The notes beneath the pieces were generated by a model. It worked only from the letters and a program-made list of their open reading frames with translations, had not been told where the DNA came from and did no database searches. Position numbers and translations under genes: made by a program. From contig NZ_JAPFQL010000007.1 in the NCBI RefSeq assembly GCF_028446585.1, positions 1 through 64,000 on the forward strand: DNA of 64,000 nucleotides, written 5' to 3'. The first letter of the stretch is position 1; each line of letters starts with the position of its first letter. Below are positions 1 to 64,000 of this stretch, piece after piece. Source of the stretch: Intrasporangium calvum (GTDB lineage Bacteria > Actinomycetota > Actinomycetes > Actinomycetales > Dermatophilaceae).

Positions 1-100
1 CCTCGGTGTCGCCGCGGCGCAGGTTGTGGATGGCCAGGGCCAGCCCGCCCCACACCACGAGGATGGCGACGATCATCATGACGATCGCTCCCGTTGTCAT
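1..100 (-). CDS. metS: MetS-type small subunit of NSS transporter (partial)
   Basis: Only the first 33 residues are inside the window; the gene runs off the left edge. It begins MTTGAIVMMIVAILVVWGG, a single hydrophobic segment, followed by the charged stretch IHNLRRGDTE. Its ATG overlaps the TGA of the upstream NSS transporter in an ATGA arrangement, so the two are translationally coupled. Tiny one-helix proteins in this position are the MetS subunit of the sodium-dependent methionine/alanine importer MetPS known from Corynebacterium. The identification rests on size, topology and position, because the C-terminus cannot be seen. Confidence 0.8.
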   Translation of the reverse strand, partial: MTTGAIVMMIVAILVVWGGLALAIHNLRRGDTE

Positions 101-1641
101 CGTTCGACCTCCTCCCTGTCGTGTCCGTGGACGGGTGTGTCCGGTCGCCAGGGGATCCTGGCCAGCAGGAAGCCGGCGATGAGCACCACGAAGGCCGCAC
201 CCCAGCCGAAGACGAGCAGCATCCACTGCGGGTAGTCGCCGTACGGCTTCTCGATGACCGCGATGAACTCACGGATCAGCACGAAGCCGAGGGCGAGCGG
301 GCTGATCGCCGAGATGAGCGCGAGCCACCAGACGCCCACCGGCACCGACCCGTCCCGATTGAGGTGGCTCTGCAGCCCCGGCAGCGCCCGCACGAACCAG
401 GCGAGGACGATCATGCTCACGACGGCGACGAGCAGGATGCCGAAGCGGTTGATGAAGTGGTCGACGATGTCGAGGACGTAGAGCCCGCTCGTCGTGCTGA
501 ACCCGACCAGGCTGATCAGGGCGCAGGGGATGGTGACCCACAGGGTCGCCGCGATGCGCGACATCTCGAACTTGTCCCGCACGGCGGAGATGACCACCTC
601 GAGGACGCTGATGAGCGAGGTGAAGCCGGCGAGGACCAGCGAGAAGAAGAACAGGACACCGAGCAGCGCGCCGGCCGGCGCCTCGTTGACGATGGCCGGG
701 AACGCGACGAAGGCCAGGCCGAGCCCCGAGGTGGCGACCTCGCTGACGGCGACGCCGGACGCCTGGGCCATGAAGCCGAGGGCCGCGAACACGCCGATGC
801 CCGCGAGGATCTCGAAACCGGAGTTCGACAGGCCGACGACCATCGCCGAGCCCGTCATGTCGGTGCGCCGGCGCACGTAGCTCGCGTAGGTGATCATGAT
901 GCCGAAGCCGATCGACAGCGAGAAGAAGATCTGCCCGTAGGCCGCGGCCCACACGGCCGGGTCGGCGAGCGCTGACCAGTTCGGCGCGAAGAGCGCGTCG
1001 AGGCCGGCTGCCGCACCGGGGAGGGTGAGGCCCTGGATGACGAGCGCCGTGAACGCGATGACGAGCACGGGGATGAAGATGACCGAGGTGCGGCCCACTC
1101 CGCGCTGCACCCCGAGGGCCATGAGGACGATGAGGGCTCCCCACACGACGAGGAGGGGGACGATGACGCCCGGCACGAAGTCGAGCGACAGGCCCGGCGT
1201 CTCGGCGACCTTGAGGTACTCACCGAAGAGGAACTTGTCCGGGCTGTCGCCCCACGCCTTGTTGAAGGAGAAGAACGTGTAGCTGAGCGCCCAGGCCAGG
1301 ACCGCCGCGTAGTAGACGGCGATCATGAAGCAGACCCCGACCTGCCACCAGCCCAGCCCCTCGGTGCCGCGCGACAGGCGGGCGAAGGACAACGGCGCCG
1401 ACCCGCGGAACTTGTGGCCGAGCGCGTACTCGAGGAAGAGGAACGGGATGCCCGCCGTGAACAGGGCGACGAGGTAGGGCAGGATGAAGGCGCCGCCACC
1501 GTTCTCGTAGGCGACGTAGGGGAACCGCCAGATGTTGCCGAGGCCTACGGCAGAACCGATGGCGGCGAGGATGAAGACCCGCCTGGTCGAGAACATTCCC
1601 CGACGTTCCTCGCGCACATCGTCGTCCGCTGTGGTGCTCAT
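97..1641 (-). CDS. metP: Sodium-dependent methionine/alanine importer (NSS family)
   Basis: This 514-residue polytopic membrane protein belongs to the neurotransmitter:sodium symporter family. The hallmark first membrane segment GSAVGLGNIWRFPY lies near residues 26-40, followed by about eleven further hydrophobic segments. Bacterial members couple sodium entry to uptake of an amino acid. The overlapping MetS-like small subunit downstream identifies it as the MetP type, which takes up methionine and alanine. The reading frame is open further upstream, but ATG at 1641 is preceded by GGAGGG at good spacing and gives the normal family length. It is divergent from the methylase/GNAT gene, with 103 bp between them. 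I saw no SAM riboswitch or other recognisable leader there. Confidence 0.85.
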   Translation of the reverse strand: MSTTADDDVREERRGMFSTRRVFILAAIGSAVGLGNIWRFPYVAYENGGGAFILPYLVALFTAGIPFLFLEYALGHKFRGSAPLSFARLSRGTEGLGWWQVGVCFMIAVYYAAVLAWALSYTFFSFNKAWGDSPDKFLFGEYLKVAETPGLSLDFVPGVIVPLLVVWGALIVLMALGVQRGVGRTSVIFIPVLVIAFTALVIQGLTLPGAAAGLDALFAPNWSALADPAVWAAAYGQIFFSLSIGFGIMITYASYVRRRTDMTGSAMVVGLSNSGFEILAGIGVFAALGFMAQASGVAVSEVATSGLGLAFVAFPAIVNEAPAGALLGVLFFFSLVLAGFTSLISVLEVVISAVRDKFEMSRIAATLWVTIPCALISLVGFSTTSGLYVLDIVDHFINRFGILLVAVVSMIVLAWFVRALPGLQSHLNRDGSVPVGVWWLALISAISPLALGFVLIREFIAVIEKPYGDYPQWMLLVFGWGAAFVVLIAGFLLARIPWRPDTPVHGHDREEVER

Positions 1642-1744
1642 GAACCCTCCCGGATCGAGCGAGACTGGTGCTCCCCAGCATTCACCCAAGAGCGTGACCT
1701 GCGCCACCCCCGCATGATCCACATCGGAGAAAGGAGTCCCGAAC

Positions 1745-3040
1745 GTGGTCAAGCAGATCCGCCTCATCGGCACCGGGCTCGGCCACAGCGCGCACCTCAC
1801 GAGGGCGGCCACCGTCGCCCTCGGGACCGTCGACGTCGTCCTCGTCGTCGACGGCGACGCGGACGCGCAGCGGACCCTCGTCTCCGAGGTGCTCCAGAGG
1901 CAGCCGCTTCCGCGGTTCGCTGAGGCAACCACCCCTCTGAGCCCGCTTGCGCGCGAAGGCAACTCAGCGGCATACGGAGAAGCACTGCTTGCCGGCTGCC
2001 TCGACGCGCTGGGGGATCTGACGCCGGACGAGCAGATCGTGGGGATCCTCGTTCCCGGCCTTCCCAGGGTCGAGGCAGCGGCCGACCAGATCGCTCACCG
2101 GCTCGCGGACCACTTCGGCGCGGGGGTGGAGGTCGTCCCCGGCCTCGCGGCGGCGCAGCTGCTCGCCGCGGCCCACGGCATCTCCCTCGCCCAGGACGAC
2201 GAGAACGTCAGGCTCGTGTCAGCCGAGGGCCTCAGCGAGAGCTACGAGCCGGCGGACGGCGTGGCCGTCGTCGTCGGCGACCCGGACCTGCGCTGCCTCG
2301 AGCTCACCGACCTCTATCCAGACCTGAACGTCTACTGGGGGGCACGGCTCGGCCGCGACGACGAGGTGCTCGTCGCCGGCCGGCTCGACGAGCTGACCGT
2401 GGAGCTCCCCGCCGCGTGCGCTCGGGCGCAGGCGGCCGGACCGCCCCTGCTGGATGCCTACATCGTGCGACCCGCGGAGACCCGAGCCCGCCCCGGGCCC
2501 GCGCCGTGGCCGGCCCTCGCCGAGCTGACCGACGGGGTGCTCACGCTCCGGCCGGTCACGACGGAGGACTGGCCGACGGTGTTGGCGGAGAACAACGACG
2601 AGGAGTCGCTCCGCTGGTCGCTCACCGGCGAACGACTCACCGAGGCGCAGGCCCGGCAGCGGGCCGCCGGCGCGCGCCGCGAGTGGGTCCGCGGCCGCGC
2701 CGCGCGCCTCACCATGGTCGACCGGGCCACCGGACGCGCGGCCGGGCAGCTCGGCGTGCTCCGGATGGGCCCGCCCGAGGTGGGCATCATCGGCTACGGC
2801 GTGCTGCCGGAGTTCCGCGGGCGGGGTTTCACGACGCGCGCGCTCCGGCTCGTCGCCGACTGGGTCTTCAGCACGACGTCGATCGGGCGGCTCGAGCTCG
2901 GCCACAAGGTCGACAACGTGGCGTCCGGAGTCGTCGCGGCCCGGGCCGGTTTCGTCCGTGAGGCGGTCCTCGCCGGCCGGCTGAGAAACGCGGACGGCTC
3001 CTTCTCCGACGAGGTCGTCTACGCCCGGGGGCGCCCCTGA
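1745..3040 (+). CDS. Tetrapyrrole-methylase-like domain fused to GNAT acetyltransferase
   Basis: This 431-residue protein has two parts. The N-terminal half (about residues 1-235) starts IRLIGTGLGHSAHLTRAATV, which resembles the glycine-rich entry strand of the SAM-dependent tetrapyrrole methylase fold, but it is divergent. The C-terminal half (about 255-431) is a GNAT N-acetyltransferase of the RimJ/RimL type with the acetyl-CoA loop FRGRGFTTRA. The GTG start has an AAGGAG site about 9 bases upstream. A copy of the dispersed 15-mer at 1963-1977 is translated in frame as SAAYG in a linker-like stretch. The substrate of either domain is unknown. The GNAT call is firm, the methylase call less so. 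Confidence 0.65.
   Translation: MVKQIRLIGTGLGHSAHLTRAATVALGTVDVVLVVDGDADAQRTLVSEVLQRQPLPRFAEATTPLSPLAREGNSAAYGEALLAGCLDALGDLTPDEQIVGILVPGLPRVEAAADQIAHRLADHFGAGVEVVPGLAAAQLLAAAHGISLAQDDENVRLVSAEGLSESYEPADGVAVVVGDPDLRCLELTDLYPDLNVYWGARLGRDDEVLVAGRLDELTVELPAACARAQAAGPPLLDAYIVRPAETRARPGPAPWPALAELTDGVLTLRPVTTEDWPTVLAENNDEESLRWSLTGERLTEAQARQRAAGARREWVRGRAARLTMVDRATGRAAGQLGVLRMGPPEVGIIGYGVLPEFRGRGFTTRALRLVADWVFSTTSIGRLELGHKVDNVASGVVAARAGFVREAVLAGRLRNADGSFSDEVVYARGRP
1963..1977 (-). repeat. Dispersed 15-mer copy, inside the methylase/GNAT gene
   Basis: CTCAGCGGCATACGG is the reverse form of the family CGTATGCCGCTGRGC, here in the A variant and offset by one base. It is read in frame as SAAYG. Confidence 0.8.
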
Positions 3041-3098
3041 CCCCTTGGCCACCGGGTCGCAGCGCCTCCGGGCGACCGCGGTCGCCCGGAGGCAGCGG

Positions 3099-3773
3099 TC
3101 AGCCGGAGCGCTCCACCCAGGCGAAGGGGACCGACAACAGCCCCTCCGGGATGCGCACGCGATAGCGGGTCCGCCCGCGCGTCACGATCTGCCCGACGAC
3201 CCCGTCGTACTGCCCCGGCGCCGCGATCCGCACCGTGGCCCCGGGGCGCAGCCGGCCGGGGGCGAGTTGAGGCAGCCCGAGCCGGAGCGCGTCGAGCTCG
3301 GCGACGTAGTTCGGGTGCATCGGCACCCGCTGACCGCGATGGGTCCAGGTGAAGACCCGGGAGAGGTCGGTGCCCGCGCACCGGGTGCACAAGGCCACCC
3401 GGGACGGCATCCGGTGCCGGGTGGTGCGGTGGCCCATGGCACACGTGCCCACCCAGTCACCCGCGATGCTCGGCACATCTGCCGAGGAGCAGCGGTTGCC
3501 CGAGCAGCCGATCTGGTGGGCCTTGGCCCGCCACACGGAGTCATGGCCGTGCCCGGGGCCGACGAGCGCGTGAGCGATCTCGTGGAGGATCGTGTCCCGG
3601 ACCTCTTCCTCCGGGTGGAGCCGCGTCAGGTGCGCGCTCAACGAGATCTCTCGGGTGGCCGCTCGACAGACTCCCGCCCGCGTGCGGGCTCGGTCGAGGT
3701 TCAAGGACCAGTCACCCAGGCCGTGGGCGGCCATCAGCTCCCGGCCCAGTTTCAGTGCAGCACTCAGCTCCAT
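3099..3773 (-). CDS. SprT-like zinc metalloprotease
   Basis: The 224-residue product carries the zincin motif HEIAH (in ILHEIAHALVG), with a likely third ligand in the following GPGHGHD stretch. A second part is rich in Cys and His pairs (CTRCAG and the preceding histidines) and resembles the zinc-ribbon half of SprT proteins. SprT/Spartan-type proteases act on proteins bound or crosslinked to DNA; that role is inferred from the family. The frame is open 54 bases further upstream, but the ATG at 3773, giving MELSAALKLGRE, is the natural start. A polar C-terminal beta-rich region of about 50 residues follows the zinc ribbon. Confidence 0.8.
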   Translation of the reverse strand: MELSAALKLGRELMAAHGLGDWSLNLDRARTRAGVCRAATREISLSAHLTRLHPEEEVRDTILHEIAHALVGPGHGHDSVWRAKAHQIGCSGNRCSSADVPSIAGDWVGTCAMGHRTTRHRMPSRVALCTRCAGTDLSRVFTWTHRGQRVPMHPNYVAELDALRLGLPQLAPGRLRPGATVRIAAPGQYDGVVGQIVTRGRTRYRVRIPEGLLSVPFAWVERSG

Positions 3774-4101
3774 CGCGTTCCCAACTGTCGATGCCCCTGC
3801 GGTGACCCTAGGAGATCCCACCGACACCGGGCCGACGAGCTGCCCGTGCCGGCCCGGACGGTTGGCCGGGTCACCCCGATATCCGTGGGGTCGATCTCAC
3901 CTCGCTGCGTCGACAAGACCTGGATGCGCAGGATCGGCATCCCACTTCACCTGGATGCGGCGGGTTGAGGCGACGCATCCACGCCATCCGGACCCTGCGG
4001 GATGAGACCAGCCACCACATACCCCCTGGGGTATATTCGGTCCAGCCTTCCCCTCCACTCGGTGGAGAATGGCCCTGCGACCCGTCCCGTCAGGAGCTCA
4101 C
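3774..4101. other. Divergent intergenic region, SprT / rhodanese lipoprotein
   Basis: This stretch of 328 bases holds no convincing gene. Apart from the CsoR-like palindrome at 4019-4034 and the ribosome site AGGAG at 4092-4096, I see nothing recognisable in it. Confidence 0.6.
4019..4034. promoter_or_regulatory. CsoR/CstR-like operator
   Basis: ATACCCCCTGGGGTAT is a palindrome with perfect 7-base arms around a CT centre. G/C-tract palindromes flanked by AT are the recognised targets of the CsoR/RcnR/FrmR/CstR repressor family, which sense copper, nickel, formaldehyde or persulfides. It overlaps a possible -10 hexamer TATATT at 4032-4037 and lies about 68 bases before the rhodanese start. 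A rhodanese as target suggests the persulfide-sensing (CstR) branch. No regulator of this family is in the window. Confidence 0.65.
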
Positions 4102-4551
4102 ATGTCACCCCGTCGTCGTCTCGCCGGCGCCCTCCTCGCCCTCGCCGCCCTCACCTCGGTCGCCGCCTGCAGCGGCTCGGACGGCGGCGCCAGCCTGACC
4201 GCCGCTGCCCCTGCCGCCGCAGCCCCGACGCTCGGTGCCGAGCTGTCGCCGGCCGACTTCGCCGCGGCCGCCAAGCGCGAGGGCACCACGATCCTCGACG
4301 TGCGCACCCCCGCTGAGTACGCCGAGGGCCACCTGCCCGGTGCGGTCAACATCGACGTGCAGAGCCCCGACTTCGCTGCACGGATCGGCCAGCTCGACCC
4401 CAAGGCGACCTACGCCGTCTACTGCCGCTCCGGCAACCGGTCCGCCGCCGCCCTCCAGCTGATGCAGGGTGCCGGGTTCACGTCCGCCTACCACCTCGGC
4501 GGTGGCATCGGCGCGTGGCAGCAGGCCGGCGGCGAGGTCGTCACCAACTGA
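4102..4551 (+). CDS. Rhodanese-domain lipoprotein
   Basis: The 149-residue protein starts with a lipoprotein signal peptide ending in the lipobox VAAC, so it should be anchored outside the membrane. After an Ala-rich linker comes one rhodanese domain (about 55-149) with the signature LDVRTPAEYAEGHLPGAVNI and the active-site loop CRSGNRS, whose Cys would carry the sulfane sulfur. The ATG at 4102 has AGGAG at 4092-4096. It is the first gene behind the CsoR-like palindrome, which suggests induction by copper or reactive sulfur. The next gene begins 5 bases after the stop, so the two are probably cotranscribed. Confidence 0.85.
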   Translation: MSPRRRLAGALLALAALTSVAACSGSDGGASLTAAAPAAAAPTLGAELSPADFAAAAKREGTTILDVRTPAEYAEGHLPGAVNIDVQSPDFAARIGQLDPKATYAVYCRSGNRSAAALQLMQGAGFTSAYHLGGGIGAWQQAGGEVVTN

Positions 4552-4556
4552 TCCTG

Positions 4557-5219
4557 ATGCCCCGACCTCCCCTACCGCCTTATCTGACGGCAACCACGGC
4601 CGAGCTGGCTGCCGAGCGGCTCACCGGGGCCGACGAGGACGTGCACTTCAGCGAGCACGTCGCGGCGGAGGTCATCGAGCGCCTCACCGATCCCGGTGAC
4701 CTCGTGCTCGACCCGTTTGCGGGCTTCGGCACCACCCTCTCCGTCGCAGACCGGCTCGGTCGTCGGGGCCTCGGCGTCGAGCTGCTCCCCGAGCGGGTCG
4801 AGCTGGCCCGCACCCGCGCGCCCGGCGCGACCGTGATCGAGGGCGACGCCCGCGGTCTGCACCGCTTCATCGCCGAGCCCGTCGCGCTCTGCCTCACGTC
4901 ACCGCCCTACCGCACCGCGAACGACCACCCGCACGACCCGCTCACCGCCTACACCCTGGTCGCGGGCAGCTACGAGAGCTATCTGGCTGACCTCACCGCG
5001 GTGGCGCAGACGGTGGCCCGCCATCTCAGGCCGGGCGGCCACCTCGTGCTCAACGTCGCCAACATCCGGCACGACCGCCACACGACCACCCTCGCGTGGG
5101 ACGTGGCCAGAACCATCGGCGCCGTCCTCCCCTTCGTCGGCGAGACCGTGATCCACTGGGACACCCTCCCGCACGACCTGACGGGCGACTACCTGCTCAC
5201 CTTCAGGCGGGAGGACTGA
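4557..5219 (+). CDS. DNA-type (N4/N6 amino) methyltransferase
   Basis: The 220-residue enzyme has the SAM-binding motif DPFAGFGTT (about residues 45-53) and the amino-methyltransferase catalytic motif TSPPY (about 107-111). TSPPY is typical of enzymes that methylate exocyclic amino groups, especially N4 of cytosine in DNA. The motif order is SAM site first, catalytic site second, the reverse of common TSPPY enzymes. No restriction gene or obvious target-recognition domain is present, so it may be an orphan enzyme or act on another nucleic acid. It starts 5 bases after the rhodanese stop, with no clear ribosome site, so coupling is likely. The inverted 15-mer pair follows it. Confidence 0.7.
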
Positions 5220-5297
5220 CTCCCGTCAAGGGCACGATGGGCGACGGCCAGCAGCTCACCCACCCCGCCGAGACGTGACTCGCCTTCGGCGCAGGCG

Positions 5298-5337
5298 AGC
5301 CCAGCGGCATACGGACGCTGTCGTATGCCGCTGGGCT
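5298..5337. terminator. Perfect inverted pair of the dispersed 15-mer, likely bidirectional terminator
   Basis: AGCCCAGCGGCATACG at 5298-5313 and its exact reverse complement at 5322-5337 can form a 16-bp stem with an 8-base loop. It sits in the 127-base gap between two convergent genes and is symmetrical, so it could end transcripts from both sides. There is no strong T-run. It is built entirely from two opposed copies of the family CGTATGCCGCTGRGC. Confidence 0.7.
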
Positions 5338-5346
5338 GGGTCCCGC

Positions 5347-7722
<2,376 letters not shown>

Positions 7723-7804
7723 TGTGTTGTCCTTTCGTCGGCGATGACGGGCCTGTGACAGGCCGCTGACGGGCAGCGGCGGGCAGTGTCGGGCGGGCTG
7801 CCCG

Positions 7805-8638
7805 CTAGGCGAGGTTGTTCATGTGTCGGGTCTGCATGATCACCGCAGCCATCTCCTCGACCGACATCGATGCCGAGTTGATCGAGGGGATCTTGTGGGA
7901 TCGGTAGAGGGCCTCGGCCCGCCGCAGCTCATAGCTGCACTGGGCGAGGGAGGCGTACTTCGAGCCCGGCCGCCGCTCGCTCCGCACCTGGGCGAGGCGG
8001 GCGGCGGTCGAGACGAGGCCGAAGCACCGGTCGGCGTAGTCGCGGATCGGGCGCGGGAGGTCGTTGGACTGGAAGTCCTCCTCGACGAGCGGGTAGTTGG
8101 CGACCTTGATGCCGTGCTGGAGCGCGAGGTACATCGAGGTCGGCGTCTTGCCGCAGCGCGAGGGGGCGACGAGGATCAGCTCGGCCTGGGCGAGGTTGCG
8201 CAGGCTCTGGCCGTCGTCGTGCTCCATGGAGAACTCGATCGCCTTCATCCGCTGCTCGTAGCGGCGCGGGTCGCCGACGCCGTGCAGGCCGGCCCGGTTG
8301 TGGCTGGCGTTGACGTGGAGGACCCGCTCGATGGCGTCGAGGTGAGTGCCGAAGAGGTCGATGAAGGCGCACTTCGTCTTGACCAGCTCGGTGCGCACCT
8401 CCTCGTCCGCGACGGTGGAGAAGACGAGCGGGGTCACCGAGTCCGTCATCGCCGCGTCCATCTCGGCGACGACCTGGCGGGCGACCTGCGGCGTCGTGAT
8501 GAAGGGGATCTTGCGCCGCCGGAACCGCACCGTCGGGAACTGGTTGAGCATGAGGTTGCCGAGCGTCTCGGCAGAGATGCCCGTGCCACCGGCCAGGAAG
8601 AACACCGGTGTCTCGGCGACGTTGTCGGGGGCACTCAC
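7805..8638 (-). CDS. ppsR: PEP synthase regulatory kinase/phosphotransferase (DUF299)
   Basis: The 277-residue protein matches the PpsR/DUF299 family, which inactivates PEP synthase by ADP-dependent phosphorylation of a Thr and reactivates it with phosphate. The P-loop-like motif [12 protein letters not shown] and the family ending ([11 protein letters not shown], then a short helix) are present. The N-terminus [17 protein letters not shown] matches the family. The GTG at 8638 gives the usual length. No strong ribosome site precedes it, so the exact start is less certain than the call. It lies directly before ppsA, its target. Confidence 0.9.
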
Positions 8639-8743
8639 GGCGCCACTGTGCCACAGCCACGGCTGCGGGCGCCCCTTCCGTCCGCTCCTGCGGAACGGGC
8701 ACCGCCGATCTGGCAGACTGCGCGCGGCGAGAGGAGGCCGCGC

Positions 8744-9736
8744 GTGACGGGTCGGGTCGGGTCGAGAGCCGCCGGGCTGGCGCTGGGCTTCGTGGCGGAC
8801 CGCCTCCTCGGCGACCCGCGCCGCTGGCATCCCGTGGCGGGCTTCGGGACCCTTGCGGGGCATCTCGAGAAGCGGACGTATGCCGCTGGGCGCGCTCCCG
8901 GAGTCGCCCACGTCGCGCTGCTGGTGGGCTCAACGGCCGCCCTCGGGCTCATGGCCGAGCGGGTGACGCGGCGCTCTCCCGTGGCCCATGCGGCGGCGAC
9001 GGCAGCGGCCACGTGGGCGGTGCTCGGTGGGCGGTCGCTCGTCCGTGAGGGCGATGTCATCAGTGGGCAGCTGTCCTCCGGGGACCTCGCGGCCGCCCGG
9101 CTCCGGCTGCGCAACCTCGTGGGCCGCGACACGACCCGGCTCGACCCGGATGGGATCGCCCGGGCCTGCGTCGAGTCCGTCGCCGAGAACACGTCCGACG
9201 CCGTCGTCGCCCCGCTGCTCTGGGGCGGCGCGCTGGGCGTCCCGGGACTCCTGGCCTACCGGGCCGTCAACACGCTCGATGCGATGGTCGGCCACCGGAC
9301 ACCGCGCTATCGCGAGTTCGGCTGGGCTGCCGCGCGCCTGGACGACGTGGCGAACTGGGTTCCCGCGCGGTTCGCCGCCGGGGCCGCGCTGACCAGTGCC
9401 GCACTTGACGGTGACTCCGTCGCGGTGTCCCGGGCCCGGGACGCGATCCGGCACGACGCCCCCGCGCACCCGAGCCCGAACGGCGGCGTCGTCGAGGCCG
9501 CGTTCGCCGGGGTCCTCGGCGTGACGCTGGGCGGCACCAACGTCTATGAGGGCCGGGCCGAGGACCGAGGGAGCCTGGGCGCGGGACCGAGCCCAGCGGC
9601 ATACGACATCGGGCGGGCGAACCGCCTGTCCCGGCGCGTGGGGACGCTGTCGCTCCTGGGGGCGATGGCGCTCGCGGCGGCTAGGAGTCGGGGTGCCGCG
9701 GCTGCCGCGGGACCGGGGGGATCTCCAGGCCCTTGA
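8744..9736 (+). CDS. cobD: Adenosylcobinamide-phosphate synthase CobD/CbiB
   Basis: The 330-residue membrane protein opens with the family signature FVADRLLGDPRRWHPVAGFG and also shows DGIARACVESVAENTSDAVVAP-type sequence around residue 135. CobD attaches the aminopropanol arm to adenosylcobyric acid in late B12 synthesis. The GTG at 8744 follows GAGGAGG. Two copies of the dispersed 15-mer are read in frame, as YAAG near residue 46 and PAAY near 285, both in polar, poorly conserved stretches. The last 56 bases overlap the end of the convergent SulP gene. No cobalamin riboswitch was seen upstream. The B12-dependent CarH regulator lies 4 kb away. Confidence 0.9.
   Translation: MTGRVGSRAAGLALGFVADRLLGDPRRWHPVAGFGTLAGHLEKRTYAAGRAPGVAHVALLVGSTAALGLMAERVTRRSPVAHAAATAAATWAVLGGRSLVREGDVISGQLSSGDLAAARLRLRNLVGRDTTRLDPDGIARACVESVAENTSDAVVAPLLWGGALGVPGLLAYRAVNTLDAMVGHRTPRYREFGWAAARLDDVANWVPARFAAGAALTSAALDGDSVAVSRARDAIRHDAPAHPSPNGGVVEAAFAGVLGVTLGGTNVYEGRAEDRGSLGAGPSPAAYDIGRANRLSRRVGTLSLLGAMALAAARSRGAAAAAGPGGSPGP
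8877..8891 (+). repeat. Dispersed 15-mer copy 1 in cobD
   Basis: This is an exact CGTATGCCGCTGGGC, read in frame as YAAG. Confidence 0.9.
9591..9605 (-). repeat. Dispersed 15-mer copy 2 in cobD
   Basis: This is an exact reverse copy, GCCCAGCGGCATACG, read in frame as PAAY. Confidence 0.9.
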
Positions 9737-11465
9737 GCGGGTGGCCGTGGTGCTCCTCGTACCACCTCGCGTAGGCCGCGACCGCGGTCGGCAGCGTCGG
9801 GAAGATGTGGTCCTCGCCCACCTGGTCGACGAACCCGGCCGCCTCGAGCGGCTCGCGCATGTCCTGCTTGACGCGAGCCATGGCGAAGCGGATGCCCTCC
9901 TCCTCCAGTGACAGGCGCAGCGTGTCGAGCGCATCGACGGCCGTCAGATCGACCTCGGTGTTGGCCTCGGCGTTGAGCAGGAACCACTCGACCGGCGCGA
10001 CCCGCTGGGAGTCGGCGACGGCCTGCAGGGCGCGGCGGACGAAGTCGTGCGAGTTGGCGAAGAAGAGCGGGGAGTCGTAGCGATAGACGACGAGCCCCGG
10101 CACCTGGACGGCGTTGGAGTGGTCGTCGATGTCGTGCATCCCGGCCACGTTGGGGACGTAGCCGAGCACGCCGTCGTGCGGGTGGACGATCCGCCGCAGC
10201 AGGTCGAGGACTGACAGGACGATCGCGACGCCGATGCCCGGCAGCACCCCGAAGACGAGGACGGCGACCGTCGTCGACACGGTCAGGACGAGCTCGCTGT
10301 GCCGGAAGCCGGTGATCCGGCGCAGCTCCGCCACGTCGACGAGCCGCAGCGCCGCGTAGACGACGACACCGCCGAGTGCCGCCGTCGGGAAGGCGGCCAG
10401 GATCGGGCCGAGCCAGAACATCGTCGCCGCCAGCACCCCCACCGAGACGAGCGAGTGCAGCTGCGTGCGCGCGCCCATGGCGTCGGCGAGCACGGTGCGG
10501 CTGCCGCTCGAGCTGACCGGGAACCCGGAGGTGAGGCTGGAGGCGATGTTGGCCGCACCGAGCGCGACGAACTCCTGGTTGCTGTCGATCGTCTCGCGAC
10601 GCTTGAGGGCGAACGCCCGGCCGGTGAGGACGTTGTCGCTGTAGGCGACCACAGCGACCCCGATCGCGGCGGGGAGCAGCTTCCAGATCTCGACGTCGTC
10701 GAGCCGCGGGAGGCCCATCGGCGGCAGGCCCCTCGGCACCTCGCCGACGACCTTGATGCCCTCGTCGGCGAGGCCGAGCACCTGGACGAGGGCCGCGGCG
10801 CCGAGCATCGCGATGAGCGGGCCCGGCCAGCGCCTGGCCCACCGCCCGAAGGCGAGCAGGACCGCGAGCACGCCGAGCGCGATGGCGAGCGTGGGCGCAT
10901 GCGCCTGGTCGAGGTGGGTCGCCGTGAAGCCGACCTCCTCGAGGAACGAGTCGCCCTCGACGTCGATGCCCGTGATCTTGTCGAGCTGGCTGACGATCAT
11001 CAGCGCCGCGATGCCGGCCATGTAGCCGACGAGCACCGGCTTGGACAGCAGCTCGGCGAGGAACCCGAGACGCACGAGCCACGCGAGGACGCAGACCACC
11101 CCGACGGCGAGGGCGAGCAGGGCGGCGAGCTCGGCGTGACGGCCGGCGCCCGCCGCGCCCGCGAGCGCGCCGATCCCGGCCGCGGTCATGAGGGCCGTCG
11201 TCGACTCCGGGCCGACGGACAGCTGCCGCGACGACCCGAGGAGCGCATAGACGACGAGGGCCGGGGCGCACGCCCACAGGCCGGTGATGGCCGGGAGACC
11301 CGCCACCTCCGCATAGGCCATCACCTGCGGGACGAGGTAGGCGGAGACGGTGACGCCCGCGAGGACGTCGCCACGCAGCCAGGTGCGGTCGTAGGAGAGC
11401 AGCACGCCCAGCCCTGGGGCGAACCGCGCCCACCTGGCCTGCCGCTCCTCCCGCGTGTCCGTCAC
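9681..11465 (-). CDS. SulP-family anion transporter with STAS domain
   Basis: The 594-residue protein begins with the SulP entry sequence DVLAGVTVSAYLVPQVMAYAEVAGL and contains about ten to twelve hydrophobic segments. A cytosolic STAS domain occupies roughly residues 445-560 (VDLTAVDALDTLRLSLEEEG). SulP proteins carry sulfate, bicarbonate or other anions, so the substrate cannot be told here. The start is GTG at 11465 with only a weak ribosome site. The 3' end overlaps cobD by 56 bases in convergent orientation. Confidence 0.85.
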   Translation of the reverse strand: MTDTREERQARWARFAPGLGVLLSYDRTWLRGDVLAGVTVSAYLVPQVMAYAEVAGLPAITGLWACAPALVVYALLGSSRQLSVGPESTTALMTAAGIGALAGAAGAGRHAELAALLALAVGVVCVLAWLVRLGFLAELLSKPVLVGYMAGIAALMIVSQLDKITGIDVEGDSFLEEVGFTATHLDQAHAPTLAIALGVLAVLLAFGRWARRWPGPLIAMLGAAALVQVLGLADEGIKVVGEVPRGLPPMGLPRLDDVEIWKLLPAAIGVAVVAYSDNVLTGRAFALKRRETIDSNQEFVALGAANIASSLTSGFPVSSSGSRTVLADAMGARTQLHSLVSVGVLAATMFWLGPILAAFPTAALGGVVVYAALRLVDVAELRRITGFRHSELVLTVSTTVAVLVFGVLPGIGVAIVLSVLDLLRRIVHPHDGVLGYVPNVAGMHDIDDHSNAVQVPGLVVYRYDSPLFFANSHDFVRRALQAVADSQRVAPVEWFLLNAEANTEVDLTAVDALDTLRLSLEEEGIRFAMARVKQDMREPLEAAGFVDQVGEDHIFPTLPTAVAAYARWYEEHHGHPLKGLEIPPVPRQPRHPDS

Positions 11466-11580
11466 GAGCCGAACGTACCCGTCGGGCCGTGCTGTGATGG
11501 AGAAGACGCGTGCGGTGCACCACAGGTGTCAACCGGAGGGACCGGCCAGGAGTCAACTGGGGGTGACGGAAGAAGGCGCC

Positions 11581-12588
11581 ATGGGTGCAGCGTCTCGCGG
11601 CAGGCTCCGCTGGTTCGCAGGGGCGGGGGTGGCGGCCGGTCTGGTGCTCTCGGCGTGCGGCGGCGCCGATCCCGAGCCGCCCGGCGCTTCGAGGTCCCCG
11701 ACCGGGTCGGCAGCCACGAGCACCAGCCTCTCGACCAGCCCGTCATCCAGCACGACGAGCCCGTCGACGAGCACTCGCGCGACACCTCGGCCAAGGACGA
11801 CCACGCCGCCGCAGACCACCCGGGTCACCACAGCGCCACGCACGACGACAACGAAGCCCCCGACCGCGGCGCCCAAGCCCTCGACCTCCACCACCCCGCG
11901 GCCCCCGGTCACCACCACAGCCCCTCGTCCGCCCAGCTGCTCCGTCCCGAGCGGGCTGCTCGGGCGCGACCTGACGCGCGTGCCGACCGATCGCAAGGTC
12001 GTCGCCCTGACCTTCGACGCCGGAGCCAGCAATGACGGGGTCGCCTCGATCCTGGCGACGCTGGCCGACAAGGGCGTGCCGGCGACCTTCTTCCTCACCG
12101 GCGACTTCGTCGACGCCTTCCCCGGGAGCGCCCGGGCCATGGCGAAGTACCCGATCGGCAACCACACGTACAACCACCCCGACCTGACCACCGTGTCCGA
12201 CACCAGGGTGCGCACCGAGATCAACAGCGCCGAGAGCCGGATCAAGGCCGTCACGGGCCAGGACCCGAGGCCGTACTTCCGCTTCCCCTTCGGCGCCGTC
12301 ACCGGGCACACCATCTCGGTCGTCAACTCCGAGTGCTACGTGCCGTTCCGGTGGACCGTCGACACCTTGGGCTGGAAGGGCACCTCCGGCGGCCAGTCGG
12401 TTGGCTCGGTCGTCGACCGGGTCCTCGATGCGGCGGTCCCGGGGGAGATCGTGCTCATGCACGTCGGCGCCCACCCGGAAGACGGCTCGACCCTCGACGC
12501 CGATGCCCTGCCGAGGCTGATCGATGCACTCCGGGCGCGCGGCTACGGATTCGTCACGCTGCAGGCCGTCCTCGGTTCGGCCCCGTGA
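11581..12588 (+). CDS. Lipoprotein polysaccharide deacetylase (NodB domain)
   Basis: The 335-residue protein has a signal peptide with lipobox VLSAC, then a very long Thr/Pro/Ser-rich linker (about residues 30-115) suited to crossing the cell wall. A NodB-type deacetylase domain follows. The catalytic motifs are visible: TFDAG with the metal-binding/base Asp, NHTYNH with the two metal-binding His, and RFPFGA as the active-site Arg motif. Family members remove N-acetyl groups from peptidoglycan or chitin-like sugars. The ATG at 11581 is preceded by GGAAGAAGG. Confidence 0.85.
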   Translation: MGAASRGRLRWFAGAGVAAGLVLSACGGADPEPPGASRSPTGSAATSTSLSTSPSSSTTSPSTSTRATPRPRTTTPPQTTRVTTAPRTTTTKPPTAAPKPSTSTTPRPPVTTTAPRPPSCSVPSGLLGRDLTRVPTDRKVVALTFDAGASNDGVASILATLADKGVPATFFLTGDFVDAFPGSARAMAKYPIGNHTYNHPDLTTVSDTRVRTEINSAESRIKAVTGQDPRPYFRFPFGAVTGHTISVVNSECYVPFRWTVDTLGWKGTSGGQSVGSVVDRVLDAAVPGEIVLMHVGAHPEDGSTLDADALPRLIDALRARGYGFVTLQAVLGSAP

Positions 12589-13182
12589 GGCCTCCCATGT
12601 GCGCACCCAGCTTCCTCGACTCCGGCCCAGCGGTGCCGGGTCCACACGTCCACGACGGGCCGATGACCTTCGCACCGACGGCGCTGTCGGCTGGGTGCGG
12701 TCGGGTCTCCAGCCTCGGCCCGTCGTGGCGCCATCCCGTATGCCGCTGGGCCGGGTCCGCGCCCACCTCGACCTGAGCGCCCTCCGCCACCACCACCAAT
12801 CGGGCCGGGGTCCGATCCGTGGTGGGCTCACGCGGCAGACGCCACCGCGTCCCGGGCCCGGGTCCGATGCGTGGTGGGCTCACGCGGCAGACGCCACCAC
12901 GTCCCGGGCCCGGGTCCGATGCGTGGTGGCCCCTTCCCGTATGCCGCTGGGCCGGGTCCGCGCCCACCTCGACCTGAGCGCCCTCCGCCACCACCAATCG
13001 GGCCGGGGTCCGATGCGTGGTGGCCCCTCCGTAGCCTCAGCCGGCTCCGCATCGGCCGCACCGGACACGTCCTGCCAGAAGGCCGGGCTGAAGACCCTGA
13101 TCGGCGCCGGGCTCATCGACGACGTCGCCAAGGGCGGGCTGCCCGGATGCAGCCTTCTGCTCCGGGGCGGGCGTCGTCCTGT
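12589..13182. other. Gene-poor region with nested repeats
   Basis: No convincing coding sequence lies in these 594 bases between the deacetylase and the CarH-like gene. The central part (12734-13023) is a block of repeats described separately. The flanks are GC-rich without obvious signals. A short open frame near 13030-13183 has no start signal or recognisable content. Confidence 0.6.
12734..13023. repeat. Nested A-B-B-A repeat block carrying two 15-mer copies
   Basis: Unit A occurs at 12734-12825 (92 bp) and 12935-13023 (89 bp). The copies differ by one ACC triplet and one base. Each starts with TCCCGTATGCCGCTGGG, so each contains an exact 15-mer (12737-12751 and 12938-12952). Unit B occurs twice in tandem between them, at 12826-12877 and 12878-12929 (52 bp each, one visible difference). 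All four units end with GGTCCGAT, then C or G, then CGTGGTGG. Near-identity of the copies implies recent duplication. Confidence 0.85.
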
Positions 13183-14088
13183 CTAGGCCGGGCGCCGGGA
13201 CGTGAGGGTCGACTCGAGCAGCTCGACCCCCGCCCGGACCTGGTGCCCGAGGGGGACAGAGCCGGCACCGACGTCCTCCTGCCGGCCACCACCCACGAAG
13301 GTGACGACGTCGGGACGGGCGGTGCGCAGCTCCTCGCAGACCTGGCGGGCCGGCACGACGTCGGCTTGCCGCGGCACCGCGAGGACCACCGCGGCGGCGG
13401 CTCGCGCTCCGACTGCCGCCACCCAGTCCCCCGCGGGGAGGTCGGCTCCGAGGTAGGCCGTCGAGAAGCCCGCTCTGCGCAGGCCGACGGCGAAGGCCAG
13501 GATCCCCAGCTCGTGCCGGGCGCCCGGCGGCAGGCCCAGGGCGACCACCGGACCGACGGCGCGACCTCCGGCCGCCTCGTAGGCCGCGGCCAGCCGGCGC
13601 TGGATCGCATAGCTGAGCAGGTGCTCACCCGCAACGGTGATGCGCCCGTCGGCCCAGGAGTCACCGATGACGACGAGTGCGGGCATGAGCCAGTCGTCGA
13701 CGACTCGCTCGAAGGCCGCCCGTGCGAAAGCGTCGTCGAGAACGTCCGACACCCGGGCCGGGTCCAGCGCGGCCGCGGCCTCGACGAGCTCGGCCACGAG
13801 GTCATCCGAGACGGCCCCGGCGACAGCACTGCCTGGAGCCAGCCCCCGACCGGGCACTGAGCCCCCACTGCTGAGGCGCGCCTTGGTCTCGGCGGCCGCC
13901 TCACGGGCCGACCACCCCTCCTGGACCAGAGCCGCCATGATGCCGAGGGCGCGCAGGTCCTCCGCCGAGTAGAGGCGGTAGCGGCCGTCGGACCGTGCCG
14001 GGCTCACGACGCCATAGCGCCGCTCCCACGCCCTGAGGGTGGACAGGCTGATCCCCGTCAGCTCGGCCGCACGTTTGATGGTGTACAT
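13183..14088 (-). CDS. CarH/LitR-type B12-dependent photoreceptor repressor (MerR family)
   Basis: The 301-residue protein has an N-terminal MerR winged-helix domain (YTIKRAAELTGISLSTLRAWERRYG) and a C-terminal cobalamin module. The helical cap motif WADGRITVAGEH matches the W-x9-EH signature of light-sensing B12 proteins. The Rossmann part contains GARHELG, where the His is the expected lower cobalt ligand; the acidic residue usual two before it is Ala. Such proteins bind adenosylcobalamin as dark tetramers, repress DNA and fall apart in light. It lies 25 bp downstream of the SRPBCC gene in one transcript, divergent from photolyase and lipid genes, which are the classical targets. Confidence 0.88.
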   Translation of the reverse strand: MYTIKRAAELTGISLSTLRAWERRYGVVSPARSDGRYRLYSAEDLRALGIMAALVQEGWSAREAAAETKARLSSGGSVPGRGLAPGSAVAGAVSDDLVAELVEAAAALDPARVSDVLDDAFARAAFERVVDDWLMPALVVIGDSWADGRITVAGEHLLSYAIQRRLAAAYEAAGGRAVGPVVALGLPPGARHELGILAFAVGLRRAGFSTAYLGADLPAGDWVAAVGARAAAAVVLAVPRQADVVPARQVCEELRTARPDVVTFVGGGRQEDVGAGSVPLGHQVRAGVELLESTLTSRRPA

Positions 14089-14092
14089 GGTT

Positions 14093-14113
14093 TGTCCAGT
14101 CTAGGTCTGGACA
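14093..14113. promoter_or_regulatory. Palindrome over the CarH-gene ribosome site
   Basis: TGTCCAG and CTGGACA form perfect 7-base arms around TCTAGGT, in the gap between the SRPBCC stop and the CarH start. One arm includes the only ribosome-site-like sequence (GGACA on the minus strand). A hairpin could therefore limit translation, or the palindrome may be a protein site. The function is inferred. Confidence 0.5.
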
Positions 14114-14542
14114 TCACAGCGCGTGCAGGGCGCGCCGCAACCCGTCGGCTCCGTCGTCCACGAGCCGCTTCAGGGCCGGCGCCAGCAGGGGGGCGGCCAC
14201 CTTGCGCCACCCCTTGAGCTCGAAGCTCGCGGAGTAGGTCACCGTCGAGCCGGAAGCGGCGCCGTCGATGGTCATGTCGTCATGGGCGACCAGGCTGGAG
14301 TTCTCGCCCCGCAGCACGATGCGGCGCCCGGGCTCGAGCTGCGTGACGACGTAGCTCACCTCCGCTTCGCGGCCCATGAACCGGGAGACGTTCCGATACC
14401 GCGTGCCGACGCCACCGTCACCCGAGACCCGCTCGGTGCGCACGGTGGCTGGATCCCACTCCGTCGTCGTCGTGAAGTCCGACAGGTAGGCGAAGACCCG
14501 GTCGGCAGGGGCCGGGACGGTGAGTGTGCGAACGAACTGCAT
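14114..14542 (-). CDS. SRPBCC-family (START/polyketide-cyclase-like) protein
   Basis: The 142-residue protein starts MQFVRTLTVPAPADRVFAYL and continues with DFTTTTEWDP, the usual opening of SRPBCC proteins. These have a deep hydrophobic ligand pocket and often bind lipids, pigments or polyketides. The ATG at 14542 has GGAGGA upstream; an earlier in-frame start is less likely. It is the first gene of a two-gene transcript with the CarH-like repressor and faces the light-induced operon. Its ligand is unknown, though a lipid or carotenoid-like molecule fits the neighbourhood. Confidence 0.75.
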   Translation of the reverse strand: MQFVRTLTVPAPADRVFAYLSDFTTTTEWDPATVRTERVSGDGGVGTRYRNVSRFMGREAEVSYVVTQLEPGRRIVLRGENSSLVAHDDMTIDGAASGSTVTYSASFELKGWRKVAAPLLAPALKRLVDDGADGLRRALHAL

Positions 14543-14561
14543 GGGGTCCTCCTCGATAACC

Positions 14562-14591
14562 TTTGACAAACCTTATACAGAGACTCTACAT
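14562..14591 (+). promoter_or_regulatory. CarH-type operator and promoter of the photolyase operon
   Basis: Three 8-base elements lie exactly 11 bp apart: TTTGACAA (14562-14569), TTATACAG (14573-14580) and CTCTACAT (14584-14591). CarH-type repressors are known to bind 11-bp-spaced direct repeats with an nTnTACAn core. The second and third elements match it fully and the first differs by one base. The first contains TTGACA, a consensus -35, and a plausible -10 TACATT follows at 14587-14592, 18 bases on. A bound tetramer would cover the promoter. The site also lies before the divergent SRPBCC-carH pair, so autoregulation is likely. Confidence 0.75.
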
Positions 14592-14682
14592 TGACGAACA
14601 GGCCAGGGAAAGCCCATCCAGCCCCGACTCGGCTCCGAACGGCTGGCCATCCGCACCCCACGCAGTCCCCCGAGGGAGCACC

Positions 14683-15963
14683 ATGAACCAGCGCCGCCAA
14701 CCGACCACCGCTGTCATCGGCGCCGGCGTCGCCGGCCTGACCGCGGCCCACGTGATGTCCCGCACCGACGCCGTGACGCTCTTCGAGGCGGACCAGCGGG
14801 TCGGCGGGCACGCCCACACCCACACGGTCCCGGCCCCGGACCAGGGGGCGGGCGCCGATCCCCTCCGCGTGGACAGTGGCTTCATCGTCCACAACGAGCG
14901 GACCTACCCGCACCTGCTGCGACTCTTCCGCGAGCTCGACGTCGAGACCCGGCCAACCGAGATGAGCATGAGCATCACGTGCGAGCAGTGCGGGCTCTCC
15001 TACGCGGGAGGCCTCGGCCTGCGCGGCATCCTCGCCCAGCCGGGCCGGGCCGCGGACCCGCGGTTCATCCGGCTCCTGACCGAGGTCCCTCGTTTCCACC
15101 GCGCGGCGCGACGGCTCCTCGAGGACCCGTCCACCGACCCGACGTGGGGCCAGTTCCTCCGGGACGGAGGGTTCTCGACCTACTTCGTCCGGCACTTCGC
15201 CATCCCGCTCGTCGCCTGCGTCTGGTCCTGCGGAGACCTCGACGCCGAGACCTACCCGGCCCGGCACCTCTTCCAGTTCCTCGACCACCACGGCATGCTC
15301 ACCGTGACGGGCTCCCCCCAGTGGCGCACCGTGGTCGGCGGGTCGGCAACGTACGTGGACCGCCTGGTCTCCCGGCTTCCCGACGTCCGCCGCTCCGCGC
15401 CGGTCACGGCCGTGGAGCGCCACGACGACGGGGTCGATGTCCGCGTCGGGGACGCAGCACCAGAGCGCTTCGACCGCGTGGTGATCGCCACGCACGCCAA
15501 CCAGGCCCTCGACCTGCTCGCCGATGCGACGCCGCAGGAGAAGGAGGACCTGGCCGCGATCCGCTACTCACGCAACACCGTGTGGCTCCATCGCGACTCC
15601 GCCGTCCTGCCCTCCGCCCAGCAGGCCCGGGCCTCGTGGAACTACCGGATGCGCTCCTGCGACGCCCCCAGCTCGCACGTCGCGGTCAGCTACTGGATGA
15701 ACCGGCTGCAGGGCCTGCCCGGCCCCGACGAGCACGTCGTCACCCTCGATCCCGAGGGCCTGGTCGACCCGGCCTCCGTCACGGCCGAGATGTCCTATGA
15801 GCACCCGATCTTCACCGGCGAGGCCGTCGCGGCGGCGAGCCGGCTCCGCACCGCGGGCGGGGAACGCCTGGCCTTCGCCGGCGCCCACCTGGGCTGGGGC
15901 TTCCACGAGGACGGCTGCCGCTCCGGAGTCGAGGCCGCCGCGTCCTTCGGGGTGACCTGGTGA
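14683..15963 (+). CDS. FAD-dependent amine-oxidase-like oxidoreductase
   Basis: The 426-residue protein has the FAD-binding motif VIGAGVAGLTAAHV at residues 11-24, the following acidic dinucleotide-binding position in FEADQRVGGHAHTH, and the amine-oxidase-like C-terminal signature (FAGAHLGWGFHEDGCRSG). Relatives sit in the conserved LitR/CarH-photolyase clusters beside DUF1365 and cyclopropane-synthase genes, and may oxidise or desaturate lipids. The ATG at 14683 follows GAGGGAG. It is the first gene of a tightly overlapping operon: its stop overlaps the GTG of the next gene by 4 bases. Confidence 0.82.
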   Translation: MNQRRQPTTAVIGAGVAGLTAAHVMSRTDAVTLFEADQRVGGHAHTHTVPAPDQGAGADPLRVDSGFIVHNERTYPHLLRLFRELDVETRPTEMSMSITCEQCGLSYAGGLGLRGILAQPGRAADPRFIRLLTEVPRFHRAARRLLEDPSTDPTWGQFLRDGGFSTYFVRHFAIPLVACVWSCGDLDAETYPARHLFQFLDHHGMLTVTGSPQWRTVVGGSATYVDRLVSRLPDVRRSAPVTAVERHDDGVDVRVGDAAPERFDRVVIATHANQALDLLADATPQEKEDLAAIRYSRNTVWLHRDSAVLPSAQQARASWNYRMRSCDAPSSHVAVSYWMNRLQGLPGPDEHVVTLDPEGLVDPASVTAEMSYEHPIFTGEAVAAASRLRTAGGERLAFAGAHLGWGFHEDGCRSGVEAAASFGVTW

Positions 15964-16715
15964 CGACCACCGTCACACCCCCACCGGTCCCGAGCCTCGT
16001 CGAGGGGACGGTCTCGCACACACGCCACACCCCGCTGACGCACCGCTTCCGCCACCGCCACTTCCAGTGGCTCGTCGACGTGGACGACCTCCCCCGACTG
16101 CCCTGGCCCACCTCCCTGCTCGCCCGGTTCGACGCCGCCGACCACCTCGACGGCGGACGGCTCGGCGGCGGCATCCGCGGCGACCTCGACCGGTTCCTCG
16201 CGGCCCGCGGGGTCTCCCTGCCGCAGAACAGCCGCGTCCTCATGCTCGCCCACGCACGCTCCCTCGGGCACGTCTTCGACCCGCTCACCGTCTACTGGTG
16301 CATCGCCCCGGACGGCGAGCTCCTGGCCACCGTCCTCGAGGTGCACAACACCTACCGCGGACGCCACACCTACCTCATCCAGGTCGACGACCGCGGTCGA
16401 GCCGCCGTCGACAAGGCCTTCTACGTCTCCCCGTTCAACGACGTCTCGGGGTCCTACGACATCCGCCTCGTCCTCGAGGAGCGACGCGTCGCCGTCGCGA
16501 TCCGACTCAACCGCGACGGCACGACCGTCCTCGACGCCGCGGTCGCCGGTCGGCCGATCCCGGCCACCACGCGCGCCCTGCTGTCCACCACCGTCCGTCA
16601 CGCCTTCATGACCCACCGCGTCACGGCCCTCATCCGGTGGCACGGCGTGCGACTCTGGATGCGGCGCCTGCCCGTGGTCCCCCGCCCACACCGCCTGGAG
16701 GAGGCAGTCCGATGA
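15960..16715 (+). CDS. DUF1365 family protein
   Basis: The 251-residue protein matches DUF1365: an opening TVSHTRHTPLTHRFRHRHF, then DPLTVYWCIAPDGELLATVLEVHNTYRGRHTY-type sequence, and a conserved FYVSPFND. No catalytic activity is established for this family. It almost always travels with the FAD oxidoreductase and the cyclopropane synthase found on either side here, so it probably works in the same lipid modification. The GTG start overlaps the preceding stop and its own stop overlaps the next ATG. Confidence 0.85.
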   Translation: MTTTVTPPPVPSLVEGTVSHTRHTPLTHRFRHRHFQWLVDVDDLPRLPWPTSLLARFDAADHLDGGRLGGGIRGDLDRFLAARGVSLPQNSRVLMLAHARSLGHVFDPLTVYWCIAPDGELLATVLEVHNTYRGRHTYLIQVDDRGRAAVDKAFYVSPFNDVSGSYDIRLVLEERRVAVAIRLNRDGTTVLDAAVAGRPIPATTRALLSTTVRHAFMTHRVTALIRWHGVRLWMRRLPVVPRPHRLEEAVR

Positions 16716-18031
16716 CCACGATCCAGCCCCAGCCCATTGTCCCGACACTCACCCCGATCCGGTTGCGAGCCAAGCTGGCCCGCACCATCTTCGAGCAGGT
16801 CCTCGACCGCGTGCCCGTCGACGTCACACTCCCCGACGGCACCCCGCTCCGACGGTCAGCGGACAGCGGCACCGAGCCCAGCGGCATACGGCCTGGTGTC
16901 GAGCTGCGACGGCCGGCGGCCTTCTTCGACCGCCTCGCCCACCACCCGAAGATCGGCATCGGCGAGGCCTACATGGCCGGCGACTGGCGCGCCGCCCCGG
17001 GCACGGACCTCGCCGACGTGCTGAGGCCGTTCGCCGAGCGCCTCACCACGGCGATCCCGAAGCACTGGGTCGCCCTGCGCCAGGTCGTCGACCGGGCCAT
17101 CCCGCACGAGCAGCGCAACACGCTGACGGGCTCGCGCCGCAACATCGAGGCGCACTACGACCTGTCCAACGACCTCTTCGCCGCGTTCCTCGACGAGACG
17201 CTCACCTACAGCTCGGCGCTCTTCGACCGGGCCGCCCCGCTCGAGGAGCAGACGCTCGAGGACGCACAGCTGCGCAAGGTCCACGCCATCCTCGACGACG
17301 CCCGCGTCACCGCGGGCACCCGCGTCCTGGAGATCGGCACCGGCTGGGGCACCCTCGCGATCGAGGCGGCCAAGCGCGGCGCCCACGTGACGACGCTGAC
17401 GCTCTCGCGCGAGCAGGCCGCCCTGGCCCGCGAGCGCGCCGCGGCTGCCGGCGTCGCGGAGCGCATCGACATCCGGCTCGAGGACTACCGGGAGGCGCGC
17501 GGCAGCTACGACGCGATCGTCTCGGTGGAGATGATCGAGGCGGTCGGTGAGGAGTACTGGCCGACGTACTTCCAGGCGATCGAGGGCCTGCTCGCCCCCG
17601 GTGGCGTCGCCGCGATCCAGGCGATCCTCATGTCGCACGACCGCTATCTCGTGACGCGCCGCTCCTATGGCTGGATCCAGAAGCACATCTTCCCCGGCGG
17701 CCTCATCCCCAGCCTGCGCGCCATCACCGAGGTGACGCACCGGCACACGGACCTGCGCGTGGCGGGCGTGCGGGCCTTCGGGCGTGACTACGCCGAGACG
17801 TTGCGGCGCTGGCGGGCCACGTTCATGGAGCAGTGGCCCCACGTGGAGGGGCTCGGCTTCGACGAGACCTTCCGCAACAAGTGGGAGTTCTACCTGGCCT
17901 ACTGCGAGGCCGGTTTCGCGTCCGGCTACCTCGACGTCGCGCAGATCCGCTTCGAGCGGCAGGGACCGGGCTTGGCCAGCGGTGGCAGTGACGTCGCCGG
18001 CGCCGCCATCGGCATCCTGGACGCCGCGTGA
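16712..18031 (+). CDS. Cyclopropane-fatty-acyl-phospholipid synthase family methyltransferase
   Basis: The 439-residue enzyme shows the SAM motif VLEIGTGWGTLAIEAA near residue 205, NIEAHYDLSNDLFAAFLDETLTYS-type sequence before it, and YCEAGF near the C-terminus, where the family has an active-site Cys. Homologues add a methylene or methyl group from SAM to double bonds of phospholipid acyl chains. In light-induced clusters this may protect membranes from singlet oxygen. Start and stop overlap the flanking genes by 4 bases. A 15-mer copy at 16876-16890 is read in frame as PSGIR in the variable N-terminal domain. Confidence 0.87.
   Translation: MTTIQPQPIVPTLTPIRLRAKLARTIFEQVLDRVPVDVTLPDGTPLRRSADSGTEPSGIRPGVELRRPAAFFDRLAHHPKIGIGEAYMAGDWRAAPGTDLADVLRPFAERLTTAIPKHWVALRQVVDRAIPHEQRNTLTGSRRNIEAHYDLSNDLFAAFLDETLTYSSALFDRAAPLEEQTLEDAQLRKVHAILDDARVTAGTRVLEIGTGWGTLAIEAAKRGAHVTTLTLSREQAALARERAAAAGVAERIDIRLEDYREARGSYDAIVSVEMIEAVGEEYWPTYFQAIEGLLAPGGVAAIQAILMSHDRYLVTRRSYGWIQKHIFPGGLIPSLRAITEVTHRHTDLRVAGVRAFGRDYAETLRRWRATFMEQWPHVEGLGFDETFRNKWEFYLAYCEAGFASGYLDVAQIRFERQGPGLASGGSDVAGAAIGILDAA
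16876..16890 (-). repeat. Dispersed 15-mer copy in the cyclopropane-synthase gene
   Basis: This is an exact GCCCAGCGGCATACG, read in frame as PSGIR. Confidence 0.9.
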
Positions 18032-18780
18032 GCCGGGCGGTCCGGGGCGAGCGGATCTGGGTCGTCGGGGCGTCCAGTGGCATCGGCGCCGAGCTGGCGC
18101 GCGAGCTCGTCCGGCGCGGCGCCGTCGTCGCTATCAGCGGCCGACGGACCGACGAGCTCGACACGGTGTCCTCGGGCGACATGGTGACCGTCCCCCTCGA
18201 CGTCACCGACACGGCTGCCGTCGACGCAGCCGCGGCGACGGTCCGCGAGCGCCTCGGCGGTATCGACACCGTCATCCACAGCGCCGGCTACTGGAAGCAG
18301 TTCGACGCCGCCACGTGGGACCGCGAGGTCTTCGCGCGCCACGTCGAGGTGAACCTGCTCGGCCTCAACAACGTCCTCGCGGCCGTCGTCCCCGGGCTCG
18401 TCGCCCAGGGCAGCGGCCACGTGGTCGGCATCGCGTCGGTCGCGGGCTACCGCGGGCTCGCCGGGTCGGAGGCCTACGGCGCCACCAAGGCGGCCCAGCT
18501 CAACCTCCTGGAGGCCATGCGGGCCTCCCTGTCGCCGCGCGGAGTTCGCGTCACGACGGTGGCCCCGGGCTTCGTCCGCACGGAGATGACGTCGGTCAAC
18601 GACTTCCCGATGCCGTTCCTCATCGACGCCGACGAGGCCGCGCGGACGATCGCTGACGGCCTCGAGCGTGGGTACGAGAACATCGTGTTCCCCAAACGGA
18701 TGGCGGTCGCGGCGAGCGTCGCCCGCCTCGTCCCCGGCCGGGTGTGGACGGCGCTCAGCACGCGAGGTGCCCGGGCGTGA
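18028..18780 (+). CDS. Short-chain dehydrogenase/reductase
   Basis: The 250-residue protein is a classical SDR. It has the cofactor loop GASSGIGAELA (residues about 14-24), the strand ending VIHSAGY, the catalytic pair in YGATKAA with its preceding Ser region GIASVAGY, and PGFVRTEM after the active site. The loop after the second strand, SGRRTDEL, has Arg residues that suggest NADPH. The substrate is unknown; the operon context suggests a lipid. The GTG start overlaps the previous stop. Confidence 0.85.
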   Translation: MSRAVRGERIWVVGASSGIGAELARELVRRGAVVAISGRRTDELDTVSSGDMVTVPLDVTDTAAVDAAAATVRERLGGIDTVIHSAGYWKQFDAATWDREVFARHVEVNLLGLNNVLAAVVPGLVAQGSGHVVGIASVAGYRGLAGSEAYGATKAAQLNLLEAMRASLSPRGVRVTTVAPGFVRTEMTSVNDFPMPFLIDADEAARTIADGLERGYENIVFPKRMAVAASVARLVPGRVWTALSTRGARA

Positions 18781-20144
18781 CGGTCTCGGTCCTCTGGTTC
18801 CGGCGTGACCTGCGGCTGTCGGATCACCCGGCTCTGCTGGCAGCGCTGGACGCGGGGACCTCGGTGCTGCCCGTCTTCGTCCTCGACCCCCGCCTGCTCG
18901 CGCCCGGCCGCCCCCGCTCGCGACGGCTCGTCGCGGCGGTGCGGGCGCTCGCGGCCGCCCTCGATGGGCGCCTCGTCGTCCGCACCGGGAACCCCGGGGA
19001 GGTCGTCCCCGAGCTGGCCCGTGAGGTGGGGGCCGAGACGGTGCACGTGACGCGGGAGACGACGCCCTTCGGGCGCCGCAGGGATGCGGCCGTCGCGGCC
19101 GCGCTGAGCGCTGAGGGTCGGCGCCTGGCGGCCACCGGCACTCCGTATGCCGCTGGGCCCGGTCGCGTGGTCACGCAGAGCGGGGCGGCCTACCGAGTCT
19201 TCGGGCCGTTCGCGAGGGCGTGGCGGGCGCATGGTTCGCCGCCGCCGGCCTCCCCGCCCCTGCGCATCCCGTGGTTCGACGGGGACGTCGGGGGCGTCGC
19301 CCTGCCCGCCGTGTCGGCCGTTGCCTCATCCGGGGGGCTGGCCGGGGAGGTGGCGGCCCGCCAGAAGTGGCTCGACTTCCTCGCCGACGGCAAGCTGGCC
19401 CGATATGGCGAGGATCGCGACCGGCCGGACCTCGACGCGACGAGCCGGATGTCGATCCCGCTGAAGTACGGCGAGATCCACCCTCGGACCCTGCTGGCCG
19501 ACATCGCCTCCCACCCGGACGGCCGCACGAGTGGCGCCGCGACGTTCGTGACGGAGCTGGCGTGGCGGGAGTTCTATGCCGACGTGCTGTGGCACCGCCC
19601 GGAGTCGGCGTGGCAGGACCTGCGGCCGGAGCTCGCCCGAATTCCGTACGACACCGGCCCGGAGACGGACCGGCTCGTCGAGGCCTGGCGCGCCGGACGG
19701 ACCGGCTACCCGATCGTCGACGCGGGCATGCGCCAGCTGCTCGCCGAGGGCTGGATGCACAACCGGCTGCGGATGATCACGGCCAGCTTCCTCACCAAGG
19801 ATCTGCACGTGTGGTGGCCCGCCGGGGCCCGGCACTTCCTCGACCACCTCCTCGACGGCGACATCGCCTCGAACAACCACGGCTGGCAGTGGGTGGCCGG
19901 GACCGGGACCGATGCGGCGCCCTACTTCCGCGTGCTCAACCCACTCCGCCAGGCGCACCGCTTCGACCCCGAGGGCGAGTACGTCCGGCGGTGGGTGCCC
20001 GAGCTGGCCCACCTGCCCGGCGCGGCCGCGCACGAGCCGTGGGACCACCCGAACGGGTATGACCACGGGTATCCCGGCCGCATCGTCGATCACGACGTCG
20101 AGCGCCGGGAGGCCCTGACCCGCTACGAGCTGTCGAGGAGGTGA
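18777..20144 (+). CDS. phr: Deoxyribodipyrimidine photolyase
   Basis: The 455-residue enzyme is a class I CPD photolyase/cryptochrome. It begins VLWFRRDLRLSDHPALL (antenna domain). The FAD domain shows GYPIVDAGMRQLLAEGWMHNRLRM-type sequence, FLTKDLHVWW, and the signature DGDIASNNHGWQWVAGTGTD with its conserved Asn and Trp residues. It repairs UV cyclobutane dimers using blue light. The GTG start overlaps the SDR stop. A 15-mer copy (19144-19158) is read in frame as YAAG in the linker between domains. Light induction through the CarH-like repressor is expected. Confidence 0.93.
   Translation: MTVSVLWFRRDLRLSDHPALLAALDAGTSVLPVFVLDPRLLAPGRPRSRRLVAAVRALAAALDGRLVVRTGNPGEVVPELAREVGAETVHVTRETTPFGRRRDAAVAAALSAEGRRLAATGTPYAAGPGRVVTQSGAAYRVFGPFARAWRAHGSPPPASPPLRIPWFDGDVGGVALPAVSAVASSGGLAGEVAARQKWLDFLADGKLARYGEDRDRPDLDATSRMSIPLKYGEIHPRTLLADIASHPDGRTSGAATFVTELAWREFYADVLWHRPESAWQDLRPELARIPYDTGPETDRLVEAWRAGRTGYPIVDAGMRQLLAEGWMHNRLRMITASFLTKDLHVWWPAGARHFLDHLLDGDIASNNHGWQWVAGTGTDAAPYFRVLNPLRQAHRFDPEGEYVRRWVPELAHLPGAAAHEPWDHPNGYDHGYPGRIVDHDVERREALTRYELSRR
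19144..19158 (+). repeat. Dispersed 15-mer copy in phr
   Basis: This is an exact CGTATGCCGCTGGGC, read in frame as YAAG. Confidence 0.9.
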
Positions 20145-20145
20145 C

Positions 20146-20868
20146 GTGGTGCGAGGCCCCGTCGCCGAGCTGCGCGCCTTTGTCGACGCCGCCCTGCTGA
20201 GGCCCGTCGCCGATGCTCGACCGGATCCCCCCGGGGCCCGGCTCCGGCGCCGCGTCGTCGTGGGCATCAGTCTCGTCGTGGGGGCGGCCCTCTTGGCCTG
20301 GGCGCTGCGGATCCGACCGGGCGACGCGCTGTTCTACGCGGCGACCCTGGGACTGGCTGCTGCCTGGGCCCTCGGGGCGCTGCTCTCGGGCCCCCTCCGC
20401 CTCGGTCTCGGAACCACGCGGCGCGGCGCGCGCGAGCGCCCCGTCGCACAGTCGCTCGCGCTGGGCGGGCTGCTCCTCGCCGTCTTCCTCGCCGGCGCTC
20501 TCGTCGTCGCCCGGGTTCCCGTCCTCCGGGCACCCGTCGACGACCTGCTCGACCACGCTCGCTTCGGGTCCCTCCCCGTCGTGCTCGGCATCACCGTGCT
20601 CAACGGCATCGCCGAGGAGCTCTACTTCCGCGGCGCCCTGTATGCCGCCCTCCCCCGCCACGCGGTTGCCGTCACCACCGTGCTCTACGCGTTGACGACG
20701 GTCGGCAGCGGCGTGCCGCTCCTCGTCCTCGCGGCCGGCGTCGTCGGCCTCGTCACCGCCCTGCAGCGGCGCGTCACCGGGGGAATCCTCGGTCCGGTCA
20801 TCACCCACGTCACGTGGTCGACCGGGATGCTCCTGCTGCTCCCACCCGTCCTCGACCTCGTGAGGTGA
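20146..20868 (+). CDS. CPBP-family intramembrane metalloprotease
   Basis: The 240-residue protein has about six to seven hydrophobic segments and the CPBP/Abi motif EELYFRGAL, whose two Glu and one Arg belong to the active site, followed further on by the family His in THVTW. These membrane proteases relate to the eukaryotic CAAX protease Rce1. Their bacterial substrates are mostly unknown. The GTG start is one base after the photolyase stop, so it belongs to the light operon. Its role there is unclear. Confidence 0.82.
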   Translation: MVRGPVAELRAFVDAALLRPVADARPDPPGARLRRRVVVGISLVVGAALLAWALRIRPGDALFYAATLGLAAAWALGALLSGPLRLGLGTTRRGARERPVAQSLALGGLLLAVFLAGALVVARVPVLRAPVDDLLDHARFGSLPVVLGITVLNGIAEELYFRGALYAALPRHAVAVTTVLYALTTVGSGVPLLVLAAGVVGLVTALQRRVTGGILGPVITHVTWSTGMLLLLPPVLDLVR

Positions 20869-20872
20869 CCGC

Positions 20873-22300
20873 ATGACCGCCACCACCACCCCGGCCAGGA
20901 CCGCCTCGCAGCGGACCGCTCTCGTCACCGGCGCCTCCGGCTACATCGGCGGACAGCTCGTGCCCCGGCTGCTCGCCGAGGGCTGGGCCGTGCGGGTCCT
21001 GACCCGGCGAGCCGGCTCCCTCGACGACCGGCCCTGGGGGAAGCACGTCGACGTCGTCGTGGGGGACGTCGCGGACCGCGCGGACCTCGAAACCGCGCTC
21101 AGCGGCATACGGACTGCGTTCTATCTCGTCCACTCGATGGACGACGAGCCGGGGTTCGCCGAGCGCGACCGCGAGGCGGCAGCCGCCTTCGGCGCGGTCG
21201 CCCGGGAGCAGGGCGTGTCCCGGATCGTCTACCTCGGCGGACTCCACCCCGACGGTGAGGAGCTCTCGCCGCACCTCGCCTCGCGCGTGGAGGTCGGGCG
21301 GATCCTCCTCGAGTCGGGCGTCCCGACGGCGGTGCTGCAGGCCGCGGTCGTCCTGGGCGACGGGTCGGTGTCGTTCGACATGCTGCGCCACCTCACCACG
21401 CGGCTGCCCGCGATGGTGGCGCCGAAGTGGCTGGACAACCGGATCCAGCCCATCGCCATCGACGACGTGGTCACCCTCCTCGCGGGAGCGGCCGAGCTGC
21501 CGACCGACGTCAACCGGACCTTCGACATCGGCGGGCCTGAGGTGCTCACCTACCGCGAGATGATCCAGCGTTTCGCGCAGGTGACCGGGCTGCGCCGCCG
21601 CGTCGTCGTCACGGTGCCGGTGCTGACGCCGCGCCTGGCGAGCCACTGGGTCGGCCTCGTGACGCCCATCGGCGCCGGGATCGCCAAGCCGCTCGTCGGC
21701 AGCCTGGTGCACGAGGTGGTGGCCAAGGAGTCCGACCTGCTCGACCGCGTGCCCGTGCCCGGCGGGCTGACCGGCTTCGACGAGGCGGTGCGCCGGGCGA
21801 TGGAGGGAACCCGGCCCGACACCGCCCTGCGCAACCTCGCGCTCACCGGTGCCGCCGTCACTGCTGCGGCCGTGCTGGGATCGCTTGCCACACAGCCGGA
21901 CTCACGGTGGTATCGGAGCCTTGACCTGCCGCCGTGGCAACCACCGAAGTCGGCCTTTCCGATCGTGTGGAGCCTGCTCTACGCGGACCTCGCAGCGAGC
22001 ACCGCGGCGACCCTGACGAGCCTCGACCGGCGCGGCGACGAAGCGGGTCGCCGCACCTACCTTGCCTCCCTTGGGGCGAACCTGATGCTCAACGCGGGCT
22101 GGAGTGTGGTGTTCTGGCGGGGCCGGAGCCCGGGCGCAGCAGCGCTCGAGTCCGCCGCCCTCACGGCGAGCGGAGCCGACCTGGTCCGGCGATCCGCAGC
22201 CGCCAACCCGGTCGCCGGTCGGGCGCTCGTGCCCTACGTCGCCTGGTGCGGCTTCGCGACGGTGCTCAGCGCGGTGATCCACCGCCGCAACCGTCGATGA
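20873..22300 (+). CDS. NAD(P)-binding epimerase-like protein fused to TspO
   Basis: Residues 1-310 form an atypical SDR/epimerase with the cofactor motif TGASGYIGGQL, related to DUF2867-type proteins. Residues about 325-475 are a TspO/MBR domain: DLPPWQPPKSAFPIVWSLLYADL is the tryptophan-rich signature, and LNAGWSVVFW and PYVAWCGFATVL match later helices. TspO proteins bind porphyrins and respond to oxidative or light stress. A Trp-rich TspO domain joined to a nucleotide-binding enzyme is unusual. It starts 4 bases after the protease stop and closes the operon, ending only 16 bases from the convergent GlxA-type gene. A 15-mer copy is read as SGIR in the cofactor domain. Confidence 0.82.
   Translation: MTATTTPARTASQRTALVTGASGYIGGQLVPRLLAEGWAVRVLTRRAGSLDDRPWGKHVDVVVGDVADRADLETALSGIRTAFYLVHSMDDEPGFAERDREAAAAFGAVAREQGVSRIVYLGGLHPDGEELSPHLASRVEVGRILLESGVPTAVLQAAVVLGDGSVSFDMLRHLTTRLPAMVAPKWLDNRIQPIAIDDVVTLLAGAAELPTDVNRTFDIGGPEVLTYREMIQRFAQVTGLRRRVVVTVPVLTPRLASHWVGLVTPIGAGIAKPLVGSLVHEVVAKESDLLDRVPVPGGLTGFDEAVRRAMEGTRPDTALRNLALTGAAVTAAAVLGSLATQPDSRWYRSLDLPPWQPPKSAFPIVWSLLYADLAASTAATLTSLDRRGDEAGRRTYLASLGANLMLNAGWSVVFWRGRSPGAAALESAALTASGADLVRRSAAANPVAGRALVPYVAWCGFATVLSAVIHRRNRR
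21097..21111 (-). repeat. Dispersed 15-mer copy in the SDR-TspO gene
   Basis: GCTCAGCGGCATACG is the A variant in reverse orientation, read in frame as SGIR. Confidence 0.85.
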
Positions 22301-22316
22301 CCTTGTCTACGCTTAT

Positions 22317-23351
22317 CTAGTACTGAGGCAATAGTTCCGAAGACACCGTGATCGACCGGTGTTCGGCGGGCCAGGGTGGCACCGGAGGTGGCGTCCGGAC
22401 GTCGCGGCCGGCGAACGTGCGGCGATACTGGAGCGGAGGCAGGCCGACCTCCTTCTGGAAGTGGCTGCGCAGCACGGCTGCCGTGCCGAAACCGCAGGCC
22501 CGCGCGATCCCCTCGACGTCCAGGGTCGTGGTCTCCAGAAGGTGCCTGGCGCGGAGCACTCGCTGAGCGGTGATCCACTTGTGCGGCGTCGTGCCGACCT
22601 CCCGGGCGAAGCGGCGGGCGAAGGTGCGCTCGGACATGGTGGCCCGGGCCGCGAGCGCGGGCACGGAGTGCTCCTCGTCCAGGTGCTGCGCGAGCCAGTC
22701 GAGCAGCTCCCGCAGGCTGTCCGCCGACTCGACCGGCAGGGGCGTCTCGACGAACTGCCGCTGACCGCCGGCCCGGTGCGGCGGGACGACCATGCGGCGC
22801 GCGATCCGGTTCGCGACGTCCGTGCCCAGCTCCTGGCCGACGAGATGGAGGCAGGCGTCGATGCCGGCGGCCGTGCCGGCACTCGTCAGGACGGGTCCGT
22901 CGTCCACGTAGAGCGAGTCAGCGTCGACCCGAGCCTCGGGGAACCGCTCGGCGAGCAGCGTGGAGTGCTTCCAGTGGGTGGCACAGGCGCGACCGTCGAG
23001 GAGACCCGCCGCACCGAGCCAGAAGGCGCCACTGCACACCGACAGGACCCGCGCGCCGCGGGCGACTGCTCCGCGCAGCAGCTCCAGCGCCTCGGGATGG
23101 AAGGGGCCGTCGACCGAGCCGCCGGGAATCGCGATGAGGTCCGCGTCGCGCGCGGCCTCGAACGGGTGCGTGGCGACGACGCCCATGCCGGTCTTGGTCC
23201 GGAGGACCTTGGAAGGATCGGCGGCGCACACCCTGAAGTCGAAAGGGGGGACGCCATCCTCGGTGCGGTCGATCCCGAAGACCTCACACAGCACGGCCAG
23301 CTCGAACGGGGCGACGGGCTCCTCGAGCAGGACGGCGACCGTGTGCAGCAT
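22317..23351 (-). CDS. GlxA-type AraC-family transcriptional regulator
   Basis: The 344-residue regulator has an N-terminal DJ-1/PfpI-like domain (about 1-200), with the nucleophile-elbow sequence VLSVCSGAFWLGAAGLLDG, and a C-terminal AraC double helix-turn-helix (about 225-325; MSERTFARRFAREVGTTPHKWI). The ATG at 23351 gives the usual length. An open frame continues upstream through the palindromes, but that DNA is clearly regulatory. It is divergent from an EamA exporter, its likely target. The palindromes between the two genes are candidate operators. The effector is unknown. Confidence 0.87.
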   Translation of the reverse strand: MLHTVAVLLEEPVAPFELAVLCEVFGIDRTEDGVPPFDFRVCAADPSKVLRTKTGMGVVATHPFEAARDADLIAIPGGSVDGPFHPEALELLRGAVARGARVLSVCSGAFWLGAAGLLDGRACATHWKHSTLLAERFPEARVDADSLYVDDGPVLTSAGTAAGIDACLHLVGQELGTDVANRIARRMVVPPHRAGGQRQFVETPLPVESADSLRELLDWLAQHLDEEHSVPALAARATMSERTFARRFAREVGTTPHKWITAQRVLRARHLLETTTLDVEGIARACGFGTAAVLRSHFQKEVGLPPLQYRRTFAGRDVRTPPPVPPWPAEHRSITVSSELLPQY

Positions 23352-23360
23352 CGCTACAGT

Positions 23361-23440
23361 CTGCCACGAGTGGCAGGAAGAGGGCGAACATCGGCACTTC
23401 TGCCACTGGTGGCAGAAATCATTCACACGAATGATTTCTG
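23361..23440. promoter_or_regulatory. Three perfect palindromes between glxA-type and eamA genes
   Basis: The three sites are CTGCCACGAGTGGCAG (23361-23376; 7-base arms), TTCTGCCACTGGTGGCAGAA (23398-23417; 9-base arms) and CAGAAATCATT / AATGATTTCTG (23413-23440; 11-base arms, 6-base loop CACACG). The first two share CTGCCAC-NN-GTGGCAG and are 39 bp apart centre to centre. They probably form a paired operator for the adjacent regulator or another dimeric repressor. The third overlaps the second and may be a separate site. Confidence 0.75.
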
Positions 23441-23529
23441 CCATGACGACTTCAGTGCGCGCCGGCTCGCGAGCCGGTGAACGGCGAAACTCGCGAGACA
23501 CGCAGGCGCCACCTGCTTACCGTCGTTCC

Positions 23530-24492
23530 GTGACCAGCCCCCGCAACTCCTCCACCGAGGCAGCGGCCCGCGCTCCAGCGAGGACCGAGCCACCGGCCAC
23601 CCGGACGGCCACCTGGCTCGTGCTCGCCGCGATGGCCGTGACACTCGTCCTCTGGGCGTCCGCCTTCGTGGCGATCCGGCACCTCGGTCATGACGTCCCA
23701 CCCGGCGCCCTCTCGCTGGGCCGGCTCCTCGTCGCCTCTGTCGCCCTCGGGGTGCTCGTCTTCCGGCGCCGACCGACCTGGCCGCGGCGCGGCGACTGGG
23801 GTCTGCTCATCCTCTGCGGGGTGGCCTGGTTCGGCATCTACAACCTGGCCCTCAACGACGCCGAGCGACGCATCGACGCCGGCACCGCTGCCCTGCTCGT
23901 CCAGATCGGCCCGATCATCGTGGCTCTGCTGGCGACGGTCTTCCTCGGCGAGCGACTGACGTCCTGGCTCGTGGTGGGGATGGTCGTCGGCTTCGCCGGG
24001 GTCTTCATCATCGCGCGCGGCTTCTCCAACGGTGGCTCGGGTGACCGGGTCGGCGTCTGGCTGGCGGTCATCGCCGCCGTGACCTACGCCATCGGCGTGC
24101 TGGCCCAGAAGCCACTGCTGCGACGCCTGCCCGGACCGGAGGTCACCTTCCTCGCCTGTGCCATCGGCGTCATCACGCTGCTGCCCTGGTCCGGCGAGCT
24201 CGTCGACGTGATCCGGCAGTCCGATGCCGACACCCTCCTGTGGATTGCCTACCTCGGGATCTTCCCGACGGCGGTGGCCTTCTCCCTGTGGGCCTTCGTC
24301 CTGGCCCGCAGCGATGCCGGCAAGCTGACGCTGACGACCTTCCTCGTGCCGTTCATCGCGACCCTCATCGCCTGGGCCCTCCTGGCAGAGGTTCCCCCGG
24401 CCCTCACCTTCCTCGGTGGCGCGCTCTGCATCACCGGGGTGCTGCTCACGCGCCGCCAACCGGCTCGAAGGGCCGGGCGGCGCTCCACGTAG
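23530..24492 (+). CDS. EamA/DMT-superfamily transporter
   Basis: The 320-residue protein has ten predicted membrane segments in two EamA repeats (for example VLWASAFVAIRHLG in helix 1 and LLWIAYLGIFPTAVAFSLWAF in the second half). EamA proteins export amino acids or other small metabolites. I chose the GTG at 23530; the roughly 30-residue polar N-terminus makes the exact start uncertain. It is divergent from the GlxA-type regulator and probably controlled by it through the palindromes between them. Confidence 0.82.
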   Translation: MTSPRNSSTEAAARAPARTEPPATRTATWLVLAAMAVTLVLWASAFVAIRHLGHDVPPGALSLGRLLVASVALGVLVFRRRPTWPRRGDWGLLILCGVAWFGIYNLALNDAERRIDAGTAALLVQIGPIIVALLATVFLGERLTSWLVVGMVVGFAGVFIIARGFSNGGSGDRVGVWLAVIAAVTYAIGVLAQKPLLRRLPGPEVTFLACAIGVITLLPWSGELVDVIRQSDADTLLWIAYLGIFPTAVAFSLWAFVLARSDAGKLTLTTFLVPFIATLIAWALLAEVPPALTFLGGALCITGVLLTRRQPARRAGRRST

Positions 24493-24564
24493 TCCTTCAG
24501 ACCCACCCAGCTGCGGCGCTCGGTGATCAGGGTGAGCACGACCAGAGCCGTTGGTCCCTGCTGC

Positions 24565-27237
24565 TCACGGGACGACGACGAGCGAGGGACTGCCGGAGGG
24601 AGCGGCCACGGGCCGGTCGGCTCGGCGCGCTGCCCGAACCTGGGCCACGGCCCGCCTGGCCAGGTCCACCCCTGCCGTCCACAGCCACCAGTAGCCGACC
24701 CCCACGGCAAGCGACACCGCAAAGGCCGGCACCGGCGCACCCCAGAGGTGCTCGAGCACCTGCCAGTGGATGACGTAGACGTAGAGCGAGCTCGCGGCGA
24801 GCACCTGCACGACGGGCACGAGCATGGCGGGGATTCGAGACACGGGCTTCCAGATGAGCAGCAGCACGAACGCGAGCGAGAGCAGGTCACGGGCAGGGTT
24901 GCCGGAGAAGGTCCCCACGCTGAGCACCGCCACAGCGGTCACGACCCACTGCTCACGTCGCGAAACGGCCCGGGCAATGGCCCAGCCGAGGAAGAAGAGG
25001 AAGAGGACGACCAGCGCCGAGCCCTGCATCCGGGGCCCGGGGAGGGGGTAGAGCGGCAGGCGAAGGGTGAACGCGACGGCGGTCAGGGCCAGCGGCAGAC
25101 CCAGGGGCCAGCGGCGCTCGGCACGGGCGACCGCCGGCACAGCGACGAGCACCATCGCGACGAGGAGGGCGACGACGAGGGCCTCGATGAACCAGAACCG
25201 CCACGGCGGGCCGAGGCGCTCCTCGCCGAGGAGCCAGTTGGCGAGGAAGAGGTTGCGCGGCTCGTAGTAGCCGCCGATGAAATGTGCCGGCACGATGACG
25301 GCCAGCGTCGGCAGGGCGATCCGCGTTGCACCGCGCGCCAACGAGCGCAGCCGGTCGCGGGTCCGCTCAGACGCGAGGGCGAAGCGGACGACGTTGTAGC
25401 CGACGAGCACGAGCAGCGCGTGCGCGGTGCCCTGCAGGACGAACAGGTCGGCGTGGGTCCCGACGATGAGCACGATGGCGAGCGCGCGCAGCCACACGTT
25501 GGTCTCGACGGTGCGCCAGGCGCGGGACTGTCCCCGTCCGAGCCACCCACCGCCCCAGCCTCCCCGGCCGCGCCCCGGAGCGGGCCCGCCGGCCGCAGCG
25601 GGGTGATCGTCGGCAGACTGAGTCCGCAGGGAGGCAGCCTCCTCGAGGTCGGCGACCGAGGTGACATGCCAGGACGCCGGCAGCGTCCCGAGCAGCTGCT
25701 CGAGGCGGATGGACACCTCGACGTAGGACAGTGAGTCCCCACCCAAGGAGACGAACGTCGAGGACGGTGCCACCTCGGACCGGCCGAGGGCTGCCGCGTA
25801 GACGGCGGCGACCGAGGCGATGCGCTTCTCGTCGGTGGCCTCGATCCGGGCCCGGACCTCCTCGACCCGGGACAGCACCGCTGCGTAGTCCGTCTTGCCG
25901 TTCGCGCGGACCGGCTGCTCCGGGAACGCCACGACGGAGATCGCGGCGGCGGGCGCGCCGCTCAGCCGGGCGGCGGACCGGCGCAGCGCCCCGAGGTCCA
26001 CCGACCCAGGAGCGTCCCCAGTGGCCGCGACGGCGACGGCGAGCAGTCCCTCTCGGCCGGCGCACCGGACGTCCTGCCCTGCGCGTCGCAGGCCCCGCTC
26101 GACCTGGTCGAGGTCGATGCGGTGGCCGAGGACCTTGACGAACCGGCTGCTCCGGCCGGTCACCTCGTAGAGGCCTGCCTCGGTGAGCCGACCGAGGTCA
26201 CCAGTCCGGAGTCGGGTGATGGTGCGGGGCAGGGCGAGGTCTCGGGGGGACTCGGCGTAGCCCAGCATGACGTTGGGACCGGAGTAGACCAGCTCGCCGT
26301 TGACGACGTCGAAGGAGCCGCCGGGCACGGGGACGCCGATGGTGGAGGGGTGCTCGAGCGCCAGGTCGGGCGGCAGGTAGGCCATGCGCGCCGTCGCCTC
26401 CGTCTGGCCGTACATGACGAACAGGTCCCAACCGCGGGCCCGCCCCACCTCGGCCCAATGGCGCACCCGGTCCGGCTCCAGCCGGCCACCGGCCTGGGTG
26501 ACGTAGCGCAGGCTCGGCAGGTCCATCGACTCGAAGCCGACCCGCTCGAGCAGCTCGAAGGTGTAGGGCACTCCTGCGAGCGTCGTGGCGCCTGACTCAC
26601 GGAAGAGCCGCCAGAAGCACTCGTCGACGACCGACAGGTCGGTGAGCGCGATGCTCGCGCCGCGGCTCAGGTGGCTGTGGACGACGGACAGCCCGTAGCA
26701 GTAGTGCAGGGGCAGGGTCGTGGCGGCACAGTCGGACGGGCGGATGTCGAGGTACGTCGCGATCTGGTCGGCGTTGGCGGCGAGGTTGTCCCACGAGAGG
26801 CGGACGAGCTTGGGTGAGCCGGTGGACCCGCTCGTGCTGAGCAGGAGCGCCAGGTCCGGGTGCAGCTCGTGAGCCGAACCGTCGCGGACCACGTCGACGG
26901 AGCCGTCCGAGCCGATCACGGCGTCGGGGTCATATGCCGCTCGCAGCGTTGCGCGCGCAGGTTCACTGTCGCTCGGGACCAGGAGCACGACGTGCCCGCC
27001 GGCGAGGGCCCCGAGATAGCCGACGAGGCTCTCGAGCCGGTTGTCGCCCTCGACGAGGACGAGGCGCCGGGTGGTGCCGAGCGCGGCGGCGACCGCGTCG
27101 ACGCGCTGGGCCAGCTCCGCGTAGGTGACGCTCGCGTCGGGGGTCGCGACGGCGCGGGCGGCGCCACGGGCGGCGAGGTCGCGGAGCCACGGGAGCCCAC
27201 AGGGCGCCCGGGTCAGCTCGCCGGCCAGCGCAGTCAC
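24565..27237 (-). CDS. Adenylation-carrier-membrane acyltransferase fusion, iron-box controlled
   Basis: The 890-residue protein combines three activities. Residues about 1-480 are an acyl/aminoacyl adenylation domain, with the ATP loop LLLSTSGSTGSPK, YGQTEATARMAYL and TGDLGRL. Residues about 480-560 are a carrier domain with the phosphopantetheine site SLGGDSLS. Residues about 590-880 are an acyltransferase-3-like membrane domain of about ten helices. The likely logic is activation of a carboxylic acid, loading on the carrier and transfer to an acceptor at the membrane. The GTG at 27237 lies 12 bases downstream of an IdeR/DtxR-like box, so the mRNA may be nearly leaderless and iron-repressed. 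A siderophore or surface-lipid product is possible; the substrate is unknown. Confidence 0.78.
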   Translation of the reverse strand: MTALAGELTRAPCGLPWLRDLAARGAARAVATPDASVTYAELAQRVDAVAAALGTTRRLVLVEGDNRLESLVGYLGALAGGHVVLLVPSDSEPARATLRAAYDPDAVIGSDGSVDVVRDGSAHELHPDLALLLSTSGSTGSPKLVRLSWDNLAANADQIATYLDIRPSDCAATTLPLHYCYGLSVVHSHLSRGASIALTDLSVVDECFWRLFRESGATTLAGVPYTFELLERVGFESMDLPSLRYVTQAGGRLEPDRVRHWAEVGRARGWDLFVMYGQTEATARMAYLPPDLALEHPSTIGVPVPGGSFDVVNGELVYSGPNVMLGYAESPRDLALPRTITRLRTGDLGRLTEAGLYEVTGRSSRFVKVLGHRIDLDQVERGLRRAGQDVRCAGREGLLAVAVAATGDAPGSVDLGALRRSAARLSGAPAAAISVVAFPEQPVRANGKTDYAAVLSRVEEVRARIEATDEKRIASVAAVYAAALGRSEVAPSSTFVSLGGDSLSYVEVSIRLEQLLGTLPASWHVTSVADLEEAASLRTQSADDHPAAAGGPAPGRGRGGWGGGWLGRGQSRAWRTVETNVWLRALAIVLIVGTHADLFVLQGTAHALLVLVGYNVVRFALASERTRDRLRSLARGATRIALPTLAVIVPAHFIGGYYEPRNLFLANWLLGEERLGPPWRFWFIEALVVALLVAMVLVAVPAVARAERRWPLGLPLALTAVAFTLRLPLYPLPGPRMQGSALVVLFLFFLGWAIARAVSRREQWVVTAVAVLSVGTFSGNPARDLLSLAFVLLLIWKPVSRIPAMLVPVVQVLAASSLYVYVIHWQVLEHLWGAPVPAFAVSLAVGVGYWWLWTAGVDLARRAVAQVRAARRADRPVAAPSGSPSLVVVP

Positions 27238-27248
27238 AGGGACATTGA

Positions 27249-27267
27249 AAAGGTAAGCCTTACCTAA
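27249..27267 (-). promoter_or_regulatory. IdeR/DtxR-like iron box
   Basis: On the minus strand the 19 bases read TTAGGTAAGGCTTACCTTT. Compared with the actinobacterial iron box TTAGGTTAGGCTAACCTAA, 15 of 19 positions agree, and AGGTAAG/CTTACCT forms perfect 7-base arms. It lies directly before the adenylation-fusion start, where bound iron-loaded IdeR would block the promoter. Confidence 0.75.
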
Positions 27268-27303
27268 TGCAAACCGGCGTTCCGCGGTGCGGGACGCCGG
27301 CCC

Positions 27304-27406
27304 GTGTGAGGTAGCCCACCGCCAGCCCTGATGGTGTCTGAGGTAGCTACCCCGGCCACGCGTGGCCCAGAGATAGGGAGGTCGCCCGATGTGTGGGGAT
27401 ACCTCA
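27304..27406. promoter_or_regulatory. Three TGAGGTA(G/T)C elements upstream of the LuxR operon
   Basis: GTGTGAGGTAGC at 27304-27315 and GTCTGAGGTAGC at 27336-27347 are direct repeats 32 bp apart, about three helical turns. GATACCTCA at 27398-27406 is the reverse form, TGAGGTATC. The second lies within the palindrome GGTAGCTACC. They sit between the iron-box gene and the small gene leading to the LuxR regulator, and could be its own operators. Confidence 0.4.
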
Positions 27407-27456
27407 CCCGGCGAGCCTTGAGGAGTCACCAGAGAGGAAGAAGACAGGGAGCCATC

Positions 27457-27642
27457 ATGACCACCTCGATCACCTTGATCACCCCGGAGTACATGCAGGC
27501 AGAGCTGCAGGCCAGGTACGGCCCGCCCTCTCGCCGCACCTGGCGCCGCCGTGCCGCCCCGTCGCTCGCCGTCGAGGTCAGGGCTCACCGGCAGCGCAGG
27601 GACGAGCCGGCCCGCCTGGCGACGCCGGCCCGCGCCTACTGA
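27457..27642 (+). CDS. Small basic protein of unknown function
   Basis: A 61-residue product starts MTTSITLITPEYMQAELQAR and is rich in Arg in its second half. The ATG has AGGGAG at 27446-27451, and the frame lies in a sensible position 64 bases before the LuxR regulator. I recognise no domain or membrane segment. The ribosome site and position argue that it is translated; homology could not be tested. Confidence 0.5.
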   Translation: MTTSITLITPEYMQAELQARYGPPSRRTWRRRAAPSLAVEVRAHRQRRDEPARLATPARAY

Positions 27643-27706
27643 CCCGGGCGGCGGCAGCGCCACCACGGACCGGCCCGCACCTGACCGCTGCAAGGACGTC
27701 CCACCC

Positions 27707-30700
27707 ATGGACCCCGTCGAGCACGCGACCAGCCCCGCCACCTCCACCGTCCCCGAAACCCACGAGACGTTGTCGGACCCATCCCGGATAATTCGGCGTA
27801 TGCCGTTCAGCTCCGGGGTCATGGTCGGACGCGAATCGGACCTGGCCCGCCTCGCGGAGGCCGTCGGGCTCGTCGACTCGCTCGACGGCACCCGCGGCGG
27901 CGTGGCCATCGTCTCCGGGGATGCCGGCATCGGCAAGTCGCGACTGCTCCTGCAGCTCACCACGGATGCGGGCCAGGCCGGTTGGCTCACCGTCACCGGC
28001 CACTGTGTCGGGCAGGCCGGTAGCGCTCTCGCGTACCTCCCGTTCGTGGAGCTCATCGGCCTGCTCGACACCCTGACGCCCGACGTCGTCACCCAGGTGC
28101 TCGGTTCTCATCCGAGCCTGGCCCGGCTCCTCCCACGCAGGGACGGCGGCACGGGTGTCATCACAGGGGGAGGCACCGACTCGGCGAAGGAGGCCAGCCC
28201 GGGCCTCGTCGCCGAGTCGGTGCACGCCCTCCTCACCGCGCTCGGCGCCCGCCGGCCGACTCTCGTCGTCATCGAGGACGTGCACTGGGCGGACCATTCC
28301 TCGCGCGACCTGCTCACGTTGCTGTTGACCCGGTCGTTCACGACGCCGGTGGCCCTGGTGGCCAGCTACCGGTCCGACGACCTGCACCGCAAGCACCCGC
28401 TGCACGAGACGCTCGCGGTGTGGGACCGGATCCCGCACGTCACGCACGTCAGCCTCGCGCCCCTGACGGATGCCGCCGTGGGTGAGATCGTCGGCGGCAT
28501 CGAAGGGGTGCCTGAGGACGCGCAGACCATGCGCGAGATCACCCGGCGCGCCGAGGGCAACCCCTTCTTCGCCGAGGAGCTGGCTGCGAGCGCCGTGGCC
28601 GGCCATCAGGTCAATGGTGGCCTCGGTCGGGTGCTGCGGGCCCGCGTGGAACGGCTCGACGAGATCGCGCAGAGCGTGGTCCGCGCCGTCTCGCTCAAGG
28701 GTGACCGGTTCATCGGGCACGAGCTGCTGGCCCGGATCATGGACCTCCCCGAGCCGGAGCTCGACGCAGCGATCGCCCAGGCGGTGGAGCACCACGTCCT
28801 CGAGACGAGCTGGCCTCCGGCCTACACCTTCCGGCACGCGCTCCTGGGTGAGACGGCGGCGGAGGCCCTCCTCCCCGGGGAGCGCCTCCGGCTCCACAAG
28901 AGGTATGCCGCTGTGCTCGCCGAGTGCCCACACCTGGCTCCGGCGTCCGAGCTGGCTCGCCACGCCGCAGCGAGCGGCGACCTCCGCGCCGCGGTGGCGG
29001 CGAGCCGGGCCGCCGCGGAGGCGGCCATGGACGTGGGTGGCCCCCAGGAGGCGCTGTTGCACCTGGAGCTGGCCCTCAGCTGGCTCGCGGAGGACGCCGC
29101 GGAGCGGGACGACGTGACGATCCGGGCGTCCGAGGCGGCCACGGCCGCAGGCGACATCCTCCGGGCGGTCCGGCTCCTCCGCGACGCCATCGACCACCCG
29201 GGCCCAGGACAGCGCGACGACGTCCGGGCCGAGCTGCTCGCTCGCTACGCGACCTTGTCCCGGATGCTGGACCTGCCTGTCCAGGGACTGGACCTGACCA
29301 CCACGGCCGTCGACCTGCTGCCGGCGGAGGAGACGCCGCGGCGCGTTCTGGTCCTCATCGCCCACATCCAGCAGCTCGTCGACGCGGGCGCTCTCGACGC
29401 CGCGGTCCGCACGGGCGACGAGGTGATGGCGATGGCCGAGCGGCTCGGCCTGCGCGAGTCCCTGCTCGAGATCCGCACCATCCTGACGCGGGTCATCGAG
29501 GCCCAGCAGGACCTGGACGCCGTCGAGGCCTACCTCCAGAGCCTCCTCGCTGCCGTCAAGGGCACGGACAGGCTGATCCAGCTGCGCCTCACCCACCAGC
29601 TCGCTGCCGTGGCCCACCGGCGCGGCGACCTGGCCGGCGCGCTCGCCCACTACGACGAGGGGACCCGGATCGCCCGTCGCCTGCACCAGGAGTGGGCCCC
29701 GTGGGGCCTGGACTGCCGCCTGCTGAGCGGGCTGACGGCCTATGAGCTCGGTGACTGGGACGGCGTCCGTAGCCGGTTGTCGGTGGCCTCGAAGGTGACC
29801 CCGCAGCCGGCTCGCGCCTTGTTCGAGGCGGCCGGGCTGGCCGTGTCCGCCGGCCGGGGGGAGGCGGCGCCGCCCGGGCGGCTGTCGGCGCTGCGTGAGT
29901 GGTGGTACGTCGACGGGATGGCCGTGGTGCTGACGGTCATGCCGGGCATCGACCTGCTCGGTGAGGCCGGCGACCTCACCGGTCTGCTCGAGATCGCCTG
30001 CGAGGCAGCCCAGACGCTGGACAAGGCCTGGGGGAAGTACCACGCCAGCGTCCGCCTCGCCGCTCTCGTCGCCGGTCAGGCCGCCAGCCTCGCTCCCCGG
30101 GCCCAGCCCGAGCTGCGCGAACGCTCGGTCCGCACGGTCGAGGACCTCCAGCGGCGCGCCGACCAGCTCGTCGCCAAGGTCATCCGCAAGTACCAGGGAG
30201 ACGACTGGGAGCCGACCGACGTCGAGGTGCTGAGGGACTCGAGCACGGAGACCTGGGCCTGGGCGAAGCGGCTCCGCGCCGAGCGGTCGCGGCTCGCGTG
30301 GACCCTCGGGCAGGGTGAGCTGCCGGACGTGGAGGAGATGGTCATCGCCTGGCGTGAGTCAGTCGAGGCGTTCGAGCGTCTCGGCCACGTCTACGAGGCC
30401 GCCCGGTCTCGCGCCCGCCTCGCCGCTGCCCTGCACGCCGCCGGGCGGGAGGTCGAGTCGCGGCAGGTCGCCGATTCAGCCCGCGAGGTGGCCGAGCGGC
30501 TTCGGGCCCGTCCCCTGCTCGCCGAGCTCGAGGCCCTGGCGCGCCCGATGCCGGCCGCGGCCGTGGCCGCCGAGCTCACGCCTCGCGAGCTGGAGGTGCT
30601 CGCCCTGGTCTCCCGGGGCCTGTCCAACGGCCAGATCGGCAAGCAGCTCTACATCAGCACCAAGACGGTGAGCGTGCACGTCTCCAACCTGCTTGCCAAG

Positions 30701-30763
30701 CTCGGCGCGTCCGGCCGCACCGAGGCCGCCGCCATCGCGCGGGATCGGGCCCTCGTGCCGTGA
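27707..30763 (+). CDS. LAL-type LuxR-family ATPase regulator
   Basis: This 1018-residue protein has an N-terminal STAND/AAA-type ATPase domain with Walker A GDAGIGKSRLL (about residues 70-80) and Walker B LVVIEDVHWAD (about 185-195). A long helical-repeat middle follows, with a C-terminal LuxR/GerE helix-turn-helix (about 957-1018; LTPRELEVLALVSRGLSNGQIG). It resembles MalT-like inducers that oligomerise with ATP and a small ligand. The ATG at 27707 has AAGGA about 10 bases before; a later Met at 27800 is possible. It lies 161 bp upstream of tyrosine phenol-lyase, a plausible target. Confidence 0.87.
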   Translation: MDPVEHATSPATSTVPETHETLSDPSRIIRRMPFSSGVMVGRESDLARLAEAVGLVDSLDGTRGGVAIVSGDAGIGKSRLLLQLTTDAGQAGWLTVTGHCVGQAGSALAYLPFVELIGLLDTLTPDVVTQVLGSHPSLARLLPRRDGGTGVITGGGTDSAKEASPGLVAESVHALLTALGARRPTLVVIEDVHWADHSSRDLLTLLLTRSFTTPVALVASYRSDDLHRKHPLHETLAVWDRIPHVTHVSLAPLTDAAVGEIVGGIEGVPEDAQTMREITRRAEGNPFFAEELAASAVAGHQVNGGLGRVLRARVERLDEIAQSVVRAVSLKGDRFIGHELLARIMDLPEPELDAAIAQAVEHHVLETSWPPAYTFRHALLGETAAEALLPGERLRLHKRYAAVLAECPHLAPASELARHAAASGDLRAAVAASRAAAEAAMDVGGPQEALLHLELALSWLAEDAAERDDVTIRASEAATAAGDILRAVRLLRDAIDHPGPGQRDDVRAELLARYATLSRMLDLPVQGLDLTTTAVDLLPAEETPRRVLVLIAHIQQLVDAGALDAAVRTGDEVMAMAERLGLRESLLEIRTILTRVIEAQQDLDAVEAYLQSLLAAVKGTDRLIQLRLTHQLAAVAHRRGDLAGALAHYDEGTRIARRLHQEWAPWGLDCRLLSGLTAYELGDWDGVRSRLSVASKVTPQPARALFEAAGLAVSAGRGEAAPPGRLSALREWWYVDGMAVVLTVMPGIDLLGEAGDLTGLLEIACEAAQTLDKAWGKYHASVRLAALVAGQAASLAPRAQPELRERSVRTVEDLQRRADQLVAKVIRKYQGDDWEPTDVEVLRDSSTETWAWAKRLRAERSRLAWTLGQGELPDVEEMVIAWRESVEAFERLGHVYEAARSRARLAAALHAAGREVESRQVADSAREVAERLRARPLLAELEALARPMPAAAVAAELTPRELEVLALVSRGLSNGQIGKQLYISTKTVSVHVSNLLAKLGASGRTEAAAIARDRALVP

Positions 30764-30789
30764 TCTGGCTGGACACTTTGCTCCGCTAA

Positions 30790-34213
<3,424 letters not shown>

Positions 34214-34217
<4 letters not shown>

Positions 34218-34789
34218 CGGGCGTCCACCAACCCGCTGAGCACCTGGCCGGCGCGCAGCAGGGGGACGACGCTGCGTTGGGCCCGGGAGATGATCGACGC
34301 CCCCTCCACGGTGCTCACGAGAGTCGTGGCGAGACCGCGGGCGTCGTCATCTGATCGGCCGTGCTCGACGAGGAGCTCGGCCACCGGGGAGATCCAGGAC
34401 TCGAAGGCCGCGGCGCAGCTCTGGCGGAGGAGATCGCTGTCCGCGCCCATCTCGAGGGTGACCACGGAGACCGGGCAGCCGAGCTGGAAGTCGCTGGCCT
34501 CGAGCAGTGCGGCCAAGGCCTCGACCACGCGGCGCACGACACCACCCGCGGTGGGCTCGTCCCGTGCCGCAGCCGTGATCAGCTCGTGGAACTGATCGGC
34601 TGCCCGGTCGACCGCGGCGACGCCCAGCGCCTCCTTGCCGTCGGGGAAGTGGAAGTAGAGCGAGCCCTTCGGCGCGCGGGCGTGCTCGGCCACCGCGATG
34701 AGGCCGGTCCCCGCATAGCCCCGGGACTGGATCAGCTCGAGCATCGAGTCGACCAGTCGCGTCTTCGTCAGTTCCCCTTTGGTGGCCAT
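34214..34789 (-). CDS. TetR-family transcriptional repressor
   Basis: The 191-residue regulator begins with the TetR helix-turn-helix (RLVDSMLELIQSRGYAGTGLIAVAEHARAPKGSLYFHFPDGKEAL) over residues about 9-55, followed by an all-helical ligand domain. The helix-turn-helix and the downstream part resemble the AcrR/NemR-like group. The perfect palindrome TAGACCGGTCTA lies just upstream over the promoter, so autoregulation is likely. The SDR-hydrolase gene follows with a 4-base overlap and should be co-repressed. The inducer is unknown. Confidence 0.9.
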
Positions 34790-34799
34790 GGCGAAAAAC

Positions 34800-34811
34800 T
34801 AGACCGGTCTA
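34800..34811. promoter_or_regulatory. TetR operator
   Basis: TAGACCGGTCTA is a perfect 12-base palindrome 11 bases before the TetR start, over AT-rich promoter-like DNA. TAGAC..GTCTA half-sites are typical of TetR-family operators such as those of NemR-type proteins. Confidence 0.75.
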
Positions 34812-34825
34812 CATATTTTGTCCAC

Positions 34826-36205
34826 TCACCTGGGCGCGAAGGACGCCGTGAAGTGCCGCAGGGCGGGAGGCTCGGCCGTGATCCGATAGCCGGGCAGGGT
34901 CGGCGCCACGTGCGCCAGCCGCTCGCACACCTCGATGACGTAGTCGATGTGGCTCTGGGTGTACGTCCGCCGCGGGATCGCCAGCCGCACCAGCTCCATC
35001 GACGCCGCCTGCTCGGAGCCGTCCGCCTGCCGGCCGAACATCACGGTCCCGATCTCGCAGGAGCGGATCCCACCGAGCTCGTAGAGCGCGACGGCGACGG
35101 CCTGGCCCGGGTACTCGAGCGGCGAGAGGTGCGGGGCGAGCGCGCGCGCGTCGATGTAGACGGCGTGCCCGCCGATGGGCGTCAGGACCGGGATGCCGAG
35201 CTCGACGAGCGCCTCGCCGAGATACGCGGTCGAGCGGATCCGGTAGCGCAGGTAGTCGTGCTGCACGACCTCTCGCAGCCCCTGGGCCAGGGCCTCGAGA
35301 TCGCGCCCCGCCAGCCCGCCATACGTCGGGAAACCCTCGGTGAGGATGAGCATGTTGCGGCAGCGCTGGGCCAGGTCGTCGTCGTTCATCGCGAGCCAGC
35401 CGCCGATGTTGCCCATCGGGTCCTTCTTGGCGCTCATCGTCATACCGTCGGCGAGGCCGGCGATCTCGCGGACGATGTCGCTGACCTCCCGGTCGCCCTG
35501 CCCCGCCTCGCGCTCGCGGATGAACCACGCGTTCTCGGCGAACCGGCAGGCGTCGAGGAACAGCGGCTTGCCATAGCGGTCGCAGATCTCGCGGACGCCG
35601 CGGAGGTTCTCGAGGGACACTGGCTGCCCGCCGCCGCTGTTGTTGGTGATCGTCATCATGACGCAGGGCACGTTGTCGGCCTGCTCGGCGAGCAGCCCCT
35701 CGAGGGCGGCGAGGTCCATGTTGCCCTTGAAGGGATGGTCACTCCCCGGGTCCCGGCCCTCGGCGATCACCAGGTCGACGGCGCGGGCGCCGGTGAACTC
35801 CACGTTCGCGCGGGTGGTGTCGAAGTGGGTGTTGTTGGGCACGACCTTGCCGGGCCCACCGAGCGCGGAGAAGAGGATCTTCTCGGCGGCTCGTCCCTGG
35901 TGCACCGGGATGACGTGCTCGAAGGGGAACAGCTCGCGGACCGCGTCGACGAACACGTAGTAGGAGGGCGAGCCGGCGTAGGACTCGTCGCCGCGCTGGA
36001 TGGCCGCCCACTGGTCACGGCTCATCGCGCCGGTGCCCGAGTCGGTGAGCAGGTCGATGAGTACGTGCTCGGCGCGCAGCTGGAACAGGTTGTAGCCGGC
36101 CGCCTGCAGGTGCTCCTGCCGCTGGGCTCGGGTCGTCATCGTCAGCGGCTCCACGGAGTGGATCCGGAAGGGCTCGATGATCGTGGTGAAGGGGGCGTCG
36201 TTCAT
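34826..36205 (-). CDS. tnaA: Tryptophanase
   Basis: The 459-residue PLP enzyme is a relative of the tyrosine phenol-lyase 2.5 kb away but has the tryptophanase specificity residues: where the phenol-lyase has Met-Glu-Arg it has Cys-Glu-Ile (SCEIG), matching the Ile of E. coli TnaA. The PLP Lys is about residue 261 in SAKKDPMGNIGGW. It should split L-tryptophan to indole, pyruvate and ammonia. The ATG at 36205 has only a weak GTGGGT before it. No TnaC-like leader peptide was seen. One dispersed 15-mer lies 15 bases upstream of the start. An Lrp-type regulator is encoded nearby. Confidence 0.9.
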   Translation of the reverse strand: MNDAPFTTIIEPFRIHSVEPLTMTTRAQRQEHLQAAGYNLFQLRAEHVLIDLLTDSGTGAMSRDQWAAIQRGDESYAGSPSYYVFVDAVRELFPFEHVIPVHQGRAAEKILFSALGGPGKVVPNNTHFDTTRANVEFTGARAVDLVIAEGRDPGSDHPFKGNMDLAALEGLLAEQADNVPCVMMTITNNSGGGQPVSLENLRGVREICDRYGKPLFLDACRFAENAWFIREREAGQGDREVSDIVREIAGLADGMTMSAKKDPMGNIGGWLAMNDDDLAQRCRNMLILTEGFPTYGGLAGRDLEALAQGLREVVQHDYLRYRIRSTAYLGEALVELGIPVLTPIGGHAVYIDARALAPHLSPLEYPGQAVAVALYELGGIRSCEIGTVMFGRQADGSEQAASMELVRLAIPRRTYTQSHIDYVIEVCERLAHVAPTLPGYRITAEPPALRHFTASFAPR

Positions 36206-36219
36206 ACCCACAGATTGGC

Positions 36220-36234
36220 CGTATGCCGCTGGGC
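36220..36234 (+). repeat. Dispersed 15-mer copy upstream of tnaA
   Basis: This is an exact CGTATGCCGCTGGGC in the tnaA leader, 15 bases before its start codon. Confidence 0.9.
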
Positions 36235-36444
36235 TCGGAAGGCGCATCGGGCACCGTTTCGCTGCGGTGACCTTGCGATCGTGTCGCAGTCAGGCGAGCC
36301 GGTTCACGATCGTGAGGAAGGGCCTCAGCGCTCTCGGAGCCCTGCCCTGCCCGATGCAGGGGCCACCGGTCGTGGGATAGGCTCCTCTTGTTTAATACGG
36401 CTGATTCCGTGATTAATGGCCGGCCGCCCTGCAAAGCGCCAACC

Positions 36445-36490
36445 CCGGAAACACCGACCCCCGAAACACCGACCCCCGAAACAGCAACCA
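36445..36490 (+). repeat. Three 15-16 base direct repeats before DUF2249 gene
   Basis: Units related to CCGAAACACCGACCC stand at 36445-36460, 36461-36475 and 36476-36490; the last is degenerate. They run directly into the ribosome site AAGGAGA. Confidence 0.7.
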
Positions 36491-36500
36491 AGGAGAAGGC

Positions 36501-36737
36501 ATGACCACCGACCCGCAGCTCGACGTCCGCTCGGAGCCCCCGGCCCGGCGCCACACGCTCATTCTGGACACGTACCACGCGCTGGCGCCGGGCGCCGGCT
36601 TCGAGCTCGTCAACGACCACGACCCGAAGCCGCTCTACTACCAGTTCGACGCGGAGTACACGGACCAGTTCACCTGGGACTACCTCGAGGAGGGCCCCGA
36701 GGTCTGGCGTGTGCGCATCGGCCGCCCCGCTGCCTGA
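36501..36737 (+). CDS. DUF2249 protein
   Basis: The 78-residue protein matches DUF2249, a small TusA-like fold: RRHTLILDTYHALAPGAGFELVNDHDPKPLYYQF and WDYLEEGPEVWRVRIGR are the family core. DUF2249 genes often occur with hemerythrin, nitrite/NO metabolism or sulfur genes; no reaction is established. The ATG at 36501 follows AAGGAGA. A second DUF2249 gene lies at 58.5 kb beside a hemerythrin gene. The Lrp gene starts 40 bases downstream and may be cotranscribed. Confidence 0.85.
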   Translation: MTTDPQLDVRSEPPARRHTLILDTYHALAPGAGFELVNDHDPKPLYYQFDAEYTDQFTWDYLEEGPEVWRVRIGRPAA

Positions 36738-36777
36738 GCAAGCCCGCATCGACGGCCGGGGTCCGTCCGGTTCGGCC

Positions 36778-37233
36778 ATGATGGGTGCCGTGGACCGCGT
36801 CGACTGGCACATCCTGTCCGAGCTCCAGGCGGATGCCCGGCTGTCGTTCAACGAGCTCTCCCGGCGGGTCAAGCTCTCCGCGCCGGCCGTGGCCGACCGG
36901 GTGCGGCGACTCGAGGAGTCTGGCGTCATCGCCGGCTACCACGCGCAGGTGGACCTCGAGAGCGCCGGCCGCCCGGTCCGGGCCGTCGTGGTGATGGACT
37001 GCTACGGCCCGACGTGCCTGCTCCGGGATCCCGACGTGGCCGGGTGGCCGGAGGTGCAGCAGTTCTACCGGGTGACCGGGCAGGGCTGCTCGGTGCTCGT
37101 CGTGGCCACGGCGTCGATGGACGCCTTCGAGGAGCTCATCGACCGCCTGGCCCGCTACGGCCGGCCCAGCAGCAGCATGATCCTCGCCGACCAGCTCCCT
37201 TGGGCCCCGGTGCTCCCGAGCCAGCCGGCCTGA
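36778..37233 (+). CDS. Lrp/AsnC-family transcriptional regulator
   Basis: The 151-residue protein has an N-terminal AsnC-type helix-turn-helix (VDWHILSELQADARLSFNELSRRVKLSAPAVADRVRRLEESGVI) and a C-terminal ligand-binding domain ending in the family pattern. Lrp/AsnC proteins respond to amino acids. With tryptophanase divergent nearby, an aromatic amino acid effector is a reasonable guess. Two adjacent ATGs (36778 and 36781) are both possible starts. No good ribosome site precedes them, which suggests coupling to the DUF2249 gene. Confidence 0.88.
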   Translation: MMGAVDRVDWHILSELQADARLSFNELSRRVKLSAPAVADRVRRLEESGVIAGYHAQVDLESAGRPVRAVVVMDCYGPTCLLRDPDVAGWPEVQQFYRVTGQGCSVLVVATASMDAFEELIDRLARYGRPSSSMILADQLPWAPVLPSQPA

Positions 37234-37282
37234 CTCCCTGCCGCGTCGCACCCGGCCGAGGTGCCGGGTGCCGCGGAACCCG

Positions 37283-37297
37283 GCCCAGCGGCATACG
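37283..37297 (-). repeat. Dispersed 15-mer copy between convergent genes
   Basis: This is an exact GCCCAGCGGCATACG in the 80-base gap between the Lrp gene and the convergent membrane-protein gene. Confidence 0.9.
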
Positions 37298-37313
37298 ACA
37301 CCTCCTGAGCGCC

Positions 37314-37895
37314 TCAGTGCGTCGTGGCCGCCACGCCGCCCGGGTGCTGCTGTGGTGACCTGGTCCGGAGGGCTTGAGCTGCCGCGAGGAGCGCGCCGAG
37401 CATGCCGGTTGCCAGCGCACCCATGGCGTCGAGGAGTCCCACCCAGAGTCCGAGACCGCTCAGCTCCTGGATGACCGCCGCGACGACGAAGCCCAGGCCG
37501 ACATGCCACAGCGAGGTGGACGCGGCCCCCAGGTCCCGGCCTCCGACGAGCGCCAGCGGCACGACCAGGGCGAAACCGAACGTCGGGGCCGCGAAGCTCA
37601 CCAGGAGGAAGGGCTCCCCGGTGCGGATCAGCGCGGCGCTCGCGACGGCCAGGCCGACGAAGATCGCCACCGGTCCGGCGGTGACCCGGGACCGGCCGGG
37701 CCGGACGGCATCCCACAGGAGCACCACTCCCGTGACGAGCGCCCCCGACAGGACGACGAAGGGCGGGATGCCGAGGTCGGAGGCGGTCCACATGCAGAAG
37801 TACGCGCTCACGAGAGTCCCCACCACCCCCGTCAGCACCGATCCGACCACCGCGACGGAGAGCGCCGCACGATACGCCGCGTGCATGCCGCTCAT
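37314..37895 (-). CDS. Membrane protein of unknown function
   Basis: The 193-residue protein has about six hydrophobic segments separated by short polar loops (for example DAVRPGRSR after helix 2). I recognise no family. The ATG at 37895 is preceded by GGGAGGAGG at usable spacing. It is convergent with the Lrp gene and divergent from the fused carboxylase. Confidence 0.65.
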   Translation of the reverse strand: MSGMHAAYRAALSVAVVGSVLTGVVGTLVSAYFCMWTASDLGIPPFVVLSGALVTGVVLLWDAVRPGRSRVTAGPVAIFVGLAVASAALIRTGEPFLLVSFAAPTFGFALVVPLALVGGRDLGAASTSLWHVGLGFVVAAVIQELSGLGLWVGLLDAMGALATGMLGALLAAAQALRTRSPQQHPGGVAATTH

Positions 37896-38114
37896 GTCCC
37901 GTCGCCTCCTCCCGACGGATACAGCTCGACCCGAGTCCCACCACCATGCTCAGCCACCGGCCCTGCGGACGGCAGGGCCAACAGTCCCGGGATCACACCG
38001 ACCAGCCGGGAAAGTCGGCAAGTGCACTCGCCCGTAACCTGCTCCTGGTGAAAGGCTGCCTCGTGACGTGTCTCGCGTCACAGCCCGACCGGGTGACCAA
38101 AGGAGAACCGCCCC

Positions 38115-41100
38115 ATGATCTCGCGCATCGCGATCGTCAACCGTGGCGAGGCCGCCATGCGGCTCATCCACGCCGTCCGCGACCTCAACGCCCAGAACGC
38201 CGGGGACGGGCGCAGCCACCGGATCGAGACGATCGCCCTGCACACCGAGGGTGAGCGGCGGGCGATGTTCGTCCGCGAGAGCGATCACGCCTACGACCTC
38301 GGCCCGGCCGCCAACCGGCCCTACATCGACCACGCCGTCCTCGAGCGGGCGCTGCTCGAGACGGGCGCGGACGCGGCCTGGGTCGGGTGGGGGTTCGTCG
38401 CCGAGGACCCCGCCTTCGCCGACCTGTGCGAGCGGATCGGCGTCACCTTCATCGGCCCGAGCGCCGAGGCGATGCGCAAGCTCGGCGACAAGATCGGCTC
38501 CAAGCTCATCGCGGAGGAGGTCGGCGTCCCTGTCGCCCCGTGGTCGCGCGGCGGCGTGGACACCCTCGAGGAGGCCAAGGAGGCGGCCGCCCGCATCGGC
38601 TACCCGCTCATGCTCAAGGCGACGGCCGGCGGTGGCGGGCGCGGCATCCGCAAGGTCGAGTCCGACGCGGACCTGACCGAGGCCTACGAGCGCACCCGCG
38701 ACGAGGCGGCCCGCGCGTTCGGCTCCGGGGTCGTCTTCCTCGAGAAGCTCGTCACCGGAGCCCGCCACATCGAGGTCCAGGTGATTGCCGACGGCCAGGG
38801 CACGGCCTGGGCCGTCGGCGTCCGCGACTGCTCGATCCAGCGGCGCAACCAGAAGGTCATCGAGGAGTCCGCCTCCGTGGTCCTCTCCGCCGAGGAGACG
38901 GCGGAGGTCCGGTCCGCGGCAGAGCGACTCGCAGTGGCCGTGGGCTACGCGGGCGCGGGCACCGTGGAGTTCCTCTACCACCCGGGTGAGAAGTTCTTCG
39001 CCTTCCTCGAGGTCAACACCCGGCTCCAGGTCGAGCACCCCATCACCGAGGCGACGACGGACACCGACCTCGTCAAGCTCCAGATCCACGTCGCCGGCGG
39101 CGGGCGCCTCGAAGGCGAGCGCCCGGTGGAGCGGGGCCACGCCGTCGAGGCCCGGCTCAATGCCGAGGACCCCGACCGCGACTTCGCTCCGGCCCCCGGG
39201 CGCATCGCGCTGCTCGACTTCCCGTCCGGCCCCGGCATCCGGGTCGACACCGGAGTCGGCGAGGGCGACTCGATCCCCGCGGACTTCGACTCCATGATCG
39301 CCAAGATCATCGCCTACGGGCGGGACCGGGACGAGGCGTTGGCCCGCCTGCGCCGAGCCATGGCCGAGACGACCGTCGTCATCGACGGTGGAGCGACCAA
39401 CAAGAGCTTCATCCTCGACCTCCTCGACCAACCTGAGGTGATCGACGGCTCGGCCGACACGGGCTGGATCGACCGCGTCCGCGGCGAGGGACGCCTCATG
39501 TCCCAGCGCCACTCCGGCATCGCCCTGGTGGCCGCCGGGATCGAGGCCTACGAGGAGGCCGAGGCCATCGAGCGCGCCCGACTCTTCGAGACGGCACGCG
39601 GCGGTCGCCCGCAGGTTCACCACCAGATCGGCCGCGGTGTCGACCTCAAGCTGCGCGGTGCCGTCCACAAGGTCAACGTCCTGCGCATCGCCCCCCACCG
39701 CTACCGCGTGACGGTCGGGTCCGGAGCCACCGGCGAAGAAGGGCACGTCGTCGAGGCCCAGCTCGACCGGATCGACGACTACCAGAGCCGCATCGTCATC
39801 GGCGGACGGAACCACCGCCTCATCACCGCGTTGCACGGGCCCGTCCTCCTCGTCGAGGTCGACGGGGTGATGCACCGGGTGTCCCGCGACGAGGGTGGCG
39901 TGCTCCGGTCTCCGGCCCCGGCTCTCGTCGTCGCGACACCCGTCGAAGTCGGCGCCGAGGTGGCGGCGGGCGCTCCGGTGCTCGTCCTCGAGTCGATGAA
40001 GATGGAGACCGTGGTCGCGGCCCCGTTCGCCGGCCGGGTCAAGGAGATCCTCGTCGGCGTCGGCGGCCAGGTCGAGACCGGCGCGGCCCTCGTCCGGCTC
40101 GAGCCCACCGGGGACGAGGACGAGTCGGCAGTGGGCGCTGCCCCTGCCGCCACGGTCGACCTCGAGCTGCCGGACTGCACCGTGGCCGGCGAGACGCTGC
40201 GCGACCGGCTCGTCCGCGGCGTGTCCGAGCTGTCGGCGGGCGTTCTCGGCTTCGACAACGACGACAACGGCAACCACCGCAGCCTCACCGCCTACCTCTC
40301 CGCCCGTGACCAGGCGACGGCGGCGGGAGAGAGCCCCCTCTCCGAGGAGATCTACCTGCTGGATCTCGTCGCCGACTTCGCCGAGCTGAGCCGCAACCGC
40401 CCGGCTGAGGAGGAGCGCCACACGGAGCTGCTCGTCCACTCCCCCAAGGAGCACTTCCACACCTACCTCCAGAGCCTCGACGCCGACCGTGCGGCCCTGC
40501 CGGCGGCGTTCCGCGACAAGTTGGCTCGCGTCCTTCGGCACTACGGCGTGTCGGAGCTCGACCGGACCCCGGACCTCGAGGAGGCCGTCTTCCGGGTCTT
40601 CCTCGCGCAGCAGCGGACCTCCCCCGAAGTCGCCCTCGCCACCTCGCTCCTGCAGCGCTGGCTCGGCGAGCCCGCGCCCACAACACCGCATGACACGGCC
40701 GCCCGCGACACCCTCGACCGCCTCGTGCTGGCCACCCAGCTGCGCTTCCCCGTGGTCGGCGACCTCGCCCGCAGCGTCCGCTTCCGCTGGTTCGAGCAGC
40801 CGCTCGTGGAAGCCGAGCGGCAGAGCGTGCTCGCCGGTGTCCGGAGCAAGATCGAGGCCCTGGCCGCCGAGGCCGAGCGCATCGGCGACGACGGCGAGGC
40901 GATCCCCGAGAGCGTCCACCGTGACTACACGGCCGGCGTCGACGAGCTGGCTGCCATCCCCGAGCAGATCGTCCGCTTCCTCGCCGAGCGGCTGGACCGG
41001 CCCGACGACAGCCTGCCCCGCCACGAGCCGATGGTCGAGGTGCTCATCAAGCGGCACTACCACGAGCACGATCTCCACGGGCCGCACCGCTTCCACGCCG

Positions 41101-43697
41101 GCGGACGGCCCTTCGCGGTGGCCGACTACACGCTCGACGGCCGGCCGACCCACCTCACCTCGACGATCGGCGACGTCGACGAGCTGACTCCCGGCAGCGA
41201 CCTCGCTGTGTCAGTCGGCAACGACGTGTGGAGCCGGGTCGAGGAGCATGACGCCGTCGTGGACCTCTACCTCCGCTGGCGGGACCAGCCGGCCGATCCC
41301 GAGGGGGTCAGCGCGGGCCTCGCGACGCGGCTCAAGGCGCTGGACTGGGCCAAGGACCTGCGTCGGGTCGCCGTCGCCGTGACCGGCACGGGTGATCAGC
41401 CGGTCGGCTACTTCACCTTCCGCCCGCAGGGCGACGACCTCGTCGAGGACCGCCTCGTCCGCGGCGTGCATCCCATGGTCGGGCGGCGCCTGCAGCTGTG
41501 GCGACTGCGTGACTTCGAGGTCACCCGCCTCGAGGCGCCCGAGGACGTCTTCCTCTACGAGTGCGTCGCCCCTGACAACCCCGACGACCGGCGCCTCGTC
41601 GTGTCGGCACAGGTCCGCCAGCTCGTCGTCGTGCGCGACGACAACGGGCGGGTCTCCGGTCTGCCGCAGGTCGAGCGGGCCATCGCCAACTGTCTCGATG
41701 CCGTCCGCCGCGTCCGCGCGTCGCGTGGCTCGGCCGGCTCCCGCCTCGACATGAACTACGTCTGGGTGACGATCTGGCCGATCATCGAGGCCGACCTCGA
41801 CCAGCTCACCGCCCTGCAGGCCCAGATCGCCCCGCTCACCGTCGGAGCCGGCGTCGAGGAGGTCCTCGTCCAGGCCCGCGTCGTCCTCGACCCGGAGGAG
41901 GGGCCCGTCCCGATCGCCGGCCGGTTCTCCTACCAACCCGGCTCAGGTGTGGTCGGGACCGTCGGCCAGCCTCCGGCCGAGCCCCTCAGGCCCCTCGACG
42001 ACTACGCGTCGAAGGTCGTCCGGGCCCGTCGCCGCGGGCTGGTCTACCCCTACGAGCTGCAGTCGATGATCGCCGGGGAGGGCGGCACCGTCGTCGAGCA
42101 CGACCTCGACGACACCGGGCGCCTCGTCCCGGTCGACCGGCCCCTTGGTCTCAACAAGGCCGGCATCATCGTTGCCCTGGTCACCTCCCCGACCGAGCGG
42201 CACCCGGAGGGCGTCGAGCGGATCGTGCTGAGCGGCGACCCGCTCCGCTCCCTCGGCTCGGTCGCCGAGGCGGAGTGCGCGCGCGTCATCGCGGCCCTCG
42301 ACCTCGCCGAGGAGCGCCGTATCCCCGTCGAGTGGTACTCCCTGTCTGCCGGTGCACGGATCTCGATGGACTCCGGCACCGAGAACATGGACTGGGTCGC
42401 CCGAGCCCTCAAGCGGATCGTCGAGTTCACCCAGTCCGGCCAGGAGATCAACGTCGTCGTGGCCGGCATCAACGTCGGCGCCCAGCCCTACTGGAACGCC
42501 GAGGCCACGATGCTGATGCACACCAAGGGCATCCTCGTCATGACCCCCGACAGCGCCATGGTGCTCACGGGCAAGCAGTCGCTCGACTTCTCCGGCGGCG
42601 TCTCCGCGGAGGACAACTTCGGCATCGGCGGCTACGACCGGGTCATGGGCCCGAACGGTCAGGCGCAGTACTGGGCCAAGGATCTCGCCGCGGCACGCGA
42701 CATCCTCATGTCCCACTACGACCACGCCTACGTCGCTCGCGGTGAGAGCGGTCCGCGCCGCGTTCCCACCACCGACCCGGTCGACCGGGACGTCACGTCC
42801 TATCCGCACTCCATGCCCGACTCCGGCTTCACCACGGTCGGCGACATCTTCTCCGCCGACAAGAACCCCGACCGCAAGAAGCCGTTCGACATCCGCACGC
42901 TCATGCGAGCCCTCGCCGACCAGGACCATGTGACCCTGGAGCGGTGGGCCGGCATGGCCGACGCCGAGACCGCGGTCATCCAGGATGCGCACCTCGGTGG
43001 CATCCCGGTCTGCCTCATCGGCATCGAGTCCAAGTCGGTGCCGCGGCGCGGCTTCCCGCCCACCGACGGCCCCGACACCTACACCGCAGGAACCCTGTTC
43101 CCGCGCTCGTCGAAGAAGGTCGCGCGAGCCCTCAACGCCGCCAGCGGCAACCGGCCCGTCGTGATCCTGGCCAACCTCTCCGGCTTCGACGGCTCACCCG
43201 AGTCGATGCGCAACCTCCAGCTCGAGTACGGCGCGGAGATCGGCCGGGCCATCGTCAACTTCGACGGCCCGATCGCCTTCACCGTCATCTCCCGCTATCA
43301 CGGTGGCGCCTTCGTGGTCTTCTCCAAGGCACTCAACCCGAGCATGACCGTGCTCGCCATCGAGGGATCCTTCGCCTCGGTCATCGGCGGCGCTCCTGCG
43401 GCTGCCGTCGTCTTCGCGCGCGACGTCGACGCACGCACCGCCGCGGACCCGCGGGTGGCCGGCCTCTCGGCTCGCGTCGACGCCGCCGAGGGCGTCGAAC
43501 GCGCCCAGCTGGCCACCGAGCTGGCGGAGCTGCGGGCGACCGTGCGCGCCGAGAAGCTCGGCGAGGTGGCTGCCGAGTTCGACAGCGTCCACAGCATCCA
43601 CCGGGCGGTGGAGGTGGGCTCGGTCGACGAGGTCATCGAGGCCACGGACCTGCGGCCTCGGATCATCTCCGCGCTCGAGGCTGGCCTCGGGGACTGA
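38115..43697 (+). CDS. Single-chain acyl-CoA carboxylase (BC-BCCP-CT fusion)
   Basis: This 1860-residue protein carries all parts of an acyl-CoA carboxylase. Biotin carboxylase (about 1-450) shows the ATP-grasp loop KATAGGGGRGIRKV, EKLVTGARHIEVQV and EVNTRLQVEHPITE. The biotin-carrier site is ESMKMETV, with Lys at about 629. A long central region follows, then carboxyltransferase halves (about 1310-1860) with ARISMDSGTENMDW and FASVIGGAPAAAVV. It carboxylates acetyl-CoA or another acyl-CoA. The order and size resemble the eukaryotic single-chain enzyme rather than the usual separate actinobacterial subunits. The ATG at 38115 follows AAAGGAG. The substrate cannot be read from sequence. Confidence 0.88.
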   Translation: MISRIAIVNRGEAAMRLIHAVRDLNAQNAGDGRSHRIETIALHTEGERRAMFVRESDHAYDLGPAANRPYIDHAVLERALLETGADAAWVGWGFVAEDPAFADLCERIGVTFIGPSAEAMRKLGDKIGSKLIAEEVGVPVAPWSRGGVDTLEEAKEAAARIGYPLMLKATAGGGGRGIRKVESDADLTEAYERTRDEAARAFGSGVVFLEKLVTGARHIEVQVIADGQGTAWAVGVRDCSIQRRNQKVIEESASVVLSAEETAEVRSAAERLAVAVGYAGAGTVEFLYHPGEKFFAFLEVNTRLQVEHPITEATTDTDLVKLQIHVAGGGRLEGERPVERGHAVEARLNAEDPDRDFAPAPGRIALLDFPSGPGIRVDTGVGEGDSIPADFDSMIAKIIAYGRDRDEALARLRRAMAETTVVIDGGATNKSFILDLLDQPEVIDGSADTGWIDRVRGEGRLMSQRHSGIALVAAGIEAYEEAEAIERARLFETARGGRPQVHHQIGRGVDLKLRGAVHKVNVLRIAPHRYRVTVGSGATGEEGHVVEAQLDRIDDYQSRIVIGGRNHRLITALHGPVLLVEVDGVMHRVSRDEGGVLRSPAPALVVATPVEVGAEVAAGAPVLVLESMKMETVVAAPFAGRVKEILVGVGGQVETGAALVRLEPTGDEDESAVGAAPAATVDLELPDCTVAGETLRDRLVRGVSELSAGVLGFDNDDNGNHRSLTAYLSARDQATAAGESPLSEEIYLLDLVADFAELSRNRPAEEERHTELLVHSPKEHFHTYLQSLDADRAALPAAFRDKLARVLRHYGVSELDRTPDLEEAVFRVFLAQQRTSPEVALATSLLQRWLGEPAPTTPHDTAARDTLDRLVLATQLRFPVVGDLARSVRFRWFEQPLVEAERQSVLAGVRSKIEALAAEAERIGDDGEAIPESVHRDYTAGVDELAAIPEQIVRFLAERLDRPDDSLPRHEPMVEVLIKRHYHEHDLHGPHRFHAGGRPFAVADYTLDGRPTHLTSTIGDVDELTPGSDLAVSVGNDVWSRVEEHDAVVDLYLRWRDQPADPEGVSAGLATRLKALDWAKDLRRVAVAVTGTGDQPVGYFTFRPQGDDLVEDRLVRGVHPMVGRRLQLWRLRDFEVTRLEAPEDVFLYECVAPDNPDDRRLVVSAQVRQLVVVRDDNGRVSGLPQVERAIANCLDAVRRVRASRGSAGSRLDMNYVWVTIWPIIEADLDQLTALQAQIAPLTVGAGVEEVLVQARVVLDPEEGPVPIAGRFSYQPGSGVVGTVGQPPAEPLRPLDDYASKVVRARRRGLVYPYELQSMIAGEGGTVVEHDLDDTGRLVPVDRPLGLNKAGIIVALVTSPTERHPEGVERIVLSGDPLRSLGSVAEAECARVIAALDLAEERRIPVEWYSLSAGARISMDSGTENMDWVARALKRIVEFTQSGQEINVVVAGINVGAQPYWNAEATMLMHTKGILVMTPDSAMVLTGKQSLDFSGGVSAEDNFGIGGYDRVMGPNGQAQYWAKDLAAARDILMSHYDHAYVARGESGPRRVPTTDPVDRDVTSYPHSMPDSGFTTVGDIFSADKNPDRKKPFDIRTLMRALADQDHVTLERWAGMADAETAVIQDAHLGGIPVCLIGIESKSVPRRGFPPTDGPDTYTAGTLFPRSSKKVARALNAASGNRPVVILANLSGFDGSPESMRNLQLEYGAEIGRAIVNFDGPIAFTVISRYHGGAFVVFSKALNPSMTVLAIEGSFASVIGGAPAAAVVFARDVDARTAADPRVAGLSARVDAAEGVERAQLATELAELRATVRAEKLGEVAAEFDSVHSIHRAVEVGSVDEVIEATDLRPRIISALEAGLGD

Positions 43698-43719
43698 GGA
43701 GCCCCCGGTCACGCGAAGC

Positions 43720-43760
43720 GACGAGGCCCTGCCCCGGTCACCCGGGGAAGGGGCCTCGTC
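43720..43760 (+). terminator. Strong hairpin after the fused carboxylase
   Basis: GACGAGGCCC (43720-43729) pairs with GGGCCTCGTC (43751-43760), and inner CCCCGG pairs with CCGGGG. It starts 22 bases after the stop codon. No T-run follows, as is common in high-GC actinobacteria. Confidence 0.75.
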
Positions 43761-43787
43761 CGCGTCCAGAGGGAGGGCCGAACGCGA

Positions 43788-43833
43788 CCCAGCCGCATGC
43801 CGGTGAGTGGGGGCTCAGCGGCATACGGCTGGG
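43788..43833. repeat. 15-mer-containing hairpin between convergent genes
   Basis: CCCAGCCGCATGCCG (43788-43802) and CGGCATACGGCTGGG (43819-43833) are reverse complements with one mismatch. The right arm overlaps a dispersed 15-mer copy (GCTCAGCGGCATACG, 43813-43827, A variant, reverse orientation). It lies 34 bases before the convergent anti-sigma-like gene ends, so it may serve as its terminator. Confidence 0.65.
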
Positions 43834-43866
43834 TTTGGGGGCTGCGCGGTGCTAGCTACCGCGCCT

Positions 43867-44622
43867 TCACGACCGCCCGGTCGGGTGGGAGGGTGAGGCG
43901 GTCGGAACTGTGTCCGGCGTTGCCGGAGCTGGGGTGGCGTCGGGACGCTGCGTCGGGGAGACGCTCGGCACCGACTCGGGCTTGCCCGTGGGGGCGGACT
44001 CAGGCTTGCCGGTGGCGCGGTCCCCGGACTCGCCGGGTGCCTCGACCTCGGCGCAGAAGGCCTCGATCTCGTCCTCGCCGCCCGCAGCGGTGGCGAGGTT
44101 CTGGAACGCAACCGACTCCATGGCCTTGCCGTTCTGCGCGACGCCCTTCCACGCGGTGCACAGGCCGTAGGCGGCCGACCCGGTGGCGTCCGGACCCACC
44201 GGTGTGGCCGTGTCGTTCTGGCCCTTGGCGTCCTTGCCCGCGTCCGTCGCAGCGCCGGCCTGGGTGGGCGTCGCGGCGGCGGTGGCGCGGGTCTCGGGCG
44301 TGGCCGGCGTGCTGGCCGAGACGTAGGCCACGGTGGCGGCGCCACCGAGGCCCACGGCAATACCGGCAATGGTCGCGCCGAGCTTCGCGCCGGCGAGCGT
44401 TGAGATCATGGAGGGTCTCCGTCGTTGAGGGATGGGAGCGGAGACATGGGCGCGGAACGCCTCGAGGGGACCGTCGAAGCCGGAGAGCTCCCGCTCGCTG
44501 GGCCGGGCGGTGAGGAGGAAGGCCACCCGGGCCAGCTCCGGGTTGGCAGCGACCTCGTCGAGCAGGTCGTCGTGCGACCCGGCCCGATCGTGGAGCCCCT
44601 CACCATGAAATTCGTTGCTCAT
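43867..44622 (-). CDS. Single-pass membrane protein downstream of ECF sigma factor
   Basis: The 251-residue protein has a cytosolic N-terminus (about 1-70), one membrane helix (about 75-102, LGATIAGIAVGLGGAATVAYV) and an outer Ala/Thr/Pro-rich part with two isolated Cys residues. It starts one base after the sigma-factor stop, so it is in the position of an anti-sigma factor. It lacks the zinc H-x3-C-x2-C motif of common anti-sigma proteins. Assignment as anti-sigma is therefore from context only. It ends in Pro/Ser/Thr-rich low-complexity sequence. Confidence 0.65.
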   Translation of the reverse strand: MSNEFHGEGLHDRAGSHDDLLDEVAANPELARVAFLLTARPSERELSGFDGPLEAFRAHVSAPIPQRRRPSMISTLAGAKLGATIAGIAVGLGGAATVAYVSASTPATPETRATAAATPTQAGAATDAGKDAKGQNDTATPVGPDATGSAAYGLCTAWKGVAQNGKAMESVAFQNLATAAGGEDEIEAFCAEVEAPGESGDRATGKPESAPTGKPESVPSVSPTQRPDATPAPATPDTVPTASPSHPTGRS

Positions 44623-44623
44623 G

Positions 44624-45196
44624 TCACCCCCGAAGCGCCCGAAGGTCGCTCTGCGTTACGTCCTGCTTCGACAATTTCTTTGCCAGGCTCTCCAGGCCCC
44701 GGTGACAGGCCACCCGGATCGAGCCGGGCGTCCGTCCCAGCAGCTCGGCCACCTCTGCCACGGGAAGTCCCGCGACGACTCGGAGCAGCACGGCCTCGGC
44801 CTGGGCCGCCGGCAGGGTGCGGACGAGTCGCAGCATGTCCTCGGTGGTGGCCGCATCGACCACCGCATCGGCACTGTCCGCGGCCGTGTCCGACGCCCAC
44901 GTGCTCGCGCGCCAGCCGAGGCCGGCCTCGCGGGCCCGTTTGCGGCCCGCATCGACCGCCCGTCGGCGAGCGGTCGTGAACACCCAGGCCCGCCATGCCG
45001 TCTCGTCCCCCTCGAAGCGCCTCAGGCCGCGGACCACCGTCGTCCACGTCTCCGCCGCCACCTCCTCGGCCATCTCGCCGCCAAGGCTCAGGTAGCGCAG
45101 CAGAGCCGGGTTGAGGTCACGCCAGAGCCGCGCGAACGCGTACTCGTCACCTGCCTGTGCGTCAGCGAGGACCTTCTCGAAGTCTGCGCCGATCAC
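44624..45196 (-). CDS. ECF-type RNA polymerase sigma factor
   Basis: The 190-residue protein has sigma region 2 (EYAFARLWRDLNPALLRYLSL and AWVFTTARRRAVDAGRK) and region 4 (LPAAQAEAVLLRVVAGLPVAEVAELLGRTPGSIRVACHRGL). It would direct RNA polymerase to alternative promoters. The start is GTG at 45196. The following membrane protein is probably its partner. I could not find a convincing ECF-type promoter (GGAAC with a matching -10) correctly placed before it. Confidence 0.9.
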   Translation of the reverse strand: MIGADFEKVLADAQAGDEYAFARLWRDLNPALLRYLSLGGEMAEEVAAETWTTVVRGLRRFEGDETAWRAWVFTTARRRAVDAGRKRAREAGLGWRASTWASDTAADSADAVVDAATTEDMLRLVRTLPAAQAEAVLLRVVAGLPVAEVAELLGRTPGSIRVACHRGLESLAKKLSKQDVTQSDLRALRG

Positions 45197-45388
45197 GCCG
45201 GACAGTCTGGCCTGTCGGAACGGAAATCGCTAGGGCGTAGCCGGACAAATCCGGCGAGCGCCCTGTGTGGGGTCGACTGGCCCCTCCACCGAACCGGAAG
45301 GCGCCATGCCGTCACCCACGAGGTCCTGTGGGGTGCGGGCATCGGGGTCGTGGCCGCGGTCATCCTGCTGACGAGCTGAGCCCGGGAC

Positions 45389-45628
45389 TCAGTGCGTCGC
45401 CCGCCACCAGCGCTGGCCGCCGACGAAGGCGAGGAGGACCCCAAGGCCTCCGATCACCAGCCCGACGAGCAGCCACGTGCCGAGCTGCCCGTCACGGGCG
45501 ACCGCCCCCGTGCTGCTTCCGCCGAGGAAGCCCGCCAAGGGCGCGATCACGGCCAGGATGCTTCCGAGGATGGTCATCCAGAAGCCGGGGGCCACGGCGT
45601 CGGGGCGGTCATGGAGCTCAGCATTCAT
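45389..45628 (-). CDS. Small two-helix membrane protein
   Basis: The 79-residue product starts MNAELHDRPDAVAPGFW and has two hydrophobic segments (about 18-35 and 50-68) with a small polar loop. The ATG at 45628 has GGAG at fitting spacing. No family is recognised. It stands alone, convergent with nothing obvious and divergent from the zinc-finger gene. Confidence 0.65.
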   Translation of the reverse strand: MNAELHDRPDAVAPGFWMTILGSILAVIAPLAGFLGGSSTGAVARDGQLGTWLLVGLVIGGLGVLLAFVGGQRWWRATH

Positions 45629-45730
45629 GGGCAACTCCGTTCAAACGGGGCAGGTCGCAACGCCACCAGCGTAGCCAGCCACCGGCGGCGCAGAGCGCGG
45701 TGTGCCCGGGTCGGGTCGTAGGCTGGCCCC

Positions 45731-46090
45731 ATGGTCGACGCTCCCGGAGCCACCCCCGACATCGACCCGAGCGTGCCCCCGAGCGGCACCGGCTGCGCCG
45801 AGTGCCTGGCCGCGAACGGCTGGTGGGTCCATCTGCGCCGCTGCGCGGCGTGCGGGCACGTCGGGTGTTGCGACACCTCGCCGTCGCAGCACGCCAGTGG
45901 CCACTTCCGGGCCACCGGTCACCCGATCGTGCGCAGCTTCGAGCCGGGCGAGGACTGGTTCTACGACTACCGGAACCAGGACTTCGTCACCGGCCCGGAC
46001 CTGGCGCCTCCCTCGAGCCGCCCTGAGGGCCAAGGCGTCCCGGCCCCGGCCGACCGCGTCCCCCCGAACTGGCGCGACCTCATCCACTGA
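45731..46090 (+). CDS. UBP-type zinc finger protein
   Basis: The 119-residue protein carries a UBP-type zinc finger: paired Cys in GCAECLA, CAACGHVGCCD, and His residues in QHASGHFRATGHP, spaced as in ubiquitin-hydrolase zinc fingers, followed by WFYDYRNQDF. In eukaryotes this fold binds ubiquitin tails; in bacteria such stand-alone proteins have no settled role. The length fits the bacterial family. Confidence 0.85.
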   Translation: MVDAPGATPDIDPSVPPSGTGCAECLAANGWWVHLRRCAACGHVGCCDTSPSQHASGHFRATGHPIVRSFEPGEDWFYDYRNQDFVTGPDLAPPSSRPEGQGVPAPADRVPPNWRDLIH

Positions 46091-46218
46091 GCCCACTCAC
46101 TGAACTGCCCCGGTGACCGAGCTCGGGGGGTTCTCGGCGCGCGGAGTTCGAGGGTGAGCCTCCTTCTGCTCGTCCCAGGACAGGCAGCGCTTTCCGCTGA
46201 CAGATGGGAGGTTGGCGC

Positions 46219-47481
46219 TCAGGCCTGGGTGCGCAGGTAGCGCCCGAAGTGGGGCACCGTGAACGCGATCTGTCCGCGCTCGCCGGAGTAGATGAGCCCC
46301 TTCTTGATCAGTGCATCCCTCGCGGGAGAGAGGGACTGGGGCTTGCGCCCCAGGATGTCGGCCACGGCCGAGGTCGGGACGGCGTCGAGCTCGTTGACGA
46401 TGCCGTATGCCGCTGGGCCGGCTCCCACACCACCGTTGTCCTCCGCTGTGGCGGGGTCGTCAGGCCCGCCCACCAGGGCCGCGTCGGCCATGGCCCGGAG
46501 GTACTCGCGTTCGGCGGGGGTGGCCCGCTCGAAGCGGGACCCGAAGAAGCCGACGGCGAGCTCGGACTCGGCCTCGGGCGCGGCGACGCGGATGTCCTCG
46601 GCGGTGATGGGGGACGACGGCGCGACGTCCCAGACGACCTTGCCGTAGGCCTGGATGAAGTAGGGGTAGCCGGCGGTGATGGCATACATCGACTCGAGTG
46701 CCTCGGGGTGGAACTCGCAGCCTTCCTCGGCAGCGGGCCCGGCGAGCGCCCGGTCGGCCGCCTCCCGGGGCAGGCGGTCGATGCGCTGGTAGCGGAAGAG
46801 CCGCTCGGAGTAGGACTTGGACGCCGACAGGACGGCGGGCAGGTGGGGCAGCCCCGCGCCGACGACGATCACGGGCAGCCCCGACTGAGAGATCTCGTGG
46901 CAGGCCCCACAGACTGCGGAGACGTCCTCGGGCCCGAGGTCCTGCATCTCGTCGATGAAGAAGGCGACGCCCTTGCCGAGGTCGGCGGCGAGCCCACCGA
47001 TGTCGGTGAACAGCTCGACGAGGTCGATCTCGATGTCCCCGGAGTCGGCGCGGCCGGCCACGGCGGGAACGTCGATGCCGGGCTGCCACTTGTCCCGCAG
47101 CTTGCTGCCGGAGACGGCGTCCCTCAGCGCGAACGACTTGATGATGCCGAGCACCTGGTCGACGTCGTCGGCGCGCGGGTGGCCGAGCTCGCGGACGGCC
47201 TGGTGGGCCGCGGCGGCCAGGGGCCGGCGCAGTCGCTGTTCGGGGCGCGCCTCGAGCTTGCCCGTCCCCCAGTCGGCCCGCACGGCGGAGGAGCGCAGGG
47301 CGTTGAGCAGGACGGTCTTCCCGACGCCGCGCAGGCCGGTCAGCACGATGGACCGCTCGGACCGCCCTCTCGCGATGCGCTCCAGCACGACGTCGAACGT
47401 CTTCAGCTGCTCGTCCCGCCCGGCGAGCTCAGGGGGGCGCTGCCCCGCACCCGGGGCGTACGGGTTCGTGATGGGGTCCAC
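46219..47481 (-). CDS. AAA/STAND-type ATPase with C-terminal winged-helix-like region
   Basis: The 420-residue protein has Walker A GLRGVGKTVLL (about residues 48-58) and Walker B GVAFFIDEMQDL (about 168-179) in an orc1/cdc6-like AAA_16 fold. A C-terminal part resembles a winged helix (AVADILGRKPQSLSPARDALIKKGLI) that could bind DNA. Its function is unknown. A 15-mer copy is read in frame as PAAYG (about residue 357), inside a Gly/Ala-rich linker just before the winged helix. Confidence 0.75.
   Translation of the reverse strand: MDPITNPYAPGAGQRPPELAGRDEQLKTFDVVLERIARGRSERSIVLTGLRGVGKTVLLNALRSSAVRADWGTGKLEARPEQRLRRPLAAAAHQAVRELGHPRADDVDQVLGIIKSFALRDAVSGSKLRDKWQPGIDVPAVAGRADSGDIEIDLVELFTDIGGLAADLGKGVAFFIDEMQDLGPEDVSAVCGACHEISQSGLPVIVVGAGLPHLPAVLSASKSYSERLFRYQRIDRLPREAADRALAGPAAEEGCEFHPEALESMYAITAGYPYFIQAYGKVVWDVAPSSPITAEDIRVAAPEAESELAVGFFGSRFERATPAEREYLRAMADAALVGGPDDPATAEDNGGVGAGPAAYGIVNELDAVPTSAVADILGRKPQSLSPARDALIKKGLIYSGERGQIAFTVPHFGRYLRTQA
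46404..46418 (+). repeat. Dispersed 15-mer copy in the ATPase gene
   Basis: This is an exact CGTATGCCGCTGGGC, read on the gene strand as PAAYG. Confidence 0.9.
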
Positions 47482-47580
47482 GATCGGAGGCTATACGCGC
47501 TTCTAGGGAAAACCTGAGACATCGGCAGACAGGCCGATCGTGTCGCCGCGACAGCCTCGACCGCCTCGACAGGACATGAA

Positions 47581-47624
47581 AAGACGCCGTTCCGCACGGT
47601 CAGGGGTGGTCATGCGGAACGGCG
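47581..47624 (-). terminator. Rho-independent terminator after pdxY
   Basis: CGCCGTTCCGCA (47585-47596) and TGCGGAACGGCG (47613-47624) pair perfectly around a 16-base loop. On the minus strand the stem is followed by TCTTTT, a T-run. It lies 35 bases after the pdxY stop. Confidence 0.85.
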
Positions 47625-47658
47625 CGATGCGAGCATAACGCGATGTGATGGTTGTCCG

Positions 47659-48507
47659 TCAACGAATCGCGTAAATCTCGACGGCTTCTCCCGGATTCGC
47701 GATGGCGTCCTGCCCCGCGACCAGCAGCATCTCCTCGCTGCCGGCCGCGTGCGTGCGCTCGAGGATCGCGTGCATCGTCGCGGCGGTGCGCACCAGCGCC
47801 AGCCTGGGGCCGTCGGTCAGGTAGTGCGCCAGGAAGATCGCCGCCGTCACGTCCCCGCCGCCCTTGACCGTCATCGGGAGGAGGGGCGTCGTGACGACCC
47901 ACGCGCCGGCGTGCGCGACGCACGTCATCTGGATGCAGTCGTCGGGTGTGTCGTCGGTCAGGGTCGAGGTGACCAGGACGACCTGGGGCCCGCGGCGCCG
48001 CAGCTCCTCGGCTGCCTCCACGACCTCCTGCTGGCTCGTCAGGGAGCGACCGACGAGGAACTCGAGCTCGAAGTGGTTGGGCGTGATGATGTCCGCTCGG
48101 GGGATCACCTCGTCCCGGATGAACTCGGGGATGCCCTCGCGGACGAAGAAGCCGCGACCGACGTCCCCCATCACCGGGTCGCAGCAGTAGATCGCCGACG
48201 GGTTCGCCTCCTTGACCCGGGCCACCGCGTCGAGAATGACCTCACCGACCGCCTCGGCTCCCTGGTAGCCGGAGAGGACCGCGTCGATGTGTGGGAAGGT
48301 GCCGCGCTCCTCGATGCCGCGCAACACCTCGGCGACGTCGGTCGGTGCGATGAGCGGCCCGCGCGTGGCGCCGTAGCCGGTGTGGTTGGAGAAGGTGACG
48401 GTCAGGACGGGATAGACGTCGTGGCCGAGTCGCTGGAGCGGGAAGACCGCCGCCGAGTTGCCGGCGTGGCCGTAGGCGACGTGGGACTGGATCGACAGGA
48501 TCTTCAC
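47659..48507 (-). CDS. pdxY: Pyridoxal kinase
   Basis: The 282-residue kinase belongs to the PdxK/PdxY group of ribokinase-fold enzymes that phosphorylate pyridoxal to PLP. It starts ILSIQSHVAYGHAGNSAAVFPLQRLG, contains CDPVMGD near residue 120 and ITPNHFELEFL, and has the anion-hole motif KGGGDVTAAIF with the catalytic Asp near residue 225. GTG at 48507 gives the usual length. It is divergent from the GntR gene and ends in a terminator. The two PLP enzymes tpl and tnaA would depend on its product. Confidence 0.9.
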   Translation of the reverse strand: MKILSIQSHVAYGHAGNSAAVFPLQRLGHDVYPVLTVTFSNHTGYGATRGPLIAPTDVAEVLRGIEERGTFPHIDAVLSGYQGAEAVGEVILDAVARVKEANPSAIYCCDPVMGDVGRGFFVREGIPEFIRDEVIPRADIITPNHFELEFLVGRSLTSQQEVVEAAEELRRRGPQVVLVTSTLTDDTPDDCIQMTCVAHAGAWVVTTPLLPMTVKGGGDVTAAIFLAHYLTDGPRLALVRTAATMHAILERTHAAGSEEMLLVAGQDAIANPGEAVEIYAIR

Positions 48508-48539
48508 GGGCCCACCATAACGACTGGCAGCCGTCACTT

Positions 48540-48558
48540 GTTCTAGTTATATTAGAAC
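48540..48558. promoter_or_regulatory. GntR operator at a leaderless start
   Basis: GTTCTA (48540-48545) and TAGAAC (48553-48558) face each other across 7 bases. TATATT at 48549-48554, a possible -10, ends 5 bases before the ATG at 48560, so transcription would start at or next to the start codon. The palindrome covers this promoter and fits autoregulation. Confidence 0.65.
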
Positions 48559-48559
48559 T

Positions 48560-48910
48560 ATGCTCTTCCAGGTCGACCCCGCCTCCAGCGCACCGCTCCA
48601 CGAGCAGGTCGCCGCGTCCGTGCGTCGTGAGATGGCGGTGGGCGGCCTCACCCAGGGCGACCGGCTTCCTTCCGCGAAGGAGGTCGCGAGCCTGCTCGAC
48701 ATCAACCTCCACACGGTGCTGCGCGCCTACCAGGCCCTGCGGGACGAGGGGCTCATCGACCTGCGCCGCGGCCGGGGCGCCGTGGTCATCGCGACGGACC
48801 CCGGCGGCCAGGCGCGACTGAGCACCCTCGTCACGGAGCTGGTGCGCGAAGCACACCGCGTGGGCGCAACCCGCGCCGACCTGACCCGACTCATCGAGAA
48901 GGCGTACTGA
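48560..48910 (+). CDS. GntR-family (YtrA-type) transcriptional regulator
   Basis: The 116-residue protein is a short GntR regulator: the winged helix starts with PLHEQVAASVRREMAVGGLTQGDRLPSAKEVASLLDINLHTVLRAYQALRDEGLI and is followed by only a short helical tail, as in the YtrA subgroup. Such regulators often control the membrane protein encoded next, here the DUF1648 gene that starts one base after the stop. The mRNA may be leaderless. Confidence 0.9.
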   Translation: MLFQVDPASSAPLHEQVAASVRREMAVGGLTQGDRLPSAKEVASLLDINLHTVLRAYQALRDEGLIDLRRGRGAVVIATDPGGQARLSTLVTELVREAHRVGATRADLTRLIEKAY

Positions 48911-48911
48911 C

Positions 48912-49383
48912 ATGACCTCCACACACCGCGACCGCACCACCTCGGCCCTCGTGGCCGCTGCCCTGCTCGGGCCCGTCATCGCCGGCCTGGGGACGTGGTC
49001 CCTCTTGTCCGCGCGCGAGCAGCTACCCGATCGCCTCGTCGTTCACTGGGGTCTCGACGGACCCGATCGCTGGGTGTCCGTCCCCCAGTTCCTCTGGCTC
49101 ACGGGGCTCACCACGGCGCTGGTGCCGCTGCTCATCGTCGCGCTCGCGCTGGGACCGAAACGGCGGCCTTCCCCGTTCAGTGGCTCGTGATCGGCGTCCT
49201 CCTCGGGGCCGTGGTCGGCTTCCTCCTGTGGCGGCTGGGGAGCAGGGCCAGGTCTCGCCCCTCACCCGCGCGGGGGAGGCGCTCGTGGTCCACCGCGTCG
49301 GAGCGCCCGACTTCCTCGTCACGGTGGAGCGAGCGGACGAGGCCGCCGCAGTCCTCAACACGCTCGACTCCCGAGTGGGCTGA
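48912..49383 (+). pseudogene. DUF1648 membrane protein, broken by two frameshifts
   Basis: The first frame (48912-49190) encodes a DUF1648 start (two helices with LPDRLVVHWGLDGPDRWVSVP) and stops early. Continuing membrane sequence (QWLVIGVLLGAVVGFLLWRLG) lies in the second frame from about 49165. A sensible C-terminus (SPLTRAGEALVVHRVGAPDFLVTVERADEAAAVLNTLDS) lies in the third frame, ending at 49383. Each switch equals one missing base: near 49150-49175, and near a G-run at 49236-49250. It is either a decaying gene or two sequencing errors. It belongs with the GntR gene before it. Confidence 0.7.
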
Positions 49384-49394
49384 GGCCATCAGCC

Positions 49395-49409
49395 CGTATG
49401 CCGCTGGGC
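49395..49409 (+). repeat. Dispersed 15-mer copy after the DUF1648 gene
   Basis: This is an exact CGTATGCCGCTGGGC in the short gap before the rhodanese gene. Confidence 0.9.
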
Positions 49410-49452
49410 TCGCCCCCGGGCCGGCCTGACCTCCCGTGTCAGGATGGCCCGC

Positions 49453-49800
49453 ATGAGCATTCCCGCCGAGCGCCAGTCCGGTGTCCCGACGACCCATGTC
49501 CACGGCGTCCCCGACGACGCCCTCATCGTCGACGTCCGCGAGCCCAGCGAGTGGGCAGCCGGCCACGCCCCCAATGCGATTCACATCCCACTGGGCGAGC
49601 TGCCCTCCCGCATCGCCGAGTTGCCCGACACCGATGAGACGATCGCGATCACGTGCCGCGGCGGCGGCCGCTCCTCGCGCGCCGTCATGTGGCTGACCCA
49701 GCAGGGTTTCGACGTGGCGAACCTCGACGGCGGGATGAAGGCATGGGAGGCCGCGGGCAAGCCGCTCGAGGGCGAGCACCACGAACCCTTCGTCCTCTGA
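49453..49800 (+). CDS. Rhodanese-domain protein (cytosolic)
   Basis: The 115-residue protein is one rhodanese domain without signal peptide: IVDVREPSEWAAGHAPNAIHIPLGEL and the active-site loop CRGGGRSSRA with the sulfur-carrying Cys. It transfers sulfane sulfur to cyanide, thiols or biosynthetic partners. I chose the ATG at 49453, with AGGATGG before it; an ATG 9 bases earlier is possible. It stands between the frameshifted gene and the convergent Fpg-like gene, and unlike the rhodanese at 4.1 kb is not secreted. Confidence 0.87.
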   Translation: MSIPAERQSGVPTTHVHGVPDDALIVDVREPSEWAAGHAPNAIHIPLGELPSRIAELPDTDETIAITCRGGGRSSRAVMWLTQQGFDVANLDGGMKAWEAAGKPLEGEHHEPFVL

Positions 49801-49809
49801 TCGTCCGGC

Positions 49810-50670
49810 CTACTTGAGCAGCTTCGACATCCGGCGGTCGGCGAGCGGCTTGCCACCTGTCTGACAGGTGGCGCAGTACTGCAGCGACGTGTCGGCGAAG
49901 CTCACCTCGCGCACGACGTCGCCGCATTCCGGGCACGCCTCGCCGGTGCGTGCGTGGACGCGCATGCCGGCACGCTTGGCGTCCTTGAGCTCCTTCGCGG
50001 GTTTGCCCGAGGCCGCCTGCACCGCATGGGTGAGGGTCTCGCGCAGCGCCGTGTAGAGCCGCTCCACCACCTCGGGAGCGAGGGTGCCCGCGATGGCGAA
50101 CGGGCTGAGCTTGGCCACGTGGAGGATCTCGTCGCTGTAGGCGTTGCCCACGCCGGCGATCACCTCCTGGTCGCGCAGCAGGCCCTTGATCTGCGTGCGT
50201 CGCCCGTGGAGCAGCTCGCCAAAGCGCTCGACGGTGAAGTCGTCGGCGAGGGGGTCGGGGCCCAGTCGGGCGATGCCGGGCACCTCGGCTGGGTCGCGCA
50301 CGATGTAGGCGGCGAGGGACTTCTTGGTGCCCGCCTCCGTCAGGTCGAAGCCGGACCCGTCGGAGAGCCGGACGCGGAGCGCGATCGGCGACTTGCCGGG
50401 CCGCAGGACGGTCGTCGGGAGCTGGTCGCTCCAGCGCAGCCAGCCGGCCCGGGCCAGGTGGAAGACGAGGTGGGTGCCGTCGCAGTCGAGGTCGAGGAAC
50501 TTGCCGTGCCGGCGCACGGCATCGATGGGCGCGCCCTCGAGTGACTGCGGGGGCGGGTTGAACGTCTTGAGCACGCTGATCGAGGCGAGCTCGACCTTCG
50601 TGACGGCCAGACCCGCCGTCCGCTCGGCGAGGAAGTCGACGAGCGCCTGCACCTCGGGCAGCTCAGGCAT
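49810..50670 (-). CDS. Formamidopyrimidine-DNA glycosylase family protein
   Basis: The 286-residue protein starts MPELPEV, giving the N-terminal Pro nucleophile and catalytic Glu of Fpg/Nei enzymes. The helix-two-turn-helix (QEVIAGVGNAYSDEIL) and a C-terminal zinc finger (CPECG and CATCQ) are present. It excises oxidised bases and cuts the strand. Divergence from typical MutM leaves the preferred lesion open. The APP1 gene lies 28 bases upstream on the same strand, so the two are probably cotranscribed. Confidence 0.88.
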   Translation of the reverse strand: MPELPEVQALVDFLAERTAGLAVTKVELASISVLKTFNPPPQSLEGAPIDAVRRHGKFLDLDCDGTHLVFHLARAGWLRWSDQLPTTVLRPGKSPIALRVRLSDGSGFDLTEAGTKKSLAAYIVRDPAEVPGIARLGPDPLADDFTVERFGELLHGRRTQIKGLLRDQEVIAGVGNAYSDEILHVAKLSPFAIAGTLAPEVVERLYTALRETLTHAVQAASGKPAKELKDAKRAGMRVHARTGEACPECGDVVREVSFADTSLQYCATCQTGGKPLADRRMSKLLK

Positions 50671-50698
50671 GGGGCCATCCTGCCAAACCGCGGGCCGG

Positions 50699-51793
50699 TC
50701 AGGTGAGGGGTGGACGTGACGGTTGCTCGTCGGCGGCGACGGGCTCACCGACCATCCCGGCCTCGTCGAGGAGCCGCAGCAGGCCGTGTCCGTCCGATGC
50801 GAGGAAGGTCGGCACCGTCTTGCTCGCCCAGCCCCGCTGCGGGCCCTCGGCCCGCCCGATGGGGTGGGACAGGACCTGCTCGGCCGGGGTGAGTTGGCGG
50901 ATGCACACCGCCCGCACCTTGTCGGGCCGGGCCTCGGCGAACTCTGCGTAGAGCTGCGGGTCGTGCTGGCCGTCGTCGCCGACGAGGAGCCAGGTGATGT
51001 GCGGGAAGTCGCGGGCGAGCCGGTGCAGCGAGGTCCGCTTGTGCTCCTGCCCGCTGCGGAACCACCCCGTGTTGGTGGCGCCCCAGTCGGTCATGAGCAG
51101 CGGGCCCAACGGGTAGCCACCCTCGACGAGGAATCGGGTCAGCGTCGGGGTGGTGTTCCAGGCCCCGGTCGAGAGGTAGACGATCGGCGCCCCGGGGTGG
51201 GCGGAGAGGAGCCGGCGGTACATCGGGGCCATCCCGGCGACGGCCCGTCGCGTCTTGCCGCTGCGGACGAAGGTGTTCCAGGCGGCGAGCATGGGTCGCG
51301 GCAGCATCGTCGTGATGACCGTGTCGTCGATGTCGCTGACGATGCCGTAGGTGACGTCGTCGCCGACGATGAACACGTCCGCCGGCACGGGATCGGTGCC
51401 CTGCGCCGCGACGACGACCTGCTGCCACCCCGGCTCGAGGCCGTGGTCATGGGCGACGACGTCGATGTAGCCGCCCCGGTCCGAGCGGCCGTAGACCTCG
51501 CGGTCGCCGATGGTGACGACAACGGGCACGCCGGCGGCGGGGGCGGTGACGAAGACGCGCCACCCGCGGTCCCACCGGGCCGGCGCGAGGGCGCCGGTCG
51601 CGTCCTGCCGCTCGGGCGGCCCGGCCTCACCCCTGCGGCCGAGCACGATCCGCGCGAAGACGCGCACGTAGGTGCTGGTGCCGTAGCCGATGTGCGTGAC
51701 CACGCGGTTGCCCCAACCGCGCCCGCGCAGCAGCCGTTCGACCTGCTCGTTGAAGGCGTCCTCGATGATGGCGGCCGCGTGCGGTCGGGACAT
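50699..51793 (-). CDS. APP1-like phosphatidate phosphatase (DUF2183)
   Basis: The 364-residue protein has the HAD-like catalytic motif SDIDDTVITT near residue 155 and the DUF2183/App1 sequence YRRLLSAHPGAPIVYLSTGAWN afterwards. Yeast App1 is a Mg-dependent phosphatidate phosphatase; bacterial homologues are uncharacterised but presumably hydrolyse a phospholipid phosphate. The ATG at 51793 was chosen over an earlier in-frame start on family length. It precedes the glycosylase gene in one transcript and is divergent from the penicillin-binding protein. Confidence 0.82.
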   Translation of the reverse strand: MSRPHAAAIIEDAFNEQVERLLRGRGWGNRVVTHIGYGTSTYVRVFARIVLGRRGEAGPPERQDATGALAPARWDRGWRVFVTAPAAGVPVVVTIGDREVYGRSDRGGYIDVVAHDHGLEPGWQQVVVAAQGTDPVPADVFIVGDDVTYGIVSDIDDTVITTMLPRPMLAAWNTFVRSGKTRRAVAGMAPMYRRLLSAHPGAPIVYLSTGAWNTTPTLTRFLVEGGYPLGPLLMTDWGATNTGWFRSGQEHKRTSLHRLARDFPHITWLLVGDDGQHDPQLYAEFAEARPDKVRAVCIRQLTPAEQVLSHPIGRAEGPQRGWASKTVPTFLASDGHGLLRLLDEAGMVGEPVAADEQPSRPPLT

Positions 51794-51846
51794 GGGGCCC
51801 AACCTACTTGACGATGGTGTCCCGACCACGACGTACGGTGGTCCCC

Positions 51847-53787
51847 ATGCACCGGGGCCCCTCCACACGCCGCCGCACCATCTCCGCAGCCGTCAGCCTG
51901 ATGCTCGCCACGAGCCTGGTCGCCGGCTGCTCCCTCTTCGAGTCGGATCCCGATCCCCGGGGTTCCGCAAGTGCTCTTGCGGCCGGTCTGGCCAAGGGTG
52001 ACCTCTCGGGGCTCACCCTCAGCGGGGCCACCGCGCAGCAGGCGACGACGTTCCTGGGGGAGGCCTACGAGGACCTGGGCGACCTGCGCCCCTCGGTGGC
52101 CGTCACCGACGTCGTGCCGGACGAGGACGGCACCCGCGCGACCGCGACGCTGCGCACGACCTGGGACGTGTCGCCGACCGACGACGACTGGACCTACGAG
52201 ACGCAGGTCCCGCTCAGTCTCGTCGAGGACGTCTGGCAGGTGCGGTGGAGCCCCTCCCTCGTGGCACCCGACCTCGGCGCGGACGAGACCCTCGACCTGG
52301 TGCGCACGTGGCCGCAGCGGGCCGACATCGTCGCCCGCGACGGCACCAGGCTCATGACCGAGCGGGAGGTCGCCCACGTCGGGATCGACAAGACGAAGGT
52401 CTCCGGCGCCGCGGCCAAGGCGTCGGCCCGAGCGCTTGCCAACATCGTGGGTGTGGACGGCGACGCCTTCGCCGACCGGGTCGCCGCGGCCGGGCCGCGG
52501 GCGTTCGTCAGCGCGATCACGCTCCGGGTGAGCGACCCCGCGTTGGCCGACAACATCGACCGGATCGACGCCATCGACGGGGCCCTGCGGGTGCCGGCCA
52601 TGCAGGTGCTCGCGCCCACGCGGACCTGGGCCGCTCCCATCCTGGGCCGGGTGGCGGAGGCCACCGCCGAGCAGATCGAGAAGTCGGACGGTGCCCTGGC
52701 CGCGGGCGACGCCGTCGGCCAGAACGGTCTGCAGCTGCGCTACGACGAGCGCCTGCGCGGCACCCCCGGCGTCGCCGTTCGCGCCGTCAAGCGTGGGGCT
52801 GACGGGTCGGCCCTCGACAGACGCGAGCTCTTCGTGGAGTCGTCCCGAGAGGCCGAGCCCCTCACCGTGACGCTCGACGAGGCGGCCCAGACCGCCGCGG
52901 AGGACGCCCTCGCGGACCAGACGAAGCACCCGACCGCACTCGTGGCCATCAAGGTCTCGACCGGCGAGGTCGTGGCCGCCGCGGTCGGTCCCGGCGCGGA
53001 GGGCGCTCCGCTCGCCCTGGCGGGCAAGGAGGCTCCGGGCTCGACCTTCAAGATCGCCAGCGCCCTCGCCCTCGTCCGCAAGGGCGCGACCGCCCGCTCC
53101 GAGATCCCGTGCACGGACCGCCTGACCGTCAATGGGCGCGTCTTCGGCAACTACAGCAAGTACCCCTCATCCCAGCTCGGTGACATCGCCCTCGAGCGCG
53201 CCATGGCCTACTCCTGCAACACCGCCTTCATCAGCCAGCACCAGAAGGTGTCGCAGGACGACCTCATCGCTGCAGCCGAGTCGCTCGGCATGGGCGAGGA
53301 CCTCGACCTGCCGTTCACCGGCTTCCTCGGGTCGGTCCCCCAGACCGACGACACCGTCGAGCACGCCGCGTCGTTCATCGGCCAGGGACGGGTCGAGGCC
53401 TCCCCGCTCACCATGGCGGTCGTCCTCGCCTCGGTGATGAAGGGTGAGACGGTCCGGCCCCAGCTCGTCGTCTCCGACGAGCCGCTGCCGGTCCCCGCGA
53501 CCCCGCTCGAGGCCGCCGAGGCGGAGGTGCTGCAACGCACGCTGCAGGCCGTCGTCAGGGAGGGCAGCGGCAAGGTGCTGAGCTCCGTCGGGGTCGAGTT
53601 CGCCAAGACCGGCACCGCCGAGTTCGGCACGGCGAACCCGCCCCGGACGCACGCCTGGATGGTGGCCGGCCGCGGCGACCTCGCCATTGCCGCCTACAAC
53701 GAGGAAGGCCCCAGTGGGACGACCCACGCCGCGCCCTTCATCATCGACTTCCTCACGGCCTACGACCGGGCCGTCAAGGGCGAATGA
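51847..53787 (+). CDS. Class B penicillin-binding protein (lipoprotein)
   Basis: The 646-residue protein has a lipobox (LVAGC) after its signal peptide, an NTF2-like MecA-N domain (about 40-150), a PBP dimerisation domain and a C-terminal transpeptidase. The three penicillin-binding motifs are intact: Ser399 in GSTFK, SCN at about 456 and KTGTA at about 587. It should crosslink peptidoglycan outside the membrane. The MecA-N domain links it to the PBP2a-like low-affinity group, so reduced beta-lactam binding is possible but unproven. Confidence 0.9.
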   Translation: MHRGPSTRRRTISAAVSLMLATSLVAGCSLFESDPDPRGSASALAAGLAKGDLSGLTLSGATAQQATTFLGEAYEDLGDLRPSVAVTDVVPDEDGTRATATLRTTWDVSPTDDDWTYETQVPLSLVEDVWQVRWSPSLVAPDLGADETLDLVRTWPQRADIVARDGTRLMTEREVAHVGIDKTKVSGAAAKASARALANIVGVDGDAFADRVAAAGPRAFVSAITLRVSDPALADNIDRIDAIDGALRVPAMQVLAPTRTWAAPILGRVAEATAEQIEKSDGALAAGDAVGQNGLQLRYDERLRGTPGVAVRAVKRGADGSALDRRELFVESSREAEPLTVTLDEAAQTAAEDALADQTKHPTALVAIKVSTGEVVAAAVGPGAEGAPLALAGKEAPGSTFKIASALALVRKGATARSEIPCTDRLTVNGRVFGNYSKYPSSQLGDIALERAMAYSCNTAFISQHQKVSQDDLIAAAESLGMGEDLDLPFTGFLGSVPQTDDTVEHAASFIGQGRVEASPLTMAVVLASVMKGETVRPQLVVSDEPLPVPATPLEAAEAEVLQRTLQAVVREGSGKVLSSVGVEFAKTGTAEFGTANPPRTHAWMVAGRGDLAIAAYNEEGPSGTTHAAPFIIDFLTAYDRAVKGE

Positions 53788-53917
53788 TCCGCCGACCGAA
53801 CCGGCTGCGCCGACCACCTGCTGGACGGCGCAGGCAGCCGGGCGCCGAGAATGTTCACCGTAGTGTTGCAAACCTGCGCCCCAGTCGGCGCGCATCAAGG
53901 GACGTGAAGGGCGCATA

Positions 53918-54535
53918 GTGGTCGACATGGGGAGGACGGGGCTCGCGGTCGCCGCGGTGGGTCTCGTCGTCGGTCTCGGGGGGTGCTCCGGCGCCGACGG
54001 CGGCAGCAGCAGCACGCCGTCGCCGATCGACTCGCTGCCTGCCACCCGCACCTTCGCCGGCGGGCCGCTCGGCGACTCGACCGAGCCGCTGACGACTCCG
54101 GTCTTCCCGCTGACCCTCCATCGCGTCGGCGGCATTGCCGGCTATGACGACACCGTCATCCTCCACGCCGACGGCAAGGTCCTCGTCGACACCCGATCCG
54201 TCCACGGTCGCGTCTGCCAGCTGACCACCCAGCAGCAGAAGCACCTGCTCTCCCTGCTCAACACGCTGCGACTCGTGACGGTGACCGGCTCGCCGGCGCC
54301 CGGCTCCACCGAGGGCACCGTCCCGGTCCCGCCAGACATCGACGAAGAGCCGGGCAACGACGCGATCGTCATCGACATCACCGACCACAAGCTGCGGCCC
54401 CTCGACCTGAGCGACCCGTCGCTCGGCGAGGTGGCCGGCCTGGTCGGCGCGCTCGTCGCCGACGTGACACTCTCGTCCCCCGCTGCCACCGAGTGCGTCA
54501 CCCCCACCAGCCCGATCCCCGCTCCCGCGACCTGA
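53918..54535 (+). CDS. Lipoprotein of unknown function
   Basis: The 205-residue product has a signal peptide with lipobox GLGGC, a Ser-rich linker, and a domain with LHRVGGIAGYDDTVILHADGKVLVDTR and two later Cys residues. I recognise no family. GTG at 53918 is favoured by GAAGGGC upstream; the ATG at 53927 is the alternative. It is likely surface-exposed. Confidence 0.65.
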   Translation: MVDMGRTGLAVAAVGLVVGLGGCSGADGGSSSTPSPIDSLPATRTFAGGPLGDSTEPLTTPVFPLTLHRVGGIAGYDDTVILHADGKVLVDTRSVHGRVCQLTTQQQKHLLSLLNTLRLVTVTGSPAPGSTEGTVPVPPDIDEEPGNDAIVIDITDHKLRPLDLSDPSLGEVAGLVGALVADVTLSSPAATECVTPTSPIPAPAT

Positions 54536-54553
54536 GCCGGAGCGGGTCCGGAG

Positions 54554-55168
54554 TCACACGCCAGGTCCCTCCACGCGTCGCCGCGCGTCCTCCAGCTCCT
54601 CCGGCGTGTCGACGTCCGTGGCCACGTCCGACGCGTCCACCACCTCGACGCTGGGCACCCCGGCGAGCAGCCGGCGCACGCTGACGCCCTCCGGTGATCC
54701 CACCGCCGCGAGCCGGTCCGTGAGCAGGGGCGCGGGCCAGGCGGCGCAGAGCCAGTTCGGGCCCGTCGAGGACCTCGTCACCGCCACCCGCCCGTGCCTG
54801 GCGGCGCGGACCAGGGACTCGAGGTGCGCCCGGGTGAGGAGCGGTAGGTCCCCGGCCAGCACGACGACGACGTCAGGTGGGCGCGGAGTCGGCCCAGCGG
54901 CATACGGCCTCTCGATCAGGGCGTCCCACCCCGCGGCGATCCCGGCCACGGGACCTCCGCCCGGTGGCTCCTCAGTCACGACCGGTGTTCGCTCGGGCAC
55001 ACCGGCGTCGCTCCCCACGACGACGACGGGCCAGCCGGCCACGGCATCGAGAATCCGCGCGACGATCGAGCGCCCGCCCACGGCGAGCGCCGGCTTGTGG
55101 CGGCCCATCCGCGACGACGCCCCACCGGTGAGGACGATCGCGGCGACTCGGGCGGGGGATGGCTGCAC
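54554..55168 (-). CDS. mobA: Molybdenum cofactor guanylyltransferase
   Basis: The 204-residue protein is a MobA-type nucleotidyltransferase with the nucleotide-binding motif LTGGASSRMGRHKPAL and the metal-binding AGDLPLL. It attaches GMP to molybdopterin to form the guanine-dinucleotide cofactor used by formate dehydrogenases and nitrate reductases. GTG at 55168 starts it. A 15-mer copy is read in frame as YAAG in a loop preceding the AGD motif. It is divergent from fdhD with 25 bases between. Confidence 0.88.
   Translation of the reverse strand: MQPSPARVAAIVLTGGASSRMGRHKPALAVGGRSIVARILDAVAGWPVVVVGSDAGVPERTPVVTEEPPGGGPVAGIAAGWDALIERPYAAGPTPRPPDVVVVLAGDLPLLTRAHLESLVRAARHGRVAVTRSSTGPNWLCAAWPAPLLTDRLAAVGSPEGVSVRRLLAGVPSVEVVDASDVATDVDTPEELEDARRRVEGPGV
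54892..54906 (-). repeat. Dispersed 15-mer copy in mobA
   Basis: This is an exact GCCCAGCGGCATACG, read on the gene strand as YAAG. Confidence 0.9.
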
Positions 55169-55193
55169 GCTGGGAGTCTGGCACGCTTGCCGT

Positions 55194-56048
55194 ATGGGAC
55201 GGGTCACGCAGCGCACCAAGGTCACGGTCGTCGACGTGTCGGCCGAGCAGCCGGTGTCGCGCACCCGCACCGACTCGGTGACGGTCGAGGAGCCGCTCGA
55301 GCTGCGGGTCGGCGGCACCCCGCTCACCGTCACGATGCGGACCCCGGGCCACGACATCGATCTCGTCCACGGCTTCCTCCTGACGGAGGGCATCATCGGC
55401 GACGCGGCCGACGTGACGCTCGCGCGCTACTGCGAGGGCGCCGTCGTCTCCGGGGAGAGCGGCTTCGACGAGAACACCTACAACGTCATCGACGTGACGC
55501 TCGCACCCGGCGTGGCACAGCCGGCACCGGAGCTGGCGCGGAGCTTCTTCACGTCGTCGTCATGCGGCGTGTGCGGCAAGGCGTCGATCGAGCAGCTGCG
55601 CGCCCGGACCCGCTGGCCCGTCCGGGACGACCCGACCCAGTGGCCGGCTGCGCTGATCGCGGCCCTGCCCGAGAAGCTGCGCGCGGAGCAGCGGTCGTTC
55701 GACAAGACCGGCGGGCTCCACGCCGCCGGTCTCTTCGGACCGGGTGGCGAGCTGCTCGCGGTCCGGGAGGACGTCGGGCGGCACAACGCCGTCGACAAGG
55801 TCCTCGGCTGGGCACTGCTGGCCGGCCGGCTGCCCGCAGCCGGTTGCGTGCTCATGGTGTCGGGACGTGCATCGTTCGAGCTGACCCAGAAGGCGCTCAT
55901 GGCCGGGGTGCCCTGCCTCGCCGCAGTGTCCGCCCCGTCGTCCCTCGCGGTGGAGACGGCGGCCGATGCGGGGCTGACGCTGGCCGGGTTCGTCCGCGGC
56001 TCGACGCTCAACGTCTACTCGCGTGGCGACCGGCTCCGCACCACCTGA
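55194..56048 (+). CDS. fdhD: Formate dehydrogenase accessory sulfurtransferase
   Basis: The 284-residue protein has the FdhD motif CGVCGK, whose two Cys carry the sulfur transferred to the molybdenum cofactor, and VREDVGRHNAVDKVLG later. FdhD sulfurates the cofactor of formate dehydrogenase, which is not encoded in the window. The ATG at 55194 is preceded by weak ribosome-site sequence. Together with mobA and moeA it forms a molybdenum-cofactor group. Confidence 0.92.
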   Translation: MGRVTQRTKVTVVDVSAEQPVSRTRTDSVTVEEPLELRVGGTPLTVTMRTPGHDIDLVHGFLLTEGIIGDAADVTLARYCEGAVVSGESGFDENTYNVIDVTLAPGVAQPAPELARSFFTSSSCGVCGKASIEQLRARTRWPVRDDPTQWPAALIAALPEKLRAEQRSFDKTGGLHAAGLFGPGGELLAVREDVGRHNAVDKVLGWALLAGRLPAAGCVLMVSGRASFELTQKALMAGVPCLAAVSAPSSLAVETAADAGLTLAGFVRGSTLNVYSRGDRLRTT

Positions 56049-56061
56049 CTACGCTCTCGGC

Positions 56062-56400
56062 ATGGCCATCTTCGCGATCCACTACACCTACCCCGAGGAC
56101 ATGACCGAGGCGCTCAAGGTCCGGCCCGAGCATCGGGCGTGGCTGAGCGGGCTGCCGGGGCTGCGCGCCGCTGGGATGTATCAGTCCGGGCACGACGAGT
56201 TCTCGGAGGGCGAGGAGACGGTCGAGGAGCCGCCCAACGGTGCGTTGATCGTCGTCGAGGCAGCGTCCCTGGCGGACGTGCTGGCGACCTTCGAGGAGGA
56301 CCCCTACTGGGTCGGCGGGCACGTCCTGCGCCGCGTCGTGCGCGAGTGGAACCCGCCACTCGGGCCGTGGGTGGCCGACGTGAGCCAGGGCAACGCCTGA
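56062..56400 (+). CDS. YciI-family protein
   Basis: The 112-residue protein is a YciI-type small alpha/beta protein: FAIHYTYPEDMTEALKVRPEHRAWL, then DPYWVGGHVLRRVVREWNPPLG, with the His and Asp typical of the fold. Functions in this family are mostly unknown. It starts 14 bases after fdhD and is probably cotranscribed with it, then faces moeA tail to tail. Confidence 0.82.
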   Translation: MAIFAIHYTYPEDMTEALKVRPEHRAWLSGLPGLRAAGMYQSGHDEFSEGEETVEEPPNGALIVVEAASLADVLATFEEDPYWVGGHVLRRVVREWNPPLGPWVADVSQGNA

Positions 56401-56419
56401 CGCACGCCGGCGGATCCCG

Positions 56420-57613
56420 TCAGAGCGGGTGGACGGTGACCAGGTCACCCGCGACGATCTGGTCGACCGCCTCGGGCACCTCGAGGAGCCCGTTGGCGCC
56501 GGCGAGCGCCGACAGATGACGCGCATCGGGCGCCGTCACCGTGCCGTCCTGCGCGATGACACAGGAGATGAACTGCACCTTGCCGGCCCGGGTGTGCCGG
56601 GTCCTTCCGACGTATGCCGCTGAGCCGGCTCTGCGCGGAGGGGCGCCATGGCGCGCGTCGAGTGCCGGTCGGACCAGCATCTCGAAGGACACGAAGGCCC
56701 CGACCGGAGTGCCGGGCAGGCAGACGACGGGCGTGGCGCCCCAGCGCCCCAGGCCCTGCGGCCCGCCCGGCTGTATGGCCAGGTGGACGAAGCTGAACGA
56801 CTCGCGCGGTTCGCAGACCTGCCGCACCACCTCGTAGGCGCCGGCGCTGACGCCACCGGTCGTGATGACGAGGTCGACGTCGGGGGCCGCGTCGAGCTCG
56901 GTGAGCAGCCGGTCGAGGAGCTCGGGGTCGTCGGTGCACGTGTCGACGTGGGTGACGTGGCAGCCGGCACTGGCGGCGAGGGCGGCGACCATCTCGGAGT
57001 TGGACTCGTGGATGCCGCCCCGGCCCGGGTCGGCTCCGGGGGCCGTGAGCTCCGCCCCGGTCGCGACGACGGCGACCCTCGTCGGGGCGTGGACGACGGC
57101 CGCCGTGCAGCCGGCTGACCGGCCGAGAGCGATGACGGCCGCAGTGACCAGGGTGCCGGCAGCCCCGACCGGCGCTCCTGCAGCGATGTCCTCGGCGCGG
57201 GGGCGGATGTGGCGCCCGGGCTCGACCGGCGCCGTGAAGGTCACCTGATCCGGCGCGGGCCCGGTGCGGGCGGCATCGGTCTGCTCGACCGGCACGACGC
57301 CGACCGCCCCGGCCGGCAGCCGGGCCCCCGTCATGACGCGGGCAGCCTGACCGGGCTGCAGGGCGAAACGGGCCGCGTCGCCCGCCGCCACGTCACCGAC
57401 GACGGGGAAGGTGAGCTGGTCCGGGGTGGCCGGAGCCGCGGCATAGCCGTCCATGGCGGAGCTGTCGAAGCGGGGCAGGTCGTCGACGGCGAGGAGCGGC
57501 TCGGCGAGGCGCCGGCCGAGGGCCTGCCGGTCCAGGGCGACGGTCTCGGTCGCGGACATGCCGATGACCTGTCGGAGGGCGACGCGGTGCTCGGCGACGG
57601 ACGTGTGGGGCAC
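56420..57613 (-). CDS. moeA: Molybdopterin molybdenumtransferase
   Basis: The 397-residue enzyme inserts molybdate into adenylated molybdopterin. Family signatures are FDSSAMDGYA near residue 50, VMTGARLPAGA, TTGGVSAGAYE and CLPGTPVGAF. The GTG at 57613 gives the expected length. A 15-mer copy (56611-56625, A variant) is read in frame as SAAYV. The Fe-S-type regulator ends 107 bases upstream, separated by a long inverted repeat. Confidence 0.92.
   Translation of the reverse strand: MPHTSVAEHRVALRQVIGMSATETVALDRQALGRRLAEPLLAVDDLPRFDSSAMDGYAAAPATPDQLTFPVVGDVAAGDAARFALQPGQAARVMTGARLPAGAVGVVPVEQTDAARTGPAPDQVTFTAPVEPGRHIRPRAEDIAAGAPVGAAGTLVTAAVIALGRSAGCTAAVVHAPTRVAVVATGAELTAPGADPGRGGIHESNSEMVAALAASAGCHVTHVDTCTDDPELLDRLLTELDAAPDVDLVITTGGVSAGAYEVVRQVCEPRESFSFVHLAIQPGGPQGLGRWGATPVVCLPGTPVGAFVSFEMLVRPALDARHGAPPRRAGSAAYVGRTRHTRAGKVQFISCVIAQDGTVTAPDARHLSALAGANGLLEVPEAVDQIVAGDLVTVHPL
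56611..56625 (+). repeat. Dispersed 15-mer copy in moeA
   Basis: CGTATGCCGCTGAGC is the A variant, read on the gene strand as SAAYV. Confidence 0.88.
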
Positions 57614-57642
57614 GGGCCCCAGTCTGACGCACGGCCCGATCA

Positions 57643-57717
57643 CCGCAACACGCCCGCCACCCAGCAACGCACCGCTGAGGCCACAGGGGGAGTTGCGAGG
57701 CGCCGGGCGTGTTGCGG
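57643..57717. terminator. Long 14-base inverted repeat between the Fe-S regulator and moeA
   Basis: CCGCAACACGCCCG (57643-57656) and CGGGCGTGTTGCGG (57704-57717) are perfect reverse complements 47 bases apart. The interior holds further GCAAC/GTTGC pairs. It begins 2 bases after the regulator stop, so it may terminate that transcript, or act in the moeA leader. Confidence 0.6.
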
Positions 57718-57719
57718 GG

Positions 57720-58409
57720 TCAGGGGGTTGAGGTGCGGGGTGTGAGATGGAGCACACAGGCGTCCGGCTCGCCGAAGGCCTCCAGCCGAACTCCCGATGC
57801 GTCGCCACCTGCGGCTTCGAGGGCACCGCGGACGAGTCCGAGGTGCACCTGACAGACCACCTCGGGGTGGCGGCGGGCCACGTCGAGCATCGGGCACTGC
57901 CGCAGCCGCACGGACCCCCCGCGATCCTCGGGGTCGAACCCGAGCGTCTCGAGGACCCGCACCATGGTGCGATCCGGGTCGCCATCCCTGCCGTGCGAGT
58001 CGACGAGGCTGCGGCCCCATCCCGTGCCGAGCCGCGCCATGTCGCCGGCGACGTCCCCACCCTTGGCAGCCGCATGCTCAGCGAGAACCGCTGCGAGAGA
58101 GGCGTACTCACCAGCGGACGGGGAGCTGACGCCGGGCCGCGCCGTGTAGCCCCAGCCGGGACGACCGCGCCCGGTGGGGGCCAGCCGGGAGCGCTCGGCG
58201 AGGCCGGAGTCGACGAGGCCGTCGAGGTGCTCACGGACCGTGTTGACGTGGAGATCGAGGGCGTCGGCCACTGCCGCGACCGAGCGCGGCTCGACGTCGA
58301 GCACGTCGAAGACGCGTCGACGCTGCGCCGAGAGAGCGGCGACGGCGTCCGCCGCGCTGCTCCTGGAGGGCCTCGGGCCCCACCCCTCGTTCTTTTCCAC
58401 GTTAATCAC
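57720..58409 (-). CDS. Fe-S/NO-type helix-turn-helix regulator (SufR-like)
   Basis: The 229-residue protein has an N-terminal winged helix (RRVFDVLDVEPRSVAAVADALDLHVNTVREHLDGLVDSGL) and a C-terminal part with RQCPMLDVARRHPEVVCQVHLG, whose Cys pattern resembles cluster-binding SufR-like regulators. It is divergent from DUF2249 and hemerythrin genes, a grouping linked to nitric oxide and oxygen handling. A GTG at 58409 gives a possibly leaderless mRNA; another GTG follows 9 bases on. NO or redox sensing is an inference. Confidence 0.75.
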   Translation of the reverse strand: MINVEKNEGWGPRPSRSSAADAVAALSAQRRRVFDVLDVEPRSVAAVADALDLHVNTVREHLDGLVDSGLAERSRLAPTGRGRPGWGYTARPGVSSPSAGEYASLAAVLAEHAAAKGGDVAGDMARLGTGWGRSLVDSHGRDGDPDRTMVRVLETLGFDPEDRGGSVRLRQCPMLDVARRHPEVVCQVHLGLVRGALEAAGGDASGVRLEAFGEPDACVLHLTPRTSTP

Positions 58410-58430
58410 CGTCTAAAATGTACTTCGCGG
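58401..58430. promoter_or_regulatory. Overlapping divergent promoters, regulator / DUF2249
   Basis: TAAAAT at 58414-58419 is a good -10 on the plus strand for the DUF2249 gene. The same AT-rich patch on the minus strand lies directly before the regulator start. TTAATCAC at 58402-58409 also occurs, in reverse orientation, in the promoter of the other DUF2249 gene. Confidence 0.45.
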
Positions 58431-58506
58431 TCGGCCGGACCGCCAACCCCGGCCATTGCCAGGCCCGTCGACCCCCGACTGGGAACCCACTGAACAGGAG
58501 TATCCC

Positions 58507-58794
58507 GTGACCGAACTGTCCCTCACCGAGAAGAGCCAGCACTCGTGCGGCTGCGGCTGCAGCGACGAGGGCGTGCCCACGCTCGATGTCACCGTCATCC
58601 CCCACGCCATCCGGCACGCCACGGTCTTCGGCGCCTTCAGCGCCATCCCCGCCGGCGGGTCGATGAACCTCGTCGCGCCGCACAACCCGCTGCCGCTGCT
58701 CGCCCAGCTCCAGCAGCAGTTCGGCGAGATCGGGATCGAGTACCTCGTCGAGGGCCCCGAGGCCTGGACCCTGCGCCTCACCCGCGCGGCCTGA
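58507..58794 (+). CDS. DUF2249 protein with N-terminal Cys cluster
   Basis: The 95-residue protein starts with CGCGCS, a possible metal or cluster site, followed by the DUF2249 core (HATVFGAFSAIPAGGSMNLVAPHNPLPLLAQL and EYLVEGPEAWTLRL). The DUF2249 copy at 36.5 kb lacks the Cys cluster. GTG at 58507 starts it. It leads into the hemerythrin gene 60 bases on, likely in one transcript under the divergent regulator. Its reaction is unknown. Confidence 0.85.
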   Translation: MTELSLTEKSQHSCGCGCSDEGVPTLDVTVIPHAIRHATVFGAFSAIPAGGSMNLVAPHNPLPLLAQLQQQFGEIGIEYLVEGPEAWTLRLTRAA

Positions 58795-58854
58795 CCCGGT
58801 CAGCACCGCCGCACGAGACGACGCACGACACGACGCACGAAGGAGGCCCCGGCG

Positions 58855-59328
58855 ATGTGCAGCTACTGCGGGTGCCGTGACATCTCACTCATCGGCCGCT
58901 TCATGACCGAGCACGAGGAGATCGTCAATGTCGCCGGGGTCCTCCATCGAGCGGTCGGGGGCGGCGACGCCGGCGAGGTGGGCACAGCCCTCGACCACAC
59001 GCTCGCCCACCTGCACCCCCACACGGTCGCCGAGGAGCGCGGCCTCTTCGCGGTCCTGCGGCGCAACCCCGACTTCACCGACCACGTCGACCGGCTCTGC
59101 GCCGAGCACCGGCGACTCGACGACCTCGCCGAGCGGATCCGCGCCGGGGAGACGGACCTCGTCGACACCTTCTACGACGAGCTGCGCGAGCACATCGACA
59201 AGGAGGACAACGGCCTCTTCCCTGCTGCCGCGATCGAGCTCGATGGGCCAGACTGGGTCGAAGCCATCGAACTGACTCCAGACGAGGGACCCCACGCCCA
59301 TGGCCACCCCCATGCCCACCCCCACTGA
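58855..59328 (+). CDS. Hemerythrin-domain protein
   Basis: The 157-residue protein has a hemerythrin HHE fold: metal ligands are visible in EHEEIV, HLHPHTVAEERGLF, CAEHRRLDDL and EHIDKEDNGLFP. An N-terminal CSYCGC may bind metal and the C-terminus is His-rich. Hemerythrin diiron sites bind oxygen or NO. It is downstream of a DUF2249 gene and overlaps the MFS gene by 29 bases. Confidence 0.88.
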   Translation: MCSYCGCRDISLIGRFMTEHEEIVNVAGVLHRAVGGGDAGEVGTALDHTLAHLHPHTVAEERGLFAVLRRNPDFTDHVDRLCAEHRRLDDLAERIRAGETDLVDTFYDELREHIDKEDNGLFPAAAIELDGPDWVEAIELTPDEGPHAHGHPHAHPH

Positions 59329-60643
59329 GGTCGACCCGCTCCCCACCCGCAGCGAGCGTCTCGACCGGCTGCCGTTCAACGCGCAGCACCGCCGGCTGCT
59401 GCTCGGCTCCGGCATCGGCTGGGCCCTGGACGCCATGGACGTCGGGCTCATCTCGTTCGTCATGGCGGCCCTGGCAAAGCAGTGGCTCATCACCCCGACG
59501 GAGCTGTCGTGGATCGGGTCGATCGGCTTCGTCGGGATGGCCATCGGCGCCTCCCTCGGCGGCCTGCTCGCGGACCGGATCGGCCGCCGCAACGTCTTCG
59601 CCCTGACGCTCCTCGTCTACGGCGTCGCCACGGGCGCTGCCGGCCTCTCCACCGGGCTGGCCATGCTCATCGGGCTGCGGTTCGTCGTCGGGCTGGGGCT
59701 GGGGGCGGAGCTGCCGGTGGCCTCCACGCTCGTCAGCGAGTACGCACCGGCTCGCATCCGCGGCCGCGTCGTGGTCATCCTCGAGGCGTTCTGGGCCGTG
59801 GGCTGGATCCTGGCGGCGCTCATCGGCTACTTCGTCGTCCCGGCCTCCGCGGACGGCTGGCGCTGGGCTCTCTTCATCGGCATCGTGCCGGCGCTCTACG
59901 CGCTCTACGTGCGAGCGCGGCTGCCCGAGTCCGTCCGCTTCCTCGAGGGGCGCGGTCGCACGGCCGAGGCCGAGGAGGCGGTCCGCCGCTTCGAGGCGGC
60001 CTCAGGGGTGCCACCGGTGCAGTCCCCAGAGGCTCCGCCGGCGCGGACGGCTCGCTGGTCGGAGCTGTGGTCCGACGGTCTGCGCACCCGCACCGCAGCG
60101 TTGTGGGCGGCCTGGTTCGGGATCAACTTCTCCTACTACGGCGCCTTCATCTGGATCCCCAGCCTGCTTGTCGCCCAAGGATTCTCACTCACCCGATCCT
60201 TCGGGTTCACGCTCATCATCACGCTGGCCCAGTTGCCCGGCTACGGCGTGGCCGCGTTCCTCATCGAGGTGTGGGGCCGCCGCGCCACCCTGGCCACCTT
60301 CCTGGTCGGGTCGGCGATCTCCGCCTACGCCTTCGGGCAGGCCGGCAGCGACGCCGCGATCATCGCCGCGGGCTGCGCCTTGTCCTTCTTCAACCTCGGG
60401 GCGTGGGGCGCGCTCTACGCGGTGACTCCGGAGGTCTATCCCACGTCCCTGCGCGGCACCGGCTCCGGCTCCGCAGCCGCCTTCGGGAGGATCGCCTCGA
60501 TCCTGGCGCCGCTCTCCGTCCCGTGGCTGCTCGACCTCGGCGACAGCGGCCTCGTCTTCACCGTCTTCGGCGTCGCCTTCGCCCTGGCGGCCGCCGCAGC
60601 CCTCGCCCTCCCGGAGTGGCGCGGCCGGGCGCTCACTCCCTGA
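59300..60643 (+). CDS. MFS transporter, NiaP-like
   Basis: The 447-residue protein has twelve predicted membrane segments. Its start GSGIGWALDAMDVGLISFVMAALAKQW and the loop GLLADRIGRRNVFAL are typical of the MFS group of NiaP (nicotinate) and aromatic-acid carriers. PESVRFLEGRGR follows helix 6. The substrate is uncertain. It overlaps the hemerythrin gene by 29 bases in another frame; a later start inside the gene cannot be excluded. An inverted pair of the dispersed 15-mer follows its stop. Confidence 0.82.
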   Translation: MATPMPTPTEVDPLPTRSERLDRLPFNAQHRRLLLGSGIGWALDAMDVGLISFVMAALAKQWLITPTELSWIGSIGFVGMAIGASLGGLLADRIGRRNVFALTLLVYGVATGAAGLSTGLAMLIGLRFVVGLGLGAELPVASTLVSEYAPARIRGRVVVILEAFWAVGWILAALIGYFVVPASADGWRWALFIGIVPALYALYVRARLPESVRFLEGRGRTAEAEEAVRRFEAASGVPPVQSPEAPPARTARWSELWSDGLRTRTAALWAAWFGINFSYYGAFIWIPSLLVAQGFSLTRSFGFTLIITLAQLPGYGVAAFLIEVWGRRATLATFLVGSAISAYAFGQAGSDAAIIAAGCALSFFNLGAWGALYAVTPEVYPTSLRGTGSGSAAAFGRIASILAPLSVPWLLDLGDSGLVFTVFGVAFALAAAAALALPEWRGRALTP

Positions 60644-60663
60644 CCCCGCCCCCCTCCCACCTC

Positions 60664-60699
60664 GCCGTATGCCGCTGAGCCGGCCCAGCGGCATACGGC
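60664..60699 (+). terminator. Inverted pair of the dispersed 15-mer after the MFS gene
   Basis: GCCGTATGCCGCTGAGCC and GGCCCAGCGGCATACGGC form an 18-bp stem, with one A-C mismatch and almost no loop, 20 bases after the MFS stop. It consists of copies 60666-60680 (A variant) and 60683-60697. It lies between two plus-strand genes, a position suited to a terminator. Confidence 0.7.
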
Positions 60700-60839
60700 A
60701 CCGTGCTCTGTGGCGGAGCTCACCGGCCTGAGCGTCACCCGACGACACATCCCTGGTGCGGTCCCGAGTGGGTCCGCCTAGGCTGAGGCGCAGGGCCCCC
60801 TCCACCATGCCGGGGTCCAGAGTGACGCATGGGGGACTC

Positions 60840-61814
60840 ATGGCGAGTGGCGATGCACTGCAAGGCGCCTCGGGACCAGACGACGTTCTCGTCGCGGAGG
60901 GACTGGTCCGGAGGTTCGGGGACCTGACTGCCGTCGATGGCGTGTCGTTCCGGATCCGTCGGGGCGAGACCTACGGTCTGCTCGGTCCCAACGGCGCCGG
61001 CAAGACGACGACGATCTCCATGGTGGCCGGCCTCATCGCCGCCGACGCGGGGACCGTGACGGTCGCCGGGCAGCGGATGGGCCCCGCCGAGGTCGAGCCG
61101 AAGCGCCACATCGGCCTCGTCCCGCAGGACCTCGCCATCTATCCCGAGCTGACAGCCCGGGAGAACCTCACCCTCTTCGGCCGACTGCAGGGCCTCGCGG
61201 GAGCTGCTCTGACCCAGCGGGTCCAGGAGGTCATCGAGCTGATCGGGCTGACGGAGCGCGCCAAGGACCTGAGCAAGGAGTTCTCCGGCGGCATGAAGCG
61301 CCGGCTCAACATCGGCATCGGGCTGCTCCACCAGCCGACCCTGCTCATCCTCGACGAGCCGACCGTCGGCGTCGACCCACAGTCGCGCAACCAGATCCTC
61401 GAGTCGGTCGAGCGGCTCTCCGTAGAGGGCATGGCCGTCCTCTACACCACGCACTACATGGAGGAGGCCGAGCGGCTCTGCGACCGCATCGGCATCATCG
61501 ACTCCGGCCGCCTCCAGGCCGAGGGCACCCGGGACGAGCTGGTCCGGCTCACCTCCGGCGCCGACGTCATCCGCCTCGTGGGCACCGGCGACACCGCCGC
61601 CGCCTCGACTGCGCTCCGCGGCCTCCCCACGGTCCAGCAGGTCATCGCAGACCGGCACGCTCTTCAGCTGACCGTGAACGACGCGCCGGCGGCGGTGGCG
61701 CAGATCGTCACGAGCGCCACCGCCGCCGGCATGAGCCTCGCCGACGTGGAGATCACGAGGCCCGACCTGGAGTCGGTCTTCCTCCACCTCACCGGCAAGG
61801 CGCTGCGGGACTGA
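60840..61814 (+). CDS. ABC transporter ATP-binding protein (ABC-2 type)
   Basis: The 324-residue ATPase has Walker A GLLGPNGAGKTTTISM, signature FSGGMKRRLNIGIGLLHQP, Walker B LLILDEPTVGVDP and the H-loop YTTHYM. A C-terminal extension is typical of drug-exporter ATPases such as DrrA/CcmA-like proteins. ATG at 60840 follows GGGGGA. Two ABC-2 permease genes follow with short spacing, so they form one exporter. The substrate is unknown; drug or lipid export is likely. Confidence 0.92.
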   Translation: MASGDALQGASGPDDVLVAEGLVRRFGDLTAVDGVSFRIRRGETYGLLGPNGAGKTTTISMVAGLIAADAGTVTVAGQRMGPAEVEPKRHIGLVPQDLAIYPELTARENLTLFGRLQGLAGAALTQRVQEVIELIGLTERAKDLSKEFSGGMKRRLNIGIGLLHQPTLLILDEPTVGVDPQSRNQILESVERLSVEGMAVLYTTHYMEEAERLCDRIGIIDSGRLQAEGTRDELVRLTSGADVIRLVGTGDTAAASTALRGLPTVQQVIADRHALQLTVNDAPAAVAQIVTSATAAGMSLADVEITRPDLESVFLHLTGKALRD

Positions 61815-61822
61815 GGGCCACC

Positions 61823-62998
61823 ATGAGGGAGCTCTGGACGATGACGCGCTACGACCTGCGTCAGCGCATCCGCGACAGGTCCGTCATCATCTTCGCCATC
61901 ATCGTGCCGCTGGCGTTGATGTTCGTCCTCGATCTCGTCCTCGGGGACCTGACCGATCCCGAGCTGCAGCCCACCGCGGTGGCGGCGGCCGCCCCCGCTG
62001 GCGACCCGCTCGCCGCCGCCCTCGTGGACGTCGTGCGTGCGCTCGACGGCGCCGAAGGGCTGGACATCACGGTGCGGACGGCTGCCGCCGACGAGGTGCA
62101 CGCGCTGACTCGCGACGGCACGGTGCAGGTGGGGCTCATCGTGCCTGCCGGTTTCGGGGCGGCACTCCAGCAAGGACGCGCCACCGAGGTCACCCTCGTG
62201 TCGGGTGGGGGCACCGGCATCGAGCAGTCCATCGTCGTCTCCGTCGTCCGGTCTGCCGTCGACCGCTTCTCCGCGGCGGCGCTGGCGGCGGCCGCCGGGG
62301 CGGAGGCGGGGCTGCCGCCGGCCGACCTCGCGGTGATCGGCCAGGAGGTCGCCACAGCCCAGAGCACCATCGGCTTCACCGAGGGCGTTGCGTCCAACGA
62401 GCAGCTTTCCAGCACAGGCGCGCTCGTAGCGGGGCAGGCAGGGCTCTTCCTCCTCTTCACGGTTGGCTTCGGCGTCACTGCACTCGTCACGGAGCGGGAG
62501 CAGGGGACGTTGGCCCGGCTCAAGTCCATGCCCATGCCGGCCTGGACGATCGTCACGGCCAAGGCTCTGGTCAGCTTCATCCTCGGGATCGTGGCGACGA
62601 CCGTCCTGCTCAGCGTCGGAGGATGGTTCTTCGACGTCAGCTTCGGCTCACCCCCGGCCGTCGCGGTGCTCATCGTCGCCGCCGTCACGGCCGCGACGTC
62701 GCTGATGTTCGTCATCGCCAGAGTCGCGCGCACCAGCGAACAGGCCAACATCGCTCAGTCGATCATCGCCCTCGTCCTCGGCATCGCCGGCGGCGCCTTC
62801 TTCCAGATCACGGCCGGCGGGTGGGTCGGCTCCGTGCTCGACCTCAACCCCGTGTCGGCTTTCATCCGGGGGCTCGGGGTCACCTCCGGGGGTGGCGGCA
62901 TCACCGACCTGGGCACGCCGCTGCTCACGATGGCCGGCTTCACGGCACTGGTGCTCGTCGCCGCCCGGCTGATCCCCGACCGGGGGGCCGTGCGATGA
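61823..62998 (+). CDS. ABC-2 type permease, first subunit
   Basis: The 391-residue membrane protein has an N-terminal helix (SVIIFAIIVPLALMFVLDLVLG), a large outside domain (about 55-200) and about five C-terminal helices. It belongs to the ABC-2/YhgE-like permease group. It begins 8 bases after the ATPase stop and its stop overlaps the next permease start by 4 bases, so the two are made together as a heterodimer. Confidence 0.87.
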   Translation: MRELWTMTRYDLRQRIRDRSVIIFAIIVPLALMFVLDLVLGDLTDPELQPTAVAAAAPAGDPLAAALVDVVRALDGAEGLDITVRTAAADEVHALTRDGTVQVGLIVPAGFGAALQQGRATEVTLVSGGGTGIEQSIVVSVVRSAVDRFSAAALAAAAGAEAGLPPADLAVIGQEVATAQSTIGFTEGVASNEQLSSTGALVAGQAGLFLLFTVGFGVTALVTEREQGTLARLKSMPMPAWTIVTAKALVSFILGIVATTVLLSVGGWFFDVSFGSPPAVAVLIVAAVTAATSLMFVIARVARTSEQANIAQSIIALVLGIAGGAFFQITAGGWVGSVLDLNPVSAFIRGLGVTSGGGGITDLGTPLLTMAGFTALVLVAARLIPDRGAVR

Positions 62999-64000
62999 AG
63001 CGACTGAAGCCGGTCCTGGCCATCACCGGCGCCGAGCTGCGCCGCTTCCTGCGCGACCGGTCCAACATCTTCTTCGTCTTCCTCATGCCGTTGATGCTGG
63101 TCGTCGTCATCGGCGCCCAGTTCGGCAGCAACGCCTCGGCGGGCCGGGTCACCGTCGCCGGTGAGGACGGGGCGCTGCGCCAGGCGATCGTCACGGAGCT
63201 GGAGCGTGGTGACCTGGTCGTGGGCGCGGGGGAGTGGGACGACATCGTCGACGAGGTGGCCCGGGGCCGCACGACCGTCGGGCTGCACGTCCCCGTCGGG
63301 GCCAACGCCGCCTTCACGGCCGGCGAGCCCGTCACCCTCGAGATCCTGCCGAGCTCACAGTCAGCCGCGCTGGCCGCTCAGCAGGTCGTCCGGGCGGCCG
63401 TCGAGAAGGTCCAGCTCGACCGGGCGCAGGTCGCTGCCCTGGTGACCCGCGGCGTCGGCGAGAAGGCTGCCGCTGACTCGATCGCCACGGCCCGCTCGCA
63501 GGTCACCGGCCCGACCGTGCGGGTCGAGGACGTCGACCGGCTCGCGCAGGAGTTCTCCGGTCTGGGCCAGTTCGACCTCGGGGCGTCGTCGATGGTCCTG
63601 CTGTTCACGTTTCTCTCGTCCCTGGCAGGCGCCGCCACCCTCATCCAGGCCCGCCGCCAAGGCGTCATCGCCCGGGCCCTCGCCGCGCCGGTGTCGAACG
63701 GCCAGGTGCTGCTCGGACAGGCCGGGGGCCGCTTCACCATCGCGCTGTTCCAGGCGGTCTACATCGCCGTCGCCACCGCGCTTCTCTTCGGCGTGGACTG
63801 GGGAAACGTCTGGCTCACGGGGGTCGTGCTGCTCGTCTACTCGGCCGTGTCCGCGGGAGCCGCCATGGTCCTGGGCTCCGTCCTCGACAACGAGGGCGCC
63901 GCCTCCGGGATCGGCGTGGGCCTCGGCCTCGTCCTCGCCGGCCTGGGCGGCGGGATGGTCCCGCTCGAGCTGTTCTCGGACACCTTGCGGACCGTGTCCA
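62995..64000 (+). CDS. ABC-2 type permease, second subunit (partial)
   Basis: The gene runs off the right edge after about 335 residues. It starts MKRLKPVLAITGAELRRFLRD and shows the same plan as the first permease: one N-terminal helix (NIFFVFLMPLMLVVVIGA), an outer domain, then helices from about residue 200. ATG overlaps the previous TGA. The two permeases are diverged paralogues in layout. The C-terminus is not visible. Confidence 0.85.
   Translation, partial: MKRLKPVLAITGAELRRFLRDRSNIFFVFLMPLMLVVVIGAQFGSNASAGRVTVAGEDGALRQAIVTELERGDLVVGAGEWDDIVDEVARGRTTVGLHVPVGANAAFTAGEPVTLEILPSSQSAALAAQQVVRAAVEKVQLDRAQVAALVTRGVGEKAAADSIATARSQVTGPTVRVEDVDRLAQEFSGLGQFDLGASSMVLLFTFLSSLAGAATLIQARRQGVIARALAAPVSNGQVLLGQAGGRFTIALFQAVYIAVATALLFGVDWGNVWLTGVVLLVYSAVSAGAAMVLGSVLDNEGAASGIGVGLGLVLAGLGGGMVPLELFSDTLRTVS

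Follow-up and report, generated by a model that had tools for sequence, protein, structure and literature searches.

A putative CarH-type light switch over the promoter of a likely furan-fatty-acid and photolyase operon in Intrasporangium calvum

The 64,000-nucleotide stretch of Intrasporangium calvum DNA analysed here (the window) contains a gene for a CarH-like regulator and, divergent from it, an operon whose promoter is overlaid by three tandem 11-bp repeats. We consider it probable that the regulator is a CarH-type repressor that depends on adenosylcobalamin (AdoCbl) in the dark, acts at two operators, O1 and O2, is released by light through a variant photochemistry and controls a furan-fatty-acid/photolyase operon. 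At the level of sequence, the identity of O1 as a CarH-type DNA site and the CarH ancestry of the regulator are well supported; we infer repression, AdoCbl binding, light release and the oligomer state. The regulatory features are as follows.

13183..14088, minus strand: CarH-like regulator of 301 amino acids with MerR HTH, B12-binding_2 and B12-binding domains (Pfam, motifs, fold)
14082..14098, minus strand: operator O2, TGGACAAACCATGTACA, a pair of repeats at 11-bp spacing that covers the start codon of carH (genome pattern scan, relatives)
14098..14103, minus strand: possible -10 element TAGACT of a leaderless or near-leaderless carH promoter
14114..14542, minus strand: SRPBCC (Polyketide_cyc2) protein, encoded by the gene that opens the predicted carH transcription unit (domain match)
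14559..14591, plus strand: operator O1, three tandem 11-bp nnnnTnnACAn repeats at 14559-14569, 14570-14580 and 14581-14591 (repeat match, conservation, shuffles)
14563..14592, plus strand: sigma-70-type promoter TTGACA-18-TACATT of the ufa-phr operon (10/12 matches, 0.0 in shuffles)

Written as TnnACA, the cores of O1 are TTGACA (14563), TATACA (14574) and TCTACA (14585), in exact 11-bp register. With at most one mismatch, the pattern TnnACA-N5-TnnACA-N5-TnnACA has a single occurrence in the window; dinucleotide shuffles give an expectation of 0.01. An earlier note had described three octamers with exact 11-bp steps, and these are present at 14562-14569, 14573-14580 and 14584-14591. The core it assigned to all of them, nTnTACAn, is not matched by the first octamer, TTTGACAA, which fits the published consensus of mapped CarH operators, nnnnTnnACAn (PMC9304148). 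All three repeats match this consensus and lie in tandem over promoter elements. Other exact triples in the 4.12-Mb genome are confined to one period-11 satellite array on contig C86 and were set aside as CarH sites because they lie inside it. The satellite, TCGACAGCCAC-like and located at about 14325-14385 of that contig (G000:C86; L002, L003), mimics CarH repeats.

A promoter scan of region 13000-14900, independent of the repeats, returned TTGACA-18-TACATT as the single sigma-70-type promoter, a match almost never seen in shuffles. The site had been said to overlap a consensus -35; repeat 1 is itself the -35, repeat 2 lies inside the spacer and the -10 falls partly within repeat 3. Read by eye, at least 18 of the 27 aligned regions share a TANNNT hexamer placed at this 18-bp spacing. 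A minus-strand TATAAG considered as the -10 of the SRPBCC-carH unit was dropped, as other genera, by eye, do not have it. The 18-bp spacer and the MerR fold would also suit a light activator that untwists a long-spacer promoter in the classical MerR manner. We regard this as quite improbable, since the repeats are direct and tandem over the -35 to -10 region, not a dyad within a spacer of 19-20 bp, and since those CarH/LitR proteins that have been characterised on such sites act as repressors (PMC9304148, PMC9758184).

Relatives were located by tblastn, through a genome search and in named Terrabacter, Knoellia, Janibacter, Nocardioides, Intrasporangium, Phycicoccus and Pedococcus. In most mapped relatives an SRPBCC-carH pair is divergent from an operon for FAD oxidoreductase, DUF1365 protein, methyltransferase, in some cases SDR, photolyase, Rce1 and NmrA/TspO. 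We compared 27 distinct intergenic regions between FAD oxidoreductase and SRPBCC genes in related genera: 26 contain two tandem TnnACA repeats, and the other (L061) departs by one base. A frequent form of the pair is AACCTTTGACA-RACCTTnnACA. Terrabacter, Janibacter and Nocardioides are among the genera in which repeats 1 and 2 are conserved between the corresponding divergent genes. Repeat 3 is complete in only three of the 27 regions (L010, L011 and L043, from Intrasporangium and one other locus), and many of the others have TCTACG at its position, inside the TANNNT -10. On this alignment, therefore, the conserved core consists of two repeats, and the third has been completed only in particular lineages. 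The three half-sites of the earlier note are thus all present here, but only the first two are broadly conserved, the third being lineage-specific and overlapping the -10. Further repeats were observed in some relatives. Janibacter promoters (L047, L049, L051, L054, L055, L058, L060) carry two separate repeat pairs ~42 bp apart, the second being TGGACAAAGGTTRAACA, and Terrabacter has an extra TGGACG/TGGACA pair downstream. Two Knoellia loci have four or three tandem repeats ~0.5 kb beyond the 3' end of carH (L040:11430 and L046:11475, both on the minus strand); the ufa operon was not found beside carH at either.

The site also co-occurs with the regulator. Exact TNNACARACCTTNNACA occurs in 11 of the 20 family genomes with a CarH homologue and in none of the 16 without (Fisher p = 0.00055, n = 36, a value that ignores phylogenetic relatedness). 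Some of these matches lie away from the operon, and the exact pattern is absent from nearly half of the CarH-bearing genomes (9/20). The reading of the repeats as a CarH-type operator is supported by the published consensus, conservation between genera and co-occurrence with CarH homologues. If O1 were merely a promoter with a TTGACA -35, the 11-bp repeats being incidental and the regulator acting elsewhere, it would be natural for the third repeat to overlap the -10 and to be incomplete in most other genera. This seems hardly probable to us: the second repeat is conserved although no promoter element would be expected at its place in the spacer, an exact second site lies at carH, and the pattern co-occurs with CarH.

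That second site, O2, is another exact CarH-type double repeat, overlooked in the earlier note. A genome-wide scan (4.1 Mb) for TNNACAAACCNTNNACA with at most one mismatch gives two matches, O1 and O2, both exact. The reversed control pattern also gives two matches at this threshold, so the weight rests on the exactness of the O1 and O2 matches; by our own estimate from base composition, about 0.02 exact matches are expected genome-wide. Knoellia and another genome of the genus have T(G/C)GACAAACC immediately before ATGTACA with a TANNCT hexamer ahead. In other genera the ATGTACA, a coding sequence, is retained while the upstream half of O2 is not. Genomes with O2 have TAGACT, TAATCT or TACTCT at the same place, which suggests from sequence that the carH promoter is near-leaderless and autoregulated. 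As O1 and O2 are the only exact TNNACAAACCNTNNACA sites in the genome, autoregulation of carH is supported, and the sequence makes it more credible than it could have appeared when it was first predicted without O2. O1 does lie between carH and the proposed targets, as described before, but an SRPBCC-family gene, syntenic in relatives, intervenes between O1 and carH and thus sits between the two operators. On the other side of carH, between it and a polysaccharide deacetylase gene, window positions 12650-13040 hold 2.5 copies of an imperfect tandem repeat of 52 bp (96%), as well as a 75-bp direct repeat with copies 201 bp apart.

The operon downstream of O1 consists of seven genes.

14683..15963, plus strand: FAD-dependent oxidoreductase of amine oxidase fold, UfaD-like (domains, gene set compared with PMC7380195)
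15960..16715, plus strand: DUF1365 protein, UfaO-like (domain match, 5.5e-67)
16712..18031, plus strand: CMAS/cyclopropane synthase-family methyltransferase, UfaM-like (domain match)
18028..18780, plus strand: short-chain dehydrogenase, SDR (domain match)
18756..20144, plus strand: deoxyribodipyrimidine photolyase (domain match)
20146..20868, plus strand: CAAX/Rce1-like membrane protein (domain match)
20873..22300, plus strand: NmrA/epimerase domain fused to a TspO/MBR domain (domain match)

UfaD, UfaO and UfaM make furan fatty acids, and UfaO has a DUF1365 domain (PMC7380195). In domains and gene neighbourhood the first three genes match these proteins, and we infer a furan fatty acid as the lipid product. 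What had been called a photolyase operon does contain a photolyase gene, and the repeats do overlap its promoter, but it is better described as a probable furan-fatty-acid and photolyase operon. Beyond it, a perfect 15-bp inverted repeat, TGGCAGAAATCATTC, with a 4-bp loop lies at 23410-23443 near the 5' end of an ORF for a DJ-1/PfpI-AraC regulator (22317-23501, minus strand), and is likely an operator.

The CarH-like identity of the regulator, proposed before from the sequence alone, is borne out by the agreement of domains, motifs and predicted fold. Its MerR HTH (PF13411, 52.7 bits) and both B12 domains (PF02607, 47.4 bits; PF02310, 35.8 bits) score above the Pfam cut-offs, and the recognition helix RAWERRY fits RxWERRY. 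The closest relative by sequence in the PDB is T. thermophilus CarH (TtCarH). An AF2 model (pLDDT 89.7) has full-length TtCarH as its best fold match (E 4.4e-18; 5C8D/5C8E matched), and its B12 region also matches photocobilins (Z about 22). Among NCBIfam models the best is NF052513 (TransRegCarH), at 123.9 bits against an equivalog cut-off of 400, which is not reached. A plasmid collection searched for homologues of the regulator as named references returned none.

W145, E155, H156 and H192 of the regulator correspond to W131, E141, H142 and H177 of TtCarH, so that the Wx9EH motif is intact. The signature published for light response, GxxW, EH, GxxH and GxxxP (PMC11796333), is present in full. 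The position of TtCarH His132 is held by A146, and alanine also stands at the position of Glu175, beside the cobalt-ligating histidine. Of the classic D/ExHx2G...SxT/V...GG motif, the His, Gly and GG are kept, while D/E has become Ala and SxV has become AVP. AdoCbl supply is plausible from the gene content, because both BtuR/CobA and PduO-type cobalamin adenosyltransferases are encoded in the genome and CobD/CbiB in the window at about 8.8-9.6 kb.

Among 79 tabulated actinobacterial homologues, the equivalents of W131, E141, H142 and H177 are invariant (79/79), partly by construction, as W, EH and H belonged to the collecting motif. None of the 79 has His at position 132. A loss special to this genus was therefore dropped as an idea, and loss of His132 alone is not new: the residue has been described as variable, with natural Arg, Gln and Tyr reported (PMC11796333). 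In 39 homologues, this regulator among them, D/ExH has lost its acid, and these fall on one side of a branch with support 100/99. Streptomyces-type homologues (L097-L116), mostly outside the strict motif, were left out of the tree except for L103, and the placement of TtCarH is unsure owing to a long branch and partial sequence. That the acid has gone as well, across a whole clade, is not described in the literature we examined. The family also contains another CarH clade (L023-L030, L032) that retains the acid; its genes adjoin FAD oxidoreductase, photolyase or NmrA/TspO genes, and several of its genomes carry an operator of this type.

With neither His132 nor Glu175 equivalents, the photochemistry of TtCarH cannot simply be transferred to this regulator. 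The main rival explanation holds that a CarH-descended repressor remains on the same operators but has lost B12 light sensing, resembling CarA or class V LitR, and answers instead to, for example, an anti-repressor, singlet oxygen or redox state. It draws on the disappearance of His132, Glu175 and the Ser of SxT/V from the regulator's own clade, on Myxococcus CarA, which works at operators of this type without B12 (PMC9304148), and on class V LitR of Micrococcales, described without a B12 domain (PMC9758184). We nevertheless think it unlikely, because Wx9EH, lost in CarA, and the cobalt-ligating His are found in all 79 homologues (in part by construction), both Pfam B12 domains exceed their cut-offs and the GxxW/EH/GxxH/GxxxP signature is intact.

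Under the light-released repressor that we favour, the regulator with adenosylcobalamin would bind the tandem 11-bp repeats of O1 in the dark. This occupancy would block RNA polymerase at TTGACA-18-TACATT and keep ufaD-ufaO-ufaM-SDR-phr-Rce1-NmrA/TspO off, and binding to O2 over its own start codon would provide autoregulation. Light would break the Co-C bond and the protein would leave the DNA, so allowing photolyase to be made together with furan fatty acids, which may protect the membrane against reactive oxygen. The release step would differ in detail from that of TtCarH because the bis-His ligand is absent.

In light-state TtCarH, His132 is the upper ligand, and its role in light release is contested; the H132A variant stayed mostly tetrameric after light, an earlier report of disassembly being acknowledged (PMC10442372). 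It is possible, if on balance slightly doubtful, that the monophyletic actinobacterial clade described here, in which the bis-His upper ligand and the acid partner of the lower axial His are both gone but the adenosyl-contacting residues and the operator are kept, is a natural cobalamin light switch that leaves DNA without the ligand exchange of TtCarH and controls membrane furan lipids and photorepair rather than carotenoids. How Co-C breakage leads to DNA release in CarH is disputed, with His132 at the centre, and a natural family without His132 and the acid but with a conserved operator read-out makes the question testable. If our reading is correct, B12 photoreception is linked to furan fatty acid synthesis; the literature searched contained no paper naming CarH and furan fatty acid together.

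The regulator shares with TtCarH (also called LitR) the MerR-B12_2-B12 architecture, Wx9EH and the lower axial His, and O1 resembles the Thermus operator, in which one of three tandem 11-bp TnnACA repeats holds the -35 (PMC9304148). It differs in its overall sequence (31-34% identity by structural alignment), in Ala for His132, Ala for Glu175 and the degenerate SxT/V, and in an adjacent operon that, unlike the T. thermophilus system, is free of carotenoid genes. The target set is more like that of the Pseudomonas class II LitR proteins (PplR/PmlR2), under which, together with LOV, photolyase, SDR, FAD oxidoreductase and ufaM are light-inducible (PMC9758184). However, class II LitR has kept no more of the B12 region than its four-helix part, senses light through LOV proteins and uses T(G/A)TACA-N12-TGTACA sites, and our regulator falls outside this class with its Rossmann subdomain and 11-bp tandem sites. 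It also falls outside class V LitR, from which it is set apart by the class description, Pfam finding both B12 subdomains, and it is unlike CarA in having the Trp of Wx9EH.

The ufaM-ufaD-ufaO genes of Rhodobacter sphaeroides likewise encode an NAD/FAD-type desaturase, a DUF1365 protein and a SAM methyltransferase, but the work on them concerned the singlet-oxygen response, in chrR mutants, and involved no CarH; orthology with the genes here is a matter of domains and gene order. The blue-light response of Vibrio cholerae involves a MerR-like gene together with phr (PMC5241685). CtMerR of Chloracidobacterium and the photocobilins, whose B12 domains match our model (Z 18-22), also sense light through cobalamin without a His at position 132, although their residue there is Arg, Gln or Tyr and that of the regulator described here is Ala.
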